From positions 1 to 64,000 of the forward strand of contig JAFKFM010000015.1 of the NCBI GenBank assembly GCA_017308135.1: DNA of 64,000 nt, written 5' to 3'. A program made the translations under genes and the position numbers. Source of the DNA: Alphaproteobacteria bacterium. GTDB lineage: Bacteria; Pseudomonadota; Alphaproteobacteria; CACIAM-22H2. Positions 1-64,000 of this stretch are shown one piece after another. Position 1 is the first letter of the stretch; each line of letters starts with the position of its first letter. The notes beneath the pieces are model-generated. The model ran no database searches, was not told the origin of the DNA, and saw nothing but the letters and a program-made list of their open reading frames with translations.

Positions 1-540
1 GCCAAGATCACGCAGCTCGCCGACGGCTCCATCGGCAACTCGCAGCGCACGATCTACGCCGCCGATTTCAGCGCGATGACGAACCAGATTTCGAACTTCA
101 TCGCGCAGGCCAACTACAACGGCGTGAACCTGCTGTCGAACAACTCGGCGGCCAAGACCTTCCTGGCGGATACCTCGGCCGCGACGCTGACGATGACCAG
201 CCGATCGGCGGTGCACACGGCGTTCACGACCTTCGCCGCGTCGTCGGTGTCGTCGGTCACCGCTGCCACCGCGGCGCTGACCTCGCTCACCACTTTCTCG
301 AACGCCGTCGCGGCCTCGCTCGGCCAAAACGCGGCCGACACGCGTACGCTGCAATTGCAGTCGAACTTCGTGAACTCGGTGGTCGACGCCACGACGACCG
401 GCCTCGGCGCCATCGTCGACGCCGATATCGGCAAGGCTTCGGCCTCCGTCCAGTCGCTTCAGGTTCGCCAGCAGTTGGGCATCCAGTCGCTGTCGATCGC
501 CAACCAGCAGCCTTCGGTCCTGCTGGGCCTGTTCCGCTAA
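1..540 (+). CDS. Flagellin, 3' part (5' end outside window)
   Basis: This is the C-terminal 179 residues of a flagellin, the subunit secreted by the flagellar type III system and polymerised into the filament. The reading frame is open from the first base, so the gene begins upstream. The visible part holds the end of the N-terminal D1 helix region, a short variable centre rich in Ser/Thr/Ala, and the conserved C-terminal D1/D0 helices (VDADIGKASASVQ, then SLSIANQQPSVLLGLFR at the end). It is nearly identical to the copies at 790, 1782 and 3799. It is the first visible member of a tandem array, which may continue upstream. Confidence 0.95.
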   Translation, partial: AKITQLADGSIGNSQRTIYAADFSAMTNQISNFIAQANYNGVNLLSNNSAAKTFLADTSAATLTMTSRSAVHTAFTTFAASSVSSVTAATAALTSLTTFSNAVAASLGQNAADTRTLQLQSNFVNSVVDATTTGLGAIVDADIGKASASVQSLQVRQQLGIQSLSIANQQPSVLLGLFR

Positions 541-789
541 GCGACAAGTTTTGCGCGGTAAAACGAACGCCACCGCTTGCCGATATTTTAGGCAGCGGCG
601 GCGTTACGATTTTCTAAACAATCATTATAAAACAACAAGATAACGCTCACGCATTTAATCCGAAAATCGGATATCCCGTTACATTTTGTAGTTTGACAGT
701 GACAAGCGACAGGAATATTTTCGGCATCGTCGATATACGACACCGGATCGCAGAAGCGGCCCGGACATCTTCCAGAAGGAACCACGACC
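541..789 (+). other. AT-rich spacer between flagellin genes
   Basis: This spacer is clearly richer in A and T than the coding DNA around it. It contains an imperfect hairpin (about 568-612, arms around CCGCTTGCC and GGCAGCGG) that could end the upstream transcript. It also has an 11-base palindromic motif CCGAAAATCGG at 660-670, which recurs at 1722-1732 before the next copy. The last 47 bases hold a leader almost identical to that of the copy at 1782. No clear sigma-70 or sigma-28 promoter can be assigned with confidence. Confidence 0.5.
743..784 (+). promoter_or_regulatory. Conserved flagellin 5' leader with RBS (copy 1)
   Basis: A 42-base stretch ending just before the start codon is identical, except for one base, to 1735-1776 before the next flagellin gene. 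It includes the ribosome binding site AGAAGGA. Spacer DNA further upstream differs between the two copies, so the leader has been kept more strictly than its surroundings. Flagellin mRNA leaders are known targets of post-transcriptional control in alphaproteobacteria (FlbT/FlaF in Caulobacter). Such a role here is inference. Confidence 0.6.
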
Positions 790-1608
790 ATGACGAATTC
801 CGTCAATACGAACGTTGGTGCGCTTGTGGCTTTGGCCTCGCTGCGCACGACTCAATCGGCTCTTTCCGTCGCGTCGAAGCAGGTGCAGACCGGCTATCGC
901 GTGTCGGACGCGCAGGACGACGCGTCGACCTTCTCGGTCGCGCAGGGCATTCGCGGCAACCTTCAGGCTTTCTCGGCCGTGCAAGGTTCGCTGGCGAACG
1001 GTGTCGGTCTCGGCACCGTCACGCAGGCCGCGCTGACCAACATCTCGGATCTGGTCGGCAACCTCCAGGCCAAGATCACGCAGCTGGCTGACGGCTCCAT
1101 CGGCAACAGCCAGCGCACGATCTACGCCGCCGATTTCAGCGCGATGACGAACCAGATTTCGAACTTCATCGCGCAGGCCAACTACAACGGCGTCAATCTG
1201 CTGTCGAACAACTCGGCCGCGAAGACGTTCCTCGCCGACACCTCGGCGACGACGCTGACGATGCAGAGCCAGTCGACGGTGCACACGGCGTTCACGACCT
1301 TCGCGCAGTCGGCGGTTTCGTCCGTCACGGCGGCGACGGCGGCCCTCACCTCGCTGACGACCTTCGCCAACTCGGTGGCCTCGTCGCTGGGTGCCAACGC
1401 CGCCGACACGCGTTCGATGACTCTCCAGTCGAACTTCGTGAACTCGGTGGTCGACGCCACGACGACCGGCCTCGGCGCCATCGTCGACGCCGATATCGGC
1501 AAGGCCTCGGCTTCGGTGCAGGCGCTCCAGGTCCGTCAGCAGCTGGGCATCCAGTCGCTGTCGATCGCCAACCAGCAGCCTTCGGTTCTGCTGGGCCTGT
1601 TCCGCTAA
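790..1608 (+). CDS. Flagellin
   Basis: A full-length flagellin of 272 residues, the structural subunit of the flagellar filament. The N-terminal D0/D1 helices (residues 1-100) carry the typical start MTNSVNTNVG and the motif DDASTFSVAQGIRGNLQ. The centre (about 140-190) is a short Ser/Thr/Ala-rich surface segment. The C-terminal helices (about 195-272) end in VLLGLFR. The length is near the minimum for the family, as in other alphaproteobacterial flagellins, so large outer D2/D3 domains are absent. The ATG follows a strong AGAAGGA site. Long stretches are identical at DNA level to the neighbouring copies, which suggests recent duplication or gene conversion. Confidence 0.97.
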   Translation: MTNSVNTNVGALVALASLRTTQSALSVASKQVQTGYRVSDAQDDASTFSVAQGIRGNLQAFSAVQGSLANGVGLGTVTQAALTNISDLVGNLQAKITQLADGSIGNSQRTIYAADFSAMTNQISNFIAQANYNGVNLLSNNSAAKTFLADTSATTLTMQSQSTVHTAFTTFAQSAVSSVTAATAALTSLTTFANSVASSLGANAADTRSMTLQSNFVNSVVDATTTGLGAIVDADIGKASASVQALQVRQQLGIQSLSIANQQPSVLLGLFR

Positions 1609-1637
1609 GTCCAAACGAAAACTCTCCGATCGGACGA

Positions 1638-1665
1638 ACGGGGGCGGTGACAACCGCCCCCGTTT
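1638..1665 (+). terminator. Rho-independent terminator after second flagellin
   Basis: A perfect 11-bp stem (1638-1648 with 1053-style complement at 1653-1663) closes a GACA tetraloop and is followed by a short T run. It lies 30 bases after the stop codon, so this flagellin is probably made as its own transcript. Confidence 0.75.
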
Positions 1666-1734
1666 GCATTGTGCGAATCAGGTTTTGACTTCGCCGCAAC
1701 GTTTAGTTACAGTTCTGACAGCCGAAAATCGGCC

Positions 1735-1776
1735 CCGGATCGCAGAAGCGGACCGGACATCTTCCAGAAGGAACCA
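1735..1776 (+). promoter_or_regulatory. Conserved flagellin 5' leader with RBS (copy 2)
   Basis: Second copy of the 42-base leader found at 743-784, with a single base change. It carries the same AGAAGGA ribosome binding site. The sequence GCCGAAAA at 1721-1728 differs by one base from the sigma-28 minus-10 consensus GCCGATAA, but no convincing minus-35 element accompanies it. The promoter assignment is therefore left open. Confidence 0.55.
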
Positions 1777-1781
1777 TAACG

Positions 1782-2600
1782 ATGACGAATTCCGTCAATA
1801 CGAACGTTGGCGCGCTCGTGGCTTTGGCCTCGCTGCGTACGACTCAATCCGCGCTCTCCGTCGCCTCCAAGCAAGTCCAGACCGGCTATCGCGTCTCGGA
1901 TGCGCAGGACGACGCGTCGACCTTCTCGGTCGCGCAGGGCATTCGCGGCAACCTTCAGGCTTTCTCGGCCGTGCAAGGCTCGCTCGCGAACGGTGTCGGT
2001 CTCGGCACGGTCACCCAGGCCGCGTTGACCAACATCTCCAACTTGGTGGGCAACCTCCAAGCCAAGATCACGCAGCTGGCCGACGGCTCGATCGGCAACA
2101 GCCAGCGTACGATCTATGCCGCCGATTTCAGCGCGATGACGAACCAGATTTCGAACTTCATCGCGCAGGCCAGCTACAACGGCGTCAACCTCCTCTCCAA
2201 CAACTCCGCCGCCAAGACCTTCCTGGCGGATACCTCCGCGACGACGCTGACGATGACCAGCCAGTCGACGGTGCACACGGCGTTCACGACCTTCGCGCAG
2301 TCGGCGGTTTCGTCCGTCACGGCGGCGACCGCGTCGCTCACCTCGTTGACGACTTTCGCCAACTCGGTGGCCTCGTCGCTGGGTGCCAACGCCGCCGACA
2401 CGCGTTCGATGACTCTCCAGTCGAACTTCGTGAACTCGGTGGTCGATGCCACGACGACCGGCCTCGGCGCCATCGTCGACGCCGATATCGGCAAGGCCTC
2501 GGCTTCGGTGCAGGCGCTCCAGGTTCGCCAGCAGCTGGGCATCCAGTCGCTGTCGATCGCCAACCAGCAGCCGGCGGTGCTGTTGGGCCTGTTCCGCTAA
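1782..2600 (+). CDS. Flagellin
   Basis: A 272-residue flagellin almost identical to the copy at 790. The differences are scattered conservative changes, for example NISNLVG for NISDLVG and ASYNG for ANYNG. Domain layout is the same: conserved N-terminal coiled-coil helices, a short Ser/Thr/Ala-rich variable centre, and conserved C-terminal helices ending VLLGLFR. It has its own conserved leader upstream and a strong terminator downstream. It is one of at least four close paralogues in this array, so its particular place in the filament cannot be told from sequence. Confidence 0.97.
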   Translation: MTNSVNTNVGALVALASLRTTQSALSVASKQVQTGYRVSDAQDDASTFSVAQGIRGNLQAFSAVQGSLANGVGLGTVTQAALTNISNLVGNLQAKITQLADGSIGNSQRTIYAADFSAMTNQISNFIAQASYNGVNLLSNNSAAKTFLADTSATTLTMTSQSTVHTAFTTFAQSAVSSVTAATASLTSLTTFANSVASSLGANAADTRSMTLQSNFVNSVVDATTTGLGAIVDADIGKASASVQALQVRQQLGIQSLSIANQQPAVLLGLFR

Positions 2601-2656
2601 GACCGGCCCAGCGATACCAAACGGCGTTTTTCCGCATTTTTTGCGGAGGAAAAGCG

Positions 2657-2690
2657 GACGCGGGAGGAGACTCCCGCGTCTTCTTTTTTT
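2657..2690 (+). terminator. Rho-independent terminator after third flagellin
   Basis: A perfect 10-bp GC-rich stem (2657-2666 with 2671-2680) and a GAGA tetraloop are followed by TTCTTTTTTT. This is the most canonical terminator in the window. Only 16 bases separate its T run from the start codon of the next flagellin gene. Confidence 0.9.
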
Positions 2691-2706
2691 GGGGTAGATT
2701 CACCCC

Positions 2707-3537
2707 ATGGCCAGTTCGATCAATTCCATCAACACCAACGAGGGCGCCTATCGCGCGCTATCGTCGACGCGCAGCCAATCGGCGGCGTTGCAGCAGGCGC
2801 AAAAGCGTCTGCAAACGGGATTGCGCGTCGCCGATGCGGCGGACGACGCCTCCACTTTCGCCGTCGCGCAAGGTTTGCGCGGCGATCTGCAATCCTTCAC
2901 CGCCGTGCAAAGTTCGCTCGCCAACGGCGCGGGGCTCGGCTCGGTCACGCAAGCGGCCCTCGGCCAGGTCTCGGATCTGTCGAACCAATTGCAGCAGCGT
3001 TTGACGCAGCTTTCCGACGGATCGATTTCGGCGCAGCAGCGCGCGACCTATTCCGCCGACGTGCAATCGCTGACCAGCCAGATCCAAACCACGATTCAGC
3101 AAGCCGGGTTCAACGGCCAGAATCTTCTGCAAGCCGGGGCGAGCGGCACGTCGTTCTTGGCCGACACGAATGGCGCCAGCATCTCGGTTTCCGGCCAAGG
3201 GCAAGTCGGCGCGGGCGCCACCACGCTGCAAGGGGCGATCGACACGTCGAGCGCCGCGACATCGCAGGCGAGCCTCGGCGCGTTGCAGAATTTTCAAAAT
3301 ACCATCGCGCAGGCTGCAGCCAATAACGCCGCCGATACGCGCGGCCTCGTCCAGCAATCCAGGCTTACCAATTCGATTTCCGACGCGGTGACGATCGGTT
3401 TGGGCGCGCAAGTCGATGCCGATATCGGCGCTTCGGCCGCGCAGGCTTCGGCCCGCCAAGTCGGAAGGCAGCTCGCCTTCACCAGTCTGGGCCTTGCCAA
3501 CAGCCAGCCCAGCGCCCTGCTCGGGCTCACCCGCTAA
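2707..3537 (+). CDS. Divergent flagellin paralogue
   Basis: A 276-residue flagellin that clearly belongs to the same family but differs strongly from the other four. It starts MASSINSINTNEG, has more Gln in the helices (LQQAQKRLQTG), a different Gly/Ala/Ser-rich centre, and ends SALLGLTR. The conserved D0/D1 segments at both ends are intact, so it should still polymerise. It may be a minor or specialised filament subunit. There is no room for a promoter between the preceding terminator and its ATG, and a GGGGT...ACCCC hairpin abuts the start codon. Its expression may therefore depend on read-through from the upstream flagellin gene. Confidence 0.95.
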   Translation: MASSINSINTNEGAYRALSSTRSQSAALQQAQKRLQTGLRVADAADDASTFAVAQGLRGDLQSFTAVQSSLANGAGLGSVTQAALGQVSDLSNQLQQRLTQLSDGSISAQQRATYSADVQSLTSQIQTTIQQAGFNGQNLLQAGASGTSFLADTNGASISVSGQGQVGAGATTLQGAIDTSSAATSQASLGALQNFQNTIAQAAANNAADTRGLVQQSRLTNSISDAVTIGLGAQVDADIGASAAQASARQVGRQLAFTSLGLANSQPSALLGLTR

Positions 3538-3798
3538 CCTCATTCCTGAGACGCATAATTGCGGTAATATATTAGCTCGTTAATTATGGCTAATTTTATC
3601 TTTATTTGAATTAACTAGATTCTGATTTCTCCAAGCATAACAAGGGCTTGCCGGTTCCGTAGATTTTACGTTAATATCTCATTGCTCGGCAGTCCGTGGA
3701 CGCGGCGTCGTCGGCCCAACCCCGTCAAGAGGGAACGGCGACACGGACTCCAGGTTCGACAGAAGTCGAAACCACATAGACCAGAAAGGGACCAACTA
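3538..3798 (+). other. AT-rich spacer before the fifth flagellin
   Basis: The first half is very AT-rich with short inverted repeats around TTAATTATGGCTAATT. The second half is GC-rich and ends with a Shine-Dalgarno-like AGAAAGGGA before the ATG at 3799. The leader differs from the 42-base leader of the second and third copies. It probably holds the promoter of the fifth gene, but no consensus was recognised. Confidence 0.4.
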
Positions 3799-4617
3799 AT
3801 GACGAATTCCGTCAATACGAACGTTGGCGCATTGCTTGCGCTATCGTCGCTCCGCAGTACGCAGACCGCTCTGCAAACTGCGTCCAAACAAGTCCAGACC
3901 GGCTATCGCGTTGCCGATGCGTCCGACGACGCGTCGACCTTCTCGGTGGCGCAAGGTATTCGCGGCAACCTGCAGGCTTTCTCGGCCGTGCAAGGCTCGC
4001 TGGCGAACGGTGTCGGCCTCGGCACCGTGACCCAAGCCGCGCTGACCAACATCTCGGATCTGGTGGGCAACCTCCAGGCCAAGATCACGCAGCTCGCCGA
4101 TGGTTCGATCGGTAACAGCCAGCGTACGATTTACGCCGCCGACTTCAGCGCGATGACGAACCAGATTTCGAACTTCATCGCGCAAGCCAGCTACAACGGC
4201 GTGAACTTGCTGTCCAACAACTCGGCCGCGAAGACGTTCCTCGCCGACACCTCGGCGACGACGCTGACCATGGCCAGCCAGTCGACGGTGCACACGGCGT
4301 TCACGACCTTCGCGCAGTCGGCGGTTTCGTCCGTCACGGCGGCGACGGCGGCCCTCAGCTCGCTGACGACCTTCGCCAACTCCGTGGCCTCGTCGCTGGG
4401 TACGAACGCCTCCGACACGCGTTCGATGTCGTTGCAGTCGAACTTCGTGAACTCGGTGGTCGACGCGACGACGGCCGGCCTCGGCGCCGTCGTCGACGCC
4501 GATATCGGCAAGGCCGCGGCGTCCGTCCAGGCGTTGCAGGTCCGTCAGCAGCTGGGCATCCAGTCGCTGTCGATCGCCAATCAGCAGCCCGCCGTGCTGC
4601 TGGGCCTTTTCGGATAA
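3799..4617 (+). CDS. Flagellin
   Basis: A 272-residue flagellin, the last of the array. The start is placed at the ATG that gives MTNSVNTNVG, in line with the paralogues. An in-frame extension upstream exists but looks like leader DNA. Relative to the other close copies it has several changes in the N-terminal helix (ALLALSSLRSTQTALQTA) and at the C-terminal end (VLLGLFG), while the middle third is nearly identical at DNA level. That mosaic pattern fits partial gene conversion. A long hairpin terminator follows. Confidence 0.97.
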   Translation: MTNSVNTNVGALLALSSLRSTQTALQTASKQVQTGYRVADASDDASTFSVAQGIRGNLQAFSAVQGSLANGVGLGTVTQAALTNISDLVGNLQAKITQLADGSIGNSQRTIYAADFSAMTNQISNFIAQASYNGVNLLSNNSAAKTFLADTSATTLTMASQSTVHTAFTTFAQSAVSSVTAATAALSSLTTFANSVASSLGTNASDTRSMSLQSNFVNSVVDATTAGLGAVVDADIGKAAASVQALQVRQQLGIQSLSIANQQPAVLLGLFG

Positions 4618-4663
4618 GGCCGGCGCTTCGCCGTCGACCTTTCGCCGAGCACGACAGAAAAAA

Positions 4664-4693
4664 GAAAGGCCCCGCACGCCGGCGGGGCCTTTC
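4664..4693 (+). terminator. Hairpin terminator at end of flagellin array
   Basis: A perfect 12-bp stem (4664-4675 with 4682-4693) and 6-base loop lie 46 bases after the stop. Stem arms begin GAAAGGCC and end GGCCTTTC, so the T-rich part is within the arm and the following run is weak. It separates the flagellin array from the next operon. Confidence 0.75.
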
Positions 4694-4830
4694 GTATTCT
4701 CGGGCGCCGTATTGGACGCCTTCCCCAAAAGTTGAGCCGCATCTGGCCTTTTGCACATCGCCGCAAGCCGCGCGCGGCACGCAAACTGCACGCCTCCGGG
4801 ATCGCTTTTCGACCCCATGGGAGGTATCCA

Positions 4831-5862
4831 ATGACGAATTCGCTCCGTATCGGCCGCCGTTCTCTGCTTCTCGCCGCCCCGGCCGTCGCCCTGGGCCTGG
4901 GATCGGCGCGCGGCCAGACCGCGAAATTCCGGTTCAATCTCGGCTGGCGCGTCGAAGCCTCCGCCGCCGGCTATCTCGTCGCGGCCGAACGCGGCTATTA
5001 CCGCGAAGAAGGCCTGGACGTGACCATCGATGTCGGCAACGGCTCGGCGGGTGCGATCTCGCAGGTCGCGGGCGGCGCCTATGACGGCGCGACCGCCGAC
5101 ATCCCGTCGATGATCCAGCACAATCTCGCCAATCCCGGCCGCAAACTGATCTGCGCCGCGATCCAATACGACACGAACCCGAACGCACTGATCGTCAAGG
5201 CGGACTCGCCCATCAAGGCGCCGCGCGACTTCATCGGCAAGAAGGTCGCGGGCCAGCCCTTCAATGCCTCGCGCGCCCTGTTCCCGATCTTCGCGCGCGC
5301 GCAAGGCCTGCCCGCCGGCGCGGTGCAATGGCAATCGGTCGATCCGGGCTTGGGCAACCAGCTTTTCCTGAAGGGCGAAGTCGACGCGGTCGCGTTCTTC
5401 TATTTCACCGGTTTGCTGAATCTCAAACTCGCCGGCTTGCCGCTCGAGCAGATGCGCACGTTCCGTTATTCGGATTACGGCCTCAAAGGCTACGGCAACG
5501 CGATCATCGTCAATCCGGCGACCAACCCGCGCGCCATCTCGGGCTTCGTGCGCGCGGCGACGCGCGGCTGGCTCGATTGCATCGCCGACCCCGATGCGGG
5601 CGGCAAGGCGGTGAAGGCGCGCGACTCCCTCGCCGATCAGGCGATCGAAACCGAACGCCTGAAGATGATGGTCGAAGGCACGATGGTGACGCCCGACACG
5701 CGCCTTTATGGCTGGGGCGGCGCATCGCCCGCGCGCTTGCAGGCGACGATCGAGGAAACGCTGCTCGCCTACAATCTCCAAGGCAGCTTGACGCCGGACG
5801 ACATCTTCACCAGCCAGTATCTGCCCGCCGCCGCCGATCGCACCCTGCGCGTGAAGAGCTAA
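4831..5862 (+). CDS. ABC transporter substrate-binding protein, NMT1/THI5-like
   Basis: A 343-residue periplasmic binding protein of the NMT1/THI5-like (SsuA/ThiY) type, which bind thiamine precursors, sulfonates or aromatic and heterocyclic compounds. The start at MTNSLRIGRRSLLLAA has a good GGGAGGT site and gives a twin-arginine-like signal peptide ending near SARGQ. An upstream in-frame start would bury that signal. The mature part shows the family features: GWRVEASAAGYLVAAERGYY, EEGLDVTID and VAGGAYDGATADIPSM. No permease or ATPase gene lies beside it. Instead it leads an operon with an oxygenase and a VOC protein, so the bound compound may be their substrate (inference). Confidence 0.88.
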   Translation: MTNSLRIGRRSLLLAAPAVALGLGSARGQTAKFRFNLGWRVEASAAGYLVAAERGYYREEGLDVTIDVGNGSAGAISQVAGGAYDGATADIPSMIQHNLANPGRKLICAAIQYDTNPNALIVKADSPIKAPRDFIGKKVAGQPFNASRALFPIFARAQGLPAGAVQWQSVDPGLGNQLFLKGEVDAVAFFYFTGLLNLKLAGLPLEQMRTFRYSDYGLKGYGNAIIVNPATNPRAISGFVRAATRGWLDCIADPDAGGKAVKARDSLADQAIETERLKMMVEGTMVTPDTRLYGWGGASPARLQATIEETLLAYNLQGSLTPDDIFTSQYLPAAADRTLRVKS

Positions 5863-5866
5863 CGCG

Positions 5867-6805
5867 ATGGGCATTCCGGTCGTCAGCCTCGCGAAATCCG
5901 ACCTGGAGATCGCCGCCGCCATCCGTGCGGCGGCGACCGCCCACGGATTTTTCTACATCGTCGATCACGGCGTCCCGCAAAGCCTGATCGACGCGCAATA
6001 CGAATGGGCCAAGCGCCTGTTCGCTTTGCCCGAAGCCGCCAAGCGCAAGATCTCGCTGTTCAACTCCAAGGCCAAGCGCGGCTGGGAAGCGATCGGCGAT
6101 CAAACCTTGGACGCCGAAGCCGAGCCCGACCGCAAGGAAAGCTTCTATTGCGGCGTGCCTTACGGGCCCGAGCATCCTTACGTGAAGGCCGAGCTCAACG
6201 GCTACGGCGCCAATCAATGGCCCGAGGAATTGCCGGAGATGGCGGAATCCTGCGCAGCCTATATCGCCGCCACGACGAAAATCTGCGAAGGGCTGATGCG
6301 CCACCTCGCCCGCTCGCTCGATCTGCCGCCCACGCAATTCGACCACACGATGGCCGAGCCGATGATCACGCTGCGCCTGCTGCGCTATCCGCCGCATCCC
6401 GCGGATGCCGGCGCCAACGTGTTCGGCGCGGGTGCCCACACCGATTGGGGGGCGATCACCGTGCTGGCGCAGGACGACAGCGGCGGCTTGCAAGTGCTCG
6501 ACGCCGACGGGAAGACGTGGCTCGACGCCACCCCCATTCCCGGCAGTTTCGTCGTCAATCTCGGCGACATGATTCCGCGCTGGACCAACGGGCTCTATCG
6601 CTCGAACCTGCATCGCGTGATCAACAAGGCGTCCGCGCATGATCGCTATTCGGTGCCGCTGTTCTACAGCCCGAATTATCACGCAAAGATCGAAGCCCTG
6701 CCCGGCACGGTCATTCCCGGCGAGACGCCGCTGCACGAGCCCTGCACCGCCGGCGAACATCTCGCCGAGATGTATCGCAAATCCTACGGGTTGAAGGCCG
6801 CATGA
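5867..6805 (+). CDS. 2-oxoglutarate/Fe(II) oxygenase, isopenicillin N synthase-like
   Basis: A 312-residue non-heme iron oxygenase of the isopenicillin N synthase-like superfamily. Residues 1-120 form the DIOX_N region (GIPVVSLAKSD, AATAHGFFYIVDHGVP). The catalytic jelly roll shows the iron ligands HTDWG (His-x-Asp) and the distal His in LHRVI, followed by the RYSVPLFY segment whose Arg and Ser bind 2-oxoglutarate. It starts four bases after the binding-protein gene and overlaps the VOC gene by ATGA, so the three are co-transcribed. The substrate is unknown. Bacterial relatives act on small imported organics, pyrimidines or amino-acid derivatives. Confidence 0.9.
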   Translation: MGIPVVSLAKSDLEIAAAIRAAATAHGFFYIVDHGVPQSLIDAQYEWAKRLFALPEAAKRKISLFNSKAKRGWEAIGDQTLDAEAEPDRKESFYCGVPYGPEHPYVKAELNGYGANQWPEELPEMAESCAAYIAATTKICEGLMRHLARSLDLPPTQFDHTMAEPMITLRLLRYPPHPADAGANVFGAGAHTDWGAITVLAQDDSGGLQVLDADGKTWLDATPIPGSFVVNLGDMIPRWTNGLYRSNLHRVINKASAHDRYSVPLFYSPNYHAKIEALPGTVIPGETPLHEPCTAGEHLAEMYRKSYGLKAA

Positions 6806-7200
6806 CGAAGCTCGTCAGCATCGACGTCAATTTCTTCTGCGCCGATCCCGTCGCGTTGATGGGCTTCTATCAAGCGCTGCTCGGCTTGCCGGAAGTCGAA
6901 GCCTCGCGCTCGCCGATCTATCGCGCGCTGCGTTTGGGCGAGACCGAATTCGGCTTCAACAAGACTGACGCGTATCCGGTCTTGAACCTCGCCGACCGCG
7001 TGCCCGGCGACAAAGGCGTGAAGGCCTATCCGACCTTCGTCGTGCCGGCGGAACCGGCTATCGACGCCCTCGCCGCCAAGGTGACGGCGCTAGGCGGCAA
7101 AATCATCAAGCCGCCCTATCGCACCTACTACGGCGCGTGGCAGGTCGTGGCCGAGGATATCGAAGGCAACGTGTTCCGGCTCAACTGCCGGGCGGCCTAA
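6802..7200 (+). CDS. VOC (glyoxalase/bleomycin resistance) family protein
   Basis: A 132-residue single-domain vicinal-oxygen-chelate protein with the typical paired beta-alpha-beta-beta-beta modules: VSIDVNFFCADPVALMGFYQ at the start and VAEDIEGNVFRLNC at the end. The terminal Glu-x-x-Gly-Asn motif is the usual metal-ligand region. Members include lyases, dioxygenases and isomerases, so a precise reaction cannot be given. It overlaps the oxygenase stop by ATGA and probably acts on the same pathway. Its stop overlaps that of the convergent WD40 gene. Confidence 0.85.
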   Translation: MTKLVSIDVNFFCADPVALMGFYQALLGLPEVEASRSPIYRALRLGETEFGFNKTDAYPVLNLADRVPGDKGVKAYPTFVVPAEPAIDALAAKVTALGGKIIKPPYRTYYGAWQVVAEDIEGNVFRLNCRAA

Positions 7201-8225
7201 CTCTTGTTCTTCAGGTCGAACACGACGGCATAGCCGTCTTCCGCCCCCGCGGCGATGCGCCAGCCGTCCGGCGACCAGGCCATCGCGCGGATCGGCTTTT
7301 GTATGTCGGCCGGTGCGCGCAGTTCGAGATCGCGGCGGCTATCCATATCGCCCAAACGCAGCGCGCCGTTTTCGAACCCGCCGCAGACGAAGCCGCTGTC
7401 GGGATGCGCCACGATGCCGGTCATTCCCGCCCCGTCGCCGAACCCGTATTCGACCGGCGGCTGGCCTTCGGGACCTTTGCCCGAGAAATCCCAGCACACG
7501 AAGCAATCGGCGGCGTCGGACAGCAGAAAGCGCGCATCGGCCGTCCAGGCGAGCGTCTTCACCTTGGTGCGATAGCCCGCCATCTGCATGTCCTGTCCGT
7601 TGGCGAGGCGCCAGACATGGATCGCGTTGTCCTGCGTCGTCGTCGCGAGGAATTTGGCATTGGGCGCGTATTTGATCGCGACGTGGCTGCCCTTCCACTC
7701 CATCTTGCGCGGCGCACTGGCGGGATTGCGCACCTGCCAGATCGAGGCCCCGCCGTAATGCGCCGCCGCTACGCGGCTGCCGTCGGGGCTGAAATCGAGC
7801 GCGGTGATCGTGCTGGGATGGGGGCCGAGCTTCTTGGGTTCCGTCCCGCCCGGCGCCCAATACCAGATTTCCTTGCCCACGCCGCAAGCGATGCCGCCGT
7901 TCTTATGCGTGGCGAGCGCGTCGATCCAGCGGCCTTGTGCCTTGCCGATTTCCGCGAGCGACCCATCGACGCCGATGCGCACCAAACGCCCGTCGTCGCC
8001 GCCCGACACGAACGACACGCCATCGGGATGCGGCGCGAAAGACAGGCTGGCGCCGTTATGCGCCTCGACCTCGCGCGTCGAATTGTCGGCGATCGTGACG
8101 AGCTTGACGAGGCCGGAGCCGAGCGCAAACGCCGCCGTTTCGCCGTCCGCCGAAAATGCCGCGCCGGAGACGTAAGCGGCGAAATCGAACTCGCGCTTCG
8201 CGGGCAGTTTGACCGTTTCGCTCAT
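7197..8225 (-). CDS. WD40-repeat protein, last gene of the Zur-box operon
   Basis: A 342-residue cytoplasmic protein made almost wholly of WD40 beta-propeller repeats, seen as repeating units such as LDFSPDGSRVAAAHYGGASIW, IKYAPNAKFLATTTQDNAIHVW and MAWSPDGWRIAAGAEDG. It has no signal peptide and no extra catalytic domain. Its ATG overlaps the stop of the COG0523 GTPase gene by four bases, so the two are translationally coupled. A scaffold or partner role for the GTPase is an inference from this coupling; no biochemical function is known to me. The stop overlaps the end of the VOC gene on the other strand. Confidence 0.9.
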   Translation of the reverse strand: MSETVKLPAKREFDFAAYVSGAAFSADGETAAFALGSGLVKLVTIADNSTREVEAHNGASLSFAPHPDGVSFVSGGDDGRLVRIGVDGSLAEIGKAQGRWIDALATHKNGGIACGVGKEIWYWAPGGTEPKKLGPHPSTITALDFSPDGSRVAAAHYGGASIWQVRNPASAPRKMEWKGSHVAIKYAPNAKFLATTTQDNAIHVWRLANGQDMQMAGYRTKVKTLAWTADARFLLSDAADCFVCWDFSGKGPEGQPPVEYGFGDGAGMTGIVAHPDSGFVCGGFENGALRLGDMDSRRDLELRAPADIQKPIRAMAWSPDGWRIAAGAEDGYAVVFDLKNKS

Positions 8226-9313
8226 GCCGCTTTGCAGGATTCGAAGCCGGATTTCAGCGCGTCGGCATCGAGCTTGCGGCCGATGAACACGAGCTTCGAT
8301 TGACGCTTCTCGCCTTTGCGCCAGTTCTGGCCCCAGGTCGAATCCGCGATCATATGCACGGCCTGGAACACGAAACGCTGTTCGGCCCCGTCGATCGACA
8401 TGACGCCCTTGGCGCGCAGGATATTCTGGCCTTGCGTCTGCAACACGCCGGAAATCCAGGTGCGGAATTTCTCCGGATCGACCGGCCCGTCGATCACCGC
8501 CGCGACGGAGAAGATGTCGTCGGCATGGCGCGGGTGTGCATGGGCATGATGGGAATGATCATGCGTGGGATCGTCGCAATGATCGTCGTGGCAGTCTTCG
8601 CCATGGTGGTGATGATGATCATGTCCGTGATGATCGTGGTCGTGATCATGGTCATGGCCATGCGCGTGATCGTGCAGGAAATGCGGATCGAGCTCCAGGA
8701 TGCGCTGAAGATCGAACGAACCCTTGTTGAGGATCAATTCGAGGGCGATCTCGCTCTTCTTCGTGCGATGCAGGCGCGCATAGGGATTGATCTCGCGGAT
8801 GCGGCGCTCGACGGCGCTCAATTCCGCCGGCGTCACCAGATCGGTCTTGTTGAGCAGGATCACGTCGGCGAAGGCGACTTGATCTTCCGCCTCGCGGCTG
8901 TCTTCCAGGCGCAGCGGGAAATGTTTGGCGTCGACCACGGTCACGACCGCGTCGAGCTTGGTCTTGGTCTTGACCTCGTCGTCGGTGAAGAAGGTCTGCG
9001 CGACCGGGGCGGGTTCCGCCAAGCCCGTCGTTTCGACGATGATGCCGTCGAATTGGCCGCTGCGCTTCATCAAGCCGCCGATCGTGCGGATCAGATCGCC
9101 GCGCACAGTGCAGCAGATGCAGCCGTTGTTCATCTCGAAGATTTCTTCGTCCGTGCCGACCACGATGTCGTTGTCGATACCGACCTCGCCGAACTCGTTG
9201 ATGATCACGGCGTATTTCTTGCCGTGGCTCTCGGTCAGGATGCGGTTCAGCAGCGTGGTCTTGCCCGCCCCCAGATAGCCGGTGAGGACGGTGACGGGAA
9301 TTTGCTCGGTCAT
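8222..9313 (-). CDS. COG0523 (CobW-like) GTPase, His-rich, likely zinc metallochaperone
   Basis: A 363-residue G3E-family P-loop GTPase. The Walker A motif GYLGAGKTTLLN lies at residues 11-22, the invariant metal-binding CxCC motif (NNGCICCTVRGDL) near residue 65, and the guanine-specificity NKTDLV near residue 155. About residues 215-270 form an extreme His/Asp-rich segment typical of zinc-handling members, followed by the CobW C-terminal domain. COG0523 proteins of the ZNG1/ZigA type deliver zinc under starvation. CobW proper works in cobalamin synthesis. The upstream Zur-type palindrome favours zinc, while the nearby cobalamin riboswitch keeps cobalt possible. Confidence 0.93.
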   Translation of the reverse strand: MTEQIPVTVLTGYLGAGKTTLLNRILTESHGKKYAVIINEFGEVGIDNDIVVGTDEEIFEMNNGCICCTVRGDLIRTIGGLMKRSGQFDGIIVETTGLAEPAPVAQTFFTDDEVKTKTKLDAVVTVVDAKHFPLRLEDSREAEDQVAFADVILLNKTDLVTPAELSAVERRIREINPYARLHRTKKSEIALELILNKGSFDLQRILELDPHFLHDHAHGHDHDHDHDHHGHDHHHHHGEDCHDDHCDDPTHDHSHHAHAHPRHADDIFSVAAVIDGPVDPEKFRTWISGVLQTQGQNILRAKGVMSIDGAEQRFVFQAVHMIADSTWGQNWRKGEKRQSKLVFIGRKLDADALKSGFESCKAA

Positions 9314-9343
9314 GGAATGGGTGCTCCGGGTTCTCCCCCGGAT

Positions 9344-10255
9344 TTAGCCCGTCCGGCGCGCGGTTTCCACCCCTGTGGCAACAGGGTTATCGGCGGCGCC
9401 ATGGACATGCAGATCCGCGCATTCCAGGGCGGCGGCGGTATCGCCGGAGCTGGCGGGAACCCGCGCCCCCCGATCCTGGCCCAAAGCGGTGCGCAAAGCC
9501 GCGCACGTCACCACGACGGCAAAGCCGGGCCACAGCATCAAAGCCGGGTGATCGAACATATAAAGCCGGTATTCGAACAGCATCGCCCCCCAATCCGGGC
9601 GGCTGGAATCGGCGCCGAGGCCCAAAAAAGCCAACGCGGCATAGGCGATGACGATCCGCCCGAGCTTGGCGCCCAAATAGGCGAGCTGCGTGTCGAGCAC
9701 GGCGGGCAGAACATGGCGGAACATCAGCCGGGATTTGGTGCCGCCCAAGGCGCGCGCGGCCTGGACATAAGGCTCGGACAACGCGCGCCGCGCCAAACCG
9801 TCGGCGAGCAGCGCGTAAGGTCCCCACGCACCCAGGCCCAACGCGATGCCGGCGGTGACGGCGTCGAAACCAAGAAGCGACACGATCGCGATAGCGACGA
9901 CCAACGTGGGCATCACGCTGGCGAACTCGGCCACGCGCAGCAGCGCGCCGCGCAAAATGCCGGACGTACTCGCCGCCGCGAGTCCGACCGCGAGCCCCAG
10001 CATCACGCACATCGTCGCGACGATGCCGAGTGCGAGGAACGTGCGCCCCATCCCCGCCATCAAGCGCGCGAGCACATCGCGGCCGAGATGATCGGTGCCC
10101 AGCCAATGCGCGAGTGTCGGCGCGCCATGCCGGTTGAGCATGTCGATCGCGTCGGGTGCGTAAGGCTGCCACACGGCGCAGATCAATGCCGTGCCTGCGA
10201 GTGCGGGCAGCACCCATAGACGACGCTCGACGATGGCGGGCGCATGATGCGACAT
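9344..10255 (-). CDS. ABC transporter permease, DppC/NikC type, with unusual C-terminal tail
   Basis: A 303-residue inner-membrane permease of the dipeptide/nickel importer class. It shows the N-terminal signature HWLGTDHLGRDVLARL, about six membrane segments, and a good EAA loop (QAARALGGTKSRLMFRHVLP) that should dock an ATPase. The ATG at 10255 overlaps the stop of the upstream permease (TGATG). Relatives normally end soon after a GLRDALDPR-like motif. Here the sequence drifts (ALRTALGQDRG) and runs on for about 40 residues, including ALECADLHVHG, which resembles the first strand of an ABC ATPase. No ATPase gene follows. Confidence 0.88.
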   Translation of the reverse strand: MSHHAPAIVERRLWVLPALAGTALICAVWQPYAPDAIDMLNRHGAPTLAHWLGTDHLGRDVLARLMAGMGRTFLALGIVATMCVMLGLAVGLAAASTSGILRGALLRVAEFASVMPTLVVAIAIVSLLGFDAVTAGIALGLGAWGPYALLADGLARRALSEPYVQAARALGGTKSRLMFRHVLPAVLDTQLAYLGAKLGRIVIAYAALAFLGLGADSSRPDWGAMLFEYRLYMFDHPALMLWPGFAVVVTCAALRTALGQDRGARVPASSGDTAAALECADLHVHGAADNPVATGVETARRTG

Positions 10256-11175
10256 CAGCGCAGCCTCGGATCCAGAAGATGGCGCGCACCCGCCGCGACG
10301 AAGGCGATCGCCAGCATCCATGCCGCCGCGACGACGATATAGGCTTGCAGCACGAAGTAGTCGCGCATGGCGATGCTATCGACCAGGAACGTGCCCAGGC
10401 CCGGCAGGCCGAACACGACTTCGACGACGGCGGTCCCGCCGACGACCCAGCCCGCTTCGGCCGTCAACGCCGCACTCAAGCCGAGGCGCGCGTAGCGCCC
10501 GCCTTGCGCTTCCAGCGCCGTATCCGGATCGGCGCCCTTGGCCAGCGCCGTGCGGAAATAATCGGCGCGGCTCACTTCGGCGAGGCCCGCGCGATAGACC
10601 TGCGCCAACGGTCCCAAACCGGTGAAGGCGACGATCAGGATCGGCAGCACGTAACGCGCGGGCCCCTCGCCCAGCACATCGATCACGCGCAATTCGACCG
10701 CGAAAAACCATAGCAGCAAGCAACCGAGCCAAAAGGCCGGGATCGCTTGCGCACCCAGCGTGGCGGCATCGAGCACGCGCGCGGCCCAACCGTTCGGGCG
10801 TTTCGCGGCCCCGCGCGCGAGCGGTCCCACGGCGAGCAACGCCACGAACAAACCGCCGAAGCCGACGATTAGACTGACCGGCAAACGCTTGGCGAACTCG
10901 TCGAGGATTGGCGCGCCGGTCTTGAACGACCGCCGCCAATCGCCGGTCAGAAAATCGCCGAGCCACGCCGCGTATTGCAGCGGCAAGGCCTGGTCGAGGC
11001 CCCATTCGCGATGCAGGGCCGCGACCGTGTCGGGATCGGCGGCTTGGCCGAACGCCACGAGGCTCAATACCGCCGGATCGGCGGGCATCGCGCGCACGAC
11101 GGCGAACGCGGCGAGACTGGCGAGCCACAGCAACAGCAGGGCTCGCAATCCTTCCGCGATCGCCGCGCGCGGCAT
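10255..11175 (-). CDS. ABC transporter permease, DppB/NikB type
   Basis: A 306-residue inner-membrane permease, partner of the downstream DppC-type protein. It keeps the DppB layout: an N-terminal membrane helix, the periplasmic segment with DPDTVAALHREWGLDQ-like sequence and LGDFLTGDWRRSF, then five more helices and a terminal LLDPRLR. The EAA loop (RTALAKGADPDTALEAQGG) is degenerate in its second half compared with typical members. The start codon directly abuts the stop of the binding-protein gene, so it belongs to the same transcript. Substrate could be a peptide, metal complex or metallophore. Confidence 0.88.
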   Translation of the reverse strand: MPRAAIAEGLRALLLLWLASLAAFAVVRAMPADPAVLSLVAFGQAADPDTVAALHREWGLDQALPLQYAAWLGDFLTGDWRRSFKTGAPILDEFAKRLPVSLIVGFGGLFVALLAVGPLARGAAKRPNGWAARVLDAATLGAQAIPAFWLGCLLLWFFAVELRVIDVLGEGPARYVLPILIVAFTGLGPLAQVYRAGLAEVSRADYFRTALAKGADPDTALEAQGGRYARLGLSAALTAEAGWVVGGTAVVEVVFGLPGLGTFLVDSIAMRDYFVLQAYIVVAAAWMLAIAFVAAGARHLLDPRLR

Positions 11176-12651
11176 TTACGGGCTCGCGCGCAGATCGGCG
11201 CGCAACACGTAATAGTCGGACGGGTACGGCACGTACGACGCCGCACGTTTCGACAGGCCGACATGCCAGACCGGCGTCATCAGGTAGACGACCGGCGCCT
11301 GCGCGAAGACGAGTTGCTCGATCCCTTTGAGCGCCGCGGCGCGGGCGGGGGCCGCGTCGATCTCGCGCAAGCGGTCCAGCGCCGCATCGACTGGGGCGCT
11401 GGCGAACGACATGAAATTGGTCGCCGAGGTCGAGCGCAGATATTGCTCGAACACGAAGGCACCGTCGCCGCCAGGGGCCGCGTGCATCGCCCAAAGCGCG
11501 GCGTCGTAGCGCTTGGCCTGAAGCTGCGGCGAGATCGCTTCCGTCACCTCGATGCGCACGCGAAAACCGATCCGCTCCAAACTCGCGCGGATCACCGGGG
11601 CGATGGTCACGAGATCGGGGCGCTGCGGATAGGTCGTCAGCGTGAACTCCAGCGCGCGCCCGTCCTTCATCCGCTGACCGTTCGCCCCCGCCTTCCAGCC
11701 CGCGTCGTCGAGCAGTTTTTCCGCTTCGCGCGCGTCATGCTTGCGCGGGCTTTCCGACGCGAATGGGAACACGCGCGGGAACATGCCGGTCGCCGTTTCG
11801 CCGCCATTGGCGGCGGCGATCAGCATGGAACGATCGATCGCGAGATCGACCGCTTGGCGCACTTTCACATCGTCGAAGGGCGCGCGCTGCGTGTTCAGCA
11901 GCGCCATGTATTGATAGGCGACCGGCGTCGACTTGATCGTCAGTTCCGGCCGCCGCTTCAAGCGCGGCAGCGTTTCGGGCGCGAGGTTGAACGCGATATC
12001 GACCTCGCCGCTTTCAAGCCCGAGGGCCAGCGTCTGCGCATCGCCGATCCGGCGGATCGTGACGGCGGGCCGCGACGCCACGTCGCGATAGAACGGGTTG
12101 GGTTCGAGGCGCAGACTCTCGCCGCGCTTGAACTCGACCGCGCGGAACGGCCCGGTCATGCTCGCATTCGTGCCGTCGAATTTGTGGATCGCGAGCGGAA
12201 ACTCCGCGAGCACGCTTTCGATCGCCGCGACGGGGCGTTCGGGACGCAAGCGCAGCTCGCGCGCGTTCAGCACGTCGAGGGCGGGCGTACCGATCTGACC
12301 GCGCGCGCGCGGATTTTCCTTGGTCGCGCGGTCGAGCGACGCCTTCAACGCGGTCGCGTCCAAGAGCGAACCGTCGGCGAATTTGAGATCGGGCTTCAAA
12401 CGAATGATGAAGCTTTCGCCATCCCGCCGCACGCTTTCGGCGAGGTTCGGCACGATGCGGCCTTCGCGGTCGACGGTGAACAACGTCTCCGCCACGCCAT
12501 GCGATTGCAGCGCCCAACCGGCGACGCCTTGGGCGGGATCGAGGGAGTCGGTCAGGAAGCCCTGCCCGACGACGAGCGGGCGGGTTTGCGCGTCGGCCGG
12601 AACGGCCGTGAGAGCGAGTGCGGCGGCGGCCGCGAGAATACGGAACTGCAT
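11176..12651 (-). CDS. ABC transporter substrate-binding protein, family 5 (DppA/NikA type)
   Basis: A 491-residue periplasmic solute-binding protein of family 5, which binds peptides, nickel chelates or metallophores. The chosen start MQFRILAAAAALALTAVPADAQ gives a clean signal peptide and follows GAAGGGG. A longer in-frame start would cover the Zur-type palindrome. Family features include LDPAQGVAGWALQSHGVAETL, WxFxLK-like FIIRLKPDLKFADGS and RQAVDLAIDRSML. It is the first gene after the palindrome at 12676-12690, 24 bases upstream, which places the transporter under probable Zur repression. Zinc-metallophore import is therefore an inference from regulation, not from the protein itself. Confidence 0.9.
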   Translation of the reverse strand: MQFRILAAAAALALTAVPADAQTRPLVVGQGFLTDSLDPAQGVAGWALQSHGVAETLFTVDREGRIVPNLAESVRRDGESFIIRLKPDLKFADGSLLDATALKASLDRATKENPRARGQIGTPALDVLNARELRLRPERPVAAIESVLAEFPLAIHKFDGTNASMTGPFRAVEFKRGESLRLEPNPFYRDVASRPAVTIRRIGDAQTLALGLESGEVDIAFNLAPETLPRLKRRPELTIKSTPVAYQYMALLNTQRAPFDDVKVRQAVDLAIDRSMLIAAANGGETATGMFPRVFPFASESPRKHDAREAEKLLDDAGWKAGANGQRMKDGRALEFTLTTYPQRPDLVTIAPVIRASLERIGFRVRIEVTEAISPQLQAKRYDAALWAMHAAPGGDGAFVFEQYLRSTSATNFMSFASAPVDAALDRLREIDAAPARAAALKGIEQLVFAQAPVVYLMTPVWHVGLSKRAASYVPYPSDYYVLRADLRASP

Positions 12652-12675
12652 GTTTCGACCCCTTCGGGAGGAAAG

Positions 12676-12690
12676 TGTTATACTATAACA
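12676..12690 (-). promoter_or_regulatory. Zur-type operator palindrome
   Basis: A perfect 7-1-7 palindrome, TGTTATACTATAACA. It matches the GTTATANTATAAC core known for Zur operators in proteobacteria. It lies 25 bases before the start of the binding-protein gene and overlaps the stop codon of the upstream DUF1636 gene. The same core occurs once more in the window, before the porin-like gene at 34828-34846, which supports a real shared regulator. Confidence 0.8.
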
Positions 12691-13132
12691 AATCTTGGAC
12701 GCCAGGCTTTTCATCAAGGACCAAGGGTCCTTTCCAGCCGGGCGGCGCGATGCGGGCGAGAATTCCGGCGCGTAGCGGCTCGGGCCGTTCCTTGCGATCG
12801 AGGAATCCGTCGATGCGGTCGCGATACATCAGGAAGGCGTCGATCACGTCGCCCGCATGGATCGCGGGATCGAGATCCCCGAACAGGAAGGTGAAGCGCT
12901 TGGCGCCGCCCGCGAACGCGACCGTACAGGCGCGCGTGCATTGGCTTTGGCAATAGATGTCGCGCCGATGCACATCGCCGAGCCCGCGCTTGGCGAGTTC
13001 GGCGTCGATGGCTTGCGCGAATTTGCGCCCCGGCCGTTCTTCGAGCGGACCTTCCCAGCCCGGCGGCCGGCAGCGGTTGCAGACGTCTAATGTTGGCGAT
13101 GGCAATGTTGGTGGTGGCGAGTCTTCAGACAT
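12683..13132 (-). CDS. DUF1636 predicted metal-binding protein
   Basis: A 149-residue DUF1636 (COG5469) protein. Two cysteine groups are visible, CNRC near residue 18 and CQSQCTRAC near residue 60, in a ferredoxin-like arrangement suited to metal or cluster binding. The family core FTFLFGDLDPAIHAGDV and the ending RPEPLRAGILARI are clear. The start MSEDSPPP is chosen because longer in-frame starts would read through the riboswitch. DUF1636 genes are commonly tied to cobalamin synthesis or cobalt uptake, and this one sits 108 bases after a B12 box. Its molecular role is unknown. Its stop codon lies inside the Zur-type palindrome of the next operon. Confidence 0.85.
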   Translation of the reverse strand: MSEDSPPPTLPSPTLDVCNRCRPPGWEGPLEERPGRKFAQAIDAELAKRGLGDVHRRDIYCQSQCTRACTVAFAGGAKRFTFLFGDLDPAIHAGDVIDAFLMYRDRIDGFLDRKERPEPLRAGILARIAPPGWKGPLVLDEKPGVQDLL

Positions 13133-13136
13133 TTCG

Positions 13137-13161
13137 GGCGGAACCCCTGTTTCGGTTCGCC
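13137..13161 (-). promoter_or_regulatory. Hairpin over the DUF1636 ribosome binding site
   Basis: On the minus strand GGCGAACC and GGTTCCGCC form an 8-bp stem with one bulged base, ending five bases before the start codon. The likely Shine-Dalgarno AGGGG is in the loop and stem. This is a plausible expression platform by which the upstream cobalamin aptamer could block translation. Confidence 0.55.
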
Positions 13162-13240
13162 ACAGACGAGAGGACGGATTGCGATTTCCGCCTTGTCGCA
13201 CCGGGACACCCCGCCCGATACGCTCGCACGTGACCGACGT

Positions 13241-13393
13241 CGATGGCAGGTCTCCTGGCTCGCGGGTCGTCGCCGAACCGTCGCCTTCCCGGCGTTCCGC
13301 GCCAGTGGCAATTTGACGATCCGGCTCGCCGCTCACAGTTGCGGGGGCAGCCGCGGATGAAGGCCCTTACGAGCCCGCGCCGCGTTCCCTCTA
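13241..13393 (-). ncRNA. Cobalamin riboswitch, 3' part of the aptamer
   Basis: The minus strand carries the hallmarks of the cobalamin (AdoCbl) riboswitch in order: AGGGAACGCGG, GCTGCCCCCGCAACTGTGA, GCCACTGG, CGGGAAGGCG, and the B12 box AGCCAGGAGACCTGCC at 13245-13260. The closing P1 strand CCATCG follows at 13241-13246. What is missing here is the 5' P1/P2 portion, which lies 271 bases further upstream at 13665-13690, beyond an inserted inverted-repeat element. The riboswitch controls the DUF1636 gene and possibly genes further downstream. Confidence 0.92.
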
Positions 13394-13664
13394 AGAGCAT
13401 GACCAGGCGGGATTGAATCGTCTGCGTTGGGTTTCCGGCGCGTGCGAACCGCGAGGCGCGGTCCGAAGCCGATAGTGGTTCTATCGGCGAGGACCGCAAC
13501 AAAGCGGGCGCCCGCCGGAACCCAACCCGAAGGGCCGCGTACTTTTGCGTCGCGGGGGTGTCGAAGGGCTCGCGCGTAGCACCACTACGCGACTTCGCCC
13601 TCCTCCTACCCGCGACGCAAAATTCCTGCGGCGCAGACGGCTCACTCCCACCTGGTCATGCTCT
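13394..13664. mobile_element. MITE-like inverted-repeat element inserted in the riboswitch
   Basis: A 271-bp element bounded by inverted repeats: AGAGCATGACCAGG at 13394-13407 and its exact complement at 13651-13664. Pairing extends inward to about 33 bp with 29 matches. Inside are two nested inverted repeats. The first pairs 13426-13440 with 13513-13526 and holds a strong hairpin at 13458-13497. The second pairs 13543-13556 perfectly with 13609-13622 and holds a hairpin at 13573-13591. There is no open reading frame with a transposase. No clear target duplication was found. It interrupts the cobalamin aptamer between its complementary GTTCCC and GGGAAC strands. A structured-RNA extension of the riboswitch is the alternative reading. 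Confidence 0.75.
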
Positions 13665-13690
13665 CATCCCTGGCGGGAACCATCGCGCGC
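13665..13690 (-). ncRNA. Cobalamin riboswitch, detached 5' part of the aptamer
   Basis: On the minus strand this reads CGATGG (P1), GTTCCC, GCCAGGGATG, which is how alphaproteobacterial cobalamin aptamers usually begin just before their AAAAGGGAA segment. CGATGG at 13680-13685 is complementary to CCATCG right after the B12 box at 13241-13246, and GTTCCC is complementary to GGGAAC at 13384-13389. Both helices can therefore still form if the inserted element folds out as a stem. Confidence 0.75.
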
Positions 13691-13734
13691 ACGGTGCTTG
13701 TCCGGGTCGGGCTTGTCAAGGTACCCAAGGCGCC

Positions 13735-14145
13735 ATGTTTCTGCCCCGGCCCGCCGCTATCGCGATCGTCCCGCACCAAGGCAAGGTGCTGCTGGTCCGC
13801 CGCGCCAATCCGCCCGATCCGGGACGCTGGGGATTTCCGGGCGGCAAGATCGAACCGGGCGAGACCTATATGGCCGCGGCAATCCGCGAACTGGCGGAGG
13901 AAACCGCCGTGCGCGCCGAAGCCTTGCGCGCGATCGATGCGCTCGACGTGATCGTGCGCGACGAAACCGGCGATCTCAAATTCCACTACGTGCTGGTCGC
14001 GGTGCTGTGCCGCTTTATCGACGGCACGCCGGTCGCCGGCGACGACGTGCACGATTCCGGCTGGTTCGATCCGGCCCAAATCGCCGCCACCCCGCAAATA
14101 TTCCTGGACCGGGTGGCGGGTTTGGCCCAGCGGGCGCTGGCTTGA
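13735..14145 (+). CDS. NUDIX hydrolase
   Basis: A 136-residue NUDIX pyrophosphohydrolase, a class that cleaves nucleoside diphosphate-X compounds. The NUDIX box runs GGKIEPGETYMAAAIRELAE followed by ETAV, with the catalytic Glu residues in place and Ala instead of the usual Gly near its end. The start MFLPRPAAIAIVPHQGK is chosen because longer in-frame starts read through the inverted-repeat element and have no family similarity. The N-terminal layout (VLLVRRANPPDPGRWGFPGG) is close to ADP-ribose or dihydroneopterin/MutT-type enzymes, but the exact substrate cannot be set. Confidence 0.9.
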   Translation: MFLPRPAAIAIVPHQGKVLLVRRANPPDPGRWGFPGGKIEPGETYMAAAIRELAEETAVRAEALRAIDALDVIVRDETGDLKFHYVLVAVLCRFIDGTPVAGDDVHDSGWFDPAQIAATPQIFLDRVAGLAQRALA

Positions 14146-14177
14146 GGGCTCGGCCGCCGGGTGGTACTCTTTAGTCC

Positions 14178-14507
14178 ATGGAAATGATCGCCACCCCGGG
14201 CGGCGGCGTTTTGTTGCGCAATCCCTATTTGCAGCAGCAGCTCGCCACCAATCAGGCGCAGACCGGAACCAACGTGTTCCAGCAGGTCGCGGCGGCGGCG
14301 GCGCAACGCACGGTCAACGTCGTTCAGCAAACGCAAACCTCGTCGGGCGCGCAAGCGACCGGCCAGACCGAGAATTCGCGCGAAAGTCGTTCGTCGTCCG
14401 AAACCGGGCGCGCGGGCGATACGCTGACGAACTCGGTGCTTTCCGTCGCCGCGCGCGGTGCGGCCGCGCGCCAAGGGCGCGGCATGCAGCTCGACGTTAC
14501 GGTCTGA
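14178..14507 (+). CDS. Small Gln/Ala/Ser-rich hypothetical protein
   Basis: A 109-residue protein not recognised as any family. It begins MEMIATPGGGVLLRNPYLQ, continues with a Gln/Ala/Thr-rich low-complexity stretch, then a Ser/Arg/Glu-rich stretch, and ends RQGRGMQLDVTV. No signal peptide, membrane helix or cysteine is present. It starts 32 bases after the NUDIX gene and could share its transcript. Composition suggests an intrinsically disordered protein. The coding case rests on a full reading frame with typical codon use and no better frame over the stretch. Confidence 0.6.
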   Translation: MEMIATPGGGVLLRNPYLQQQLATNQAQTGTNVFQQVAAAAAQRTVNVVQQTQTSSGAQATGQTENSRESRSSSETGRAGDTLTNSVLSVAARGAAARQGRGMQLDVTV

Positions 14508-14703
14508 AGACCTTCGCTTCTTCGGCGCGATCTGCATATTCGGTACGACATTCCTTGATTGGGGCGCACCTTTGGATACGCGCACATCGTCACAATTCCC
14601 AAATCGGCTTATCTTTTTTCAGCCTGCGTTCATCGGCCGCCGCTAAGCGGTCGATATGTCGCCGCGTCCTCCCGCGGCATGCCTTCGGAAAAGGGGCCAA
14701 GCC

Positions 14704-16668
14704 ATGAATTTCTTCGCGTCGCTTTTGTCGCGGCTGCGCATGCGCGGCAAACTCGGCATCATCTGTGCGATCGCGGTCGCGGGCTTCGTCGCGGTCGGCG
14801 CGCTATTCCTGTTCCAGGAACGCATCCTCGCCGAGGTTCAACAGATCGAAGAACGCGCGGCCGAACGCAAAGAAGCGATTTTGCGCTTCGACTCTGAACT
14901 GCTGCAGTTGCGCCGCAACGAGAAGGACTTCCTGCTGCGCAAAGAGCTGCGCTACGCCGAGATGCACGCCAAGTCGCTCGAGGCCGCGCGCAGCCGCGTC
15001 GAGGGTTTGAAGGCCGGTGTCACGGGCGAATTGGGCGCGCTTTATGCGCGCGTGGACGGTGAATTCGCGAACTACCGAACCGCGTTCGACGACGTGGTCA
15101 AAACGCAGCGCGATATCGGCCTGACCGCCGACGACGGCAAATGGGCCGCTATGCGCGCCGCCGCCAAAACGGTCGAAGACGCGCTCGAGAAAATGGCGGC
15201 CGACGCGCTGACGAGCGGGCTGCTGCAATTGCGCCGCAACGAAAAGGATTTCATGCTGCGCGAACTGCCGGCCGACTACGAACAATTCGGCAAATCGGCG
15301 GCGGCGCTCGAAAGCGCCATTCGCGCGCGCGTGCCGGCCGGCGCCGCAGCGGCGCTGCTCGCCGACATCAAATCCTATACGGATACGTTCGAGGCGCTGG
15401 CCGCGTCGATCCGCAATCGCGCGGCCGTGACGCCGAAGATGAGCCAAGCCTACGCCGCGATCGACCGGGTTATCGACGAACTCTTCAAGATCGAGTTGGC
15501 GCAGGCCGAGACACGGCTCGCCGCCGCCGCGAGCCGTCTCGCGAGCTTGCGCGCGACGATCGGCATCTCCATCGCCGTGATCGCAATCGTCGTCGTGGCG
15601 CTCGCCATGCTGATCGCCGCCGCCATCGCGCGCCCGCTGGTTCACATCACGGGCGAGATGACCAAGCTCAGCGCCGGCGACACAGACATCGCCGTCACGG
15701 TCGCGGGCAAGGACGAGGTGACCGATCTTGGCCGCGCCCTCATCGCCTTCCGCGACAATCTGGTGCGCCAGCGCGACTTGGAAGCCCAAGCCCAAGCCCG
15801 CCAGCAGGCCGATCTCGAACGCGGCCGGAAGATCCGCCAACTGACCGACGAATTCCGTACCACGGTCGCCGGCATGATCCAGACGACCGGGGAGTCGGTG
15901 TCGAGCCTGCAAGGCACGGCCGGCGATCTGACCAAGATCTCGTCCGACGCGCTGCAATTGGCCGTCGCGGCGGCATCGGGCGCCAACGAAGCCTCGTCCA
16001 ACGTGCAGACGGTCGCCTCGGCCTCCGAAGAGCTCGCCGCGTCGATCGCCGAGATTTCGCGCCAGCTCGCCAGCTCGACCGAAAGTGCGGGCAAAACGGC
16101 GGCGCTCGCCGGCGAAAGCGAGCAGCGCGTGCGCGAGCTCAGCGAAGCCGCGAAAAAGATCGACAGCGTCGTGACGCTCATCAATACGATCGCCGGGCAA
16201 ACGAATTTGCTGGCGCTCAACGCCACGATCGAATCCGCGCGCGCGGGCGAAGCCGGCAAGGGTTTCGCCGTCGTCGCCAACGAAGTCAAAACCCTCGCCT
16301 CGCAAACCGCGCAGGCGACCAACGAAATCGCCGCCCAGGTTCAAACGATCCAGCAGCGCACCGACGGCGTCGTCGAGGCGATGACCGCGATCGGCGAAGC
16401 CGTGCGCGGCATTTCCCAGATGACGGCGGCCGTGTCGGCGGCGGTCGAGGAGCAAAGTGCGGCGACGCGCGAAATCGGGCGCAACGTCGAACAGGCCGCC
16501 CAAGGCGTGGAAGAGACCAACCGCGCCATCAACGGCGTGCGCGATGCGGCCGAACGCACGGGATCGAGCTCCGGCGTCGTGCTCGACGCCTCGCAGCGCG
16601 TATCCGACAAGAACGGCGAACTCAGCCGGGCGGTCGCCGCGTTCCTTGATTCGGTGCAGGCGGCCTGA
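14704..16668 (+). CDS. Methyl-accepting chemotaxis protein with HBM-like sensor domain
   Basis: A 654-residue chemoreceptor. A short cytoplasmic N-terminus and a first membrane helix (about 18-38) precede a helical periplasmic domain of roughly 250 residues. That domain contains two copies of the motif [11 protein letters not shown], one in each half, a mark of the helical bimodular (HBM) sensor type that binds organic acids in characterised members. A second membrane helix (about 283-305), a HAMP domain, and a signalling domain with the hairpin tip [20 protein letters not shown] follow. The start at 14704 gives [16 protein letters not shown] after a weak GGGGCC site. No CheB/CheR tether pentapeptide is seen at the end. 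Confidence 0.95.
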
Positions 16669-16676
16669 CGGCCGTT

Positions 16677-17279
16677 CTATCGAACACGGCGGCGAAGCCG
16701 CTCGGCGATTTTGTCGGGCGGCGTTTCGTGGCTGAAATGGTCGAGATACTTGCCGTCCGGCCCCATCAGATAGATCAGCGACGTGTGATCCATCAGATAG
16801 TCGCTCGTCCCCGGCGGCGTGACCTTGCGATAGAACACGCGATACGCCTTCGCGGCCGACGCGACTTGCGCGGCCGAACCGGTCAACCCGATCAAACGCG
16901 GATCGACCGCTTCGACGTAAGACTTCATCTGCGCGACCGTGTCGCGATCGGGGTCGACGGTGACGAAGATCGGCTGCACGCGTTCGGCGAGCGGGCCGAT
17001 ATCGTCGAGCGCTTGAGCCATGCCCAGCAGCGCGGTCGGGCACGCATCCGGACAGAAGGTGAAGCCGAAATAGATCATCACGAACTTGCCGCGAAAATCC
17101 GTGTCGCGGCGTGCGGCGCCGTTTTGGTCGATCAGCTCGTAGGGCCCGCCGATCGCATCGCCGGCCAACGTCGCCGGATCGGGCGCATGCCCCGACAGCC
17201 AGAATTGATGTGCCCAGAAGGCGCCGAGACCGACGATGGCGCCCAGCGCGACGAAGCGGATGGTCTTGAGGATGTTCAT
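16677..17279 (-). CDS. SCO1/SenC/PrrC family copper chaperone
   Basis: A 200-residue membrane-anchored thioredoxin-fold protein that helps assemble the CuA centre of cytochrome c oxidase. After one N-terminal membrane helix (about 5-23) it shows the copper-binding CPDAC (CxxxC) within YFGFTFCPDACPTALLG, and the distal copper-ligand His in DHTSLIYLM. The start MNILKTIRF is preferred, as upstream in-frame residues lack family similarity. It ends nine bases from the convergent chemoreceptor gene and lies downstream of the malonyl-CoA decarboxylase gene, with no oxidase genes nearby. Confidence 0.93.
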   Translation of the reverse strand: MNILKTIRFVALGAIVGLGAFWAHQFWLSGHAPDPATLAGDAIGGPYELIDQNGAARRDTDFRGKFVMIYFGFTFCPDACPTALLGMAQALDDIGPLAERVQPIFVTVDPDRDTVAQMKSYVEAVDPRLIGLTGSAAQVASAAKAYRVFYRKVTPPGTSDYLMDHTSLIYLMGPDGKYLDHFSHETPPDKIAERLRRRVR

Positions 17280-17319
17280 AGGTCGCGAAGCTAATCGGAC
17301 GCGATGAAGATGCCCAGCG

Positions 17320-18771
17320 TCACTTCGTCGCGGCTGCCTTGACCAGCCCGCGCACCGAAGACGACGTCGCGATCGTGCCGTCGGTCGCATAGGCCTCGTG
17401 GTTCGTTTCGATTTCCGCGAGGCTGTAGAGATAATTGACCATCAAGCCGGCGGATTGGCGCAATCCGTTGGGCGATAGATCTGCGCGCCAATTGACGCGC
17501 TCCAACCGCGCGCCGTTCGACAGATGGAAATGCGCGACGGGGTCGAGGGCACGCCCGTCGTTGCGTTTGGCCTTGGTGAGATAGACGGCGCAGGCGCGCG
17601 ATAGCGGCGCTTCCATCGCCTTTGCGAGATTCCTGTTCGTGGCCCACGAATCGTCGGCGAGCACGCGTTTGAGATCGCCCTTCGCCACGGGGCTGTCCAC
17701 GTCGCCCTTCAACGCGGCCGCCAGGCCGCCGCGCTCCTCGCGCGTCAGCAATCCCTTGGCGCCATCCGCGAATTGCCGGTCGAGCCATTTGCGGAAACCG
17801 GGGACCGGCGACAACGTCGCGAAGGTTTTGAGATTGGGGAACGCGCCCTGCAACTCGGCGACGACGCGCTTGATGAGGAAGCCGCCGAACGAAATCCCGG
17901 CGAGGCCCCTTTGGGCGTTCGTGATCGAATAGAAAATCGCCGTATCGGCGGCGCGCGGATCGCCCAGCGGCGCGTTCTCGTCGAGCAGCGCTTGCACGTC
18001 GCCCGCGAGGCCCTTGACCAGCGCCACTTCGACGAAGATCAGCGGCTCCAGCTTCATGCGCGGATGGAAGAAGGCGAAATAGCGCCGGTCGCCGTCGAGC
18101 CGGTTTTTAAGATCGTTCCAATCGCGCACCGCGTGGACGGCTTCGTATTCGGCGAGCTTCTCGAGCAAAGCCGCCGGGCTTTCCCAGGTGATGCGGCGCA
18201 GTTCGAGGAAACCCAAATCGAACCACGCGACCAGCAGATCCTTGAGATCGGCTTCGAGCCCGGCGAGTTCGGGCATCTCGCGCGACCAGTCGAGCAATTC
18301 GGCGCGGCGATCGACCAGGAATTTCACGCCTTCGGGCAAGGCGGAAAATTGCTGGAGCAATCGCGCGCGCGGCGCTTCCAGCGAACGCTTCAACGCGATC
18401 TCGGCCTTCGCGCGCGATGCGGGCGTGCCGTTTTTCCAGGCCGCGAGGGCGGCCGCCGCCGCTTTCTCCGCCGCCGCGCGGTCGAAATCGAATTCGGTCG
18501 CGATCAGCGACATGAAGCGTTTGCGCCCGGTCTGCGACAAATCAAGATAAAGCCGCCCGAGCTCGACCGCGCGCTGACGCGCGCTCGCCTCGCCGCCTTT
18601 GCCTTCCAGGCAATCGCGCATGCGCGCGCGCAACGGCTCCAGATCGTCGTCGGACAAATCGGGATGCGGCGTGCGCGTGCCGCCGACCGCCGCGCGGGCG
18701 GTGGAGGATAGATCCCGCCACGCCTCTTTCAGACGGGCGACGAAGGAATTCGGGACGCGCGTTTCGCTCAT
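17320..18771 (-). CDS. Malonyl-CoA decarboxylase
   Basis: A 483-residue malonyl-CoA decarboxylase, which converts malonyl-CoA to acetyl-CoA and CO2. The N-terminal helical oligomerisation domain covers about residues 20-190. The C-terminal GNAT-fold catalytic domain shows the family blocks RYFAFFHPRMKLEPLIFVEV, SITNAQRGLAGISFGGFLIK and DPVAHFHLSNGARLERVNW, with the catalytic Ser and His expected in the latter two. Length matches the bacterial matA type. The usual partners (malonyl-CoA synthetase, malonate transporter) are not adjacent, so it may balance fatty-acid precursor pools rather than serve malonate growth. Confidence 0.95.
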   Translation of the reverse strand: MSETRVPNSFVARLKEAWRDLSSTARAAVGGTRTPHPDLSDDDLEPLRARMRDCLEGKGGEASARQRAVELGRLYLDLSQTGRKRFMSLIATEFDFDRAAAEKAAAAALAAWKNGTPASRAKAEIALKRSLEAPRARLLQQFSALPEGVKFLVDRRAELLDWSREMPELAGLEADLKDLLVAWFDLGFLELRRITWESPAALLEKLAEYEAVHAVRDWNDLKNRLDGDRRYFAFFHPRMKLEPLIFVEVALVKGLAGDVQALLDENAPLGDPRAADTAIFYSITNAQRGLAGISFGGFLIKRVVAELQGAFPNLKTFATLSPVPGFRKWLDRQFADGAKGLLTREERGGLAAALKGDVDSPVAKGDLKRVLADDSWATNRNLAKAMEAPLSRACAVYLTKAKRNDGRALDPVAHFHLSNGARLERVNWRADLSPNGLRQSAGLMVNYLYSLAEIETNHEAYATDGTIATSSSVRGLVKAAATK

Positions 18772-18828
18772 CGCCCGAAAGTGTCGCGCGGGCCACGGGG
18801 CGAGGCAAGCGGCGAAATTATGGCGGAA

Positions 18829-19038
18829 CTAATGCGCCAAAGCACCGTCGTCGGGCGGCGTCGATTGCAGGCAGAACTTGATCGCCGCCCACTGCGCGTC
18901 GGGCAGCGACGACAGCAATTCCTTGGCGAGCAGCCAATCGCCGGAATCGTCGGATTGCACCGCGCGCGCCAAAGCACGGGCGGCCGCATGCTCGGCGCCG
19001 AGCACGGAACACGTCGCCACGAACAGAGGATGGTCCAT
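18829..19038 (-). CDS. Small hypothetical protein
   Basis: A likely 69-residue cytoplasmic protein starting MDHPLFVATCSVLGAEHAAA. It is predicted to be mostly helical, with the segments AKELLSSLPDAQWAAIKF and a final QSTPPDDGALAH. It has no recognised domain. A slightly longer start exists 11 codons upstream, but the chosen ATG gives a more protein-like N-terminus. It is encoded just before the malonyl-CoA decarboxylase gene on the same strand and could be co-transcribed with it. The short length keeps confidence moderate. Confidence 0.5.
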   Translation of the reverse strand: MDHPLFVATCSVLGAEHAAARALARAVQSDDSGDWLLAKELLSSLPDAQWAAIKFCLQSTPPDDGALAH

Positions 19039-19119
19039 GCGATTTAAATGAGCCGCGCCCCCGACAAGCACAAGAGCGCGATTGTCGCGGATCGGACGAA
19101 ACGTTGCGGTTCGCGGCGT

Positions 19120-20613
19120 TTAGCTACCGTCTCGCGGTAATTTCGTCGAAGAATTTTTTAACCCGTTCGCCGCGCGGAGAAACGGCGCCAGCGATTGCGA
19201 AATGCGAAGCGGAAGATCGTCGGCGATCAAGCCCGGCCCGTGAATGGACGCGGCATCGCCGTGGAACCACACGCCCGCACAGGCCGCAAAGAATTCGTCC
19301 ATTCCTTGTGCAATCAGCCCGGAAATCGTGCCGGCGAGCACGTCGCCCGATCCGGCGGTCGCCAGCCACGGCGGCGCGTTGGCCGCGATCGCCGCGCGCC
19401 CGTCGGGATGGGCGACGACCGTATCCGCCCCCTTCAACACGACGATGGCGCCCGACCGCGCGGCACCGGTCCGCGCGCGCGTCAGCCGGTCGCCTTGCGT
19501 GAGATCGGGGAACATCCGCACGAATTCGCCGTCATGCGGCGTGACGACGAAATCGCGCGTCAGGCGAATATCCAGCGGCGACAAAACGCGCAGCGCATCG
19601 GCATCGAGCACGCAAGCGCGCCCCGCCTTGCGCACCGCTTCGATGCGCGCCCGGCACGCATCGTCGGCGCCGTTGCCGGGACCGAGCAGAACGACATTGC
19701 GGCGCTTGTCGGCGAGCAATTCGTCGAATCCGCGAAGATCGCGCACCACCACGGCGGCGGGCGACGCGACGCGCAGCATATCGGTGACAACATCGGGTGC
19801 CGCCAGCGTGACGAGGCCGGCACCGGCGCGCAAACACGCCTCGCTGGCAAGGCGCGCCGCCCCGGTCAATTCGCCGCCGCCGACGATCAGCGCATGGCCA
19901 CGGTCGTATTTATGGGTTTGCGCGCCGGGGATCGGCAGCGCCGCGCGCCAGAGTTCGGGCGTGTTGGCGAAGGTTTCGACCTTCACCTGTTCATGCACCG
20001 CCGCGGGAATACCGATATCGGCGACGACGAGTTCGCCGCAGAGTTCGCGCCCGGGCAACAGCAAATGGCCGGGCTTGGGGCGATGGAACGTGACGGTGAG
20101 GTCGGCTTTCGCCGCCCCGCCCTTCACTTCGCCCGTATCGCCGGACACGCCGCTGGGCACATCGATCGCGACGATCGGCGTGGCGCGATGGTCGAGCACG
20201 CGCACGAGGGTGAGGGCCGCCCCGTCCAAATCCCGCGACAAACCGGCGCCGAACAACGCATCGACGATTAGGCCCGCATGTTCGATCAAATCGGGGGCGA
20301 TCGTCTCGATCTCCACCGGACAAAGTGCCGCCATCGCCGCCGCGTCGCCGCGCAAGGCGGCGCGCTCGCCCAGCAGGCCGACACGGACGGGCCAGCCCGC
20401 GTCGAACAAATGCCGCGCAACGACGAATCCGTCGCCGCCGTTATTGCCCGGCCCGCACAACACGGCGACCGGGCCGCGCTTGAACCGCGCGCCCAGATGC
20501 CGCGCGACCGCCGCCCCGGCGTTTTCCATCAAGCGCAGGCTTGGCACGCCCGCTCCGACCGACGCGCGGTCGATCGCCGCCATTTCAGCGCAACTGGGTA
20601 ATATCGTCGTCAT
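19120..20613 (-). CDS. nnr: Bifunctional NAD(P)HX epimerase/dehydratase
   Basis: A 497-residue two-domain metabolite-repair enzyme that restores NAD(P)HX, the hydrated and damaged form of NAD(P)H. Residues 1-210 are the YjeF-type epimerase (LMENAGAAVARHL, VLCGPGNNGGDGFVVARHL). Residues 220-497 are the ADP-dependent dehydratase of the ribokinase-like fold (GHALIVGGGELTGAARLAS, VVTPHDGEF and ATAGSGDVLAGTISGL with the catalytic Asp). The start MTTILPSCAEM fits the family. It is divergent from the DUF1194 gene, with starts only 42 bases apart. Confidence 0.95.
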   Translation of the reverse strand: MTTILPSCAEMAAIDRASVGAGVPSLRLMENAGAAVARHLGARFKRGPVAVLCGPGNNGGDGFVVARHLFDAGWPVRVGLLGERAALRGDAAAMAALCPVEIETIAPDLIEHAGLIVDALFGAGLSRDLDGAALTLVRVLDHRATPIVAIDVPSGVSGDTGEVKGGAAKADLTVTFHRPKPGHLLLPGRELCGELVVADIGIPAAVHEQVKVETFANTPELWRAALPIPGAQTHKYDRGHALIVGGGELTGAARLASEACLRAGAGLVTLAAPDVVTDMLRVASPAAVVVRDLRGFDELLADKRRNVVLLGPGNGADDACRARIEAVRKAGRACVLDADALRVLSPLDIRLTRDFVVTPHDGEFVRMFPDLTQGDRLTRARTGAARSGAIVVLKGADTVVAHPDGRAAIAANAPPWLATAGSGDVLAGTISGLIAQGMDEFFAACAGVWFHGDAASIHGPGLIADDLPLRISQSLAPFLRAANGLKNSSTKLPRDGS

Positions 20614-20655
20614 CGCCCCGATCATGCCATATTGGGGGCGTATTTCTCCCGCCCC

Positions 20656-21339
20656 ATGAATCGCCGCAACTTCATCGCCGCCGGCCTCGCATCGGCCGCC
20701 CTGCCCGCCCGGGCCCAGGCCGCGTCCCATCCCGTGGATGTGGCGCTGGTGCTGGCCATCGATTCCTCAAGCTCGGTGTCGATGGACGAGTTCTATTTGC
20801 AGATGGAAGGCTATGCCGCCGCGTTCCGCCACCCGTCGGTCGCGGACGCGATCGGATCGGGCCGGGTCGGCGCCATCGCCGTTGCGATGTTCGAATTCGC
20901 CAACGCGAAGACGCACACGATCAACATGGATTGGTGCCGCATCGCGGCCCCTGAAGCGCTGGAGCAATACGCCAAGGAATGCGAAATGGCGCCGCGCTTG
21001 GTGATCGGCGGCGCCACGGCGATCGGCGACGCGCTCGACTTCGCCTACGACGCGCTGAACGCCTGCCCCTACCAAGCCGGGCGGCTGGTGATCGACGTGT
21101 CGGGCGACGGCGCTTCGAACCAAGGGCGCAACGTGCTGGCCGCGCGCGAAGACGCGCTGGCCGCCGGGATCGCGATCAACGGTCTGCCGATCCTCAACGA
21201 GGAGCCCGATCTCGACGCCTATTACCGGCTTTATGTCGTCGGCGGACCCGGCGCCTTCGTCGTGCCCGCCCGCGACTACACCGATTTCCGCGACGCGATC
21301 CGCGACAAGCTGGTGCGCGAGATCAAGTTCATCGCTTAA
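20656..21339 (+). CDS. DUF1194 (VWA-like) secreted protein
   Basis: A 227-residue exported protein of the DUF1194 family, which has a von Willebrand factor A-like fold. The start MNRRNFIAAGLASAALPARAQA gives a signal peptide with a twin arginine. The mature part shows a MIDAS-like metal site: DSSSSVSMDEF at the beginning, with Thr and Asp residues expected later around GGATAIGDALDF. The function of the family is unknown; VWA domains usually mediate metal-dependent protein contacts. The gene stands alone, divergent from nnr and convergent with the FMN reductase gene, whose stop it overlaps by four bases. Confidence 0.88.
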   Translation: MNRRNFIAAGLASAALPARAQAASHPVDVALVLAIDSSSSVSMDEFYLQMEGYAAAFRHPSVADAIGSGRVGAIAVAMFEFANAKTHTINMDWCRIAAPEALEQYAKECEMAPRLVIGGATAIGDALDFAYDALNACPYQAGRLVIDVSGDGASNQGRNVLAAREDALAAGIAINGLPILNEEPDLDAYYRLYVVGGPGAFVVPARDYTDFRDAIRDKLVREIKFIA

Positions 21340-21887
21340 CGCTTCAGGCGTTCGATCCAGGCGGCGAAGGCTTTGAGCTGATTGGCGAGCGTCGACTTCG
21401 CGCGCTCGTCGGTCAGATTGCCCTCGGCGTCGAACACCGCGCCGGCGTTCGGCACGGTCGTATTGGCGCCGACCAGCGGCAACATGCCCATGCCGGTCAG
21501 CACCGGCAGGATCGAGGTTTGCGCGCGCAACGTGCCCGACATGCCCGGCCCCGTGCCCATCACCGCGACCGGCTTGCCGGCGCAAGTCGACTTGCCCGGC
21601 GGGCGCGACATCCAATCGAGCGCGTTCTTCAACACGCCGGGAATGCCGGAATTATATTCGGGCGTGGCGATCAGCACGCCGTCCGCGGCGCCCACCGCCG
21701 CATGCAGCTTGGCGACCGCGTCGGGATAGCCTTGCGCTTCGACATCCTGATCGAAGAACGGGATCGGCTTCAGATCGAAAGTCTCGATCGTCGTCCCTTC
21801 CGGCGCCGTTCTGGCGGCATAGGCGAGAAGCATGCGATTGAAGGATTTGGCGCGCAACGAACCCGCGATACCGAGCAGCTTGGGCAT
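21336..21887 (-). CDS. NADPH-dependent FMN reductase family protein
   Basis: A 183-residue flavodoxin-fold reductase of the ChrR/azoreductase-like family, reducing FMN, quinones or metal ions such as chromate with NAD(P)H. The N-terminal FMN-phosphate loop is GIAGSLRAKSFNRML. The FMN-contact motif TPEYNSGIPGVLKNALDWMS and the later GTGPGMSGTL are both clear. The start MPKLLGIAG is chosen because upstream in-frame sequence belongs to the neighbouring pentapeptide gene in another frame. It lies 15 bases after the pentapeptide-repeat gene and may share its transcript. Confidence 0.92.
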   Translation of the reverse strand: MPKLLGIAGSLRAKSFNRMLLAYAARTAPEGTTIETFDLKPIPFFDQDVEAQGYPDAVAKLHAAVGAADGVLIATPEYNSGIPGVLKNALDWMSRPPGKSTCAGKPVAVMGTGPGMSGTLRAQTSILPVLTGMGMLPLVGANTTVPNAGAVFDAEGNLTDERAKSTLANQLKAFAAWIERLKR

Positions 21888-21901
21888 TTTGACGTATTCT
21901 C

Positions 21902-23230
21902 CTAGATGCGGCCGATGGCGCCGCGGAAATCCGCACCGTCGATTTTGGCGTCGCGGAAATCCGCGCCGGTCACGTCGCAATCGGTGAATTTGCAATCGGT
22001 CAAATCGGCGCCGCGGAAATCCGCCTGCCGCATGATCGATTCCGAAAAATCGCACACCGCGAGCTTGGCGCCACGCAAATTCGCGCGATGCAGCTGGGCG
22101 CCGCGCATACGCGTGGGCCAGCTACCCGTCGCGGTCGTGGGCAGCGGCATCGACGTCAAATCCGCGTTCGACAAATCCGCACCGTTGAGGATGCATTTGT
22201 CGAGCGTGGCGCCGCGTAAATCCGCCGATTCCAGCTGCGCACCGGCGAGATTGGAGCCCGTCATATCGGTCATCTGGAATTTGGCGCTGTCGAGCTTGGC
22301 GTCGATCAGCGTCGTCCGCTTCATCCGTGCCGCCGAGAAATTCACGCCCTTGGCGTCGATCCCGGTCAGATCGACGGAATCGAGCACGGCTTGCGCGCCC
22401 TTGGCGCCGGCGGTTTGCAGCCAGTCGAAATGGTTCAGCACGATCTCGCCCAGCTTCATCCCGATATCGTCGAGCGATTTGGGCAGGATCGCCTTGCTGG
22501 TGTCGGACTTCTCGAAATCCTTTTTCGAGAACTGCGCGGCCGTGAGATCGGCGCCGTCGAGATTGGTGTTGTTGAGGAAGGCGCCGGCCAACACCGCGCC
22601 TTGCAAAATGCAGTTCGAAAGATTGGTCTCGGTCAAATCCGCGCCGGTCAGCACCACGCCGGTGAGGTCCGAATTCGAGAAATCCGCGCCGGCCAGATTG
22701 GCGTTGCGCATGATCGCGTTGGACAGATCGGTGCGCCGGCCGAAAGCGCGCGCGACTTTGGCTTCGGTCAGGTTGGCGCGGCTGAACGACGCGTCGTCGA
22801 TTTCGGCCGAGCGGCGCTGCGCGCTGGCGAAATCGAAATTGCCGTTGTCGTCGGGCACGATGATGAAGCCGTCGCGGATATCGGCCTGACGCAAATTCGC
22901 GTTTTCCAGATTGGCGCCCTTCAAACTCGCGCCGCGCAGATCGGCGCGTTGCAAATCGGCGCCGCGGAAATTCGCGCGCGTCAGATTCGCGCCGAAGAAA
23001 TTCGCGCGTTCGAGCTTGGCGCCTTGGAAATCCGCCTCTTCCATCCGGCTGCCGACGAACTCGGCTTCGGCGATGTTTTTGTTGGCGAAGACCAAACGCT
23101 CGAGCGTGTGGAATGGATAGGCCAAACGCTTGCCGCCGGTCTGCTTGGCCACAAGCCGCTCGTGCAGCTTGATGGCCGCGTCGAGATCGGCTTGCGCGAC
23201 TTTCGCGTATTTTGGCGGACGGGGCGGCAT
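21902..23230 (-). CDS. Pentapeptide-repeat protein (442 aa)
   Basis: A 442-residue protein dominated by A(D/N)LxX pentapeptide repeats, which fold as a right-handed four-sided beta-helix. About residues 1-50 form a non-repeat head (KYAKVAQADLDAAIKLHERL). Repeats run from about 60 to 250 and again from about 300 to 442. A break of about 45 residues (KLGEIVLNHFDWLQTAGAKG) lies between them, so there are probably two helix blocks. No signal peptide or catalytic motif is visible. Some pentapeptide proteins mimic DNA and protect gyrase, but most have unknown roles and nothing here points to gyrase. Starts from the ATG giving MPPRPPKYAK. Confidence 0.93.
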   Translation of the reverse strand: MPPRPPKYAKVAQADLDAAIKLHERLVAKQTGGKRLAYPFHTLERLVFANKNIAEAEFVGSRMEEADFQGAKLERANFFGANLTRANFRGADLQRADLRGASLKGANLENANLRQADIRDGFIIVPDDNGNFDFASAQRRSAEIDDASFSRANLTEAKVARAFGRRTDLSNAIMRNANLAGADFSNSDLTGVVLTGADLTETNLSNCILQGAVLAGAFLNNTNLDGADLTAAQFSKKDFEKSDTSKAILPKSLDDIGMKLGEIVLNHFDWLQTAGAKGAQAVLDSVDLTGIDAKGVNFSAARMKRTTLIDAKLDSAKFQMTDMTGSNLAGAQLESADLRGATLDKCILNGADLSNADLTSMPLPTTATGSWPTRMRGAQLHRANLRGAKLAVCDFSESIMRQADFRGADLTDCKFTDCDVTGADFRDAKIDGADFRGAIGRI

Positions 23231-23339
23231 GATCGCGGCGGAGTGTAGGCCCCCCACGCGAAAAGGGGCAACTGCACGGCCCTTTTTCGTGAATGCCACC
23301 GCAATTCTTCTTCCCGACCGGCGGAACCGGTGGGAAGGC

Positions 23340-23416
23340 TGGGGCGAGCGACGGGGCTCGAACCCGCGACAACTCGGACCACAACCGAGTGCTCTACCAG
23401 CTGAGCTACGCCCGCC
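23340..23416 (-). tRNA. tRNA-His (GTG anticodon)
   Basis: On the minus strand the cloverleaf is complete. The acceptor stem GCGGGCG/CGCTCGC has one G-U pair. It has D-arm GCTC...GAGC, anticodon arm CTCGG-TTGTGGT-CCGAG with anticodon GTG, and T arm CGCGG-GTTCGAA-CCCCG-like. A G precedes the acceptor stem and pairs with discriminator C73, the classical G-1:C73 identity pair of tRNA-His. The CCA end is encoded. Confidence 0.97.
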
Positions 23417-23518
23417 ACAGCGGGGCGGTTTTTAGCCCCCCCGCCCCCGCAACGCAAGGCTTACCGACGGACGGGTGGACATGCTACCCAGTGGCCCAGA
23501 AAGTTCGAGGGAGGCCCC

Positions 23519-24712
23519 ATGTCCATGCAATTGGCCGAGCGCATGTCGCGCCTTGGCACCGAAACCGCGTTCGAAGTGCTGGCCCGCGCCAAGGCGTTGG
23601 AAGCCAAGGGCAAGTCGATCGTCAATCTGGGCATCGGGCAGCCGGATTTCGTCACCCCCGAACATATCGTCGAGGCGGCCGTGAAGGCCCTGCGCGACGG
23701 CCATCACGGCTACACCCCCGCCAACGGCATCCTGCCCTTGCGCGAATCCGTCGCCCGCGACATCCACAAGCGCCTGAAGGTGGAGATCGATCCCGGCAAC
23801 GTGCTGATCGTGCCCGGCGGCAAGGTCACGATGTTCTTCGCGATCATGATGTTCGGCGAGCCGGGGGCGGAGATCGTCTATCCGAATCCCGGCTTCCCGA
23901 TCTACGAAAGCGTCATCAAATTTTCGGGCGCCACGCCCGTCCCGCTGCCGCTTCTGGAAAAGAACGGCTTCGCCTTCACCGCCGACGACGTGCTGTCGCG
24001 CATCACGCCGCGCACGCGCTTGCTGATCGTCAACTCGCCCGCCAATCCCACGGGCGGCGTGTCGCCGAAGGCGGAAATCGACAAGCTGGTCGCGGGCCTC
24101 GCCAAACATCCGCATGTCGCGATCATGTCGGACGAGATCTACGGCCAGATGACCTATGACGGCCGCGAGCATGTTTCCCTGCTGTCCTATCCGTCGATCC
24201 GCGACCGCCTGATCCTGCTCGACGGCTGGTCGAAGACCTATGCGATGACCGGCTGGCGCATGGGCTACTCCGTGTGGCCCAAATCGATCGTGGCGCAGGC
24301 CGAGCGTCTGGCGATCAACTGCCATTCCTGCGTCAACGCCTCGGCGCAGTTCGCCGGCATGGCCGCCCTCGACGGGCCGCAGGACGCCGTCCACAAAATG
24401 GTCGCCGCTTTCGCCGAGCGCCGTCGCGTGATCGTCGACGAGTTGAACGCCATACCGGGTATCTCGTGCGTCGAACCCGGCGGCGCCTTCTACGCCTTCC
24501 CCAATATCAAGGGCACGGGCATGGATAGCCGTGCCGCCGAAACCCTGTTCCTGGAACAGGCCGGCGTGGCTGTGCTGTCGGGTACGGCCTTCGGCGCGCA
24601 TGGCGATGGCTATCTGCGCTTCTCCTACGCCAATTCGGTGGAGAACATCCGCGAGGCGATGCGCCGCATTCGGGAAACTTTGGCGCGCACCGGCACCAAG
24701 GCAGCTCAATGA
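23519..24712 (+). CDS. Class I/II pyridoxal-phosphate aminotransferase
   Basis: A 397-residue fold-type I aminotransferase of the aspartate aminotransferase class, moving amino groups between amino acids and 2-oxo acids with PLP. Visible motifs are NLGIGQPDF near the N-terminus, NSPANPTGGV (PLP-contact Asn), SDEIYG (Asp that binds the pyridine N), and SKTYAMTGWRMGY with the Schiff-base Lys. The C-terminal RFSYAN supplies the substrate-carboxylate Arg. Specificity (aspartate, alanine, aromatic) cannot be set from these motifs. It stands alone between tRNA-His and the sigma-54 glnB promoter. Confidence 0.93.
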   Translation: MSMQLAERMSRLGTETAFEVLARAKALEAKGKSIVNLGIGQPDFVTPEHIVEAAVKALRDGHHGYTPANGILPLRESVARDIHKRLKVEIDPGNVLIVPGGKVTMFFAIMMFGEPGAEIVYPNPGFPIYESVIKFSGATPVPLPLLEKNGFAFTADDVLSRITPRTRLLIVNSPANPTGGVSPKAEIDKLVAGLAKHPHVAIMSDEIYGQMTYDGREHVSLLSYPSIRDRLILLDGWSKTYAMTGWRMGYSVWPKSIVAQAERLAINCHSCVNASAQFAGMAALDGPQDAVHKMVAAFAERRRVIVDELNAIPGISCVEPGGAFYAFPNIKGTGMDSRAAETLFLEQAGVAVLSGTAFGAHGDGYLRFSYANSVENIREAMRRIRETLARTGTKAAQ

Positions 24713-24809
24713 ATGGGCAAATTGCCTATTTTTTGAACGAAATTCGGCCGCTTTTCTGGGCGGCCGATCGCGAATCCGTGAGTCCGCGCCGTCGATTTTC
24801 CACCGGTCC

Positions 24810-24825
24810 TGGCACGCCCCGTGCT
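24810..24825 (+). promoter_or_regulatory. Sigma-54 (RpoN) promoter of glnB-glnA
   Basis: TGGCACGCCCCGTGCT fits the minus-24/minus-12 consensus TGGCACG-N4-TTGCW with one change (GTGC for TTGC). The GG and GC pairs are correctly ten bases apart. It lies 85 bases before the PII gene, as expected for NtrC-activated glnB-glnA transcription in alphaproteobacteria. No clear pair of NtrC sites was recognised upstream. Confidence 0.75.
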
Positions 24826-24831
24826 TTGTAG

Positions 24832-25248
<417 letters not shown>

Positions 25249-25264
25249 TCGAACGTTTCAACCC

Positions 25265-25288
25265 GCCCGGCGGTAGGGACCGCCGGGC
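25265..25288 (+). other. Hairpin between glnB and glnA
   Basis: A perfect 10-bp stem (25265-25274 with 25279-25288) closes an AGGG loop in the 59-base gap between the two genes. There is no T run, so it is unlikely to stop all transcription. It may be a processing or partial-attenuation site that sets the ratio of glnA to glnB message. Confidence 0.7.
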
Positions 25289-25307
25289 AAACCACAGGAA
25301 GAAGACT

Positions 25308-26717
25308 ATGTCGGATCCCAAGACAGTCCTGAAAAAGATCAAGGACAACGGCTGCAAATATGTCGACCTGCGCTTCACCGATCCGCGCGGCAAGCTGCAG
25401 CACCTCGCCCATGCGGTCGAGACGATCACCGAAGAGACCTTCGAAGAAGGCCTGATGTTCGACGGCTCGTCGATCGCCGGCTGGAAGGCGATCAACGAAT
25501 CCGACATGACGCTGATCCCCGATCCGACGACCGCCGTGATGGATCCGTTCGCGGCCCAGCCGTCGATGACGATCATGTGCGACATCTACGAGCCGGGCAC
25601 CGGCCAGCCCTATAACCGCGACCCGCGCGGCATCGCCAAGAAGGCCGAAGCCTACGTCAAGGAAACGGGCATCGGCGACACGGCCTATTTCGGCCCCGAA
25701 ATCGAATTCTTCGTGTTCGACGACGTCCGCTTCAAGGTGTCGATGAACAAGACCTCGGTCGAAATCGATTCGATCGAAGGCCCGTACGTGACCGACAAGG
25801 TCTATCCGGACGGCAATCTCGGCCATCGCCCGAAGATCAAGGGCGGCTACTTCCCGGTTCCGCCGGTCGATCAGGAATCGGACCTGCGCGCCGAGATGCT
25901 GACGATCATGAAGGACATGGGTCTCGACATCGAGAAGCACCACCACGAAGTGGCGCCCTCGCAGCACGAGCTCGGCGCCAAGTTCACCACGATGGTGAAG
26001 GCCGCCGACCAGTGCCAGATCTACAAGTACGTCGTCCATAACGTCGCCGCCCAGTACGGCAAGACGGCGACCTTCATGCCCAAGCCCATCAAGGGCGACA
26101 ACGGTTCGGGCATGCACGTCCACCAGTCGATCTGGAAGAAGGGCAAGCCGCTCTTCGCCGGCAACGGCTACGCGGACCTCTCTGAAACGGCGCTGTTCTA
26201 CATCGGCGGCATCATCAAACACGCCAAGGCGATCAACGCGTTCACCAACGCGTCGACGAACTCGTACAAGCGCTTGATCCCGGGCTTCGAAGCGCCCGTG
26301 CTGCTCGCCTACTCGGCGCGCAACCGTTCGGCGTCGTGCCGCATCCCGTTCGGCGCCGGCCCCAAGGCCAAGCGCGTCGAAGTGCGCTTCCCCGATCCGT
26401 CGGCCAACCCGTATCTCGGCTTCGCCGCGATGCTGATGGCCGGCCTCGATGGCATCAAGAACAAGATCCATCCGGGCGATGCCATGGACAAGAACCTGTA
26501 TGACCTGCCCCCGGCGGAACTGAAGAAGGTCCCGACGGTGTGCGGTTCGCTGCGCGAAGCGATGATGGCCCTGCAGAAGGACAACGCCTTCCTCACGGCC
26601 GGCGGCGTCTTCACGGAAGACTTCATCGAATCGTATATCGACCTGAAGTTCGAAGAAATCTACGCCTTCGAACACACGCCGCACCCGATCGAGTTCGAGA
26701 TGTACTACTCGGTCTAA
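25308..26717 (+). CDS. glnA: Glutamine synthetase type I
   Basis: A 469-residue GSI enzyme, a dodecamer that makes glutamine from glutamate, ammonia and ATP. Family blocks are clear: [30 protein letters not shown], the metal-binding [34 protein letters not shown] and the ATP-site [12 protein letters not shown] region. The adenylylation target is Tyr398 in [10 protein letters not shown], so activity is under GlnE control. It is co-transcribed with glnB and ends in a strong terminator. Confidence 0.98.
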
Positions 26718-26748
26718 CCGGCGCGCCCGCAAGGGTTCGAAACGAAGA

Positions 26749-26777
26749 CGGCCCCGGAGAAATCCGGGGCCGTTTTT
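26749..26777 (+). terminator. Rho-independent terminator of glnBA
   Basis: A perfect 10-bp stem (26749-26758 with 26763-26772, CGGCCCCGGA arm) with a GAAA loop is followed by TTTTT. It ends the glnB-glnA transcript and may also serve the convergent AsmA-like gene. Confidence 0.9.
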
Positions 26778-26793
26778 CGTTGGGGGGGGGACC

Positions 26794-29700
26794 TCAATCG
26801 CGGCCGGGCTGGCCGCCGCGCGGATCGAACGGATCGATGGGGGCGGGCGGCGGCGCGTTCTCCGTCGTACCGGTCGCGGGGGCGGGCGCATTGGCGCCGC
26901 CGAACACGCCGAACAAGCGGCGCAGGAAACCGGGCGCCAAAGTGGACAGCGGATTGATCCGCACATCGGCGTCGGCGGCCGGACCCTTGGCGGTATAATT
27001 CGCCGCGAAGATACCGCCGCCGCGCTGGCCCGCGAGCAGATCGCCGAGCAGCGGAATATTGCCCAAGATCGAATTGACCGCATAGGCGGGCACGATCGTG
27101 CCCGCGACGTCGATCTGATCGGTTTCGAGATCCACGACGCCGTTCGCCGTGAAGCCGATCGACGCGCCATGCATGCGCAGATCCTTGATTTCGATTTTCG
27201 GGTCGGCCCAGGCGAAATCGGTGTCGAGACGGCTAAAGCCGATCCCCTCGCCGCGCAAGGAATCGAGCACGCCGGTCAGCAACGTCACCGATAGAAGCTT
27301 CGCCATCACCGGCGCGTTGACCAGGCGGAAATTCTCGATCGCCAGCGTGCCCGCGATCGCCTGATCGGGGCGTGCCGGATCGGTCTTGCCGCGCGCGACC
27401 AAGCGCCCGCCGACCATGTTCGGCGTAATGTCGAGCGCCTTCAACACCGCGCCCGCATCGGGCGAACTCGCCGCCAGGCGCTGCATGCCGTCGGCATCGG
27501 GATCGAGATCGAATTGAAACGGCACGGAAGCCGCCTGCGCGCCCGCGGGCAAAGGCGTGCTGGGATCGAGCTGCGCCGACAGGCGCAAACGTTCCCACAA
27601 ACGCTGACCGCGCTGCCCGTCGATCGACGCCGCGCGCAATTCGCGCCCCGTGCCCAGCATCAAGCGCTCGAACTCCCCGCGCAGCCCGAAATCGGCGCGA
27701 TTGGGATCGGGCGGCGATTTGTCTTTGAGGAAGGGTTCGACGTCGAGGAACTTGCCCCTCGCCTCGTAGCGATCGCTGCCGCGCCCGTCCGCCGCTTTCG
27801 GATCGCGGCGCACGCGCAGATTTTCGAGATCCATCCGCCCGTCGAGCAAAGCGCGCGAGAAATCCACCTCGCGGATCGTGCGGCCGTCGGCGTCCATGCC
27901 GACGCGCCCGCGAACGGCGATGCCCTCGCCCGCCGCATCGATGCCTTGCAATTCGACCAGCGTGTCGCGACGCAGCACCAGGCGCATCTTCGCGTTCAAC
28001 TTCTTGCCGGGTGCGCGCAACCACTCGAGTTCCGGCACTTTGACGGTCGTGTTGGCGAGGTCGAGCCCGAGATCGATCAGGCGCCGCCCGTCGCGATAGG
28101 CGACCATCGCCACATCCACGTCGATCGGCCCGTCGAGATAGGCCGGAAAATCGAGATTGAAGCGCGCTTGGGTTTCGGGCGAAGCGGTGCCCTTGGCGGT
28201 CGCGCGCTCGACCGGATCGGCCTTGTCGGAAAATTCGCGCCGATACGCGATCTCGGCCGGCGACCCGCCCGCAAGGCCGAGCCCCTTCAGATCCATGCCG
28301 TTCTCGTCGACGACGATGTTGAAATCGCCGTGCTCGATCGGCTGATCCTTGACGGCTTTCGCCGCGAAGAACTCGGTCGCGCGGGCTTCGGCACGCACTT
28401 TGACCTGATCGAGTTTCAAATTGGCTTCGAGCGGAAAACCGATCTCGAGCTTCACCGTGCCGTTGCCGTCGTAACCTTCCGGATCCTCGCCAATACGTTT
28501 GAGGAAGCCGAGCGGGGGCATATCGATCAGCCGCATCGCCGCGCGTACCGGCGTGGTCATGTTCAAATCGATCTGTGCCGCTTGATCCGCCTTGTCGAGG
28601 CCGGTCAGCGACACGGTGCCACCCTGAACTTTGATCTCGCCGACCTCGCCCGCCGCGATTTTGAAATCGAGGCGGCGCGTATCCATCACCGCACTCGCCG
28701 ACGCGTTGCGCACCGGCGGCAAGCCTTTCAGGAATTCGACCGTCGCGTCGCGCACGTCGAAGGTCAGGCGGAACTTGTCGAGCGCGAAGCCCGCGAACGA
28801 CGCGTCCTTCGCCGACATCTCCAATTCCGCCACGCCCGCGGGCACGCGCGCCTGGGGAATGCTGTCGGCGATCCAGATCTTCGGATTCTCCGGCGCCGCA
28901 TGGGGCCACAATTCGACGAGGCGCTTGGCGTCGAGCCCGGCGATTTCCGCGCGCAACTTGATCGCGGGCTTGCGCAGAAAATCGTCGGCCGTGCCTGTCA
29001 CGCGGATCGTCGGCGCGCCCATATCGATCTCGAATTTCTCGATCGCGATCTTGGCGAAATCGGCGGAGACATTCGTCTCCAGCGCGATCTCGCGCACCGC
29101 CACTTCGCGCGCGAACCACGCGGGATCGGCCAGCACCGCGTCGCGCGCGCGCAAGGTCAAACGCCCTTGCTCGATACGCCCGCCGCCGACGATGGCATCC
29201 AGGCCGATATCGGGGCGCATGCGCAGCCCCTTCAACAGGGCAAGGCGCGGATCGAGATCGGCGAGGCCCGGCAGCCACACGCCGGGGATATCGGCGGCGA
29301 GGCGGATCTCCTCGTTTTGCACGACATAGCGGGCGCGCACCGTCACCGGAATGCGCTGCGCGCCGACCTGCAAGGGCAGCGACGCCGACAACGCGATGCC
29401 GCGATCGTCGCGCGCGGCTTCCGCTTGCGCGCCGACCAGCGAGACGGACAGCCCGGTCAACGCGTCCTCGACGTCGATCCGCGTGCCGGTCAGCGTGACG
29501 CGCGACAGCAGACCGAGCATCTTGTCGGGATCGGGCGGGCCGGACAATTCGCCCAGCAAAAAGCCGAGCACCCCGCCCTCGGAAACGGGCGCGTCATTGG
29601 CGTCGCTTTCCTGCAAGCGGATATCGCCGTTGGCGTCGCGCGCCAAGCGCAGATGCAAGCCTTCGATGCGCACCGCTTCGGGCTGCACCTCGCCCACCAG

Positions 29701-30015
29701 CAGCCGGCGCGCGGAAAGGCGCAGCCAGGCGAGCGGGATCGAAACGAGTTCCTTGCCTTGGCGGTCGCGCACCACCGTGTCGACGATGCGCAACTCCATC
29801 GATTGGTTGAGCCCCGACCAATCGATCCAGGTCTCGCCCACATCGACGTCGTAGCTGCTGTCGTCGGCCGCCAAAGCGGCCTCCAAAATGGGCGTGACGA
29901 AGGGCACGGCGATCGGCCCGGCCGAGAGCCGCCAAAGCAACAGCCCGGCGCCCACCAGCAGCAAGGCCGCCAGCGTGCCCAGAATTTCAAAAAACAGCCG
30001 GATCGGGTGACTCAT
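26794..30015 (-). CDS. Large AsmA-like protein (DUF3971/YhdP-type)
   Basis: A 1073-residue envelope protein. One N-terminal membrane helix (about 8-30) anchors a long periplasmic region rich in beta strands. The C-terminal AsmA-like domain (about 880-1040) shows GTLAIENFRLVNAP, GIGFSRLDTDFAWADPKIEI and AYAVNSILGNIPLLGDLL, typical of DUF3971/YhdP proteins. Large AsmA-like proteins are proposed to bridge the periplasm and carry phospholipid to the outer membrane. A Pro/Ala-rich tail ends the protein. The start is the ATG at 30015 (MSHPIRLFF). It is divergent from glnE with 79 bases between starts. Confidence 0.93.
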   Translation of the reverse strand: MSHPIRLFFEILGTLAALLLVGAGLLLWRLSAGPIAVPFVTPILEAALAADDSSYDVDVGETWIDWSGLNQSMELRIVDTVVRDRQGKELVSIPLAWLRLSARRLLVGEVQPEAVRIEGLHLRLARDANGDIRLQESDANDAPVSEGGVLGFLLGELSGPPDPDKMLGLLSRVTLTGTRIDVEDALTGLSVSLVGAQAEAARDDRGIALSASLPLQVGAQRIPVTVRARYVVQNEEIRLAADIPGVWLPGLADLDPRLALLKGLRMRPDIGLDAIVGGGRIEQGRLTLRARDAVLADPAWFAREVAVREIALETNVSADFAKIAIEKFEIDMGAPTIRVTGTADDFLRKPAIKLRAEIAGLDAKRLVELWPHAAPENPKIWIADSIPQARVPAGVAELEMSAKDASFAGFALDKFRLTFDVRDATVEFLKGLPPVRNASASAVMDTRRLDFKIAAGEVGEIKVQGGTVSLTGLDKADQAAQIDLNMTTPVRAAMRLIDMPPLGFLKRIGEDPEGYDGNGTVKLEIGFPLEANLKLDQVKVRAEARATEFFAAKAVKDQPIEHGDFNIVVDENGMDLKGLGLAGGSPAEIAYRREFSDKADPVERATAKGTASPETQARFNLDFPAYLDGPIDVDVAMVAYRDGRRLIDLGLDLANTTVKVPELEWLRAPGKKLNAKMRLVLRRDTLVELQGIDAAGEGIAVRGRVGMDADGRTIREVDFSRALLDGRMDLENLRVRRDPKAADGRGSDRYEARGKFLDVEPFLKDKSPPDPNRADFGLRGEFERLMLGTGRELRAASIDGQRGQRLWERLRLSAQLDPSTPLPAGAQAASVPFQFDLDPDADGMQRLAASSPDAGAVLKALDITPNMVGGRLVARGKTDPARPDQAIAGTLAIENFRLVNAPVMAKLLSVTLLTGVLDSLRGEGIGFSRLDTDFAWADPKIEIKDLRMHGASIGFTANGVVDLETDQIDVAGTIVPAYAVNSILGNIPLLGDLLAGQRGGGIFAANYTAKGPAADADVRINPLSTLAPGFLRRLFGVFGGANAPAPATGTTENAPPPAPIDPFDPRGGQPGRD

Positions 30016-30094
30016 CAACTAACCTTACTTCGACCCACCTTGACCCGTGGCCCCGGCGGCGGTCACCCTGCCCGGCTCGGAGCGGATTCGACAC

Positions 30095-33034
30095 ATGCCC
30101 TCATTGTACCCCGGTTTTGCGAAGGCCCAATGGCCCAAGCCCTTTGATAACGGCGCGGCGGCGCGGGAATTCCAGAATTTGGCCGAGGCGGCGGACGAAT
30201 TGCCCGCCAATTCGAAACGCGGATTCTGCCGGGAACTCGCCAAGGGTCACCCGGCTTTGGCCGCGATTTTCGGCAATTCGCCGCATTTGTCGGCCCTGGT
30301 CCGTCGCGACACCGAATTCGCCCTGGAATTGCTGTTGAAAGGGCCGGACAAAATGTTTCCGGCCCTTTTGCGCGAGGTCCGCAAGGCGCCCAAAGCGGGC
30401 TGGACGACCGAAGGGCTGATGTCGGCCCTGCGCACGATGAAGCGCCATGCCAGCCTGACCATCGCGCTCGCCGACATAAGCGGCGTGTGGCCGCTCGCCA
30501 AGGTCGTGGCCGCGATTTCCGACACGGCGGAAACGGCGCTCGATCTTGCCTTCGCGCATGCGTTGCGCGAGACCGCGCGGCGCGACGGGCTGAAACTCGC
30601 CGATCCGAAGGACCCCAACAAGGACTCCGGGCTCGTCGTGCTCGGCATGGGCAAGCTGGGTGCGCGCGAGCTCAACTATTCCTCCGACGTCGATCTGATC
30701 GTGCTCTACGATCTCGACAAGGTGCGCGGCATCGATCCCGACGACGCGCAGCAAATCTTCGTCAAGCTCACGCGCCTTGCCGTGCGCATCATGGAAACGC
30801 GCACCGACGAAGGCTACGTGTTCCGCACCGATCTGCGTTTGCGCCCCGATCCGTCGGCGACACCGATGGCGCTGTCGACGTTGGCGGCCGAAACCTATTA
30901 CGAGAGCATCGGCCAAAACTGGGAACGCGCGGCGATGATCAAGGCGCGGCCCGTGGCGGGCGATCGCGTCGCGGGAGAGCATTTCGTGTCGATCCTGCGC
31001 CCTTATGTGTGGCGCAAGCATCTCGACTTCGCCGCGATCGAGGATATCCATTCGATCAAACGCCAAATCCAGGCGCATCGCGGCGGCGGCGAAATCGCGT
31101 TGCACGGCCACAACGTCAAAACCGGCAAGGGCGGCATTCGCGAGATCGAGTTCTTCGCCCAGACGCAGCAATTGATCTGGGGCGGGCGCGACCCCGATCT
31201 GCGCGTGAAGGACACCTGCGCCGCGTTGGACGCGCTGGTTGCCAAAGGCCACACCAACGCGCGCGACGTCGAGGCTTTGAAGAAATCCTATGCGTTCCTG
31301 CGCACGCTCGAACATCGTTTGCAGATGGTCGCCGACGAGCAGACGCAGGAACTGCCCGAGCAAGGCCCCGACTGGACGCGCATCGCCCTGTTCATGGGCT
31401 ATGACGGCGACGCGGCGTTCGAGCGCGATTTGCTGGCGCATTTCACGCTCGTCGCCGACCGTTATGCGCGGCTGTTCGAGGAAAGCGAGACGCAAGGCGG
31501 CTCGGGCTTGAATTTCGGCGGAATGGAGGACGATCCCGCGACGCTGGAAGCGCTGACGAAGCTCGGCTTCGTCGAGCCGCAACGGGTCTGCGCCGAAATT
31601 CGCGCCTGGCATCAGGGCCGCTATCGCTGCGTGCGCTCGGCGCGCGCGCGCGAATTGCTGGCGGATTTGGCGCCGCGCATCGTCGAAGCTTTCGCGCGCA
31701 CGCCGCAACCCGATGCCGGGTTCGTGCGTTTCGCGCGCTTCCTGGAAGGCCTGCCGGCGGGCGTGCAGCTTTTCTCGCTGTTCAAGGCGCAAGCCTCGCT
31801 CGTCGATCTGACGGCGGAGATCATGGGCACCGCCCCGAAGCTCGCCGAAGAAGTCGCCACGCACACCCATCTGCTCGACGCCGTTTTGTCGGGCGATTTT
31901 TTCGCGCCCCCGCGCGACAAGGATGCGTTGGCGGCGGAACTTGCCCGCCTCAACGGCCAAGCGCGCGACTATCAAGACCGTCTCGACATCGCACGGCGCT
32001 GGCAGCACGAGCGCGAGTTCCAAGTGGCCGTGCAGCTTTTGAAGGGCGCGCTCGACGCGCGCGCCGCCGGGGCCGCCTTCACCGACATCGCCGATGTAGC
32101 GCTCGCCAGCCTGCTGGCCGATACGCAAGCCGAGTTCGCGCGCGCGCATGGCCATGTGAAGGGCGGCGCCTTCGCGGTGATGGCGCTCGGCAAGCTCGGC
32201 GGGCGCGAATTGACGATCACGTCGGATCTCGATCTGATCGCGCTCTACGACGTGCCCGCAGGCGTCGAACGGTCGGACGGCGAGCGCCCCTTGCCGCCGT
32301 CGCTCTATTTCATCCGCTTGGCGCAGCGTTACGTTTCGGCGCTGAGCGTCGCCACCGCCGAAGGCGCCCTTTACGAAGTCGATCTGCGTTTGCGCCCCGA
32401 CGGCGAAAAAGGCCCGACCGCGTCGGCGTTGGCGGGCTTCGGCAAATACGTCGCCGAGGATGCGTGGACCTGGGAGCATATGGCGCTGACGCGCGCACGC
32501 TTCGTGTGCGGCGACGAAAAACTTGGCAAGAAGGCGCTCGCCGCCATCGCCAAAGGCCTCGCCAAGAAACGCAAAGCGGCGGAACTCGCGCGCGACATCG
32601 CCGATATGCGCCTGCGCATGGCGGCGGAGCGGCGCGCCGACACGCCCTGGCGCATCAAGGATTGGCGCGGCGGCTTGGTCGATATCGAATTCCTGGTCCA
32701 GCACGCGATCCTCGCCTCGGGCGATCCCGCCCTCGCTTTGCCCGCCATCGGCGAAGCGATCGCGGCGCTAGCCAAGGCGGGAAAATTCACGAAAGCGGAG
32801 GCCGAAACGCTGTCCGCCGCGCATGCGCTCTATTCCAATCTTCAGGCGATGCTGCGCCTCACGTGGCGCGGCGAATTCGACCCGGCGACGGCGCCCGACG
32901 CGCTCAAAAACCTGCTTGCGAAATCCGCGGGCGCGGTTGACTTCGCCGCACTACAATCCACCCTCGAAGAGCATGGCGTGAAGATCCGCGCTTTGTTCGA
33001 AAAGCGTTTACCGGCACCGCAAAGGAGTTCGTGA
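30095..33034 (+). CDS. glnE: Bifunctional glutamine-synthetase adenylyltransferase/deadenylase
   Basis: A 979-residue two-domain enzyme that adds AMP to, and removes it from, Tyr398 of GlnA under the control of PII and glutamine. The N-terminal deadenylylase and C-terminal adenylylase domains each carry a nucleotidyltransferase motif: GLVVLGMGKLGARELNYSSD followed by VDLI, and FAVMALGKLGGRELTITSD followed by LDLI. Both also have the RLRPD block. Length matches the family. ATG at 30095 (MPSLYPGFA) is preferred over an upstream GTG for lack of a ribosome site there. It is followed by a peroxiredoxin gene with a one-base overlap. Confidence 0.97.
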   Translation: MPSLYPGFAKAQWPKPFDNGAAAREFQNLAEAADELPANSKRGFCRELAKGHPALAAIFGNSPHLSALVRRDTEFALELLLKGPDKMFPALLREVRKAPKAGWTTEGLMSALRTMKRHASLTIALADISGVWPLAKVVAAISDTAETALDLAFAHALRETARRDGLKLADPKDPNKDSGLVVLGMGKLGARELNYSSDVDLIVLYDLDKVRGIDPDDAQQIFVKLTRLAVRIMETRTDEGYVFRTDLRLRPDPSATPMALSTLAAETYYESIGQNWERAAMIKARPVAGDRVAGEHFVSILRPYVWRKHLDFAAIEDIHSIKRQIQAHRGGGEIALHGHNVKTGKGGIREIEFFAQTQQLIWGGRDPDLRVKDTCAALDALVAKGHTNARDVEALKKSYAFLRTLEHRLQMVADEQTQELPEQGPDWTRIALFMGYDGDAAFERDLLAHFTLVADRYARLFEESETQGGSGLNFGGMEDDPATLEALTKLGFVEPQRVCAEIRAWHQGRYRCVRSARARELLADLAPRIVEAFARTPQPDAGFVRFARFLEGLPAGVQLFSLFKAQASLVDLTAEIMGTAPKLAEEVATHTHLLDAVLSGDFFAPPRDKDALAAELARLNGQARDYQDRLDIARRWQHEREFQVAVQLLKGALDARAAGAAFTDIADVALASLLADTQAEFARAHGHVKGGAFAVMALGKLGGRELTITSDLDLIALYDVPAGVERSDGERPLPPSLYFIRLAQRYVSALSVATAEGALYEVDLRLRPDGEKGPTASALAGFGKYVAEDAWTWEHMALTRARFVCGDEKLGKKALAAIAKGLAKKRKAAELARDIADMRLRMAAERRADTPWRIKDWRGGLVDIEFLVQHAILASGDPALALPAIGEAIAALAKAGKFTKAEAETLSAAHALYSNLQAMLRLTWRGEFDPATAPDALKNLLAKSAGAVDFAALQSTLEEHGVKIRALFEKRLPAPQRSS

Positions 33035-33567
33035 TGGCCGCCAAGACCAAGACCGCCGCCAAAAAAGCCCCGAAAAAAGCCGCCGCCACCGAAGCGCCCG
33101 CGCGCGGGCCCAAGGTCGGCGCCAAGGCGCCCGATTTCAATCTGCCAACCGCCGGCGGCGGTTCGGTCAAGCTGTCGGCGCTGAAGGGCAAGAACGTCGT
33201 CGTCTATTTCTATCCGAAGGACGACACGCCCGGCTGCACGACCGAGGCTTGCGGCTTCAACGAAGCGCTGATGCAGTTCAAGAAAGTCGATGCCGAGATC
33301 GTCGGGATCAGCCGCGATCCGATGAAGAGCCACGACAAATTCGCGGCCAAATACGGCCTCAAATTCCATCTCGGCTCGGACGAGGAAGGCAAGGCGACGG
33401 CCGCCTACGACACCTGGGTCGAGAAGAGCATGTATGGCCGCAAATATATGGGCATCGAACGCTCGACCTATCTGATCGACAAGACCGGAACGATCCGCGC
33501 CGTGTGGCGGCCCGTCTCCGTCACCGGCCATGTCGACGCGGTGCTCGCGGCGGTGAAGGCCCTTTAG
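33034..33567 (+). CDS. bcp: Thioredoxin-dependent thiol peroxidase (Bcp/PrxQ)
   Basis: A 177-residue atypical 2-Cys peroxiredoxin of the Bcp/PrxQ family, reducing hydrogen peroxide and organic peroxides with thioredoxin. The peroxidatic Cys is in DDTPGCTTEAC and the resolving Cys is five residues later in the same helix, as usual for this group. Residues 2-30 form a Lys/Ala-rich extension (KTKTAAKKAPKKAAATEAP) that most Bcp proteins lack; it could bind nucleic acid or membranes. The ATG overlaps the glnE stop by one base and follows AAAGGAG, so expression is coupled to glnE. Confidence 0.95.
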   Translation: MAAKTKTAAKKAPKKAAATEAPARGPKVGAKAPDFNLPTAGGGSVKLSALKGKNVVVYFYPKDDTPGCTTEACGFNEALMQFKKVDAEIVGISRDPMKSHDKFAAKYGLKFHLGSDEEGKATAAYDTWVEKSMYGRKYMGIERSTYLIDKTGTIRAVWRPVSVTGHVDAVLAAVKAL

Positions 33568-34805
33568 AACTCGAAGCCGTAAACGACCTGGGCGCCGATC
33601 GTGCTGGTCGTCGCCTGGGCGTTGACGTTGCCGAAGGCGGGCACCGCCTTCGTGCGTTTCCAGCCGATACCGACCGTCAGATCCTCCATCACCTTGTAGA
33701 GAAGGTTGGCGGCGATCTGGCGGTCCTGCTGGTTGAAAAAATCGCCCGACGTGGCGGCGCTGTCGGGCTTGGCGAAAGTCCGCGTCATGCGCGATGCGAC
33801 GAACGTAAAATCCCGCCAGGTCAGGATTCCGGCCGTCGTCCAGTAGCTGCGGTCCTTGAACTGGTTGACGCCGATGATCGGGTCGGCGTTGAACACGTCG
33901 GTGAATTTCGCCCATTCGACGAAGGGCGTGAACACGAAGCCCGCCGGCAGGCCGATCTCGTAGCGCGCCCCGGCGACGTAACCGTCCGACGCGCGCGAGG
34001 CGACGGCACCGCTCGTCGCTTGCAGCGTCGCGGGCTGACGCGTGCCGGCCGCCAAACGGCGATAGCCCAAACCGATCGTCAATCCTTCCAGGCCCTTGGG
34101 ATCCGTAAGTTCGTATCCCAGCGCGAAGGATTCCGGGCCGTTGGTGTTGCCAGGCCCCCCATATTCCAGGCGGTTGCGCCCCAGACGCTGCGTGGTCGAC
34201 AACGGCCCCTGCCCCGGCCCATAACCCGGCCGGTTGAAGACCGAACTCGACAACGCGGTGTTGTCGAAGAAGAACGCGGCCACGTTGATCTTATGCGTGC
34301 CGAAGGCGCCCAGATCGAAATCACGCCCGGCGCCCGCACCGATCGCTTCCTTCATCTGGTAGTCCTTCGCGAATTCGTTCGCGTAGAACCCCGGCAAGCG
34401 CGCATCGTCCCAGCCCATGCCGAAGGCCGGGTTGAACTTGCCCGCGTAGAGCTTCGCGATGTCGAGTTCAAGATTCGCGAACAGGTTTTCGAGATAGGCT
34501 GCATGGCCGCCGAACAGGCGCCCTTCCGTCGGCGCCTTGACGCGTTCCCAATGCAGCTTCGCCTGCAGATTGAAGTTCGACGTGACGAACAATTTCGTCA
34601 CCCCTTCGAACTCGCCATAGCCGTCGGTCAATTTCGACGGCCCGTTGGTACTGCCATAGGCGCGGTCGATGCCGAGTTTCACCGTCACGTCGGTGTCGAA
34701 ATGAATCCCCTCGCCATGGACATGACGGTCGGGGCTTTGCGCGAGGGCCGGCGCGGCCAAAGCGAGGAACAAGGCGGTAGACGCGAAAAGGCGGCGGAAC
34801 GTCAT
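33564..34805 (-). CDS. Outer-membrane beta-barrel (porin-like) protein with Zur-type operator
   Basis: A 413-residue predicted outer-membrane protein. It starts with a signal peptide (MTFRRLFASTALFLALAAPALAQ), shows alternating amphipathic strands throughout, and ends QVVYGFEF with the terminal Phe that the BAM complex recognises. The mature N-terminus is His-rich (SPDRHVHGEGIHFD), which could bind metal. No TonB box or plug domain is seen, so it is a porin-like channel rather than a TonB receptor. A perfect Zur-type palindrome 23 bases before the ATG suggests induction under zinc limitation and a role in zinc or metallophore entry. The family was not otherwise recognised. Confidence 0.85.
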   Translation of the reverse strand: MTFRRLFASTALFLALAAPALAQSPDRHVHGEGIHFDTDVTVKLGIDRAYGSTNGPSKLTDGYGEFEGVTKLFVTSNFNLQAKLHWERVKAPTEGRLFGGHAAYLENLFANLELDIAKLYAGKFNPAFGMGWDDARLPGFYANEFAKDYQMKEAIGAGAGRDFDLGAFGTHKINVAAFFFDNTALSSSVFNRPGYGPGQGPLSTTQRLGRNRLEYGGPGNTNGPESFALGYELTDPKGLEGLTIGLGYRRLAAGTRQPATLQATSGAVASRASDGYVAGARYEIGLPAGFVFTPFVEWAKFTDVFNADPIIGVNQFKDRSYWTTAGILTWRDFTFVASRMTRTFAKPDSAATSGDFFNQQDRQIAANLLYKVMEDLTVGIGWKRTKAVPAFGNVNAQATTSTIGAQVVYGFEF

Positions 34806-34827
34806 CGGTTACGGCACTCCAACTCAT

Positions 34828-34846
34828 TGTGTTATACTATAACACA
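34828..34846 (-). promoter_or_regulatory. Zur-type operator palindrome
   Basis: A perfect 9-1-9 palindrome TGTGTTATACTATAACACA, sharing a 15-base core with the site at 12676-12690. It matches the GTTATANTATAAC core of proteobacterial Zur boxes and lies just before the porin-like gene. Presence of the same rare palindrome before two envelope metal-transport candidates is strong mutual support. Confidence 0.85.
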
Positions 34847-34867
34847 TGAAGTTTGGGCGATTGCCAA

Positions 34868-34894
34868 GCGGAATCCGGTATTTCCGGATTCCGC
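34868..34894 (-). terminator. Hairpin after prfB
   Basis: A perfect 11-bp stem (34868-34878 with 34884-34894) and a 5-base loop lie 16 bases past the prfB stop codon. There is no T run on either strand, so it may be a Rho-assisted end or a 3' stabiliser. It separates prfB from the Zur-type operator and porin-like gene. Confidence 0.55.
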
Positions 34895-34909
34895 CTTACC
34901 GTCAAATAA

Positions 34910-36038
34910 TTAGGACTTGGCGTCGGCTTCCGCTTTGCCGCCTTTGAGGCGCGAGGCGAGCGAGGCTTCCAGGAACCGATCGATATCGCCGTCGAGCACG
35001 CCTTGCGTGTCCGAGGTTTCGACGTTCGTGCGCAGATCCTTCACCATCTGATAGGGCTGCAACACGTAGGACCGGATCTGGTGGCCCCAGCCAATATCGC
35101 TCTTGCTCTGGTGCTCGGCGAGCGTCGCGGCTTCGCGCTTCTGAAGCTCGGCCTCGTAAAGCCGCGCCCGCAACATCTTCCACGCTTTGTCGCGGTTCTT
35201 GTGCTGCGAGCGTTCGGTCTGGCACGCCACGACGGTGTTGGTCGGAATGTGGGTCAAACGCACGGCGCTTTCCGTCTTGTTGACGTGCTGACCGCCCGCC
35301 CCCGACGCGCGATAGACGTCGGTGCGCACGTCCGACTCGTTGATATCGATCTGGATGTCGTCTTCGATCGCCGGGTAAACCCAGGCCGAAGCGAAGCTCG
35401 TCTGCCGGCGGTCGTTGGAGTCGAAAGGCGAAATGCGCACGAGGCGATGTACGCCGCTTTCGGTCTTCAGCCAGCCATAGGCGTTTTCGCCCGAAATGCG
35501 CAGCGTCGCCGATTTGATGCCCGCTTCTTCGCCCGGGCTTTCTTCCAGATATTCGGACTTGAAGCCGCGCTTTTCCGCCCAGCGCAGATACATACGCGTG
35601 AGCATTTCGCCCCAATCCTGCGCTTCCGTGCCGCCGGCCCCCGCGTGAATTTCAATAAAGGCGTCGTTGGAATCGGCTTCGCCCGATAGCAGCGCGGCCA
35701 AGCCCCGCTTCTCGCTTTCGGCCTTCAGCGCCACCAGCGCGTTTTCCGCGTCGGCCAGAATGGCCGCGTCGCCTTCGGCTTCCGCAAGTTCGATCATGCC
35801 GACCGCGTCGTCGAGATCGGCTTGCAGGCGCTTGACCGCCGTGATCGAGGTTTCGAGTTGCTTGCGCTCGCGCAGGATCGCTTGCGCCTTCTTGGGATCG
35901 TTCCAGAGCGACGGGTCTTCGGACAGCGCGTTCAGTTCGTCGAGTTTCTTGAGGGCTCTATCCCAGTCAAAGAAACCTCCGCAGAAGATCGAGCGACTGC
36001 TTGATTTCGGCGGCAAGGGCGGCGATTTCGGCGCGCAT
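34910..36038 (-). CDS. prfB: Peptide chain release factor 2, programmed +1 frameshift
   Basis: RF2, which releases finished proteins at UGA and UAA codons; about 375 residues in two frames. The first 23 codons (36038 down to 35970, [19 protein letters not shown]) end at CTT followed by an in-frame TGA at 35969-35967. The sequence GGAGG-TTT-CTT-TGA-C is the classical slippery site with its internal Shine-Dalgarno. After a +1 shift the frame continues from 35968 ([16 protein letters not shown]). The catalytic GGQ ([12 protein letters not shown]) and the stop-codon-reading SPF ([11 protein letters not shown]) are intact. Low RF2 raises frameshifting, giving autoregulation. Confidence 0.96.
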
Positions 36039-36125
36039 AAGGATGCTCCAATTCGAATGATGGCATGCGGATACGAAATGCGGGCCCGCTTGGCAAGCCC
36101 CGCTTTTCCGCGCCCGTGCTGAGGT

Positions 36126-38537
36126 TCAGTAAATCCCGTCCGCGTCTTGGCCTGCGGGCGCGGCGATGCCGGGGGCGGAGGTCGTGAACGCGCCATTGCC
36201 GTCCAGCACGTTGCGGTCTTCGCGCGCTTCCGTACCCGGCTTGAACGCCTCCCAGATCGCGTCGCGCTCACCGGGGCGTGCGGGCAACCCCGTCTGCGGG
36301 TTGATGCGCACGAGACGAATACCCGCCGGAGTCCGGAACGGTTCGACCGGTACGCCCTGCAGCGCTTCGGCCATCACATCGCGGAAGATCGGCACCGCGA
36401 TCGACGAGCCCGTTTCGTTGGGGCCGAGCGTGCGCGGATTGTCAAACCCGACCCACACGCCGACGGTCAAATCGGGCGAGAAGCCGACGAACCACGTATC
36501 GAACGATTCGTTCGTGGTGCCCGTCTTGCCCGCGAGCGGCCGGTTGAGTTCGAGCAAGCGACGTCCGGTGCCGCGCTGGACGACACCTTGCAGCATCGAC
36601 GTCATCTGATAGGCGGTCGCGGGATCGATCGCCTGGGCGCGGGATTCGGCCAAGGCGGGCGGTTCTTCGCCCGTGAAAATCTCGCCGCAGGATTCGCAAA
36701 TGCGAGGATCGTGCTTCCAGATCGTGCGGCCTTCGCGATCCTGGATCCGGTCGATCAGCGAGGGCGAAATGCGCATGCCGCCATTGACGAACATCGAATA
36801 CGCCGTGGTCATGCGCATCAACGTGGTTTCGCCCGCCCCCAGCGCCATGGCGAGCGTGGGTTGCAGCTTGTCGACGACGCCGAGGCCTTCGGCGGTCGCG
36901 GCGATCTTCTCCATTCCCACCGCTTGCGCCAAGCGAATGGTCATCAGGTTGCGCGATTGCTCGATGCCCACGCGCAACGGCGACGGCCCGTAGAAATTGC
37001 GCGAGTAGTTCGCCGGGCGCCAGGGCGGCATGCCGGGGCCTTGGTCGATGACGATGGGGGCGTCGAGGACGAGGCTCGCCGGCGTGAAGCCGTTATCGAG
37101 CGCGGGCAGATAGACGAAGGGTTTGAACGACGAGCCCGGCTGACGGAACGCCTGCGTGGCGCGATTGAACTGGCTTTGCTCGTAGCTCCAGCCGCCCACC
37201 AGTGCCCGCACGCGGCCCGAATGCGGGTCGAGCGCCACGATCGCGCCGCCGACATTCGGAATCTGGCGCAACGCGAAGCGCCCCTCGGTCGCGGTCTTCT
37301 CGACCAGAATGACGTCGCCGACCGACAGCGCGTCGGCCGGATTGCGCAGCGGCGGGCCCAAGCGCTGCTCGCGTTCGGGCTTGCGCGCCCAGCGCATCTC
37401 TTCGAACGGCAGCGTGCCCTTCGTATTGTCGGCGAATCCGAGTTCGACCGAATCGTTGGCAAGGCGCAGCACCAGCGCCGTGCGCCATTCCGGCGGCGTG
37501 CCGCCGGGGCGCGGCACTTGGGCCAACGCGCGCGCGAAATCGGCGGGGGCGCCTTCGACGCGCGCGAAGGCGCCGCGCCAGCCATGGCGGCGGTCATAGG
37601 CGAGCAAGCCTTTGCGCAATGCACGCTCGGCGATGTCCTGGATCTTCGGGTCCATCGTCGTGCGCACGACCAAGCCGCCGCGGAACAGCTCGCGCTCGCC
37701 GTATTTCTGCAACAACTCGCGGCGCACTTCCTCGGCGAAATAATCGGCGTGCACCGTATCTTCGGGCCCGCGCGAGCGCGTGACGATTTGCTGCGCGCGC
37801 GCCTCGTCGAACTCAGCCTGGGTGATCTGCCCGTCCTCGAGCAGGCGGCCGAGCACCCAATCGCGCCGTTCGACCGCGCGTGCCATGAAGCGCTGCGGAT
37901 TGTAGTTGTTCGGCGCCTTGGGCAGCACGGCCAGGAACGCCGCCTCTGCCAGTGTGAGCTCGTCAAGAGAACGGTCGAAATAATTGAGCGCGGCCGACGC
38001 CACGCCATAGGCGCCGTAGCCGAGATAGATTTCGTTCAAATAGAGCTCGAGGATGCGGCGCTTGGGCAGCGCCTCTTCGATCCGCAAGGCGAGGATCGCT
38101 TCCTTCACCTTGCGCTCCAACGACACTTCGTTGGTCAGCAGCATGTTTTTGGCGACTTGCTGCGTGATTGTCGAAGCGCCCACCGGGCGGCGCTGGCCGA
38201 GATTGGCGAGGTTCTGCACCGCGGCGCGCGCGATATCCGGCAGGCTGACGCCGGGATGGGTATAAAAATTCTTGTCCTCGGCCGCGAGGAACGCGGCGAC
38301 CACGCGGCGCGGAATTTTCTCGTAAGGCACGAAGACGCGCCGTTCGATCGCGAATTCGGCCAGTATGCGCCCGTCGGCGGCATGCACGCGGGTGGTGATT
38401 GAGGGCTGGTATTCGGCGAGCGTTTTGTGGTCCGGCAGACCGCGCCCGAAATACCAAAGCCCGCCCAGAATCGCGGCGCCGCCGCCGACGATGGCGACGA
38501 AAAGGAACAACGACAGAAGGATAATCGCGCGGCGCAT
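36126..38537 (-). CDS. mrcA: Penicillin-binding protein 1A
   Basis: An 803-residue bifunctional class A PBP that polymerises and cross-links peptidoglycan. One N-terminal membrane helix (about 4-28) leads into the GT51 glycosyltransferase ([45 protein letters not shown]). An OB-like linker domain (about 310-420) follows. The transpeptidase has the catalytic Ser in [14 protein letters not shown] in EQSRNLMT and [13 protein letters not shown]. The C-terminal tail is short and acidic. It lies upstream of prfB on the same strand with an 87-base gap. Confidence 0.96.
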
Positions 38538-38625
38538 GATCGGGGATTTATACGCTCAACCCCGCGCCTTCCATACCCCCCGTCAAAGCATTGAAATTCC
38601 CCGGTGAACTTGGCTAGATGCGGCC

Positions 38626-39129
38626 ATGCCGCACACGCCGGACGACCTTTTCGCCGTTCTTGCCCAACTGGGCATCCGCACCCAAACGGTGGCGCACGAG
38701 GCCGCCTTCACGGTCGAGGACGGCAAGCGCCTGCACGGGCGCAGCCTGCCGGGCGTCAACGTGAAGAATTTGTTCCTGAAGGACGCGAAAGATCGGCTCT
38801 GGCTCGTCTCCGCGCCGTGGGAGCGGGTGATCGACTTGAAAACGCTGCCCCAGCGCATCGGGTCGAAGCGCCTGTCCTTCGGTTCGGCGGCGCTGCTGAT
38901 GGAGGTGCTGGGCGTCATCCCCGGCGCGGTCACGCCCTTCGCGCCGATCAACGACAAGGACAAGCGCGTGACGGTCGTGCTCGATGCCTGGATGATGCGC
39001 CAGGACAGCGTGAACGCCCATCCGCTGGTCAACACGGCGACGACGAATATCGCCCCCGGCGATCTGATCGCCTTTCTGCGCCATGTTCATGGCGAGCCCC
39101 TACTGGCCGAACTGGACGCCGCGCTCTAG
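38626..39129 (+). CDS. Prolyl-tRNA deacylase (PrdX/YbaK family)
   Basis: A 167-residue single-domain trans-editing enzyme of the YbaK/PrdX family. Such proteins hydrolyse mischarged tRNA, for PrdX mainly alanyl-tRNA-Pro. The core blocks GVNVKNLFLKDAKDRLWLVS (with the catalytic Lys in the KNLFL segment), RIGSKRLSFGSAALLMEVLG and GAVTPFAPIND are all present. It stands free from ProRS, as in many proteobacteria whose ProRS lacks the editing insert. The following gene begins 36 bases downstream on the same strand, so it may be the first gene of a long run. Confidence 0.93.
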   Translation: MPHTPDDLFAVLAQLGIRTQTVAHEAAFTVEDGKRLHGRSLPGVNVKNLFLKDAKDRLWLVSAPWERVIDLKTLPQRIGSKRLSFGSAALLMEVLGVIPGAVTPFAPINDKDKRVTVVLDAWMMRQDSVNAHPLVNTATTNIAPGDLIAFLRHVHGEPLLAELDAAL

Positions 39130-39165
39130 TGTAACCTCGCGGAACGGCACGACGAAACGGCGGAC

Positions 39166-40218
39166 ATGGAATCGATCTACTACGTCATGAGTTGGGCGTG
39201 CCATCGGCGGTGCAAGCACTGCTACGAGGACCGCTTCCGCCCCTACAACAAGCGCGAGATGAAGGGCGTGCTGGCCGAGGCGGTCGCGAACTACCCGCGC
39301 ATCGTCGATAACCTGCCGGACACGATGCTGTATCGCGACCGCGCCGACATCGACGAAACCGGCGCGCCGCGTTTGAAGGTCGGGCGCGTGATTTTGTCGG
39401 GCGGTGAATCGCTGCTCGACCCGATCCGCGAGAACGTCACCTATAAAGTCATCGAACGTCTGCGCGCCAAATACGCGGATCGCGGCGGAGTAAAAATCGT
39501 CGTGCAGACGACCGGCGATCTGGTGACGCCGGAAATCGTCGACGATCTGCTGTCGCGCGGCGTGTGGATGATCTCCTGCGCCGGCCTCGACGATTTCCAC
39601 GTCAACATCAAAGCCGACGCGATGAAGGCCGATTTGACGCGGCTGTTCGAAAGCAAAGGCATGCGTCAAAGCGGCCTTGCCACGCAGAACCGCAAATGGC
39701 TGGAGGAGGAAGGGCCGGTCTTCAGCTTCTTCGGCGCCACACCCGATACGTGGATCGGCAAAATCTGGCCGCGTGGGCGGGCGTGGGAGAACGACCTTTC
39801 GCACGCGACGATCGACGACAATTTCTGCGCACGCTGGTCGGGCGGGCTCGACTTTCTGCGCTACGGGGAGTCGGGCGCGGAGATTTCCGTCGAGCCGGAC
39901 GGCAGCGTCTATCCCTGCTGCATCAAGACGAAACTGCCGATCGGCAATCTGACCGAGGATCGCCTCGCCGATATCATCGACAGCCTGCGCGACGATCCGG
40001 TGTTCCAGGCGATTTCCGCCGGCGAACCGCAGAAGATGGGTCTCGCCGATGGCTGGGACGAAGCGAAATTCGCCGACGCCTCGCGCACCAAAACGCCGTC
40101 GGGCCGCGACTATCAAAATCTCTGTATCGGCTGCGACAAATTCTTCGAAGCCAAAATGGGCGCGCGGATCGAAGCGGCGAAAGCGCGGCGCCGGGCGATG
40201 AAGGAAGCCGCGAAGTGA
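39166..40218 (+). CDS. Radical SAM protein with SPASM-like C-terminus
   Basis: A 350-residue radical SAM enzyme. The cluster-binding CxxxCxxC is at residues 12-19 (CHRRCKHC), followed by the GGE-type motif LSGGESLLD that binds SAM. The C-terminal part carries extra cysteines (VYPCCIKTKLPIGNL and LCIGCDKFF) in a SPASM-like pattern, suggesting one more Fe-S cluster. SPASM enzymes often modify peptides, but no small precursor gene is seen. Its stop overlaps the start of a YnjB-type binding protein by one base, so the enzyme is tied to that transporter. The reaction is unknown. Confidence 0.88.
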   Translation: MESIYYVMSWACHRRCKHCYEDRFRPYNKREMKGVLAEAVANYPRIVDNLPDTMLYRDRADIDETGAPRLKVGRVILSGGESLLDPIRENVTYKVIERLRAKYADRGGVKIVVQTTGDLVTPEIVDDLLSRGVWMISCAGLDDFHVNIKADAMKADLTRLFESKGMRQSGLATQNRKWLEEEGPVFSFFGATPDTWIGKIWPRGRAWENDLSHATIDDNFCARWSGGLDFLRYGESGAEISVEPDGSVYPCCIKTKLPIGNLTEDRLADIIDSLRDDPVFQAISAGEPQKMGLADGWDEAKFADASRTKTPSGRDYQNLCIGCDKFFEAKMGARIEAAKARRRAMKEAAK

Positions 40219-41411
40219 TGAAGCGCCGCGAATTCCTGATCGCCGCCGGTGCGAGTGCGGCGTTCCCCGCTTTCGCGCAAACGTCGTGGACCGAAACGCT
40301 GGCGGCGGCGAAGGGCAAGCCGGTGTTCTTCAACGCCTGGGGCGGCGACGAACGCACCAACGATTTCATCGCCTGGACGGCGGCGCGCGTGCGCGCCGAA
40401 TACGGTATCGATCTTCGCCATGTGCGTTTGCGCGACACGGCCGAGGCGGTGCAGCGCGTGATCGCGGAGAAAGCGGCGGGGCGCGACGGCGGCGGCTCGG
40501 TCGATCTCATCTGGATCAACGGCCCGAACTTCCTGGCGATGAAGGAACAGCGCCTGCATTACGGGCCGTTCGTCGAGCGCCTGCCGAATTTCCGCTATGT
40601 CGACATCGAGGGCAAACCGTCGAACGTCGTCGACTTCACCGTGCCCGTCGATGGCTACGCCGCGCCGTGGCGCTTGGCGCAGATCGTCTATGTCTACGAT
40701 TCCGCGCGCCTGTCCAAGCCGCCGCGCTCGATGGCCGCGATGCTGGAATGGGCAAAGGGAAATCCCGGGCGCTTGACGCACCCGACCGCGCGGAACTTTC
40801 TGGGTGCAACCTTCCTCAAGCAAGCGCTCTACGAGTTGACGCCCGATCGCGCGTTGCTCGCCGCCGCCCCGACCGACGCGAATTACGACGCCGCCGTCGC
40901 ACCGCTCTGGGCATGGTACGACGCGCTGCGCCCGAACATGTGGCGGCGTGGCGCGCAGTTCCCCGAAAGCGGACCTGCGCAGCGCACACTGATGAACGAC
41001 GGCGAGATCGATCTGATGATCTCGTTCAATCCGGCGGAAGCGGCGGTATCCATCGCCAATAATCTTCTGCCCGCCACCGCACGCGCGACGGGGCTTGAGG
41101 GCGGAACGATCGCGAACACCAGCTTCGTGTCGATCCCCTACAACGCCGCGAACCCGGCGGCGGCGATGGTCGTCGCCGATTTCCTGCTGTCGGGCGAAGC
41201 GCAAGCGCGGATGAACGATCCGCGCCATCTCGGCAATCCGACCGTGCTCGATATCGATCGTCTGCCGCCCGCGCAGAAGAAGTTCTTCGGCGATGTGCCG
41301 CCCGTTCCCGGCATGCCCAGCGCCGCCGAGCTTGGCCGTGCGCTGCCCGAGCCCCATCCCGGCTGGATGACGCGCCTCGCCGCCGATTGGGAAAAGCGCG
41401 TGCTGCACTGA
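40218..41411 (+). CDS. YnjB-type ABC transporter substrate-binding protein
   Basis: A 397-residue periplasmic binding protein of the YnjB (COG4134) family. The start MKRREFLIAAGASAAFPAFAQ gives a twin-arginine-like signal peptide. Longer in-frame starts lie within the radical SAM gene. The mature part begins FFNAWGGDERTNDFIAWTA and contains VDLIWINGPNFLAMKEQRL and DGYAAPWRLAQIVYVYDSA, resembling iron/thiamine-type binding proteins. The YnjBCD substrate is not established. The gene is followed directly, with no gap, by the cognate permease and ATPase. Confidence 0.9.
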   Translation: MKRREFLIAAGASAAFPAFAQTSWTETLAAAKGKPVFFNAWGGDERTNDFIAWTAARVRAEYGIDLRHVRLRDTAEAVQRVIAEKAAGRDGGGSVDLIWINGPNFLAMKEQRLHYGPFVERLPNFRYVDIEGKPSNVVDFTVPVDGYAAPWRLAQIVYVYDSARLSKPPRSMAAMLEWAKGNPGRLTHPTARNFLGATFLKQALYELTPDRALLAAAPTDANYDAAVAPLWAWYDALRPNMWRRGAQFPESGPAQRTLMNDGEIDLMISFNPAEAAVSIANNLLPATARATGLEGGTIANTSFVSIPYNAANPAAAMVVADFLLSGEAQARMNDPRHLGNPTVLDIDRLPPAQKKFFGDVPPVPGMPSAAELGRALPEPHPGWMTRLAADWEKRVLH

Positions 41412-43082
41412 ATGCTGCGACTTGCGCCACCCGCGACGCTGCTGGTTTTCCTGGCGCCGATCGTCGCGGGGCTGCTCGGCACGGCCTTGCCCGCGTTCGG
41501 ATGGTTCCCCGCCCTGGGCGCACACGCGTTCGGCCTCGATGTTTTCGCGCGGCTGTTCGCGCAGCCCGGCTTGGGCACGAGCGTCGCGCTGACGCTGTTC
41601 ACAGGATTCCTTGCGACAGCGTTGTCGCTGACGCTGGCGCTCGCGTTTTGCGCCGCCGCCTACGGCACAAACGCCTTCGGGACGGCGCAACGATTTTTGG
41701 CGCCGTTGCTGGCGACACCGCACGCGGCTCTCGCCATCGGCTTCGCGTTTTTGGTGGCACCCTCGGGCTGGATCGCGCGCTTGATCTCGCCCGAACTCAG
41801 CGGCTGGACACGCCCGCCCGATATCGCGACGGTGCAGGACCCGCTCGGCCTCGCCTTCGTCGCGGGGCTGATGCTGAAGGAAACGCCCTATTTGTTGCTC
41901 ACCCTGATCGCCGCGATCGGCCAAGCCGATCTGGCGCGCAGCCTGACGACGGCGCGCATGCTCGGCTACGGCAAATTCACGGCCTGGGCGAAGATCGCGA
42001 TCCCGCGTCTCTATCCGCAGATCCGTTTGCCAATCTATGCCGTGCTTGCCTTCGCCTTGTCGAACGTGGACGTGGCATTGATCCTCGCCCCGACCAATCC
42101 GCCGACGCTGAGCGTGCTGATCCTGCGCTGGATTTCCGATCCGCATCTCGATTTGTTCCTGCCCGCGACGGCGGCGGGGCTGCTGCAATTCGCGCTGGTC
42201 GTCGCATCGATCGGCGCGTGGCGCCTCGGCGAAATCGTCATCGCACACGCGGCGCGCGATTGGCTGATCAACGGCGCTCGCGGCGGCGAAGGGAAATTCC
42301 GCGCGAGCGCCGCGCGTACCGCGCTGACCTTGCTGTTCGCATTCGCCATCGCCGCCTTGATCGCTTTGGCGATCTGGTCAATCGCCCTTTCCTGGCGCTT
42401 CCCCGATGCGCTGCCCGACCGCTGGACGAGCGCGAATTGGCTGCGCGAGGCGCCGTCCCTCGCTGCGCCTGCGACGACCACCTTGCTCGTCGCGCTCAGC
42501 GCCACGGCGATCGCGATCCTGTTGGCGGTGCTGTGCCTTGAAAACGAAATCCGCAGCGGTAAGCGCGCGACCAAGGCGCTGGTGCTGCTCTATGCGCCGC
42601 TGCTGATCCCGCAAGTCTCGTTCCTGATCGGCGCGCAGACGCTGCTGGTGCGCTTGAATCTCGACGGCGGGTTCGCGGCCCTCGTCTGGGCGCATCTGCT
42701 GTTCGTGCTGCCCTATGTGTTCTTGGCGTTGGCCGATCCGTGGCGCGCGCTCGATCCGCGCTATGCGCGCATCGCATCGTGCTTGGGCGCATCGCACTGG
42801 CGGGTTCTCTTCGCCGTGAAAATCCCGCTGCTGCTGCGCCCGTTGTCGGTGGCGGCCGCGGTGAGTTTCGCGGTGTCGGCAGCGCTCTATCTGCCGACGT
42901 TGTTCGCAGGCGGGGGGCGCTGGACGAGCCTGACGACCGAAGCGGTCACGCTCGCCTCGGGCGGCGACCGGCGCGTACTCGGAGTCTATGCCTTCGCGCA
43001 AGCCGCCTTGCCGCTGATCGTCTACGCGGCGGCGCTGGCCGTGCCCGCCATCCTCTATCGCAACCGGAAGGGCATGGCATGA
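41412..43082 (+). CDS. YnjC-type ABC transporter permease (fused, about 12 TM)
   Basis: A 556-residue inner-membrane permease in which two binding-protein-dependent modules are fused, as in YnjC and FbpB/ThiP-type proteins. Each half has about six membrane helices and an EAA-like loop (SLTTARMLGYGKFTAWAKIA in the first half, ARIASCLGASHWRVLFAVKI in the second). The ATG comes right after the binding-protein stop. Its own stop overlaps the ATPase start by ATGA. The protein therefore needs only one permease polypeptide per transporter. Confidence 0.92.
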   Translation: MLRLAPPATLLVFLAPIVAGLLGTALPAFGWFPALGAHAFGLDVFARLFAQPGLGTSVALTLFTGFLATALSLTLALAFCAAAYGTNAFGTAQRFLAPLLATPHAALAIGFAFLVAPSGWIARLISPELSGWTRPPDIATVQDPLGLAFVAGLMLKETPYLLLTLIAAIGQADLARSLTTARMLGYGKFTAWAKIAIPRLYPQIRLPIYAVLAFALSNVDVALILAPTNPPTLSVLILRWISDPHLDLFLPATAAGLLQFALVVASIGAWRLGEIVIAHAARDWLINGARGGEGKFRASAARTALTLLFAFAIAALIALAIWSIALSWRFPDALPDRWTSANWLREAPSLAAPATTTLLVALSATAIAILLAVLCLENEIRSGKRATKALVLLYAPLLIPQVSFLIGAQTLLVRLNLDGGFAALVWAHLLFVLPYVFLALADPWRALDPRYARIASCLGASHWRVLFAVKIPLLLRPLSVAAAVSFAVSAALYLPTLFAGGGRWTSLTTEAVTLASGGDRRVLGVYAFAQAALPLIVYAAALAVPAILYRNRKGMA

Positions 43083-43702
43083 GCGGCCTTGCCTTGCGCG
43101 ACGTGACGCTCAGCGTGGCGGGCAAGCGATTGCTCGGGCCGCTGTCGCTCGACGTGGCGCCGGGCGCCATCGCCACGATCATGGGCCCGTCGGGCTCCGG
43201 CAAATCGTCGCTGCTTGCGTATCTGTGCGGCACGCTCGATCCTGTTTTCGCCGCGAGCGGCCAAGCGATGCTCGACGGCGCGGCCCTCGCGGGCCTCGCG
43301 CCCGAGAAGCGCCGCATCGGGATTCTGTTCCAGGACGATCTGCTGTTCCCGCATTTGTCGGTCGCGGGCAATCTCGCCTTCGCGATCCCCGCGCACGCGC
43401 CGGACCGAAAGGCGCGCATCGATGCCGCCCTCGCCGAAGCCGAACTCGACGGTTACGGCGAACGCGATCCCGCCACGTTGTCGGGCGGGCAGCGCGCGCG
43501 TGTGTCGCTGATGCGCGCGTTGCTGGCCGAGCCGCGCGCGATCCTGCTCGACGAGCCGTTCTCGAAACTCGATGCCGCCTTGCGCGGCAAGATGCGCGAA
43601 TTCGTGTTCGCGCATATCCGGATGCGGAAAGTTCCTTGTTTGATGGTCACGCACGACGAAGCTGACGCGGCCGCCACCGGCGGCTATATCCTGCGCCTAT
43701 GA
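43079..43702 (+). CDS. YnjD-type ABC transporter ATPase
   Basis: A 207-residue ATP-binding subunit that powers the YnjBC importer. Motifs are complete: Walker A GPSGSGKSS, Q-loop FQDDLLFPHLSV, signature LSGGQRARVSLMRAL, Walker B AILLDEPFSKLD and the H-loop VTHDEADA. It is shorter than typical import ATPases and lacks a C-terminal regulatory domain, as YnjD does. The start MSGLALRDVTLSVAGK overlaps the permease stop by four bases. Confidence 0.95.
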   Translation: MSGLALRDVTLSVAGKRLLGPLSLDVAPGAIATIMGPSGSGKSSLLAYLCGTLDPVFAASGQAMLDGAALAGLAPEKRRIGILFQDDLLFPHLSVAGNLAFAIPAHAPDRKARIDAALAEAELDGYGERDPATLSGGQRARVSLMRALLAEPRAILLDEPFSKLDAALRGKMREFVFAHIRMRKVPCLMVTHDEADAAATGGYILRL

Positions 43703-44181
43703 CACTGAAGATTCGCCCCGCCGCACCCGAAGACGCCGCCGAATTGGCCGATCTGATCAACGAGATCATCGCGATCGGCGGCACGACCGCGTGGCAAACC
43801 AAATTCACACCCGAGACATTCGCCGCGCATTACATCGACGGGCCAGACTGCCTGTCGTGTTTCGTAGCCGAAGCCAATCGGCTTTACGGGTTTCAGGGGT
43901 TGAGCCGATCGAAGACGCTGCCCGCGAATTGGGCCGATATCGGCAGCTTCGCGCGCGTGCGACCGAAGCTGCCCGGCGTGGGCGCCGCCTTGTTCGCCGC
44001 GACCAAGGTGAAGGCCCGCGAATTTGGTCTTGTCTCGATCAACGCCCAAATCCGCGCCGACAACAAACCCGGCCTCGGCTTCTATTCCAAGATGGGCTTC
44101 GTCGATTACGGCGTGAAGAAGGACGTACCGTTAACGGACGGCGCGATCGTCGACCGCATTCTGAAACGCTACGATCTGTAG
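43699..44181 (+). CDS. GNAT-family N-acetyltransferase
   Basis: A 160-residue GNAT-fold acetyltransferase that uses acetyl-CoA. The N-terminal LKIRPAAPEDAAELADLINEI and the C-terminal RADNKPGLGFYSKMGFVDYG are typical. The acetyl-CoA pyrophosphate loop is seen as RPKLPGVGAALFAATK, where the usual R/QxxGxG/A is only partly kept. Acceptor substrate unknown. Its ATG overlaps the YnjD stop by four bases, so it is part of the same operon and may act on the transported compound or on the product of the radical SAM enzyme. Confidence 0.88.
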   Translation: MTLKIRPAAPEDAAELADLINEIIAIGGTTAWQTKFTPETFAAHYIDGPDCLSCFVAEANRLYGFQGLSRSKTLPANWADIGSFARVRPKLPGVGAALFAATKVKAREFGLVSINAQIRADNKPGLGFYSKMGFVDYGVKKDVPLTDGAIVDRILKRYDL

Positions 44182-44217
44182 ATTTCCCGGCCGATCTGTG
44201 GTCCGCTCGCCGCCGTC

Positions 44218-45582
44218 ATGAGCGTTTATCTCGTCGCCGATCTGGGAACGAGCGCGCTGCGCGCGGCGGCGATCGATGCCGAGGGCGCGACGCTCGCCGC
44301 CCATAACGTGCCTCTCTCCATCGTAGCGCCCGTGCCGGGGGCGGCCGAAGCCGATCCCGAAATCTGGTGGGCGGCGCTGCGCGACGCCTTCGCGCAAATC
44401 CTGAATACCGCGCCCAAGCCCGATGCGATTTGCCTGACCGGCATGACGCGCGGACAGATTTTCCTCGACGCGAAGGGCACCGTGCTGCGCCCGGCGATCC
44501 TGTGGGCCGATACGCGCGCCGCCCCGCTCGATCTCGCGATCGACAATCCGGCGGTCGCGATCAATCCCTTCCACGCGCTCGCGCGCATCGCTTGGGTCGC
44601 GCGCAACGCGCCCGAACTTTTCGCGCGCATCGCACGTGTGATCGAGCCGAAGGATTGGCTCAATTATCGCCTGACCGGCGTGATCGGCGCCGATAGCGTC
44701 ACCGCCGCGCGCTTCGATGCGGTGCCGGCCGATGCGCCGCATCGCAATCTGATCGATCTGTCGCGCGCCGAACCCTGGGCGAAGATCGGCGCGGTCGTTT
44801 CGATCCCCGAACTCGCCGGCGTGCCGGTCTTCGCCGGTGCGATGGATACCTGGGCGGGCGCTGTCGGCACGGGCGTGGTGTCGCCCGGCCAAGCCTACGA
44901 CGTCGCGGGCACCACCGAACAAGCGGGCGTGTTGACCGCAACGCGCGTCAAAGTACACGGCCTCGTCGATCTGCCCTGGATGCCCGGCGCTTTCCAAGCG
45001 GGCGGACCGACGCAAGCGGGCGGCGACGCGCTCGCCTGGGCGCGCGATCTGGTCGCGAAGGATCTCGATTTCGACGCGGCAATCGCCTTGGCCGCGACCG
45101 CCGATCCGGCGAATGCGCCGATCTTCGTGCCTTATCTTGCGGGCGAGCGTGCGCCGGTGTGGCGCGCGGATGTGCGCGGCACGCTGATCGGGCTTTCGCG
45201 CGAACATAAGCAAGCCGACATTCTTTATGCGGCGGTTGAGGGCGTGGCGCTCGCGCTCGCCGATATCGTCGTCGCATCGGGTGCCGCGCCGTCGGCTTTG
45301 CGTATTTCGGGCGGCGGCGCGCGCAGCGATTTCTGGTGCCAGGCGAAGGCGGATGTTCTGGGCATCGCGGTCGAACGCCCGCGCGAGATCGAAGCGGGCT
45401 TGCTGGGGGCCGCCGCCTGCGCGGCGTTCGGACTGGGCCATACGCCCGATTTCGCTACGGCCGCCGCGCGAATGAACCCGATTTCGCGCGTCTTTCGCCC
45501 CAATCCGGCCAAAGCGCCCTTGTATGCCGCGCGCCGGGCGCGCTATGCCGGTGCCAAGCAATACGTTCTCGGGGCCGGTTGA
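44218..45582 (+). CDS. FGGY-family carbohydrate kinase
   Basis: A 454-residue sugar kinase of the FGGY family (xylulokinase, gluconokinase and relatives), phosphorylating a sugar or polyol with ATP. The N-terminal phosphate loop is VADLGTSALRAAAID, the hinge region gives GTTEQAGVL, and the C-terminal signature is RISGGGARSDFWCQAKADVLG. It is somewhat shorter than classic xylulokinases. It starts 36 bases after the GNAT gene and overlaps the next permease gene by one base, so it probably phosphorylates the sugar brought in by that importer. The sugar cannot be named. Confidence 0.92.
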   Translation: MSVYLVADLGTSALRAAAIDAEGATLAAHNVPLSIVAPVPGAAEADPEIWWAALRDAFAQILNTAPKPDAICLTGMTRGQIFLDAKGTVLRPAILWADTRAAPLDLAIDNPAVAINPFHALARIAWVARNAPELFARIARVIEPKDWLNYRLTGVIGADSVTAARFDAVPADAPHRNLIDLSRAEPWAKIGAVVSIPELAGVPVFAGAMDTWAGAVGTGVVSPGQAYDVAGTTEQAGVLTATRVKVHGLVDLPWMPGAFQAGGPTQAGGDALAWARDLVAKDLDFDAAIALAATADPANAPIFVPYLAGERAPVWRADVRGTLIGLSREHKQADILYAAVEGVALALADIVVASGAAPSALRISGGGARSDFWCQAKADVLGIAVERPREIEAGLLGAAACAAFGLGHTPDFATAAARMNPISRVFRPNPAKAPLYAARRARYAGAKQYVLGAG

Positions 45583-46547
45583 TGCGTTCCTTCCTGGCGA
45601 AATACGCGACGGCGCTGGCCGGTCTCGGCGTGGTGATCTGGTTCGCCGCCACCGCACCCGCTTTCGCCTCGGCGGCGAATTTCACGCTGATCTTGAAGGA
45701 GACGAGCTTCCTCGCGATATTGGCGCTCGGCTTCGCGCTGGCGCTGGTGACGGCCGAGCTCGATTTGTCGATCGCGGAAGTCGCGAGCCTCGCCGCCGTC
45801 GTCTGCGGTTTCCTCGTCCATTCGGGCTATCCGCCGTCGCTGGCCATCGCCGCCGGATTGGCCGTGGGCGCCGTCTGCGGCTTGGGCAATGGGTTCGCCG
45901 TCACGGTGCTGAACGTGCCCTCGTTGATCGCCACGCTGGGCATGGCGGCGATCGCCAAAGGGCTCGGCTTCATGCTGACGCAAGGTGTCGCCTTCGTCGG
46001 CCGCTGGCCCGCCGATTTCACCGGCCTCGCACGCGGCAATTTCCTGGGCGTGCCGAACTTGCTGTGGTGGCTGATCCTCGCCTCGATCTTCGCCTATGCG
46101 CTGGTCAAATGGACGCGCACCGGCGCGCATCTGGTCGCGACCGGCGAGGCGGAAGAAGCCGCGCGCCTTGCCGGCATTCCGACCAAGAAGATGAAGCGCC
46201 TCGCGCTGCTGCTGACCGGCTTGTTCGCCGGGGCGACCGCCGTGCTGCTCGCCGCGAGCCTTTCCTCGGCCGCGCCGAACATGGCGAACGACCATTTTCT
46301 TTACGCCATCGCCGCCGTGCTGCTGGGTATGACGATGTTCGAACCCGGCCGGCCTAACGTGCCCGGCACGCTGGTCGCGGCGTTCACGTTGAAGGCGCTG
46401 GGCAACGGATTGATCCTGTCCGGTGCGCCATACTACGTGCAGGATATCGTGCTCGGCGCCATCATCGTCGGCTCGGTCGCTTTGTCGGCGGGCGCCTTGG
46501 GGCGCGCCGCCTTCGTCAAACGCCTGTCCTTCCGGACGGCGCAATAA
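45582..46547 (+). CDS. Sugar ABC transporter permease (RbsC/FrcC type)
   Basis: A 321-residue inner-membrane permease of the branched-chain/ribose class with about eight to ten helices. Family markers are ALGFALALVTAELDLSIAEV near helix 2-3, SLIATLGMAAIAKGLGFML, and the coupling region ATGEAEEAARLAGIPTKKMK. The start at ATG 45582 (MRSFLAKYATALAG) shares one base with the kinase stop. It belongs with the following binding protein and ATPase in a fructose/ribose-type importer. Confidence 0.93.
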   Translation: MRSFLAKYATALAGLGVVIWFAATAPAFASAANFTLILKETSFLAILALGFALALVTAELDLSIAEVASLAAVVCGFLVHSGYPPSLAIAAGLAVGAVCGLGNGFAVTVLNVPSLIATLGMAAIAKGLGFMLTQGVAFVGRWPADFTGLARGNFLGVPNLLWWLILASIFAYALVKWTRTGAHLVATGEAEEAARLAGIPTKKMKRLALLLTGLFAGATAVLLAASLSSAAPNMANDHFLYAIAAVLLGMTMFEPGRPNVPGTLVAAFTLKALGNGLILSGAPYYVQDIVLGAIIVGSVALSAGALGRAAFVKRLSFRTAQ

Positions 46548-46563
46548 CAGGGAGAGAGAAACA

Positions 46564-47517
46564 ATGGTCGAAATCACCCGCCGTCAGGCTTTGGCCGGCA
46601 CCGCCGCCGCGCTGGCCGCCGCCCCGTCGATCGTGCAGGCGCAAACGCCCGAGATCGGCATCGTCGCCTTCCAGATGTCGTCGGAAACCCATGCGCGCGT
46701 GGCGAACGCCGCGCAGGCCGCCGCCCGCGCCAAGGGCTGGACGGCGACGATCCTCAATTCCGAAGGGGCGCTGCCCAAGCACGCGGAACAGCTCGACGCG
46801 CTGATCCAGCGCAAGCCGCGCGCCATCGTCGTGGCGATGGGCAAGCCCGTCGAAGCCGACGCGCAATTCGAAGCCGCCAAGAAAGCGGGCATTCCCGTCG
46901 TCACCGTGATGGCCGGCACGTCGCCGCACACGCTGTTCGACATCCAGGTGAACGAGTTCAAGGTCGGCGCCGACGCCGCTTTGTGGCTGCTGGGCGAGAT
47001 GAACTACCAAGGCAACGTGCTGCTGCAACGCTTCGACGGCAATGTCGGTACGCGCATCCGCGGCCGCGTGCTTGACGCCGTGCTCGCCGAAAACCAGGGC
47101 GTGAAGGTTCTCGGCTCGCATTCGATGGCGCGCACGCAATCCTGGCGCGACGACGTGCGCCAGGGCATGCAAGCGCTGCTGTTGCAGCACGGCGCCAACA
47201 CGCAAGGCATTTGGGCGTCGTTCGACGGCCAAGCCTATGTGATCGACGATCTGCTGCGCCCGCGCGGTCTGAAGAAGGGCCAGATCAAATTCGTGTCGAT
47301 CGACGGCGGGGCCGAAACCTATCGGCGCATCGCGGACCCGGACTCGCTGTTGATGGCGACCGTGACCATCCCGTTCGAGGAGATGGGCAAGCGCGCCATC
47401 GACGCGATCGACACGATCGTCGTGAAGGGCCAGCCCAAGGGCAGCGTCACCAGCGGCCCCTACTTGTTCCTCGACGCGATCCTGGTCGATCAGAACAACG
47501 TGAAACAGTTCCTGTGA
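46564..47517 (+). CDS. Sugar ABC transporter substrate-binding protein (family 2/RbsB type)
   Basis: A 317-residue periplasmic sugar-binding protein of the ribose/LacI-like fold. The signal peptide MVEITRRQALAGTAAALAAA contains twin Arg and ends near SIVQAQ. The mature start IGIVAFQMSSETHARVANAA and the later VTVMAGTSPHTLFDIQVNEF and SIDGGAETYRRIADPDSL match the family. A GGGAGAGAG ribosome site precedes the ATG. It delivers the sugar to the adjacent permease. Confidence 0.93.
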   Translation: MVEITRRQALAGTAAALAAAPSIVQAQTPEIGIVAFQMSSETHARVANAAQAAARAKGWTATILNSEGALPKHAEQLDALIQRKPRAIVVAMGKPVEADAQFEAAKKAGIPVVTVMAGTSPHTLFDIQVNEFKVGADAALWLLGEMNYQGNVLLQRFDGNVGTRIRGRVLDAVLAENQGVKVLGSHSMARTQSWRDDVRQGMQALLLQHGANTQGIWASFDGQAYVIDDLLRPRGLKKGQIKFVSIDGGAETYRRIADPDSLLMATVTIPFEEMGKRAIDAIDTIVVKGQPKGSVTSGPYLFLDAILVDQNNVKQFL

Positions 47518-48263
47518 GCGTTCTCGTCCGTCTCGGCGCCGTGACCAAAAGTTACGGCGCCGTCGAAGCGTTGCGCGGCGTGGATCTGGAGATCCGCGCC
47601 GGCGACGTTTTGGCGTTGTGCGGCGACAACGGGGCGGGCAAGTCGAGCTTGGTGAAGATCCTGTCGGGTGCCCATGCACACGACGGCGGCGTTTTCGAGA
47701 TCGAAGGCAAGGCCGTGCGCTTCGCTTCGCCGCAGGATGCGCTAACGCGCGGCATCGCCACGATCTATCAGGAATTGGCGGTCGCCCCGCGTTTGTCGGT
47801 GGCGGAGAATGTGTTTCTCGGCTCCGAACTCGTGCGTACACCTTTGCCCTTCGTGTCGTTGCTCGACAAGAAGCGCATGCGCGACGAAGCGCTCGGCTAT
47901 CTCAAACGCCTCGGCGTCGATCTGGGCAACGCGACGCGGCCCGTCGAGCGCCTGTCGGGCGGTCAGCGCCAGGCGGTCGCGATCGCGCGGGCCCTACGCT
48001 GGAACGCGCGCGTCGTCATCATGGACGAGCCGACGGCCGCGTTGGGTGTCGCCGAAACCAAACTCGTCCTCGACCTGATCCGGCGGTTGAAGGACGAGGG
48101 CCGCACGGTCGTCCTGGTCAGCCACAACATGGCCGATGTCGTCGCCGTCGCCACGCGCGTCGCGATCCTGAAGGCGGGGCGCAAAACCGTCGACCGTCCG
48201 GTCGCCGGGCTCGATGCCGCCGCCCTCGCGCAGATGATTGTCACCGGCCGCGAAGCGGCCTAA
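47514..48263 (+). CDS. Sugar ABC transporter ATPase (single-domain, FrcA type)
   Basis: A 249-residue ATPase with one nucleotide-binding domain, as in FrcA, not the tandem 500-residue RbsA form. Walker A GDNGAGKSS, Q-loop IYQELAVAPRLSV, signature LSGGQRQAVAIARAL, Walker B VVIMDEPTAALG and H-loop VSHNMADV are intact. It starts with GTG at 47514, overlapping the binding-protein stop as GTGA. It is the last gene of the run that begins at 39166. The convergent TPR-like gene begins three bases later. Confidence 0.94.
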   Translation: MSVLVRLGAVTKSYGAVEALRGVDLEIRAGDVLALCGDNGAGKSSLVKILSGAHAHDGGVFEIEGKAVRFASPQDALTRGIATIYQELAVAPRLSVAENVFLGSELVRTPLPFVSLLDKKRMRDEALGYLKRLGVDLGNATRPVERLSGGQRQAVAIARALRWNARVVIMDEPTAALGVAETKLVLDLIRRLKDEGRTVVLVSHNMADVVAVATRVAILKAGRKTVDRPVAGLDAAALAQMIVTGREAA

Positions 48264-48266
48264 CGA

Positions 48267-49082
48267 TCAGCGCTTCGCTTTGATCGCGCGCAGCCAGGCG
48301 ATGGCGCCAGGCACGCGGGCCCAAGCCGCCCCCGCATTGACCGCGATCACGCCCGCTTCCTCGCGCCCCCCCGGCGGCACTTCCATCGGCGTGGTCTTCG
48401 GCGGTTTGCGGTCGCCGATCAGATAGGCGGGCGCGAAGCCGTTCGCCTTCACCGCCGCGTCGAGCTTGGCGTCCGCATCCGCCGCCTTGGTCGCGAAGGC
48501 GAGCAAGGCGCGCGCATAGGCGCCGCGCGCCCCGCCCTCGTCGGTCACACCGGCGAGGATCTCGTTCGCTTCGTCGTATTTCTCGCCGTCGATCAGCGCG
48601 TCGGCGAAATCGAACGAGCATTTCGCGGGATCGGACGGATCGAGGCGCAGCACTTCGCGCCAATGCGCGTAGCCCGCCTCGCGCTCGCCGCGTACGCTGA
48701 TCGCGGAAGCCAGATGCTGGCGCGCTTCGAGATAGGCGAGACCGCGCGGTGTGGCGCCGAGCTTGCCCGCTTCGTCGGCCAATCGCGCGCCCAACGCGCC
48801 CTCGCCCGCGCGCAACGCGATCTCCAGCAAGCGGATACGCTCGTCGAGATCGCGTGCGGCGAGCAGCGACACGAGCGTGAGCGCCGAAGCGCAGTAAGCG
48901 CTCTGCTTCAACGCCGCCGCCGCACCTTGCAAACCCGCGCGCGCATTGGGCATATCCCAAGCGCTTTGCGCCAGCAGATCGGCGTCGTCGAGCGCTTGTT
49001 CGCCCAGCATCGCCGCGCGGTCCGCGCCCTTGGCGATCAGGTCGTAAGCGATCAGCAAGTCGAAATCTTCGTTGGTCAGCAT
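48267..49082 (-). CDS. TPR-like helical-repeat protein
   Basis: A 271-residue cytoplasmic protein with helix-turn-helix repeats resembling tetratricopeptide repeats, for example AGYAHWREVLRLDPSDPAKCSFDFADAL and AYLEARQHLASAI. No catalytic motif or signal peptide is visible. The start MLTNEDFDLLIAYDL is chosen because a GGAG lies nine bases before it. Its start codon lies four bases past the stop of the acyl-CoA thioesterase gene, so the two are coupled. It is probably a protein-protein interaction module of unknown target. Confidence 0.75.
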   Translation of the reverse strand: MLTNEDFDLLIAYDLIAKGADRAAMLGEQALDDADLLAQSAWDMPNARAGLQGAAAALKQSAYCASALTLVSLLAARDLDERIRLLEIALRAGEGALGARLADEAGKLGATPRGLAYLEARQHLASAISVRGEREAGYAHWREVLRLDPSDPAKCSFDFADALIDGEKYDEANEILAGVTDEGGARGAYARALLAFATKAADADAKLDAAVKANGFAPAYLIGDRKPPKTTPMEVPPGGREEAGVIAVNAGAAWARVPGAIAWLRAIKAKR

Positions 49083-49086
49083 CGTC

Positions 49087-49500
49087 TCAAACTCCATCGA
49101 CCGGGCGCGGGCGGCGATCCTCGTCGATCGCCACATAGGTGAACACGCCCGCCGTAACCTTGGTCTGGGGACCGCCCGCGCGCGGGCGCGTCCAGGTTTC
49201 GACCTTCACGGTGATCGAGGTGCGGCCCACGCGCTGGATCTCGCAATAGCACGAGACCTCGTCGCCGACATGGACCGGTTTGTGGAAGGTCATCGCCTCG
49301 ATTGCGATGGTCGCCACGCGGCCCTTGGAGCGGTGGCTGGCGATCGATCCGCCCGCCAAATCCATCTGCGACAGCAGCCAGCCGCCGAAAATATCGCCGT
49401 TGGGGTTGGTGTCGCCCGGCATGGCGATCGCGCGCAAGGCCGGTTCGCCCATTTCCTTGCGCGGGCCTTGTTCATGTAGTGTTTGCGTCGAATCGGCCAT
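49087..49500 (-). CDS. Acyl-CoA thioesterase (YciA-like hotdog)
   Basis: A 137-residue hotdog-fold thioesterase that hydrolyses acyl-CoA to free acid and CoA. The YciA/BACH signature is clear: MPGDTNPNGDIFGGWLLSQMD, with the catalytic Asp in GDIFGG, followed by AIEAMTFHKPVHVGDEV and the final VAIDEDRRPRP. Such enzymes usually form hexamers and accept a broad range of chain lengths. It is divergent from parE with 54 bases between starts. Confidence 0.95.
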   Translation of the reverse strand: MADSTQTLHEQGPRKEMGEPALRAIAMPGDTNPNGDIFGGWLLSQMDLAGGSIASHRSKGRVATIAIEAMTFHKPVHVGDEVSCYCEIQRVGRTSITVKVETWTRPRAGGPQTKVTAGVFTYVAIDEDRRPRPVDGV

Positions 49501-49554
49501 GACAGCTAGTCTCCCGCCGGTTTCCGTATACCTCTGACGTTCGAGTTATCGACG

Positions 49555-51531
49555 ATGGCCGATTTGTTTTCCAGCGCTTCGCGCAAAAACGACTCCTATA
49601 CCGCCAAGGACATCGAGGTCCTGGAGGGGCTGGAGCCGGTCCGCCGCCGCCCCGGCATGTATATCGGCGGTACGGACGAGCGCGCGCTGCACCATCTGAT
49701 CGCCGAAGTGCTCGACAACTCGATGGACGAGGCCGTGGCCGGCCACGCCGACTGGATCGAAATCGAGATGGAAGAAGGCGGCTGGATGACGATCCGCGAC
49801 AACGGGCGCGGCATTCCGGTCGATCCGCATCCGCGCTTCCCCAAGAAATCGGCGCTGGAAGTCATCCTCACCACGCTGCACTCGGGCGGCAAGTTCTCGA
49901 ACAAGGCCTACGAGACGTCGGGCGGTCTGCACGGCGTGGGCGTCTCGGTCGTCAACGCGCTGTCGGACGGATTCGAGGTCGAGGTCGCGCGCGACAAGGC
50001 AATCTGGGCGCAGAATTATTCGCGCGGCGTGCCCAAGGGCCCGCTGAAGAAGATCGGCACGACCAACAACCGCCGCGGCACGACCGTGCGTTTCCATCCC
50101 GACCCGGAGATTTTCGGCAAGAGCGCGCATCTGAAGCCGCAGATCGCGTTCAAGATGGCGCGCGCCAAGGCGTTCCTGTTCAAGGGCGTCGAGCTGCGCT
50201 GGAAATGCGCGCCGTCGCTGCTGAAACCCGAATGGGGGATCGCGCCCGAAGCGACGCTGCATTTCCCCGGCGGTCTGGCGGACTCGCTGGCCGAGGTGAT
50301 CGGCAAGCGCCCCTGCTATTCGTCGAAGAATTTCGCCGGCGACGTGAAACTCGACAGCCAAGGCGGCCGCCTGGAATGGGCGGTCGCGTGGCCGGGCGAC
50401 GAGGAAGGCGAAGTCCATTCCTACGTCAACACGGTGCCCACGCCCCAAGGCGGCAGTCACGAACTGGGCTTGCGCGGCGCCCTCACCCGTTCGCTGCGCG
50501 GCTACGGGGCGCTGGTCAACAACAAGCGCGCCGAGACGATCCAATCGGAAGACGTGTGCGACGGCGCGGTCGTGTTCCTGTCGCTGTTCATCCGCGATCC
50601 GCAATTCCAGGGCCAGACGAAGGATCGTCTGGGCATGCCCGACGCGCAGAAGATGGTCGACGCGGCGCTGAAGGACCAGTTCGATCATTGGCTCGCCAAC
50701 GATCCGGGTTCGGCCAAGGCGCTGCTGGAACGCGCGATCGAGCGCGCGGACGAGCGCGCCCGCCGCCGCCAGCAGAAGGAAATGGACCGCAAATCGGCGA
50801 CGCGCCGGTTGCGCCTGCCCGGCAAGCTCGCCGATTGCTCGGCCAACACGACGCTCGACACCGAAATCTTCCTGGTCGAAGGCGATTCCGCCGGCGGCTC
50901 GGCCAAGCAAGCGCGCAATCGCGAGTTTCAGGCGATCCTGCCCTTGCGCGGCAAGATTCTGAACGTCGCCAGCGCGTCGGTCGACAAGCTGCGCCAGAAC
51001 CAGGAACTGGCCGATCTGGTCCAAGCGCTGGGCTGCGGCACGGGCGAGAATTTCGATCTGGAAAAACTGCGCTACGACCGCGTCATCATCATGACCGACG
51101 CCGACGTCGACGGCGCGCATATCGCCTCGCTGCTCATCACGTTCTTCTATCGCGAGACGCCCAAGCTGATCGAGCAAGGGCATCTCTATCTCGCCATGCC
51201 GCCGCTTTATCGTTTGGGGGCGGGTGGCGACGTCGTCTATGCGCGCGACGACGCGCATAAAGACGAGTTGATGAAGTCCAAGTTCAAGAACCGCAAGGTC
51301 GAGGTCAGCCGCTTCAAGGGTCTGGGCGAAATGCCGCCCAGCCAGTTGAAGGAAACGACGATGGACCCGAAGCGGCGCACGTTGCTGCGTGTGACCGTGC
51401 CGCACGCGCACGAAACGGACGAAAAGGAAGCGACCGAGCAGCGCGTGGAAAGCCTGATGGGCCGCAAGCCGGAGCTGCGCCTCGCCTTCATCCAGGAACA
51501 CGCCAAGTTCGCGACCGAACTGGACGTCTAG
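49555..51531 (+). CDS. parE: DNA topoisomerase IV subunit B
   Basis: A 658-residue type IIA topoisomerase ATPase subunit. With ParC it separates linked daughter chromosomes. The GHKL ATPase has RRRPGMYIGG, the Asn in VLDNSMDEA and the ATP lid GGLHGVGVSVVNALS. The TOPRIM domain has EGDSAGGSAKQARNREFQA and MTDADVDGAHI. The AKQARNR form, rather than the GRNRKNQ of GyrB, and the text after it (NQELADLVQALGCGTG) identify ParE. Quinolone-contact residues cannot be judged further here. Confidence 0.96.
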   Translation: MADLFSSASRKNDSYTAKDIEVLEGLEPVRRRPGMYIGGTDERALHHLIAEVLDNSMDEAVAGHADWIEIEMEEGGWMTIRDNGRGIPVDPHPRFPKKSALEVILTTLHSGGKFSNKAYETSGGLHGVGVSVVNALSDGFEVEVARDKAIWAQNYSRGVPKGPLKKIGTTNNRRGTTVRFHPDPEIFGKSAHLKPQIAFKMARAKAFLFKGVELRWKCAPSLLKPEWGIAPEATLHFPGGLADSLAEVIGKRPCYSSKNFAGDVKLDSQGGRLEWAVAWPGDEEGEVHSYVNTVPTPQGGSHELGLRGALTRSLRGYGALVNNKRAETIQSEDVCDGAVVFLSLFIRDPQFQGQTKDRLGMPDAQKMVDAALKDQFDHWLANDPGSAKALLERAIERADERARRRQQKEMDRKSATRRLRLPGKLADCSANTTLDTEIFLVEGDSAGGSAKQARNREFQAILPLRGKILNVASASVDKLRQNQELADLVQALGCGTGENFDLEKLRYDRVIIMTDADVDGAHIASLLITFFYRETPKLIEQGHLYLAMPPLYRLGAGGDVVYARDDAHKDELMKSKFKNRKVEVSRFKGLGEMPPSQLKETTMDPKRRTLLRVTVPHAHETDEKEATEQRVESLMGRKPELRLAFIQEHAKFATELDV

Positions 51532-52409
51532 GCCTTCAAGTATTCGAACAACGCGCGCGCGGCGGGGAGCAGCCCCGCCACGCGGCGCACGCAGAGGACA
51601 AGGCGCCGTCGCGCGAAATCGTCGGCGAGCGGAATGCCTTTGACCGGCAACGAAGCCGCCGCGCGTTGCGCCGCAATGCGCGACATGACCGCGATCCCGG
51701 CGCCGCTCGCGACAAGCCGCGCCACGGCATCGAAAGTCGGCACGCGCGCGCGGACATGGAGCTTCTTGCCCAGGCGCCCGGCGTGTTCGGCGACCAGATC
51801 GAATTGCGCGCGTGTTTCGGGCAGCGCCACCATCGGCAGATCGGCGATCGCGGCGAGGCGCAAGGATTTGCGCGCCGCCAGCGCGTGATCGCGCGCCAGC
51901 ACCACCCACAGCGGATCGTCGCGATAGGGAAAGGTGCGCACATCGCCCAACGCTGCGGTGTCGGCCGCCACACCGATTTCCGCCGCCCCGACCGCGACGG
52001 CGCGCGCCACGTCGGCGCTGCGCTGCTCGACGATCTCCACATCGATGCGTTGGTTTGCGGCGAGGAACGCGCCCAGATCCGCCGGCAAATGTTCCGACGC
52101 CGCCCCCGTATTCGCCGCGAGCCGGACAAGGCTGCGCGTCGTGCGGCCATAGGCGGCCATGTCGGCGCGCATCCGGTCGAGGCCTTCGACCAGCGACGAC
52201 GCATGACGTTTGAACGCCTGGCCGCCGGCGTTCAACGCCAAGCCCCGGCGATGGCGGACGAACAAGACGGTATCGAGATCGGCTTCCATGCCTTTGATGC
52301 GCGCACTGGCCGAGGCGATCGACAAACGCAGCTTGGCCGCCCCGGCCGCGAGCGAACCGCTCTCGGCCACGGCGAGAAACAAGCGCAGATCGGCGGGATC
52401 GAAGCGCAT
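51528..52409 (-). CDS. LysR-family transcriptional regulator
   Basis: A 293-residue LysR-type regulator. The N-terminal winged helix-turn-helix is RFDPADLRLFLAVAESGSL to about residue 65, followed by the linker helix and the periplasmic-binding-protein-like effector domain. It is divergent from the TauE/SafE exporter gene with 72 bases between the starts, the usual arrangement for a LysR regulator and its target. An interrupted dyad around CCGAAGCCAAATTCCGG in that gap could be its operator. Its stop overlaps the parE stop by four bases on the opposite strand. Confidence 0.93.
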   Translation of the reverse strand: MRFDPADLRLFLAVAESGSLAAGAAKLRLSIASASARIKGMEADLDTVLFVRHRRGLALNAGGQAFKRHASSLVEGLDRMRADMAAYGRTTRSLVRLAANTGAASEHLPADLGAFLAANQRIDVEIVEQRSADVARAVAVGAAEIGVAADTAALGDVRTFPYRDDPLWVVLARDHALAARKSLRLAAIADLPMVALPETRAQFDLVAEHAGRLGKKLHVRARVPTFDAVARLVASGAGIAVMSRIAAQRAAASLPVKGIPLADDFARRRLVLCVRRVAGLLPAARALFEYLKA

Positions 52410-52481
52410 TCGGATACTCCGAAGCCAAATTCCGGATTTTCCTTATTGTGAACCGCCTGCGTGCCGCGTCAAGCTCGCGCC

Positions 52482-53222
52482 ATGATCGATCCGCTTCTCG
52501 CTTTCGTGGCTTTCGTCTTCCTGATCGGCGGCTTTTCCAAAGGCGTGCTCGGCATGGGCTTGCCGACCGTCACGATGGGTTTGCTCGCCGTCGTCCTGGC
52601 GCCGGTCCAAGCGGCGGCCTTCCTGATCGTGCCGTCCTTCGCGACCAATCTTTGGCAGATGCTGTCGGGCGGGCGTTTCCGCGCGCTGTGCCTGCGGCTC
52701 TGGCCGTTCCTGCTGCCGCTGATCCCGGCGACTTGGCTCGCCTCGGGCGCCATGACCGGCGACTATGCGCGCTACGCCGCGCCCGCGTTGGGCGTCACGC
52801 TGTTGATCTATGCCGGGCTGACGTTGGGTGGGGTCAAATGGCGCGTGGCGCCGGCGCAAGAGAAAGTCACCGGCGCCCTGGTCGGCATCGCCACCGGTCT
52901 CGTCACCGGCGTCACGGGCGTGTTCGTGATGCCGGCCGTGCCCTTCCTTCAGGCGATCGGGCTGGAGAAGGACGAACTCGTCCAAGCGCTCGGTATCGCC
53001 TTCATGGTTTCGACCGCCGCCCTCGCCTTGGGGCTGGGGCGTGCCGGGTTGTTCGGGGTCGACGAAGCGGCGCGTTCCCTCGTCGCTTTGCTGCCCGCTT
53101 TGGCCGGGATGTGGCTCGGCCAAAGCGTGCGCGCAAAGCTATCGGTCGCCGCCTTCCGGCGCGTGTTCTTCTTCGGCCTTTCGGCGCTGGGCGCCTATCT
53201 GGTCCTGCGTGCCGTTCTTTAG
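52482..53222 (+). CDS. TauE/SafE-family membrane exporter
   Basis: A 246-residue inner-membrane protein with about eight helices, of the TauE/SafE family linked to export of sulfite, sulfoacetate or other organic anions. Two half-repeats are visible: [20 protein letters not shown] in the first and [20 protein letters not shown] in the second, each with the family's Gly-rich and Pro-bearing core. The start [12 protein letters not shown] is chosen, as the seven residues upstream have no ribosome site. The neighbouring LysR gene probably controls it. Confidence 0.9.
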
Positions 53223-55318
53223 GCGGCGCGCATCTTCACCACGAAACCGTCGATTTCGGCGCGCAGGCTTTCAGCCAAGCGCGCGAGATCGTCGGCGGCC
53301 GTCAGCACATGCGCGGCCGCCGTGCCGGTTTCGTCCGTCGATTGCGTGACGGCCGCGATATTGCTCGATACCACCGCCGTGCCCGACGCGGCCTGCTGGA
53401 CGTTGCGCGCGATCTCCTGGGTCGCCGCCCCCTGCTCCTCGACCGCCGACGCGATCGTGGTCGCGATCTGGCTGACCTGACCGATCGTCGTGCCGATCGT
53501 GCCGATCGCCCCGACGGCCTTGCCGGTGGCCCCCTGGATCGCCGAAATCTGCGCCGCGATCTCCTCGGTCGCCTTCGACGTTTGATTGGCGAGCGTCTTC
53601 ACCTCCGACGCGACGACCGCGAAACCCTTGCCCGCTTCGCCCGCGCGCGCCGCTTCGATCGTGGCGTTGAGCGCCAAAAGATTGGTTTGCGCCGCGATGT
53701 CGTTGATGAGCTTCACCACGTCACCGATCTTTTCGGCCGCCGCCGCCAACGAGCGCACTTGGCCGTTGGTGTCTTCGACCTGTGCCACCGCTTCGCCCGC
53801 CACACGGGTCGATTCCGCGACCTGGCGGCTGATTTCGGCGATCGAGGACGACAATTCCTCGGCCGCCGACGCCACCGTCTGCACGTTGGTCGACGCTTGT
53901 TCGGATGCCGCCGCGACCGAAACCGATTTCTTGCTGGCGTCGTCGGCCATCGAAGACATCGATTTGGACGTCGCCTGCAATTCGCTGGACGCGGCGGCCA
54001 GCGTCTTCAGCGACGACGAAACGGATTCGTCGAACGTCTTGATGTCCGCTTCGATCGCAAGCTGGCGGCGTTCCTTGGCTTCGCGTGCGGCGCGCTGCTC
54101 GGCTTCCAGCGCGTCGCCTTCGATCATCTTCTTCTTGAAGAACTCGACCGCGCGCGCCATGTCGCCGATCTCGTCGCCGCGCGCCGCCCCGGGGATTTCG
54201 GTGGCGAGGTCATGCGCCGCGAGGCGCTGCATCGCACCGGTCAGCGCGCGGATCGGCGCCGAGATGCGGCGCATTGCGATCAAGAACCCCGCGACGATCA
54301 GCCCGGCCGAGAACAGCAGCAGCAATGCGTTGAGGATCAGCGCGCGCTCGGCGCTCGCGATCTGATCGTCGGCCATGCGCACGATCTCCGCCAGCGCCAC
54401 CAGCGACACATTGCCGATCAGAGCCAACGCCTCGATGCGCGTGCGCAGGAAATCGGGGGCGGCCATCGCGGGCTTCTCGCCGGCGGCGAGCTGCTTGCCC
54501 AGCGCCGCGTTTTCCTCGGCGAGCGGGCCCGTGAAGTTCGGCTGCGCCGCCTTCACCGCCGCGTCGATCGACTTGGCGAGTTCGGGACGCGCGGAAGCTT
54601 CGCGCACGATCGTCCAGGCGGCCGACGCGATGCCCAAATCGCGCGCTTGCGCCTGGGCCTCCTCCGCCGTCCAGGCGCGGCCCGCCGACAGCGTCGAGCC
54701 GATGCGCAGCACGGTCGAACCGGCGGCACTGCGCACGGTCCAGGCCGCGCGCTTGACGCTCAAGGTTTGGTCGATGACCGGATCGAAGAACAGCAGCGAA
54801 TTTTCCAGCAGCGTGCCGGTCGCCTCGAGCTGATCGAGGAAGTTCTGTCCGATGCCGGCCCAGTCGCGGATCAATGCGGCGTCGCGCTGCGCGCGGGGCA
54901 CGCGGATATCGTTCGCGGCCTTGCCGCGCAAGGCGGCCAAGGCTTCGTGGCTCGCCTTCAACTTGCCGATCGCTTGATCGAGGCCGGGCAGCGAAACCTT
55001 CGCCAGCAACGCGACGCTGGCGGCGTAGCCCTCCTCGGTGATCTTGCGGTTCTTCGCGATGTCGTCCGCCATCGACGCGACGACCGGCGCTTCGCCGCTC
55101 AACGCCGTTTGCGTATTGCCGCGTTCCAGCCGCGCTTCCTGCAGCGTTTTGAACAAAGCCTGGCTGATCGGCGCGTAGGATGCGATGCGTTGCGCGGCGG
55201 CATAGCGCGAATACGCATCCGACACGTCGGACACGGTCGACGCGATGAGCATCACGCCCATGACGCCGATCAAAGCGCCCAGCGTGGCGCGGATGGAAAG
55301 CTTGGATAGCGCGATCAT
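53219..55318 (-). CDS. Methyl-accepting chemotaxis protein with NIT-like sensor
   Basis: A 699-residue chemoreceptor. First membrane helix about 9-32, a helical periplasmic domain of about 270 residues, second membrane helix about 315-337, HAMP to about 390, then the signalling domain with the tip [20 protein letters not shown]. The periplasmic segment [18 protein letters not shown] resembles the N-terminal part of nitrate/nitrite-sensing (NIT) domains, but this is tentative. The ATG at 55318 follows AGGAG, and a long inverted repeat covers both the ribosome site and start codon. Its stop overlaps the TauE gene end. Confidence 0.95.
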
Positions 55319-55361
55319 AGGGATGCTCCTGCGGAAAATCGCGAAGGCGAGCATCCCCTAT
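55317..55361 (-). promoter_or_regulatory. Hairpin covering the chemoreceptor start codon
   Basis: On the minus strand, ATAGGGGATGCTC (55361-55349) pairs with GAGCATCCCTAT (55328-55317), 12 bp with one bulged base and a 20-base loop. The second arm includes the G bases of the AGGAG ribosome site and the first two bases of the ATG. Folding of the mRNA leader would hide the start, suggesting translational control. Confidence 0.65.
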
Positions 55362-55468
55362 ATCGGCGATTCCTTAACGGCCCGTATCCGGCGCGAGCGC
55401 ATGCGAAACTATTTCGCACATAGCCGGTATCGCCGGAGATTTAGCGAAAATACGCGGGAATTTAGCGA

Positions 55469-56119
55469 TTAACGCGCATCGATCCGAAAGCGCGGCGGCA
55501 CGAAAAGCAAATAATCCTGCGCTTGCGCGGCGCGATGGCATTCGATGCAAAAGCGGACATTCGCGTCGCCCCGCCCGCCGGTTTCGCCGATCAGCGTGCC
55601 ATCGGGCTGGAACACGGCGAAGCGCCAATCGTGGGCGTCGGGCGCATAACCCGTCCTCTCGCGCGTCATGATGAAGATGCGGAACGCTTCGGCTTTGCCG
55701 TCCGCGCCGACACGGAAACTGCGCTTGAGCAGCGTGGCGCCTTCCGGCATCCGCGCGCCCATTTCGTAAAGGCGATAGGAGGGCGCGGCGGCCGCATCGG
55801 CATAGACTTGCAGGAACATGCCGTGCTCCGACGCGCGATAGCTTGTCGACATGGTCGTCCAATTCTTGCCGTCGATCGCCTTGTCGCGCACGCGCGCGAA
55901 GGCCGCGTCGAGATCGGGTCCGAGGCAATGGGCCATCGCCGCGATCTCGTCGTCGCGCAGGCTTCCCGGCGGCATGCCCAAATCGCCGAGCAGGATGCCC
56001 GGCGCCGGCGAGGCGGCGAGGCGCGGCACCGCGCAGCCTTGCCCGGTTTCGCGCGACGGGGCGGCACAGGCGACGAGCGCTAGAACGGCGGCGGCGAGAA
56101 CGAAGCGGAACGAACCCAT
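55469..56119 (-). CDS. Cytochrome P460-like lipoprotein
   Basis: A 216-residue exported protein with one heme-c attachment site CIECH near its C-terminus, within VRFCIECHRAAQAQDYLLFVPP. Position of the CxxCH near the end and the body SYRLYEMGARMPEGATLLKR fit the cytochrome P460/c'-beta family, which handles hydroxylamine, NO or related small molecules. The start MGSFRFVLAAAVLALVACAAPS gives a lipoprotein signal with lipobox LVAC. The Lys cross-linked to heme in true P460 cannot be assigned by eye. No partner redox gene is adjacent. Confidence 0.8.
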   Translation of the reverse strand: MGSFRFVLAAAVLALVACAAPSRETGQGCAVPRLAASPAPGILLGDLGMPPGSLRDDEIAAMAHCLGPDLDAAFARVRDKAIDGKNWTTMSTSYRASEHGMFLQVYADAAAAPSYRLYEMGARMPEGATLLKRSFRVGADGKAEAFRIFIMTRERTGYAPDAHDWRFAVFQPDGTLIGETGGRGDANVRFCIECHRAAQAQDYLLFVPPRFRIDAR

Positions 56120-56256
56120 GGCGTCGTTTCGTAAGCCTCCGCAGGAAGGTTTCGCCGCCACGCTGCGCTCCCCCTCGATAATCCCGGGATTTTGGAATAT
56201 TTTATCGATCGAGTCGTCGATCGGCGGCAAGAACCGCCTGACAGGGGAACGGCATC

Positions 56257-57093
56257 ATGTGTCGCTGGCTAGCCTATACGGGCCGACCCATTTACCTCGA
56301 AGACTTTCTGTTCAAGCCTGAAAATTCCCTCGTCACGCAGTCGCTGCATGCGCGCAAGGGCCACACGATCACCAACGGCGACGGGTTCGGCGTAGGCTGG
56401 TACGGCGACCGGCCGGAGCCCGGCCTGTTCCGCGACATCCGCCCCGCCTGGAACGACGAGAATCTGCGCTCGATCGCCGAGCAGATCCGCACCGGGCATT
56501 TCTTCGCCCATGTGCGCGCCTCGACCGGCACGTCGATCAGCCGCGCCAATTGCCACCCGTTCCAGTACGGGCGCTGGATGTTCATGCATAACGGCCAGAT
56601 CGGCGGGTTCGACCGCGTGGCCCGCGAGTTGGATTTCGCGATCGCGCCCGATTTCTACCGCGCGCGCAAAGGCACCACGGACAGCGAGACGATCTTCCTG
56701 CTGATGCTGAGTTACGGGCTGGAGCGCGATCCGGAAACGGCGGTCGCGCGCACGCTCGAACACGTCACCGCCGCGCACGCGGCGGCGGGCTGCGCCGATC
56801 CGTTCCGCTTCACCGCCGCGTTCACCGATGGGCGGCGCGTCTATGCCGCGCGCTATTCGACCGACGGCAAATCGCCGACGCTGTTCTATGGCTGCGGCAC
56901 GGGCGTGCGCGCAGCGGTCGGCGGGGACTGCGCGGGCGACCAAAGCGGCGCCGATTCTGTTTTGGTCCTTTCCGAACCGCTCGATACCGACACGTCGCAT
57001 TGGACCTCGGTGCCCGAAGCCTCGCTGCTGATCGCCGATCACGGCAATATCGACGTGCGCCGCCTGGAACTGCGTCTGCCCCAAGCCGCTTGA
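56257..57093 (+). CDS. Class II glutamine amidotransferase (YafJ-like)
   Basis: A 278-residue protein with an N-terminal-nucleophile amidotransferase fold. After Met removal the catalytic Cys is residue 2 (MCRWLAYTG). The oxyanion and glutamine-binding motifs NGDGFGVGWYG, HVRASTGTSISRANCHPF and MHNGQIGGF are present. It is a stand-alone glutaminase-type domain of the YafJ/EgtC group, without a synthetase domain. EgtC removes a gamma-glutamyl group in ergothioneine synthesis, but the other egt genes are not here, so its substrate is open. It lies 11 bases before a GST gene, hinting at glutathione-related metabolism. Confidence 0.9.
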   Translation: MCRWLAYTGRPIYLEDFLFKPENSLVTQSLHARKGHTITNGDGFGVGWYGDRPEPGLFRDIRPAWNDENLRSIAEQIRTGHFFAHVRASTGTSISRANCHPFQYGRWMFMHNGQIGGFDRVARELDFAIAPDFYRARKGTTDSETIFLLMLSYGLERDPETAVARTLEHVTAAHAAAGCADPFRFTAAFTDGRRVYAARYSTDGKSPTLFYGCGTGVRAAVGGDCAGDQSGADSVLVLSEPLDTDTSHWTSVPEASLLIADHGNIDVRRLELRLPQAA

Positions 57094-57104
57094 ACGGAAC
57101 CCAT

Positions 57105-57725
57105 ATGCTCGAGATTTACGGCCGTGCCTCGTCGTCCAACGTCCAGAAAGTGCTCTGGCTGTGCGAAGAGCTGGGCTTGCCCTATCGCACCGCGCATGAC
57201 GTGCCGCCGGGCAAGGCCGGCACCGACGACTACAAGCGCGTCAATCCCACCGGCAAAATCCCCACGCTGGTCGAGCCCGATGGGTTCACGCTGTGGGAGT
57301 CGAACGCGATCTTGCGCTATCTCGGCGCCAAGCATGCGGCTGGCGGCTTGTGGCCCGCCGATCTGCGCGTGCGCGCCGATGTCGATCGCTGGATGGATTG
57401 GCAGGCTTGCACGGTGGCCCCTGCCGCGACCACCGTGCTCTATCAAACCCTGCGCGCGAAGCCGGAGGAAAAGAACCCGGCCGCCCTCGCCGCCGCGTCC
57501 CAAGCGTCGCGTGATGCCGCCGGGTTGCTCGACACCCAGTTGGCCGGCAAGGCCTATGTCGTCGGCGATGCGTTCACGCTCGCCGATATCGCGCTCGGCC
57601 AATGGGTGTGGCGCTATGTCAACCTGGTCGAGCAGCGCCCCAACCAGCCGCATCTAATGGCGTGGTACGCGCGGCTGCAGGACCGGGCGGCGTATCATAG
57701 GATTGTCATGACGAAGCTGGTTTGA
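57105..57725 (+). CDS. Glutathione S-transferase family protein
   Basis: A 206-residue GST. The N-terminal thioredoxin-like domain (1-80) begins MLEIYGRASSSNVQKVLW, with a Ser candidate for activating glutathione in the RASSSN segment, and has the cis-Pro and glutathione-binding NPTGKIPTLVEPDGFTLWES. The helical C-terminal domain has the N-capping motif VVGDAFTLADIALG. It resembles the theta/beta-like YfcG-type bacterial GSTs. It follows the amidotransferase gene closely and probably shares its transcript. Confidence 0.93.
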   Translation: MLEIYGRASSSNVQKVLWLCEELGLPYRTAHDVPPGKAGTDDYKRVNPTGKIPTLVEPDGFTLWESNAILRYLGAKHAAGGLWPADLRVRADVDRWMDWQACTVAPAATTVLYQTLRAKPEEKNPAALAAASQASRDAAGLLDTQLAGKAYVVGDAFTLADIALGQWVWRYVNLVEQRPNQPHLMAWYARLQDRAAYHRIVMTKLV

Positions 57726-57874
57726 CGGCCGGTCTAGCGATACGAACCAAATTATTGATTTATAATGATTTTTATCATTTTCGGCTTCGCGTCACTGTGA
57801 CGGCCGTTACAGCAGAAATTTTCCCGTTGCGCTGCAAATAGAGTGAAAATTGCCCGAACACGCCGCGGGTATTC
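57726..57874 (+). other. AT-rich leader before the second pentapeptide gene
   Basis: The stretch contains a small hairpin AATGAT-TTTT-ATCATT followed by T residues (about 57763-57782), which could end the GST transcript. A GC-rich dyad GTGACGGCCGTTACAG lies near 57796. The base composition is markedly AT-richer than flanking genes. No clear promoter motif was assigned. Confidence 0.4.
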
Positions 57875-59071
57875 ATGTCGAACGAAAACGAACGCGATCT
57901 CGAAGATATCCGCCAATTCCTGACGTCCGCGAAAAACATCCAGCGCGGCGCACCGCTGGATTTGACCCGCAAAGATCTGTCCGGCGCCAATCTGGTCGGC
58001 CGCGAATTGACCGGGGCCCGCATGGCGGGCGTCAAGCTCGTCAACGCAAGGCTCGCCCGCGCGTCGCTGCTCGAGGCCGATCTGTTCGGCGCCGATCTCG
58101 CTGGGGCCGATCTGCAAGCCGCCGATATGCGCCGCGCGACCTTGCGCGGCGTCACGCTGAAAGGCGCCAATCTCAACGGCGCCAATCTGGCGGGGGCCGA
58201 TTTTCGCGGCGGCGTGATGATGGATGCCAGCGGCAATGGCGGCGGCTTCGGGCTGGAGGTCAGCGATCTTTCCGATTGCCTGATGGAATACGCGAACGCG
58301 GAACGCGCGCAGCTCGCGGGTGTCGATCTGTCGGGGGCGAGCCTTGCGGGCGCCAATCTCGAAGGTGCCTTCCTGTTCGGCGCCAATCTCGGCGGGGCCA
58401 ATCTCGCCCATGCCAAACTGCGCGGCGCGGATCTGGGCGACGCGAAGCTTGCCGGTGCCACGCTGGTCGGGGCCGATCTCGCCGGAGCCAATCTCGCCAA
58501 CGCGCGTGTCGGCAACACCAATCTCGCCGGCGCCAATATGGAAGGCGCCAAGCTCGACGGCGTCGATCCGGCGGGGCTGATGCTCGACGCGAGCGGCGCC
58601 TTGGTCGCGCGTAGCAAATTCGCGCCCGCCATCGCGCGCGAGATCGAAGCGCATGCGGAATGGCTCGACAGCCGGGGCCGTGCCGGCCGTGCGGCGAATT
58701 TCGACGGCGCCAATCTGGCACTCTACGATCTGGCGAAACTCGATCTGTCGGGCGCCAGTTTCCGGGGCGCCAAGCTCGCGGGCGCATCGCTCGAAGGGGC
58801 AACGCTGCTGCTGGCGAATTTCGCGGGGGCCGATCTGTTCCGCGCGAATCTCACGCGCGCCACGCTGCATGGCGCGCGCTTCCAGGAAGCGCATCTGCGC
58901 GACGCGCGGCTGACCGGCGCCCATGTCGGCGAAGTGCCGATCAACGACGCCAGCGGCAAACCGACGGGCCGCAAGCTGCGCACGAGTTTCGCCCGCGCGC
59001 GGGTGCGCGGCGCCGATTTCAAAGGCGTCGACATCCGCCAATGCGACACCGAAGAACTGGTGAAGGATTAA
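57875..59071 (+). CDS. Pentapeptide-repeat protein (398 aa)
   Basis: A 398-residue protein with a short acidic head (ENERDLEDIRQFLTSAKNIQ) and long blocks of A(D/N)LxG pentapeptides, giving a right-handed quadrilateral beta-helix. Repeats run from about 30 to 235 and from about 275 to 345, and the rest is non-repeat. The break REIEAHAEWLDSRGRAG resembles in position and character the break in the other pentapeptide protein at 21902, suggesting shared architecture. No signal peptide. Its stop codon overlaps that of the convergent cyclase-like gene. Function unknown. Confidence 0.93.
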   Translation: MSNENERDLEDIRQFLTSAKNIQRGAPLDLTRKDLSGANLVGRELTGARMAGVKLVNARLARASLLEADLFGADLAGADLQAADMRRATLRGVTLKGANLNGANLAGADFRGGVMMDASGNGGGFGLEVSDLSDCLMEYANAERAQLAGVDLSGASLAGANLEGAFLFGANLGGANLAHAKLRGADLGDAKLAGATLVGADLAGANLANARVGNTNLAGANMEGAKLDGVDPAGLMLDASGALVARSKFAPAIAREIEAHAEWLDSRGRAGRAANFDGANLALYDLAKLDLSGASFRGAKLAGASLEGATLLLANFAGADLFRANLTRATLHGARFQEAHLRDARLTGAHVGEVPINDASGKPTGRKLRTSFARARVRGADFKGVDIRQCDTEELVKD

Positions 59072-60201
59072 CCGCGCTGGGCGACGAAATCGGCGTGCTG
59101 CAAGCCGCCATAGAACGGCTCGCCCGCCTCCAGGAAGGCGTTGACCTTCGCGTTGAAACAGAAATGCGACATGCCGTGCTTGTCGACGACTTTCAGCTTC
59201 TGGCGGCGGAACTTGCCGTCTTGCCCTTGCGGACCTGTTAGATACATCGTCGCGCGCGCGACTTTCGTGCCAAGCACGTCGAGCCCGGTTAGCTTGGCGA
59301 GGTGATTGTCGACCAGCTTCACGAAGGCTTCGGTGTCGAGCGGCGGCACCCCTTCCCCGCCGGTGCGCGTGAAGTCGCCGACCAGGATTTGCCCGGCGCG
59401 GCAATTCTGGATCAGGCGCGCCACCGCGATCGTCACGTCGCCGACGATGTATTCGGCGAAGCCCAATTCGTCGCGCGACGGGCGATAATAGGTGTAGTGG
59501 CTCCCCACGCTCAGGCTGCCGCGCAGTTCCGGCACCGCGTCGGCGACCTTCGTCGTGCGCTTGATCGCGAGGTAATAGATCGACAGCAGCACGTTGAAGG
59601 CGAACAACGCCGCGTCGGCCTCCACGCCCTTGCGCGCATTCCAGACGTAATATCCGTCGCCGGTGGTCGAGCGTTCCATCGTGAACGGAAAGCCGAGCTT
59701 CGCCGCCGCCTCGCCCGCCAAATTGATCGCGAAATCGAGCGTGGCGAGCTGGGCCGCCTGAATCTCCGGCCGGTTCTTCGAGAAAGCGACGATATCGAGC
59801 AGCAGCACGGCGCGCGCCTCGCTGTGCTGCACGCAAAGCGGCATGAATTCTCGGTCGATCAAGGCGGGCGCGATCTCGCCCGTCATGTCGCCGACCGGGC
59901 GCGGCAAACGCAATTCGATCGGCTGCACGGCGAGGAACCGTGCGACCTCGTCGAACGCGCCGTCGCCCATATGCCGCTCGCCCGAGAACACGCGGCGCGG
60001 CGGATCCTCCAGCGTAAACAGCCGAATTTTCGGCACGGTTAGGATTTCCAGGCCGCGCGGCGTTTCGCGCCAGCCGACCAGCGCGTGACTGCCCAGCCGC
60101 CAGAGCGAGCGGAAAGCGCGGCGGATTTGCTGGGCGATTTCGTCGTCGGATGCGGGCGAAGACAAGGCGGGCCTCGAAAGTTCCGCCCCAGCAATGCCCA
60201 T
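59068..60201 (-). CDS. Class III nucleotidyl cyclase-like protein, atypical
   Basis: A 377-residue cytoplasmic protein. After an N-terminal region of about 130 residues with no recognised family, residues 130-310 resemble a class III adenylate/guanylate cyclase catalytic domain. Metal-binding Asp in VLLLDIVAFSKNR, the second Asp in STTGDGYYVWN, and a late segment VGDVTIAVARL then GQILVGDF. The Asn that normally precedes AxR in that late segment is not present, so activity or product is uncertain. A C-terminal segment with VVDKHGMSHFCFNAK is also unfamiliar. It is the last gene of a minus-strand operon starting at 61780. Confidence 0.75.
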   Translation of the reverse strand: MGIAGAELSRPALSSPASDDEIAQQIRRAFRSLWRLGSHALVGWRETPRGLEILTVPKIRLFTLEDPPRRVFSGERHMGDGAFDEVARFLAVQPIELRLPRPVGDMTGEIAPALIDREFMPLCVQHSEARAVLLLDIVAFSKNRPEIQAAQLATLDFAINLAGEAAAKLGFPFTMERSTTGDGYYVWNARKGVEADAALFAFNVLLSIYYLAIKRTTKVADAVPELRGSLSVGSHYTYYRPSRDELGFAEYIVGDVTIAVARLIQNCRAGQILVGDFTRTGGEGVPPLDTEAFVKLVDNHLAKLTGLDVLGTKVARATMYLTGPQGQDGKFRRQKLKVVDKHGMSHFCFNAKVNAFLEAGEPFYGGLQHADFVAQRG

Positions 60202-60216
60202 ATCGGGCGCGTTATT

Positions 60217-60549
60217 TCAAGCCCCGGCGCGTGGGCCGAACAAAATCAGCGCCGCGCCGACGAAACACAGCGCCGCCCCGATCAAATCCCAGCGGTCGGG
60301 CATACGGCCTTCGACACCCCACAGCCAGAGCAGCGACGCGCCGATATAGACGCCGCCATAGGCCGCGTAGGCGCGCCCCGCCGCTTCGGCGGGGCTCAAT
60401 GTCAGCAGCCAAGCGAAGGCCGCGAGCGACACGGCACCGCCGATCAGCCAAAGCGGCGACGCCCCGCCGCGCATCCAAATCCAGAAGGCGAAACAGCCGG
60501 CGATCTCCGCCAGTGCGGCACCGGCATAGATGGCAAGCGTTGCGATCAT
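60217..60549 (-). CDS. YnfA/UPF0060 family membrane protein
   Basis: A 110-residue inner-membrane protein with four helices, typical in length and pattern of the YnfA (UPF0060) family, distant relatives of small multidrug transporters. The start [20 protein letters not shown] and the segments [18 protein letters not shown] and [12 protein letters not shown] match the family. It overlaps the upstream hydrolase stop by four bases and is followed 15 bases later by the cyclase-like gene. Confidence 0.95.
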
Positions 60550-61250
60550 TCCGCCAGCAGCCAGCGGCGCATCGCGGCGGAAGTTTCCTCGGGCTTTTCC
60601 ATCGTCGCGAGATGGCCGCAATCCTCCAGCACGACCAGCTGCGCCGCCGGAATATCGGCCGCCATCTCGCGGCTCATCTCCAACGGCGTGGCCTGATCCT
60701 CGCGCCCGCACAGCACCAGCGCATGGCATTGGATCAGCGGCAATTGGGGGCGCGAGTCCGGCCGCTCCATGATCGCCGCTTGCTGGCGGCAGAACGCGTC
60801 CGAGCCCACGCGCAGAGTCATCGCCTGCACCGCATCGATGATGCCGGGATCGCGCGCCGAAGATTTGGGGCTGACCCAATTATGGATCAGCTGCGGCGTC
60901 ACCCCTTTGAACTTGCCGCGCTTGGCGTGCGACACGAACATCTTGCGGTTCCGGTTCTGCGCGGGCGTATCGGCGCGCGCGGAAGTATCGAGCAACGCCA
61001 CACGCAGCACGCGCTCGCTGGCGCGGCGCAAAATCTCGAACGTCAGATAGCCGCCCATCGACAAACCGGCGAGCGCGAATTTCGCGGGCGCGTTGGCCAA
61101 CACGTGATCCGCCATGCCGGCGAGCGTGTCGTGCCGCGTGAGATCGGCGACGTGGCAATCGGCGATATCCGACAGCGCGTCGATCTGTTTTTGCCAGAGC
61201 GCTTGATCGCACAGCAGACCGGGCAGAAGAACGAGGGGGATCTTGTTCAT
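60546..61250 (-). CDS. Alpha/beta hydrolase
   Basis: A 234-residue alpha/beta-fold hydrolase. The oxyanion stretch is [14 protein letters not shown], the nucleophile elbow [11 protein letters not shown] (Ser), the acid Asp probably in [10 protein letters not shown], and the catalytic His in [14 protein letters not shown]. Probably an esterase or lactonase; substrate unknown. The ATG overlaps the isochorismatase stop by four bases, and its own stop overlaps the YnfA start. Confidence 0.93.
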
Positions 61251-61780
61251 TTGATCAACGCCGAAAGTTCTTTGAATTGCGGCGTGCCCGCCGCGTGCAG
61301 CCATTCGAAGATCGTCATCTCGACATTGACGATCGACACGCCTTCGGCGCGCAGGCGAAGCGCCGCGAGTTCCTTGTCCGCGAGCTTGCGCGACGAAATC
61401 GCGTCCCACACGACCGCGACGTCGTAGCCTTTGGCTTTGAAGCCGAGGGCCGATTGCAGGACGCAGACATGCGCCTCGATTCCGCAAATCACGAGTTGGC
61501 GGCGATTTTGGGCCTCGATCGCGCGGGCAATGCCTTCGTCATCCGCGCACGAGAACGTCATCTTGGCGCATACCGGGCCTGCGTCCTTCAACGCCGCCAC
61601 GGTCGGCCCCAGACCCTTCGGATATTGTTCCGAAACCAGCACGGGAACCGCCAAGCGCTTGGCGGCGGTCACCAATTTGGCGCATCCGCCGGTCACGCGG
61701 TCGGGTTCGGCCATCGCCGGCAGCAGGCGTTCCTGCACGTCGACGACCAGCAATTGGGCTTTGGCAGCGTCCATAATCAT
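61247..61780 (-). CDS. Isochorismatase-family hydrolase
   Basis: A 177-residue cysteine hydrolase of the isochorismatase superfamily, close to the YcaC-like group. The triad is Asp in LLVVDVQERLLPAM, Lys in GPVCAKMTFSC and Cys in ICGIEAHVCVLQSA. The non-proline cis bond is expected in the GIEAHVC segment. An alternative start two codons downstream is possible. It is the first gene of the operon leading to the hydrolase, YnfA and cyclase-like genes, and is divergent from the DEAD-box helicase. Confidence 0.93.
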   Translation of the reverse strand: MIMDAAKAQLLVVDVQERLLPAMAEPDRVTGGCAKLVTAAKRLAVPVLVSEQYPKGLGPTVAALKDAGPVCAKMTFSCADDEGIARAIEAQNRRQLVICGIEAHVCVLQSALGFKAKGYDVAVVWDAISSRKLADKELAALRLRAEGVSIVNVEMTIFEWLHAAGTPQFKELSALIK

Positions 61781-61801
61781 GCGTAACCCTTAGCCGGAAC
61801 C

Positions 61802-61829
61802 TTGACTTTTCGCCATAAATCCATAGTTT
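61802..61829 (+). promoter_or_regulatory. Possible sigma-70 promoter of the DEAD-box helicase
   Basis: TTGACT at 61802-61807 and TAGTTT at 61824-61829 are separated by 16 bases, a plausible though not perfect housekeeping promoter. A transcript from here would have a leader of about 150 bases with two hairpins, at 61865-61886 (AAGGCGC/GCGCCTT) and 61894-61914 (GGGTCCCG/CGGGACCC). Confidence 0.45.
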
Positions 61830-61988
61830 CCTACCGTTCTGCGGGGTTTTACCGCGACTGCGAAAAGGCGCCGTACCTTGCGCCTTCCCTCTGGGGTCCC
61901 GATCGGCGGGACCCGCCGCCCGGGATGCCACCGGGAGGTCGCGCTGCCAAAGACGAATGCGGCGCCAACCGAAACGAAGACCGGAGTA

Positions 61989-63548
61989 ATGACTTTCGAA
62001 GATTTGGGGCTCTCCGAGCCCGTTCTGAACGCGATCAAAGATGCGGGGTATACGACCCCGACACCCATCCAAGAAAAAGCGATTCCCTACGTCCAGATGG
62101 GCCGCGACGTTCTGGGCTGCGCCCAGACCGGCACGGGAAAAACGGCAAGCTTCGTGCTGCCGATGATCGACGCGCTGAGCCAAGGCCGCGCCAAGGCGCG
62201 CATGCCGCGCTCGCTGATCCTGGAACCGACGCGCGAACTCGCCGCGCAGGTCGCCGAGAATTTCGACAAATACGGCAAGTATCTGAAGCTGACGAAGGCG
62301 CTGCTGATCGGCGGCGTGTCGATGGACGAACAGCAGAAGGCGCTGGAACGCGGCGTCGACGTGCTGATCGCCACGCCGGGCCGCTTGCTCGACCTGTTCG
62401 ATCGCGGCCGCATCCTGATGCACGACACCAAGCTGCTGGTGATCGACGAAGCCGACCGCATGCTCGACATGGGTTTCATCCCCGACGTCGAGCGCATCGT
62501 GTCGCTGCTGCCCCCCTTGCGCCAGACGCTGTTCTTCTCCGCGACCATGGCGCCGGAAATCAAGCGCCTGGCCGACAAGTTCCTCAACAATCCGAAGGAA
62601 GTCGCGGTCTCGGCCCCGGCCGCCACGGCCGATACGGTGACGCAAGGCATCGTCACGGTCGCCGAACGCGAGAAGCGCGAAACGCTGCGCCGCTTGATCG
62701 GCGCGCAGCAGATCAAGAACGCGCTCGTGTTCTGCAACCGCAAGCGCGACGTCGACATCCTGTGGAAATCACTCAAGCGCCACGGCTTCAACGTGGGCGC
62801 GTTGCACGGCGACATGGACCAGACGACGCGCATGGAAACGCTCGACGGGTTCAAGCGCGAAGAGATCCAGATCCTCGTCTGCTCCGACGTGGCCGCGCGC
62901 GGCCTCGACATCGGCGGCTTGTCGCACGTGTTCAATTTCGACGTGCCGATCAACGCCGAGGATTACGTCCACCGCATCGGCCGCACGGGCCGCGCGGGGC
63001 GCTCGGGCATCGCCTATACGATCGCCACGCGCGACGATTCCAAATTCGTGCGCGCGATCGAATCGCTGATCAAGAAGCCGATCCCGCCGATCGTGCTGGA
63101 AGGCTTCGAAGCGCCGACCGGCGGCGACGCCGAAGGCGACAGCCCGCGCCCGGAACGCGAGTCCCGTTCGCGCGGCGGGCGTGGCGGTCGCGATCGCGGC
63201 GGCCGTTCGCGTCGTCCCAGTCGCGACGAAACCCCGGCACCGGAAGCGACGGGCGAATTGCCCCTCGCGGTCGAAGCGCCGGTTGTTGTCGCGGAGACGG
63301 TCATGGCCGAACCCGCCGCAGTGGTCGACTTCGTACCGCCGGCCCCGGTGCACGCGCCGGCCCCGCGTCCGCGCCAGCCGCGCCGCCAGGAACGCCAATC
63401 GCATCAGGAGCGCGTCCATCACGAACGCACGCCCGGCGATAGCGTCGGCAACGAGCGCCATGCCCCGCTGCCGGAAGGCCTGGGGCGCGGCTTCGACGAC
63501 GGCGGGGTCCCCGCCTTCCTGTTGCGCGGACGGCGCGCGGCGGGTTAA
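61989..63548 (+). CDS. DEAD-box RNA helicase (RhlE-like)
   Basis: A 519-residue ATP-dependent RNA helicase. Motifs in order: Q motif YTTPTPIQEKAIP, Walker A AQTGTGKTASF, PTREL, GG, TPGRLLD, DEAD as VIDEADRMLDMG, SAT as FSATMAP, then VFCNRKRDVD, ARGLDI and HRIGRTGRAGRSG. The C-terminal 150 residues are low-complexity and Arg/Gly/Pro-rich (RGGRGGRDRGGRSRR), typical of RNA-binding tails. The start MTFEDLGLSEPV has a GGAG site; longer in-frame starts lie in the structured leader. Such helicases assist ribosome assembly and cold adaptation. Confidence 0.95.
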   Translation: MTFEDLGLSEPVLNAIKDAGYTTPTPIQEKAIPYVQMGRDVLGCAQTGTGKTASFVLPMIDALSQGRAKARMPRSLILEPTRELAAQVAENFDKYGKYLKLTKALLIGGVSMDEQQKALERGVDVLIATPGRLLDLFDRGRILMHDTKLLVIDEADRMLDMGFIPDVERIVSLLPPLRQTLFFSATMAPEIKRLADKFLNNPKEVAVSAPAATADTVTQGIVTVAEREKRETLRRLIGAQQIKNALVFCNRKRDVDILWKSLKRHGFNVGALHGDMDQTTRMETLDGFKREEIQILVCSDVAARGLDIGGLSHVFNFDVPINAEDYVHRIGRTGRAGRSGIAYTIATRDDSKFVRAIESLIKKPIPPIVLEGFEAPTGGDAEGDSPRPERESRSRGGRGGRDRGGRSRRPSRDETPAPEATGELPLAVEAPVVVAETVMAEPAAVVDFVPPAPVHAPAPRPRQPRRQERQSHQERVHHERTPGDSVGNERHAPLPEGLGRGFDDGGVPAFLLRGRRAAG

Positions 63549-63574
63549 CTGATCGGCGAGGGAGTGCTTCGCCC

Positions 63575-63808
63575 ATGCAGACGATCTTCATCATGGTGAA
63601 ATGCGAACTCGGTCACGCTTACGACGTGGCCGAGCGCGCGATGGAGACCGAACAGGTCTCCGAGGTCTATTCGATCTCGGGCCAGTACGATCTGCATCTG
63701 AAATGCTACTTGCCGGACGACATGGATCCCGGCCATTTCGTGATGGGCATCCAGAAAATTCCCGGCGTGAAGGACACGTTCACGCTGATCACGTTCAAGG
63801 CCTTTTAG
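63575..63808 (+). CDS. Stand-alone Lrp/AsnC ligand-binding (RAM) domain protein
   Basis: A 77-residue protein made only of the Lrp/AsnC effector-binding RAM fold: IFIMVKCELGHAYDVAERAM, then VYSISGQYDLHLKCYLP and a final VKDTFTLITFKAF. The DNA-binding helix-turn-helix of Lrp proteins is absent. Such SLAP-type proteins form oligomers that bind amino acids and may modulate true Lrp regulators. It follows the helicase gene by 26 bases and could be co-transcribed. Confidence 0.9.
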   Translation: MQTIFIMVKCELGHAYDVAERAMETEQVSEVYSISGQYDLHLKCYLPDDMDPGHFVMGIQKIPGVKDTFTLITFKAF

Positions 63809-63896
63809 GGCAAGGCCTTCTAGGTCAAGGCGTTCCAACGCCCTTGAACTGAACGGCGCGTCGCCCCACCCTTCCTTCGGAACGGTGGAGGCGTAA

Positions 63897-64000
63897 ATGC
63901 GTTTTCTATTTGTAATTTTGGCAATGTTTGCCGCGCCTATCGCGGCGCAAGCGCAGGATTATCGCGTCGAAACGCTGGCGCGCGGGCTCGAAAATCCCTG
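63897..64000 (+). CDS. PQQ-dependent sugar dehydrogenase, 5' end (cut by window)
   Basis: Only the first 34 codons are visible. MRFLFVILAMFAAPIAAQAQ is a signal peptide. The mature start DYRVETLARGLENP is typical of soluble aldose/glucose-sorbosone dehydrogenases of the YliI type, beta-propeller enzymes that use pyrroloquinoline quinone in the periplasm. A GGTGGAGG ribosome site precedes the ATG. The assignment rests on this short N-terminal motif. Confidence 0.65.
   Translation, partial: MRFLFVILAMFAAPIAAQAQDYRVETLARGLENP

Follow-up and report, generated by a model that had tools for sequence, protein, structure and literature searches.

Small mobile elements inserted in structured RNAs are already known. 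RPE elements occur within the tmRNA and M1 RNA of Rickettsia (Ogata 2002, cited in PMC2229807), and in the trp leader of pneumococcus a BOX element separates two T-box riboswitches, with domains that are thought to fold independently (PMC3049150). RUP of Streptococcus pneumoniae is an IS630-type MITE linked to IS630-Spn1 (PMC2229807), and the CIR elements of Caulobacter and Brucella are described as repeats of about 110 bp with two arms, a linker and GANTC in the loop (Chen and Shapiro 2003, PMC2229807). The open-access literature searched yielded no previous case of a cobalamin aptamer that harbors a mobile element.

The locus analyzed here is a cobalamin riboswitch of a Tagaea-like bacterium, located on the minus strand at 13685-13228 of the window (the whole 64,000-nt stretch of DNA under study) and split by a 271-nt element. 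It resembles the RPE cases in that a small mobile palindromic element lies within a structured functional RNA, and differs from them in the element family and in the host RNA, which is here a ligand-binding aptamer. Like the BOX element, it would be a structured repeat co-transcribed with a riboswitch, but the BOX element lies between two complete riboswitches, whereas the window element lies within one aptamer. The element shares with IS630-type MITEs such as RUP a non-autonomous nature, TA-type ends in its clearest copies and terminal inverted repeats in common with an IS630 element, but it is longer than RUP-type MITEs (about 271 bp) and has a conserved branched core independent of its hypervariable arms. 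Like CIR, it is an alphaproteobacterial intergenic repeat with TA ends and a conserved RNA-like fold. CIR identity was nevertheless ruled out by its size (about 271 bp), its architecture with 5'-3' pairing, and GANTC sites without clear enrichment (24 observed versus 17.6 expected from shuffled sequences; 10 of 21 copies have a site at one particular arm column), although the TA ends and a GATTC within the 3' arm had suggested it.

The interrupted riboswitch and its operon

The riboswitch precedes a cobalt/B12-related operon, that is, it occupies the leader of cobalamin-/cobalt-related genes as expected for RF00174. All operon genes are intact, and their features and those of the leader are as follows.

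8222..9313, minus strand: CobW-family GTPase
9344..11175, minus strand: two BPD_transp_1 permeases (10255-11175 and 9344-10321)
11176..12672, minus strand: SBP_bac_5 solute-binding protein
12683..13132, minus strand: DUF1636 gene (PF07845), first gene of the operon
13200..13219, minus strand: P13-like hairpin ATCGGG-CGGGGTGT-CCCGGT, kept in the orthologues, by inspection
13228..13390, minus strand: aptamer core 3' of the insert (AGGGAACGCGG ... B12 box ... P1 3' strand), from RF00174
13241..13247, minus strand: P1 3' strand GCCATCG, from the fold
13247..13261, minus strand: B12 box GAGCCAGGAGACCTG, from the RF00174 match and the fold
13341..13352, minus strand: GGCTGCCCCCGC hairpin, L5-type, intact by inspection
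13390-13380, minus strand: AGGGAACGCGG segment, the first core stretch beyond the insert
13394..13664, minus strand: MITE-like inserted element, 271 nt, from the empty orthologous site in three genomes and the dispersed copies
13394..13426, minus strand: element 3' arm, from arm complementarity; taken by Rfam as the P1/P2 5' strand
13426..13526 (limits approximate), minus strand: element core domain B with conserved GGCGGGCGCCCGC, from the fold, the copy alignment and covariance model R1
13534..13632 (limits approximate), minus strand: element core domain A, a long internal hairpin, from the fold and the copy alignment
13632..13664, minus strand: element 5' arm (terminal inverted repeat), from arm complementarity and the copy alignment
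13667..13678, minus strand: facultative hairpin TCCC-GCCA-GGGA, from the orthologues and the fold (pair probabilities 0.87-0.995)
13679..13685, minus strand: P1 5' strand CGATGGT, identical in the G001 and G009 orthologues, pairing with 13241-13247
13691..13719, minus strand: candidate promoter TTGACA-N17-CACCGT, by inspection; TTGACA and its surroundings are kept in the orthologues
13735..14145, plus strand: divergent NUDIX gene, the upstream neighbor and an anchor of the orthologous locus

An Rfam covariance-model search matched RF00174 at 13423-13228 on the minus strand; the score, 104.9 bits, lies above the gathering threshold of 31.5. The earlier note had looked to such a search for support of the segment 13665-13690 as the aptamer 5' strand; the search recovered the riboswitch but did not use that segment, because its alignment starts inside the insert and places the insert 3' arm where the P1/P2 5' strand belongs, at the cost of several non-standard pairs. 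A better 5' strand lies upstream of the insert at 13685-13667 (CGATGGT followed by TCCCGCCAGGGA), is identical at 24 of 24 positions to two orthologues, and is contiguous in both with the remainder of the aptamer. The Rfam alignment thus illustrates one way in which standard annotation misreads such RNAs. The P1/P2 strands, the B12 box and the kissing-loop parts are all intact in the window copy, bearing out the suggestion that every aptamer hallmark is present on this strand. We take the GGCTGCCCCCGC hairpin to be the L5-type kissing-loop partner; by inspection, the loop of the P13-like hairpin can pair with its CCCCC. The window aptamer thus has the complete set of core segments of an AdoCbl-type RF00174 member with a facultative hairpin, together with P1, the B12 box, the small hairpin and the elements of the kissing loop, but departs from the standard in that a 271-nt mobile element separates the small hairpin from the AGGGAAC segment.

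The insert, AGAGC...GCTCT, spans 13664-13394, exactly the 271 bases by which the 5' P1/P2 strand had been proposed to be split off. Its inverted-repeat boundaries, also proposed earlier, are arms of 33 nt each that are 88% complementary, and the insert folded alone reaches -188 kcal/mol, a z-score of -13.2 relative to 200 shuffled sequences. In the earlier proposal the insert projected as a helix from a loop between paired GTTCCC and GGGAAC. It is indeed predicted to form a separate self-folding domain, but that pairing was wrong: both the orthologues and the fold show TCCC forming a small hairpin with GGGA from CCAGGGA, and GGGAAC belongs to the core. The insert accordingly occupies the linker that joins the facultative hairpin to the AGGGAAC segment. 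This linker to GGGAA is short and varies among riboswitches of the same class in this bacterial family. No Rfam family matched the insert above its gathering score; miRNA-family matches inside the element fell far under theirs and reflect only the long hairpin.

The candidate promoter immediately precedes the aptamer, which would place the insert within the transcript. A consensus promoter scan called no promoters, this candidate included. The longest ORF of the DUF1636 gene (12683-13336, 217 aa) begins at a GTG within the aptamer; the true start is likely the ATG at 13132.

The orthologous site in relatives

Flanked by the NUDIX gene and the DUF1636 gene, the orthologous locus was recovered from three congeners, G001, G009 (Tagaea sp. 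CACIAM 22H2) and G010. The aptamer is uninterrupted in all three, with conserved flanks and neighbors, and not all relatives share the insert, as an ancestral extension would have had it in the earlier note. The junction without the insert reads ...GGGATTGAAAGGGAAC..., or, spelled across the orthologues, ...GATGGTTCCCGCCAGGGATTGAA(A/T)GGGAACGCGG.... Since both a nearer (G009) and a more distant relative (G001), as judged by sequence divergence, are without the insert, it was gained on the branch leading to the window genome. By this comparison the 271 nt are an insertion and no ancestral extension of the aptamer.

Relative to G001, the aptamer core has 8 differences in 162 positions, 7 of which lie in one peripheral hairpin and are compensatory (GGGCUC/GGGCCU versus GAGUUC/GGACUU), leaving only 1 difference outside it. 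No differences from G001 are present in the P1/P2 strand or in the 42 nt upstream of P1, against a divergence of about 10% in the adjoining coding DNA. Early in the DUF1636 gene, the window carries an in-frame 15-nt stretch (about 13085-13115) that is absent from all three orthologues and is a near-duplication of CCAACATT.

The element family and its likely mobilizer

Sequence searches identified 5 copies of the element in the window genome, about 9 in G001, 1 in G009 and 5, some of them partial, in the more distant G017. With a covariance model of the element 3' half, the element was detected in 18 of 289 sampled Alphaproteobacteria (loci L094-L111), often with at least 10 copies per genome and frequently at contig ends. 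In the 5 of these 18 genomes inspected in full, the architecture is the same, with complementary arms and mostly TAGAG-like ends; in the MAG PL25a_bin.107 this architecture is preserved although the sequence of the copies is very different. A structured MITE family without an Rfam entry is thereby revealed. No match was found in the plasmid collection, and pattern matches in Azonexus (L066) and Phycisphaerae (L065) proved to be chance, the element being absent there.

The element is dispersed, non-coding and multi-copy, its presence is polymorphic at orthologous sites, and its copies have complementary but hypervariable arms around a conserved branched core, which includes the near-palindrome GGCGGGCGCCCGC (window 13504-13516). 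The clearest copies end TA|GAGC...GCTC|TA. Several copies, L012, L016, L021 and L024 among them, have TA at either end; the flanks are imperfect in some others and in the window copy, which ends GA|GAGC ... GCTC|TTA without a clean TA duplication. No Rfam RNA was found in about 38 other loci with element copies, so the position inside a riboswitch is an exception rather than a habit of the element.

G017, which belongs to the same family as the window genome and also carries the element, contains an IS630-family IS (L117) with two overlapping transposase frames and DDE_3. Its termini are TAGAGCGTGATGA...TCATCACGCTCTA, and it resembles the element only over about the outermost 12 bases. Because an IS630-family IS with the same termini is present in a related genome, the element is best read as a non-autonomous IS630-type MITE, presumably moved by an IS630 transposase. 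No DDE_3, DDE_Tnp_1 or DUF4096 transposase was detected in the window genome, which, like the unclean TA of the window copy, speaks against this reading. An IS5-type mobilizer was rejected, as DDE_Tnp_1 and DUF4096 are missing from the window genome and the DUF4096-transposase ISs of other genomes do not have the element ends.

In a consensus fold of 21 aligned copies, 91.6% of cells are paired and two-sided changes occur at 52 of 105 consensus pairs, a level matched in 0 of 500 shuffles. Identity between the window copy and L011 is 99% in domain A and 96% in domain B and falls to 68% in the arms; among Tagaea copies arm and core similarity are nearly uncorrelated. The orthologous copies L002 (window genome, G000) and L023 (G001) agree at 98% in the arms and less, at 91%, in domain A. 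These patterns suggest that arms and core evolve separately through exchange or conversion between copies. Because transposition needs matching terminal repeats and copies seem to exchange domains, the covariation of the element is no proof of RNA function. Domain A across the L002/L023 pair resembles other subfamilies, as gene conversion between copies would give.

Predicted fold and fate of the riboswitch

Partition-function folding of 13692-13228 with the insert in place predicts a modular structure, in which the insert forms a separate domain and both P1 and the hairpin are kept. P1 (CGATGGT/GCCATCG) closes across the insert with a pairing probability of 0.995 (0.99 for 6 of its 7 pairs), in line with the earlier expectation that the flanks could still pair, and the facultative hairpin has a probability of 0.96. 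The expected number of cross-pairs between insert and remainder is 0.00015 for the real insert versus a mean of 39 for 60 dinucleotide-shuffled inserts, of which 20% retained the hairpin (probability above 0.9) and 47% P1. Substituting other natural element copies for the insert in silico gives results like those for the real one. The locus offers a natural test of riboswitch-aptamer modularity, in which an aptamer-sized mobile element is seemingly accommodated by folding only with itself.

The most likely reading, which we consider probable, is a tolerated insertion: a 271-bp non-autonomous IS630-type MITE would have transposed into the leader of the DUF1636-ABC transporter-CobW operon, with its landing site in the short stretch that links the facultative hairpin to the AGGGAAC core segment. 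Through its near-perfect self-complementarity the element would fold into a separate branched helix next to the hairpin, P1 would close over this helix, and the ligand core and the kissing loop could form as before. The riboswitch would then keep sensing cobalamin, with the element as a passenger; the sensor is apparently unbroken because the element pairs only with itself, at a spot that tolerates extra length.

It is unlikely, but a serious rival, that the insertion damaged the switch, with an RNase III cut in the element stem or co-transcriptional misfolding freeing the operon of cobalamin control and leaving the aptamer as a recent relic. Cleavage has to be weighed because the nearly perfect 33-bp stem, accompanied by long internal hairpins, makes a plausible RNase III target; NEMIS transcripts of Neisseria are reported as RNase III substrates (PMC2229807), the insert is carried by only one genome, and thermodynamic folding leaves out co-transcriptional kinetics and cleavage. 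Against damage speak the preserved P1/P2, B12 box and upstream region beside coding DNA that differs by about 10%, together with the retention of all aptamer helices in the predicted fold, although the lack of decay would be uninformative if the insertion were recent. On its age, neither a transposase nor a near-identical donor copy was found in the assembly of the window genome and the terminal TA is blurred, which hints that the insertion is not brand new but does not date it.

Ribosomal RNAs with intervening sequences function as expanded or two-piece RNAs. That the interrupted aptamer likewise works in expanded or two-piece form, its transcript carrying or being cleaved at a transposon-derived branched helix of 271 nt that is now part of leader behavior, seems to us doubtful, less likely than a damaged switch. 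Less probable again is that the insert is put to use, either by trimming by RNase III or another nuclease into a two-piece riboswitch held by P1 or by modulating leader stability or timing; a long double-stranded stem adjoining P1 and the precedent of NEMIS processing (PMC2229807) would fit, but the window copy bears no sign of selection, its core resembles other family copies, and a single genome has the insertion. An ancestral aptamer extension with its own function in cobalamin sensing, which the strong covariation of the element helices might suggest, is very improbable, being contradicted by the empty sites in the orthologues and by copies elsewhere that lie outside riboswitches. We regard as equally improbable an artefact, whether a misassembly, to which multi-copy repeats are prone, or chance inverted repeats: both flanks come from one orthologous locus inside a 139-kb contig, the genome is 98% complete in 20 contigs, and the fold z-score is -13.

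A third cobalamin riboswitch of the window genome (L010, G000:C6:121768-122014) gives a 247-nt match, longer than its counterparts in relatives, and differs in the organization of its 5' part.
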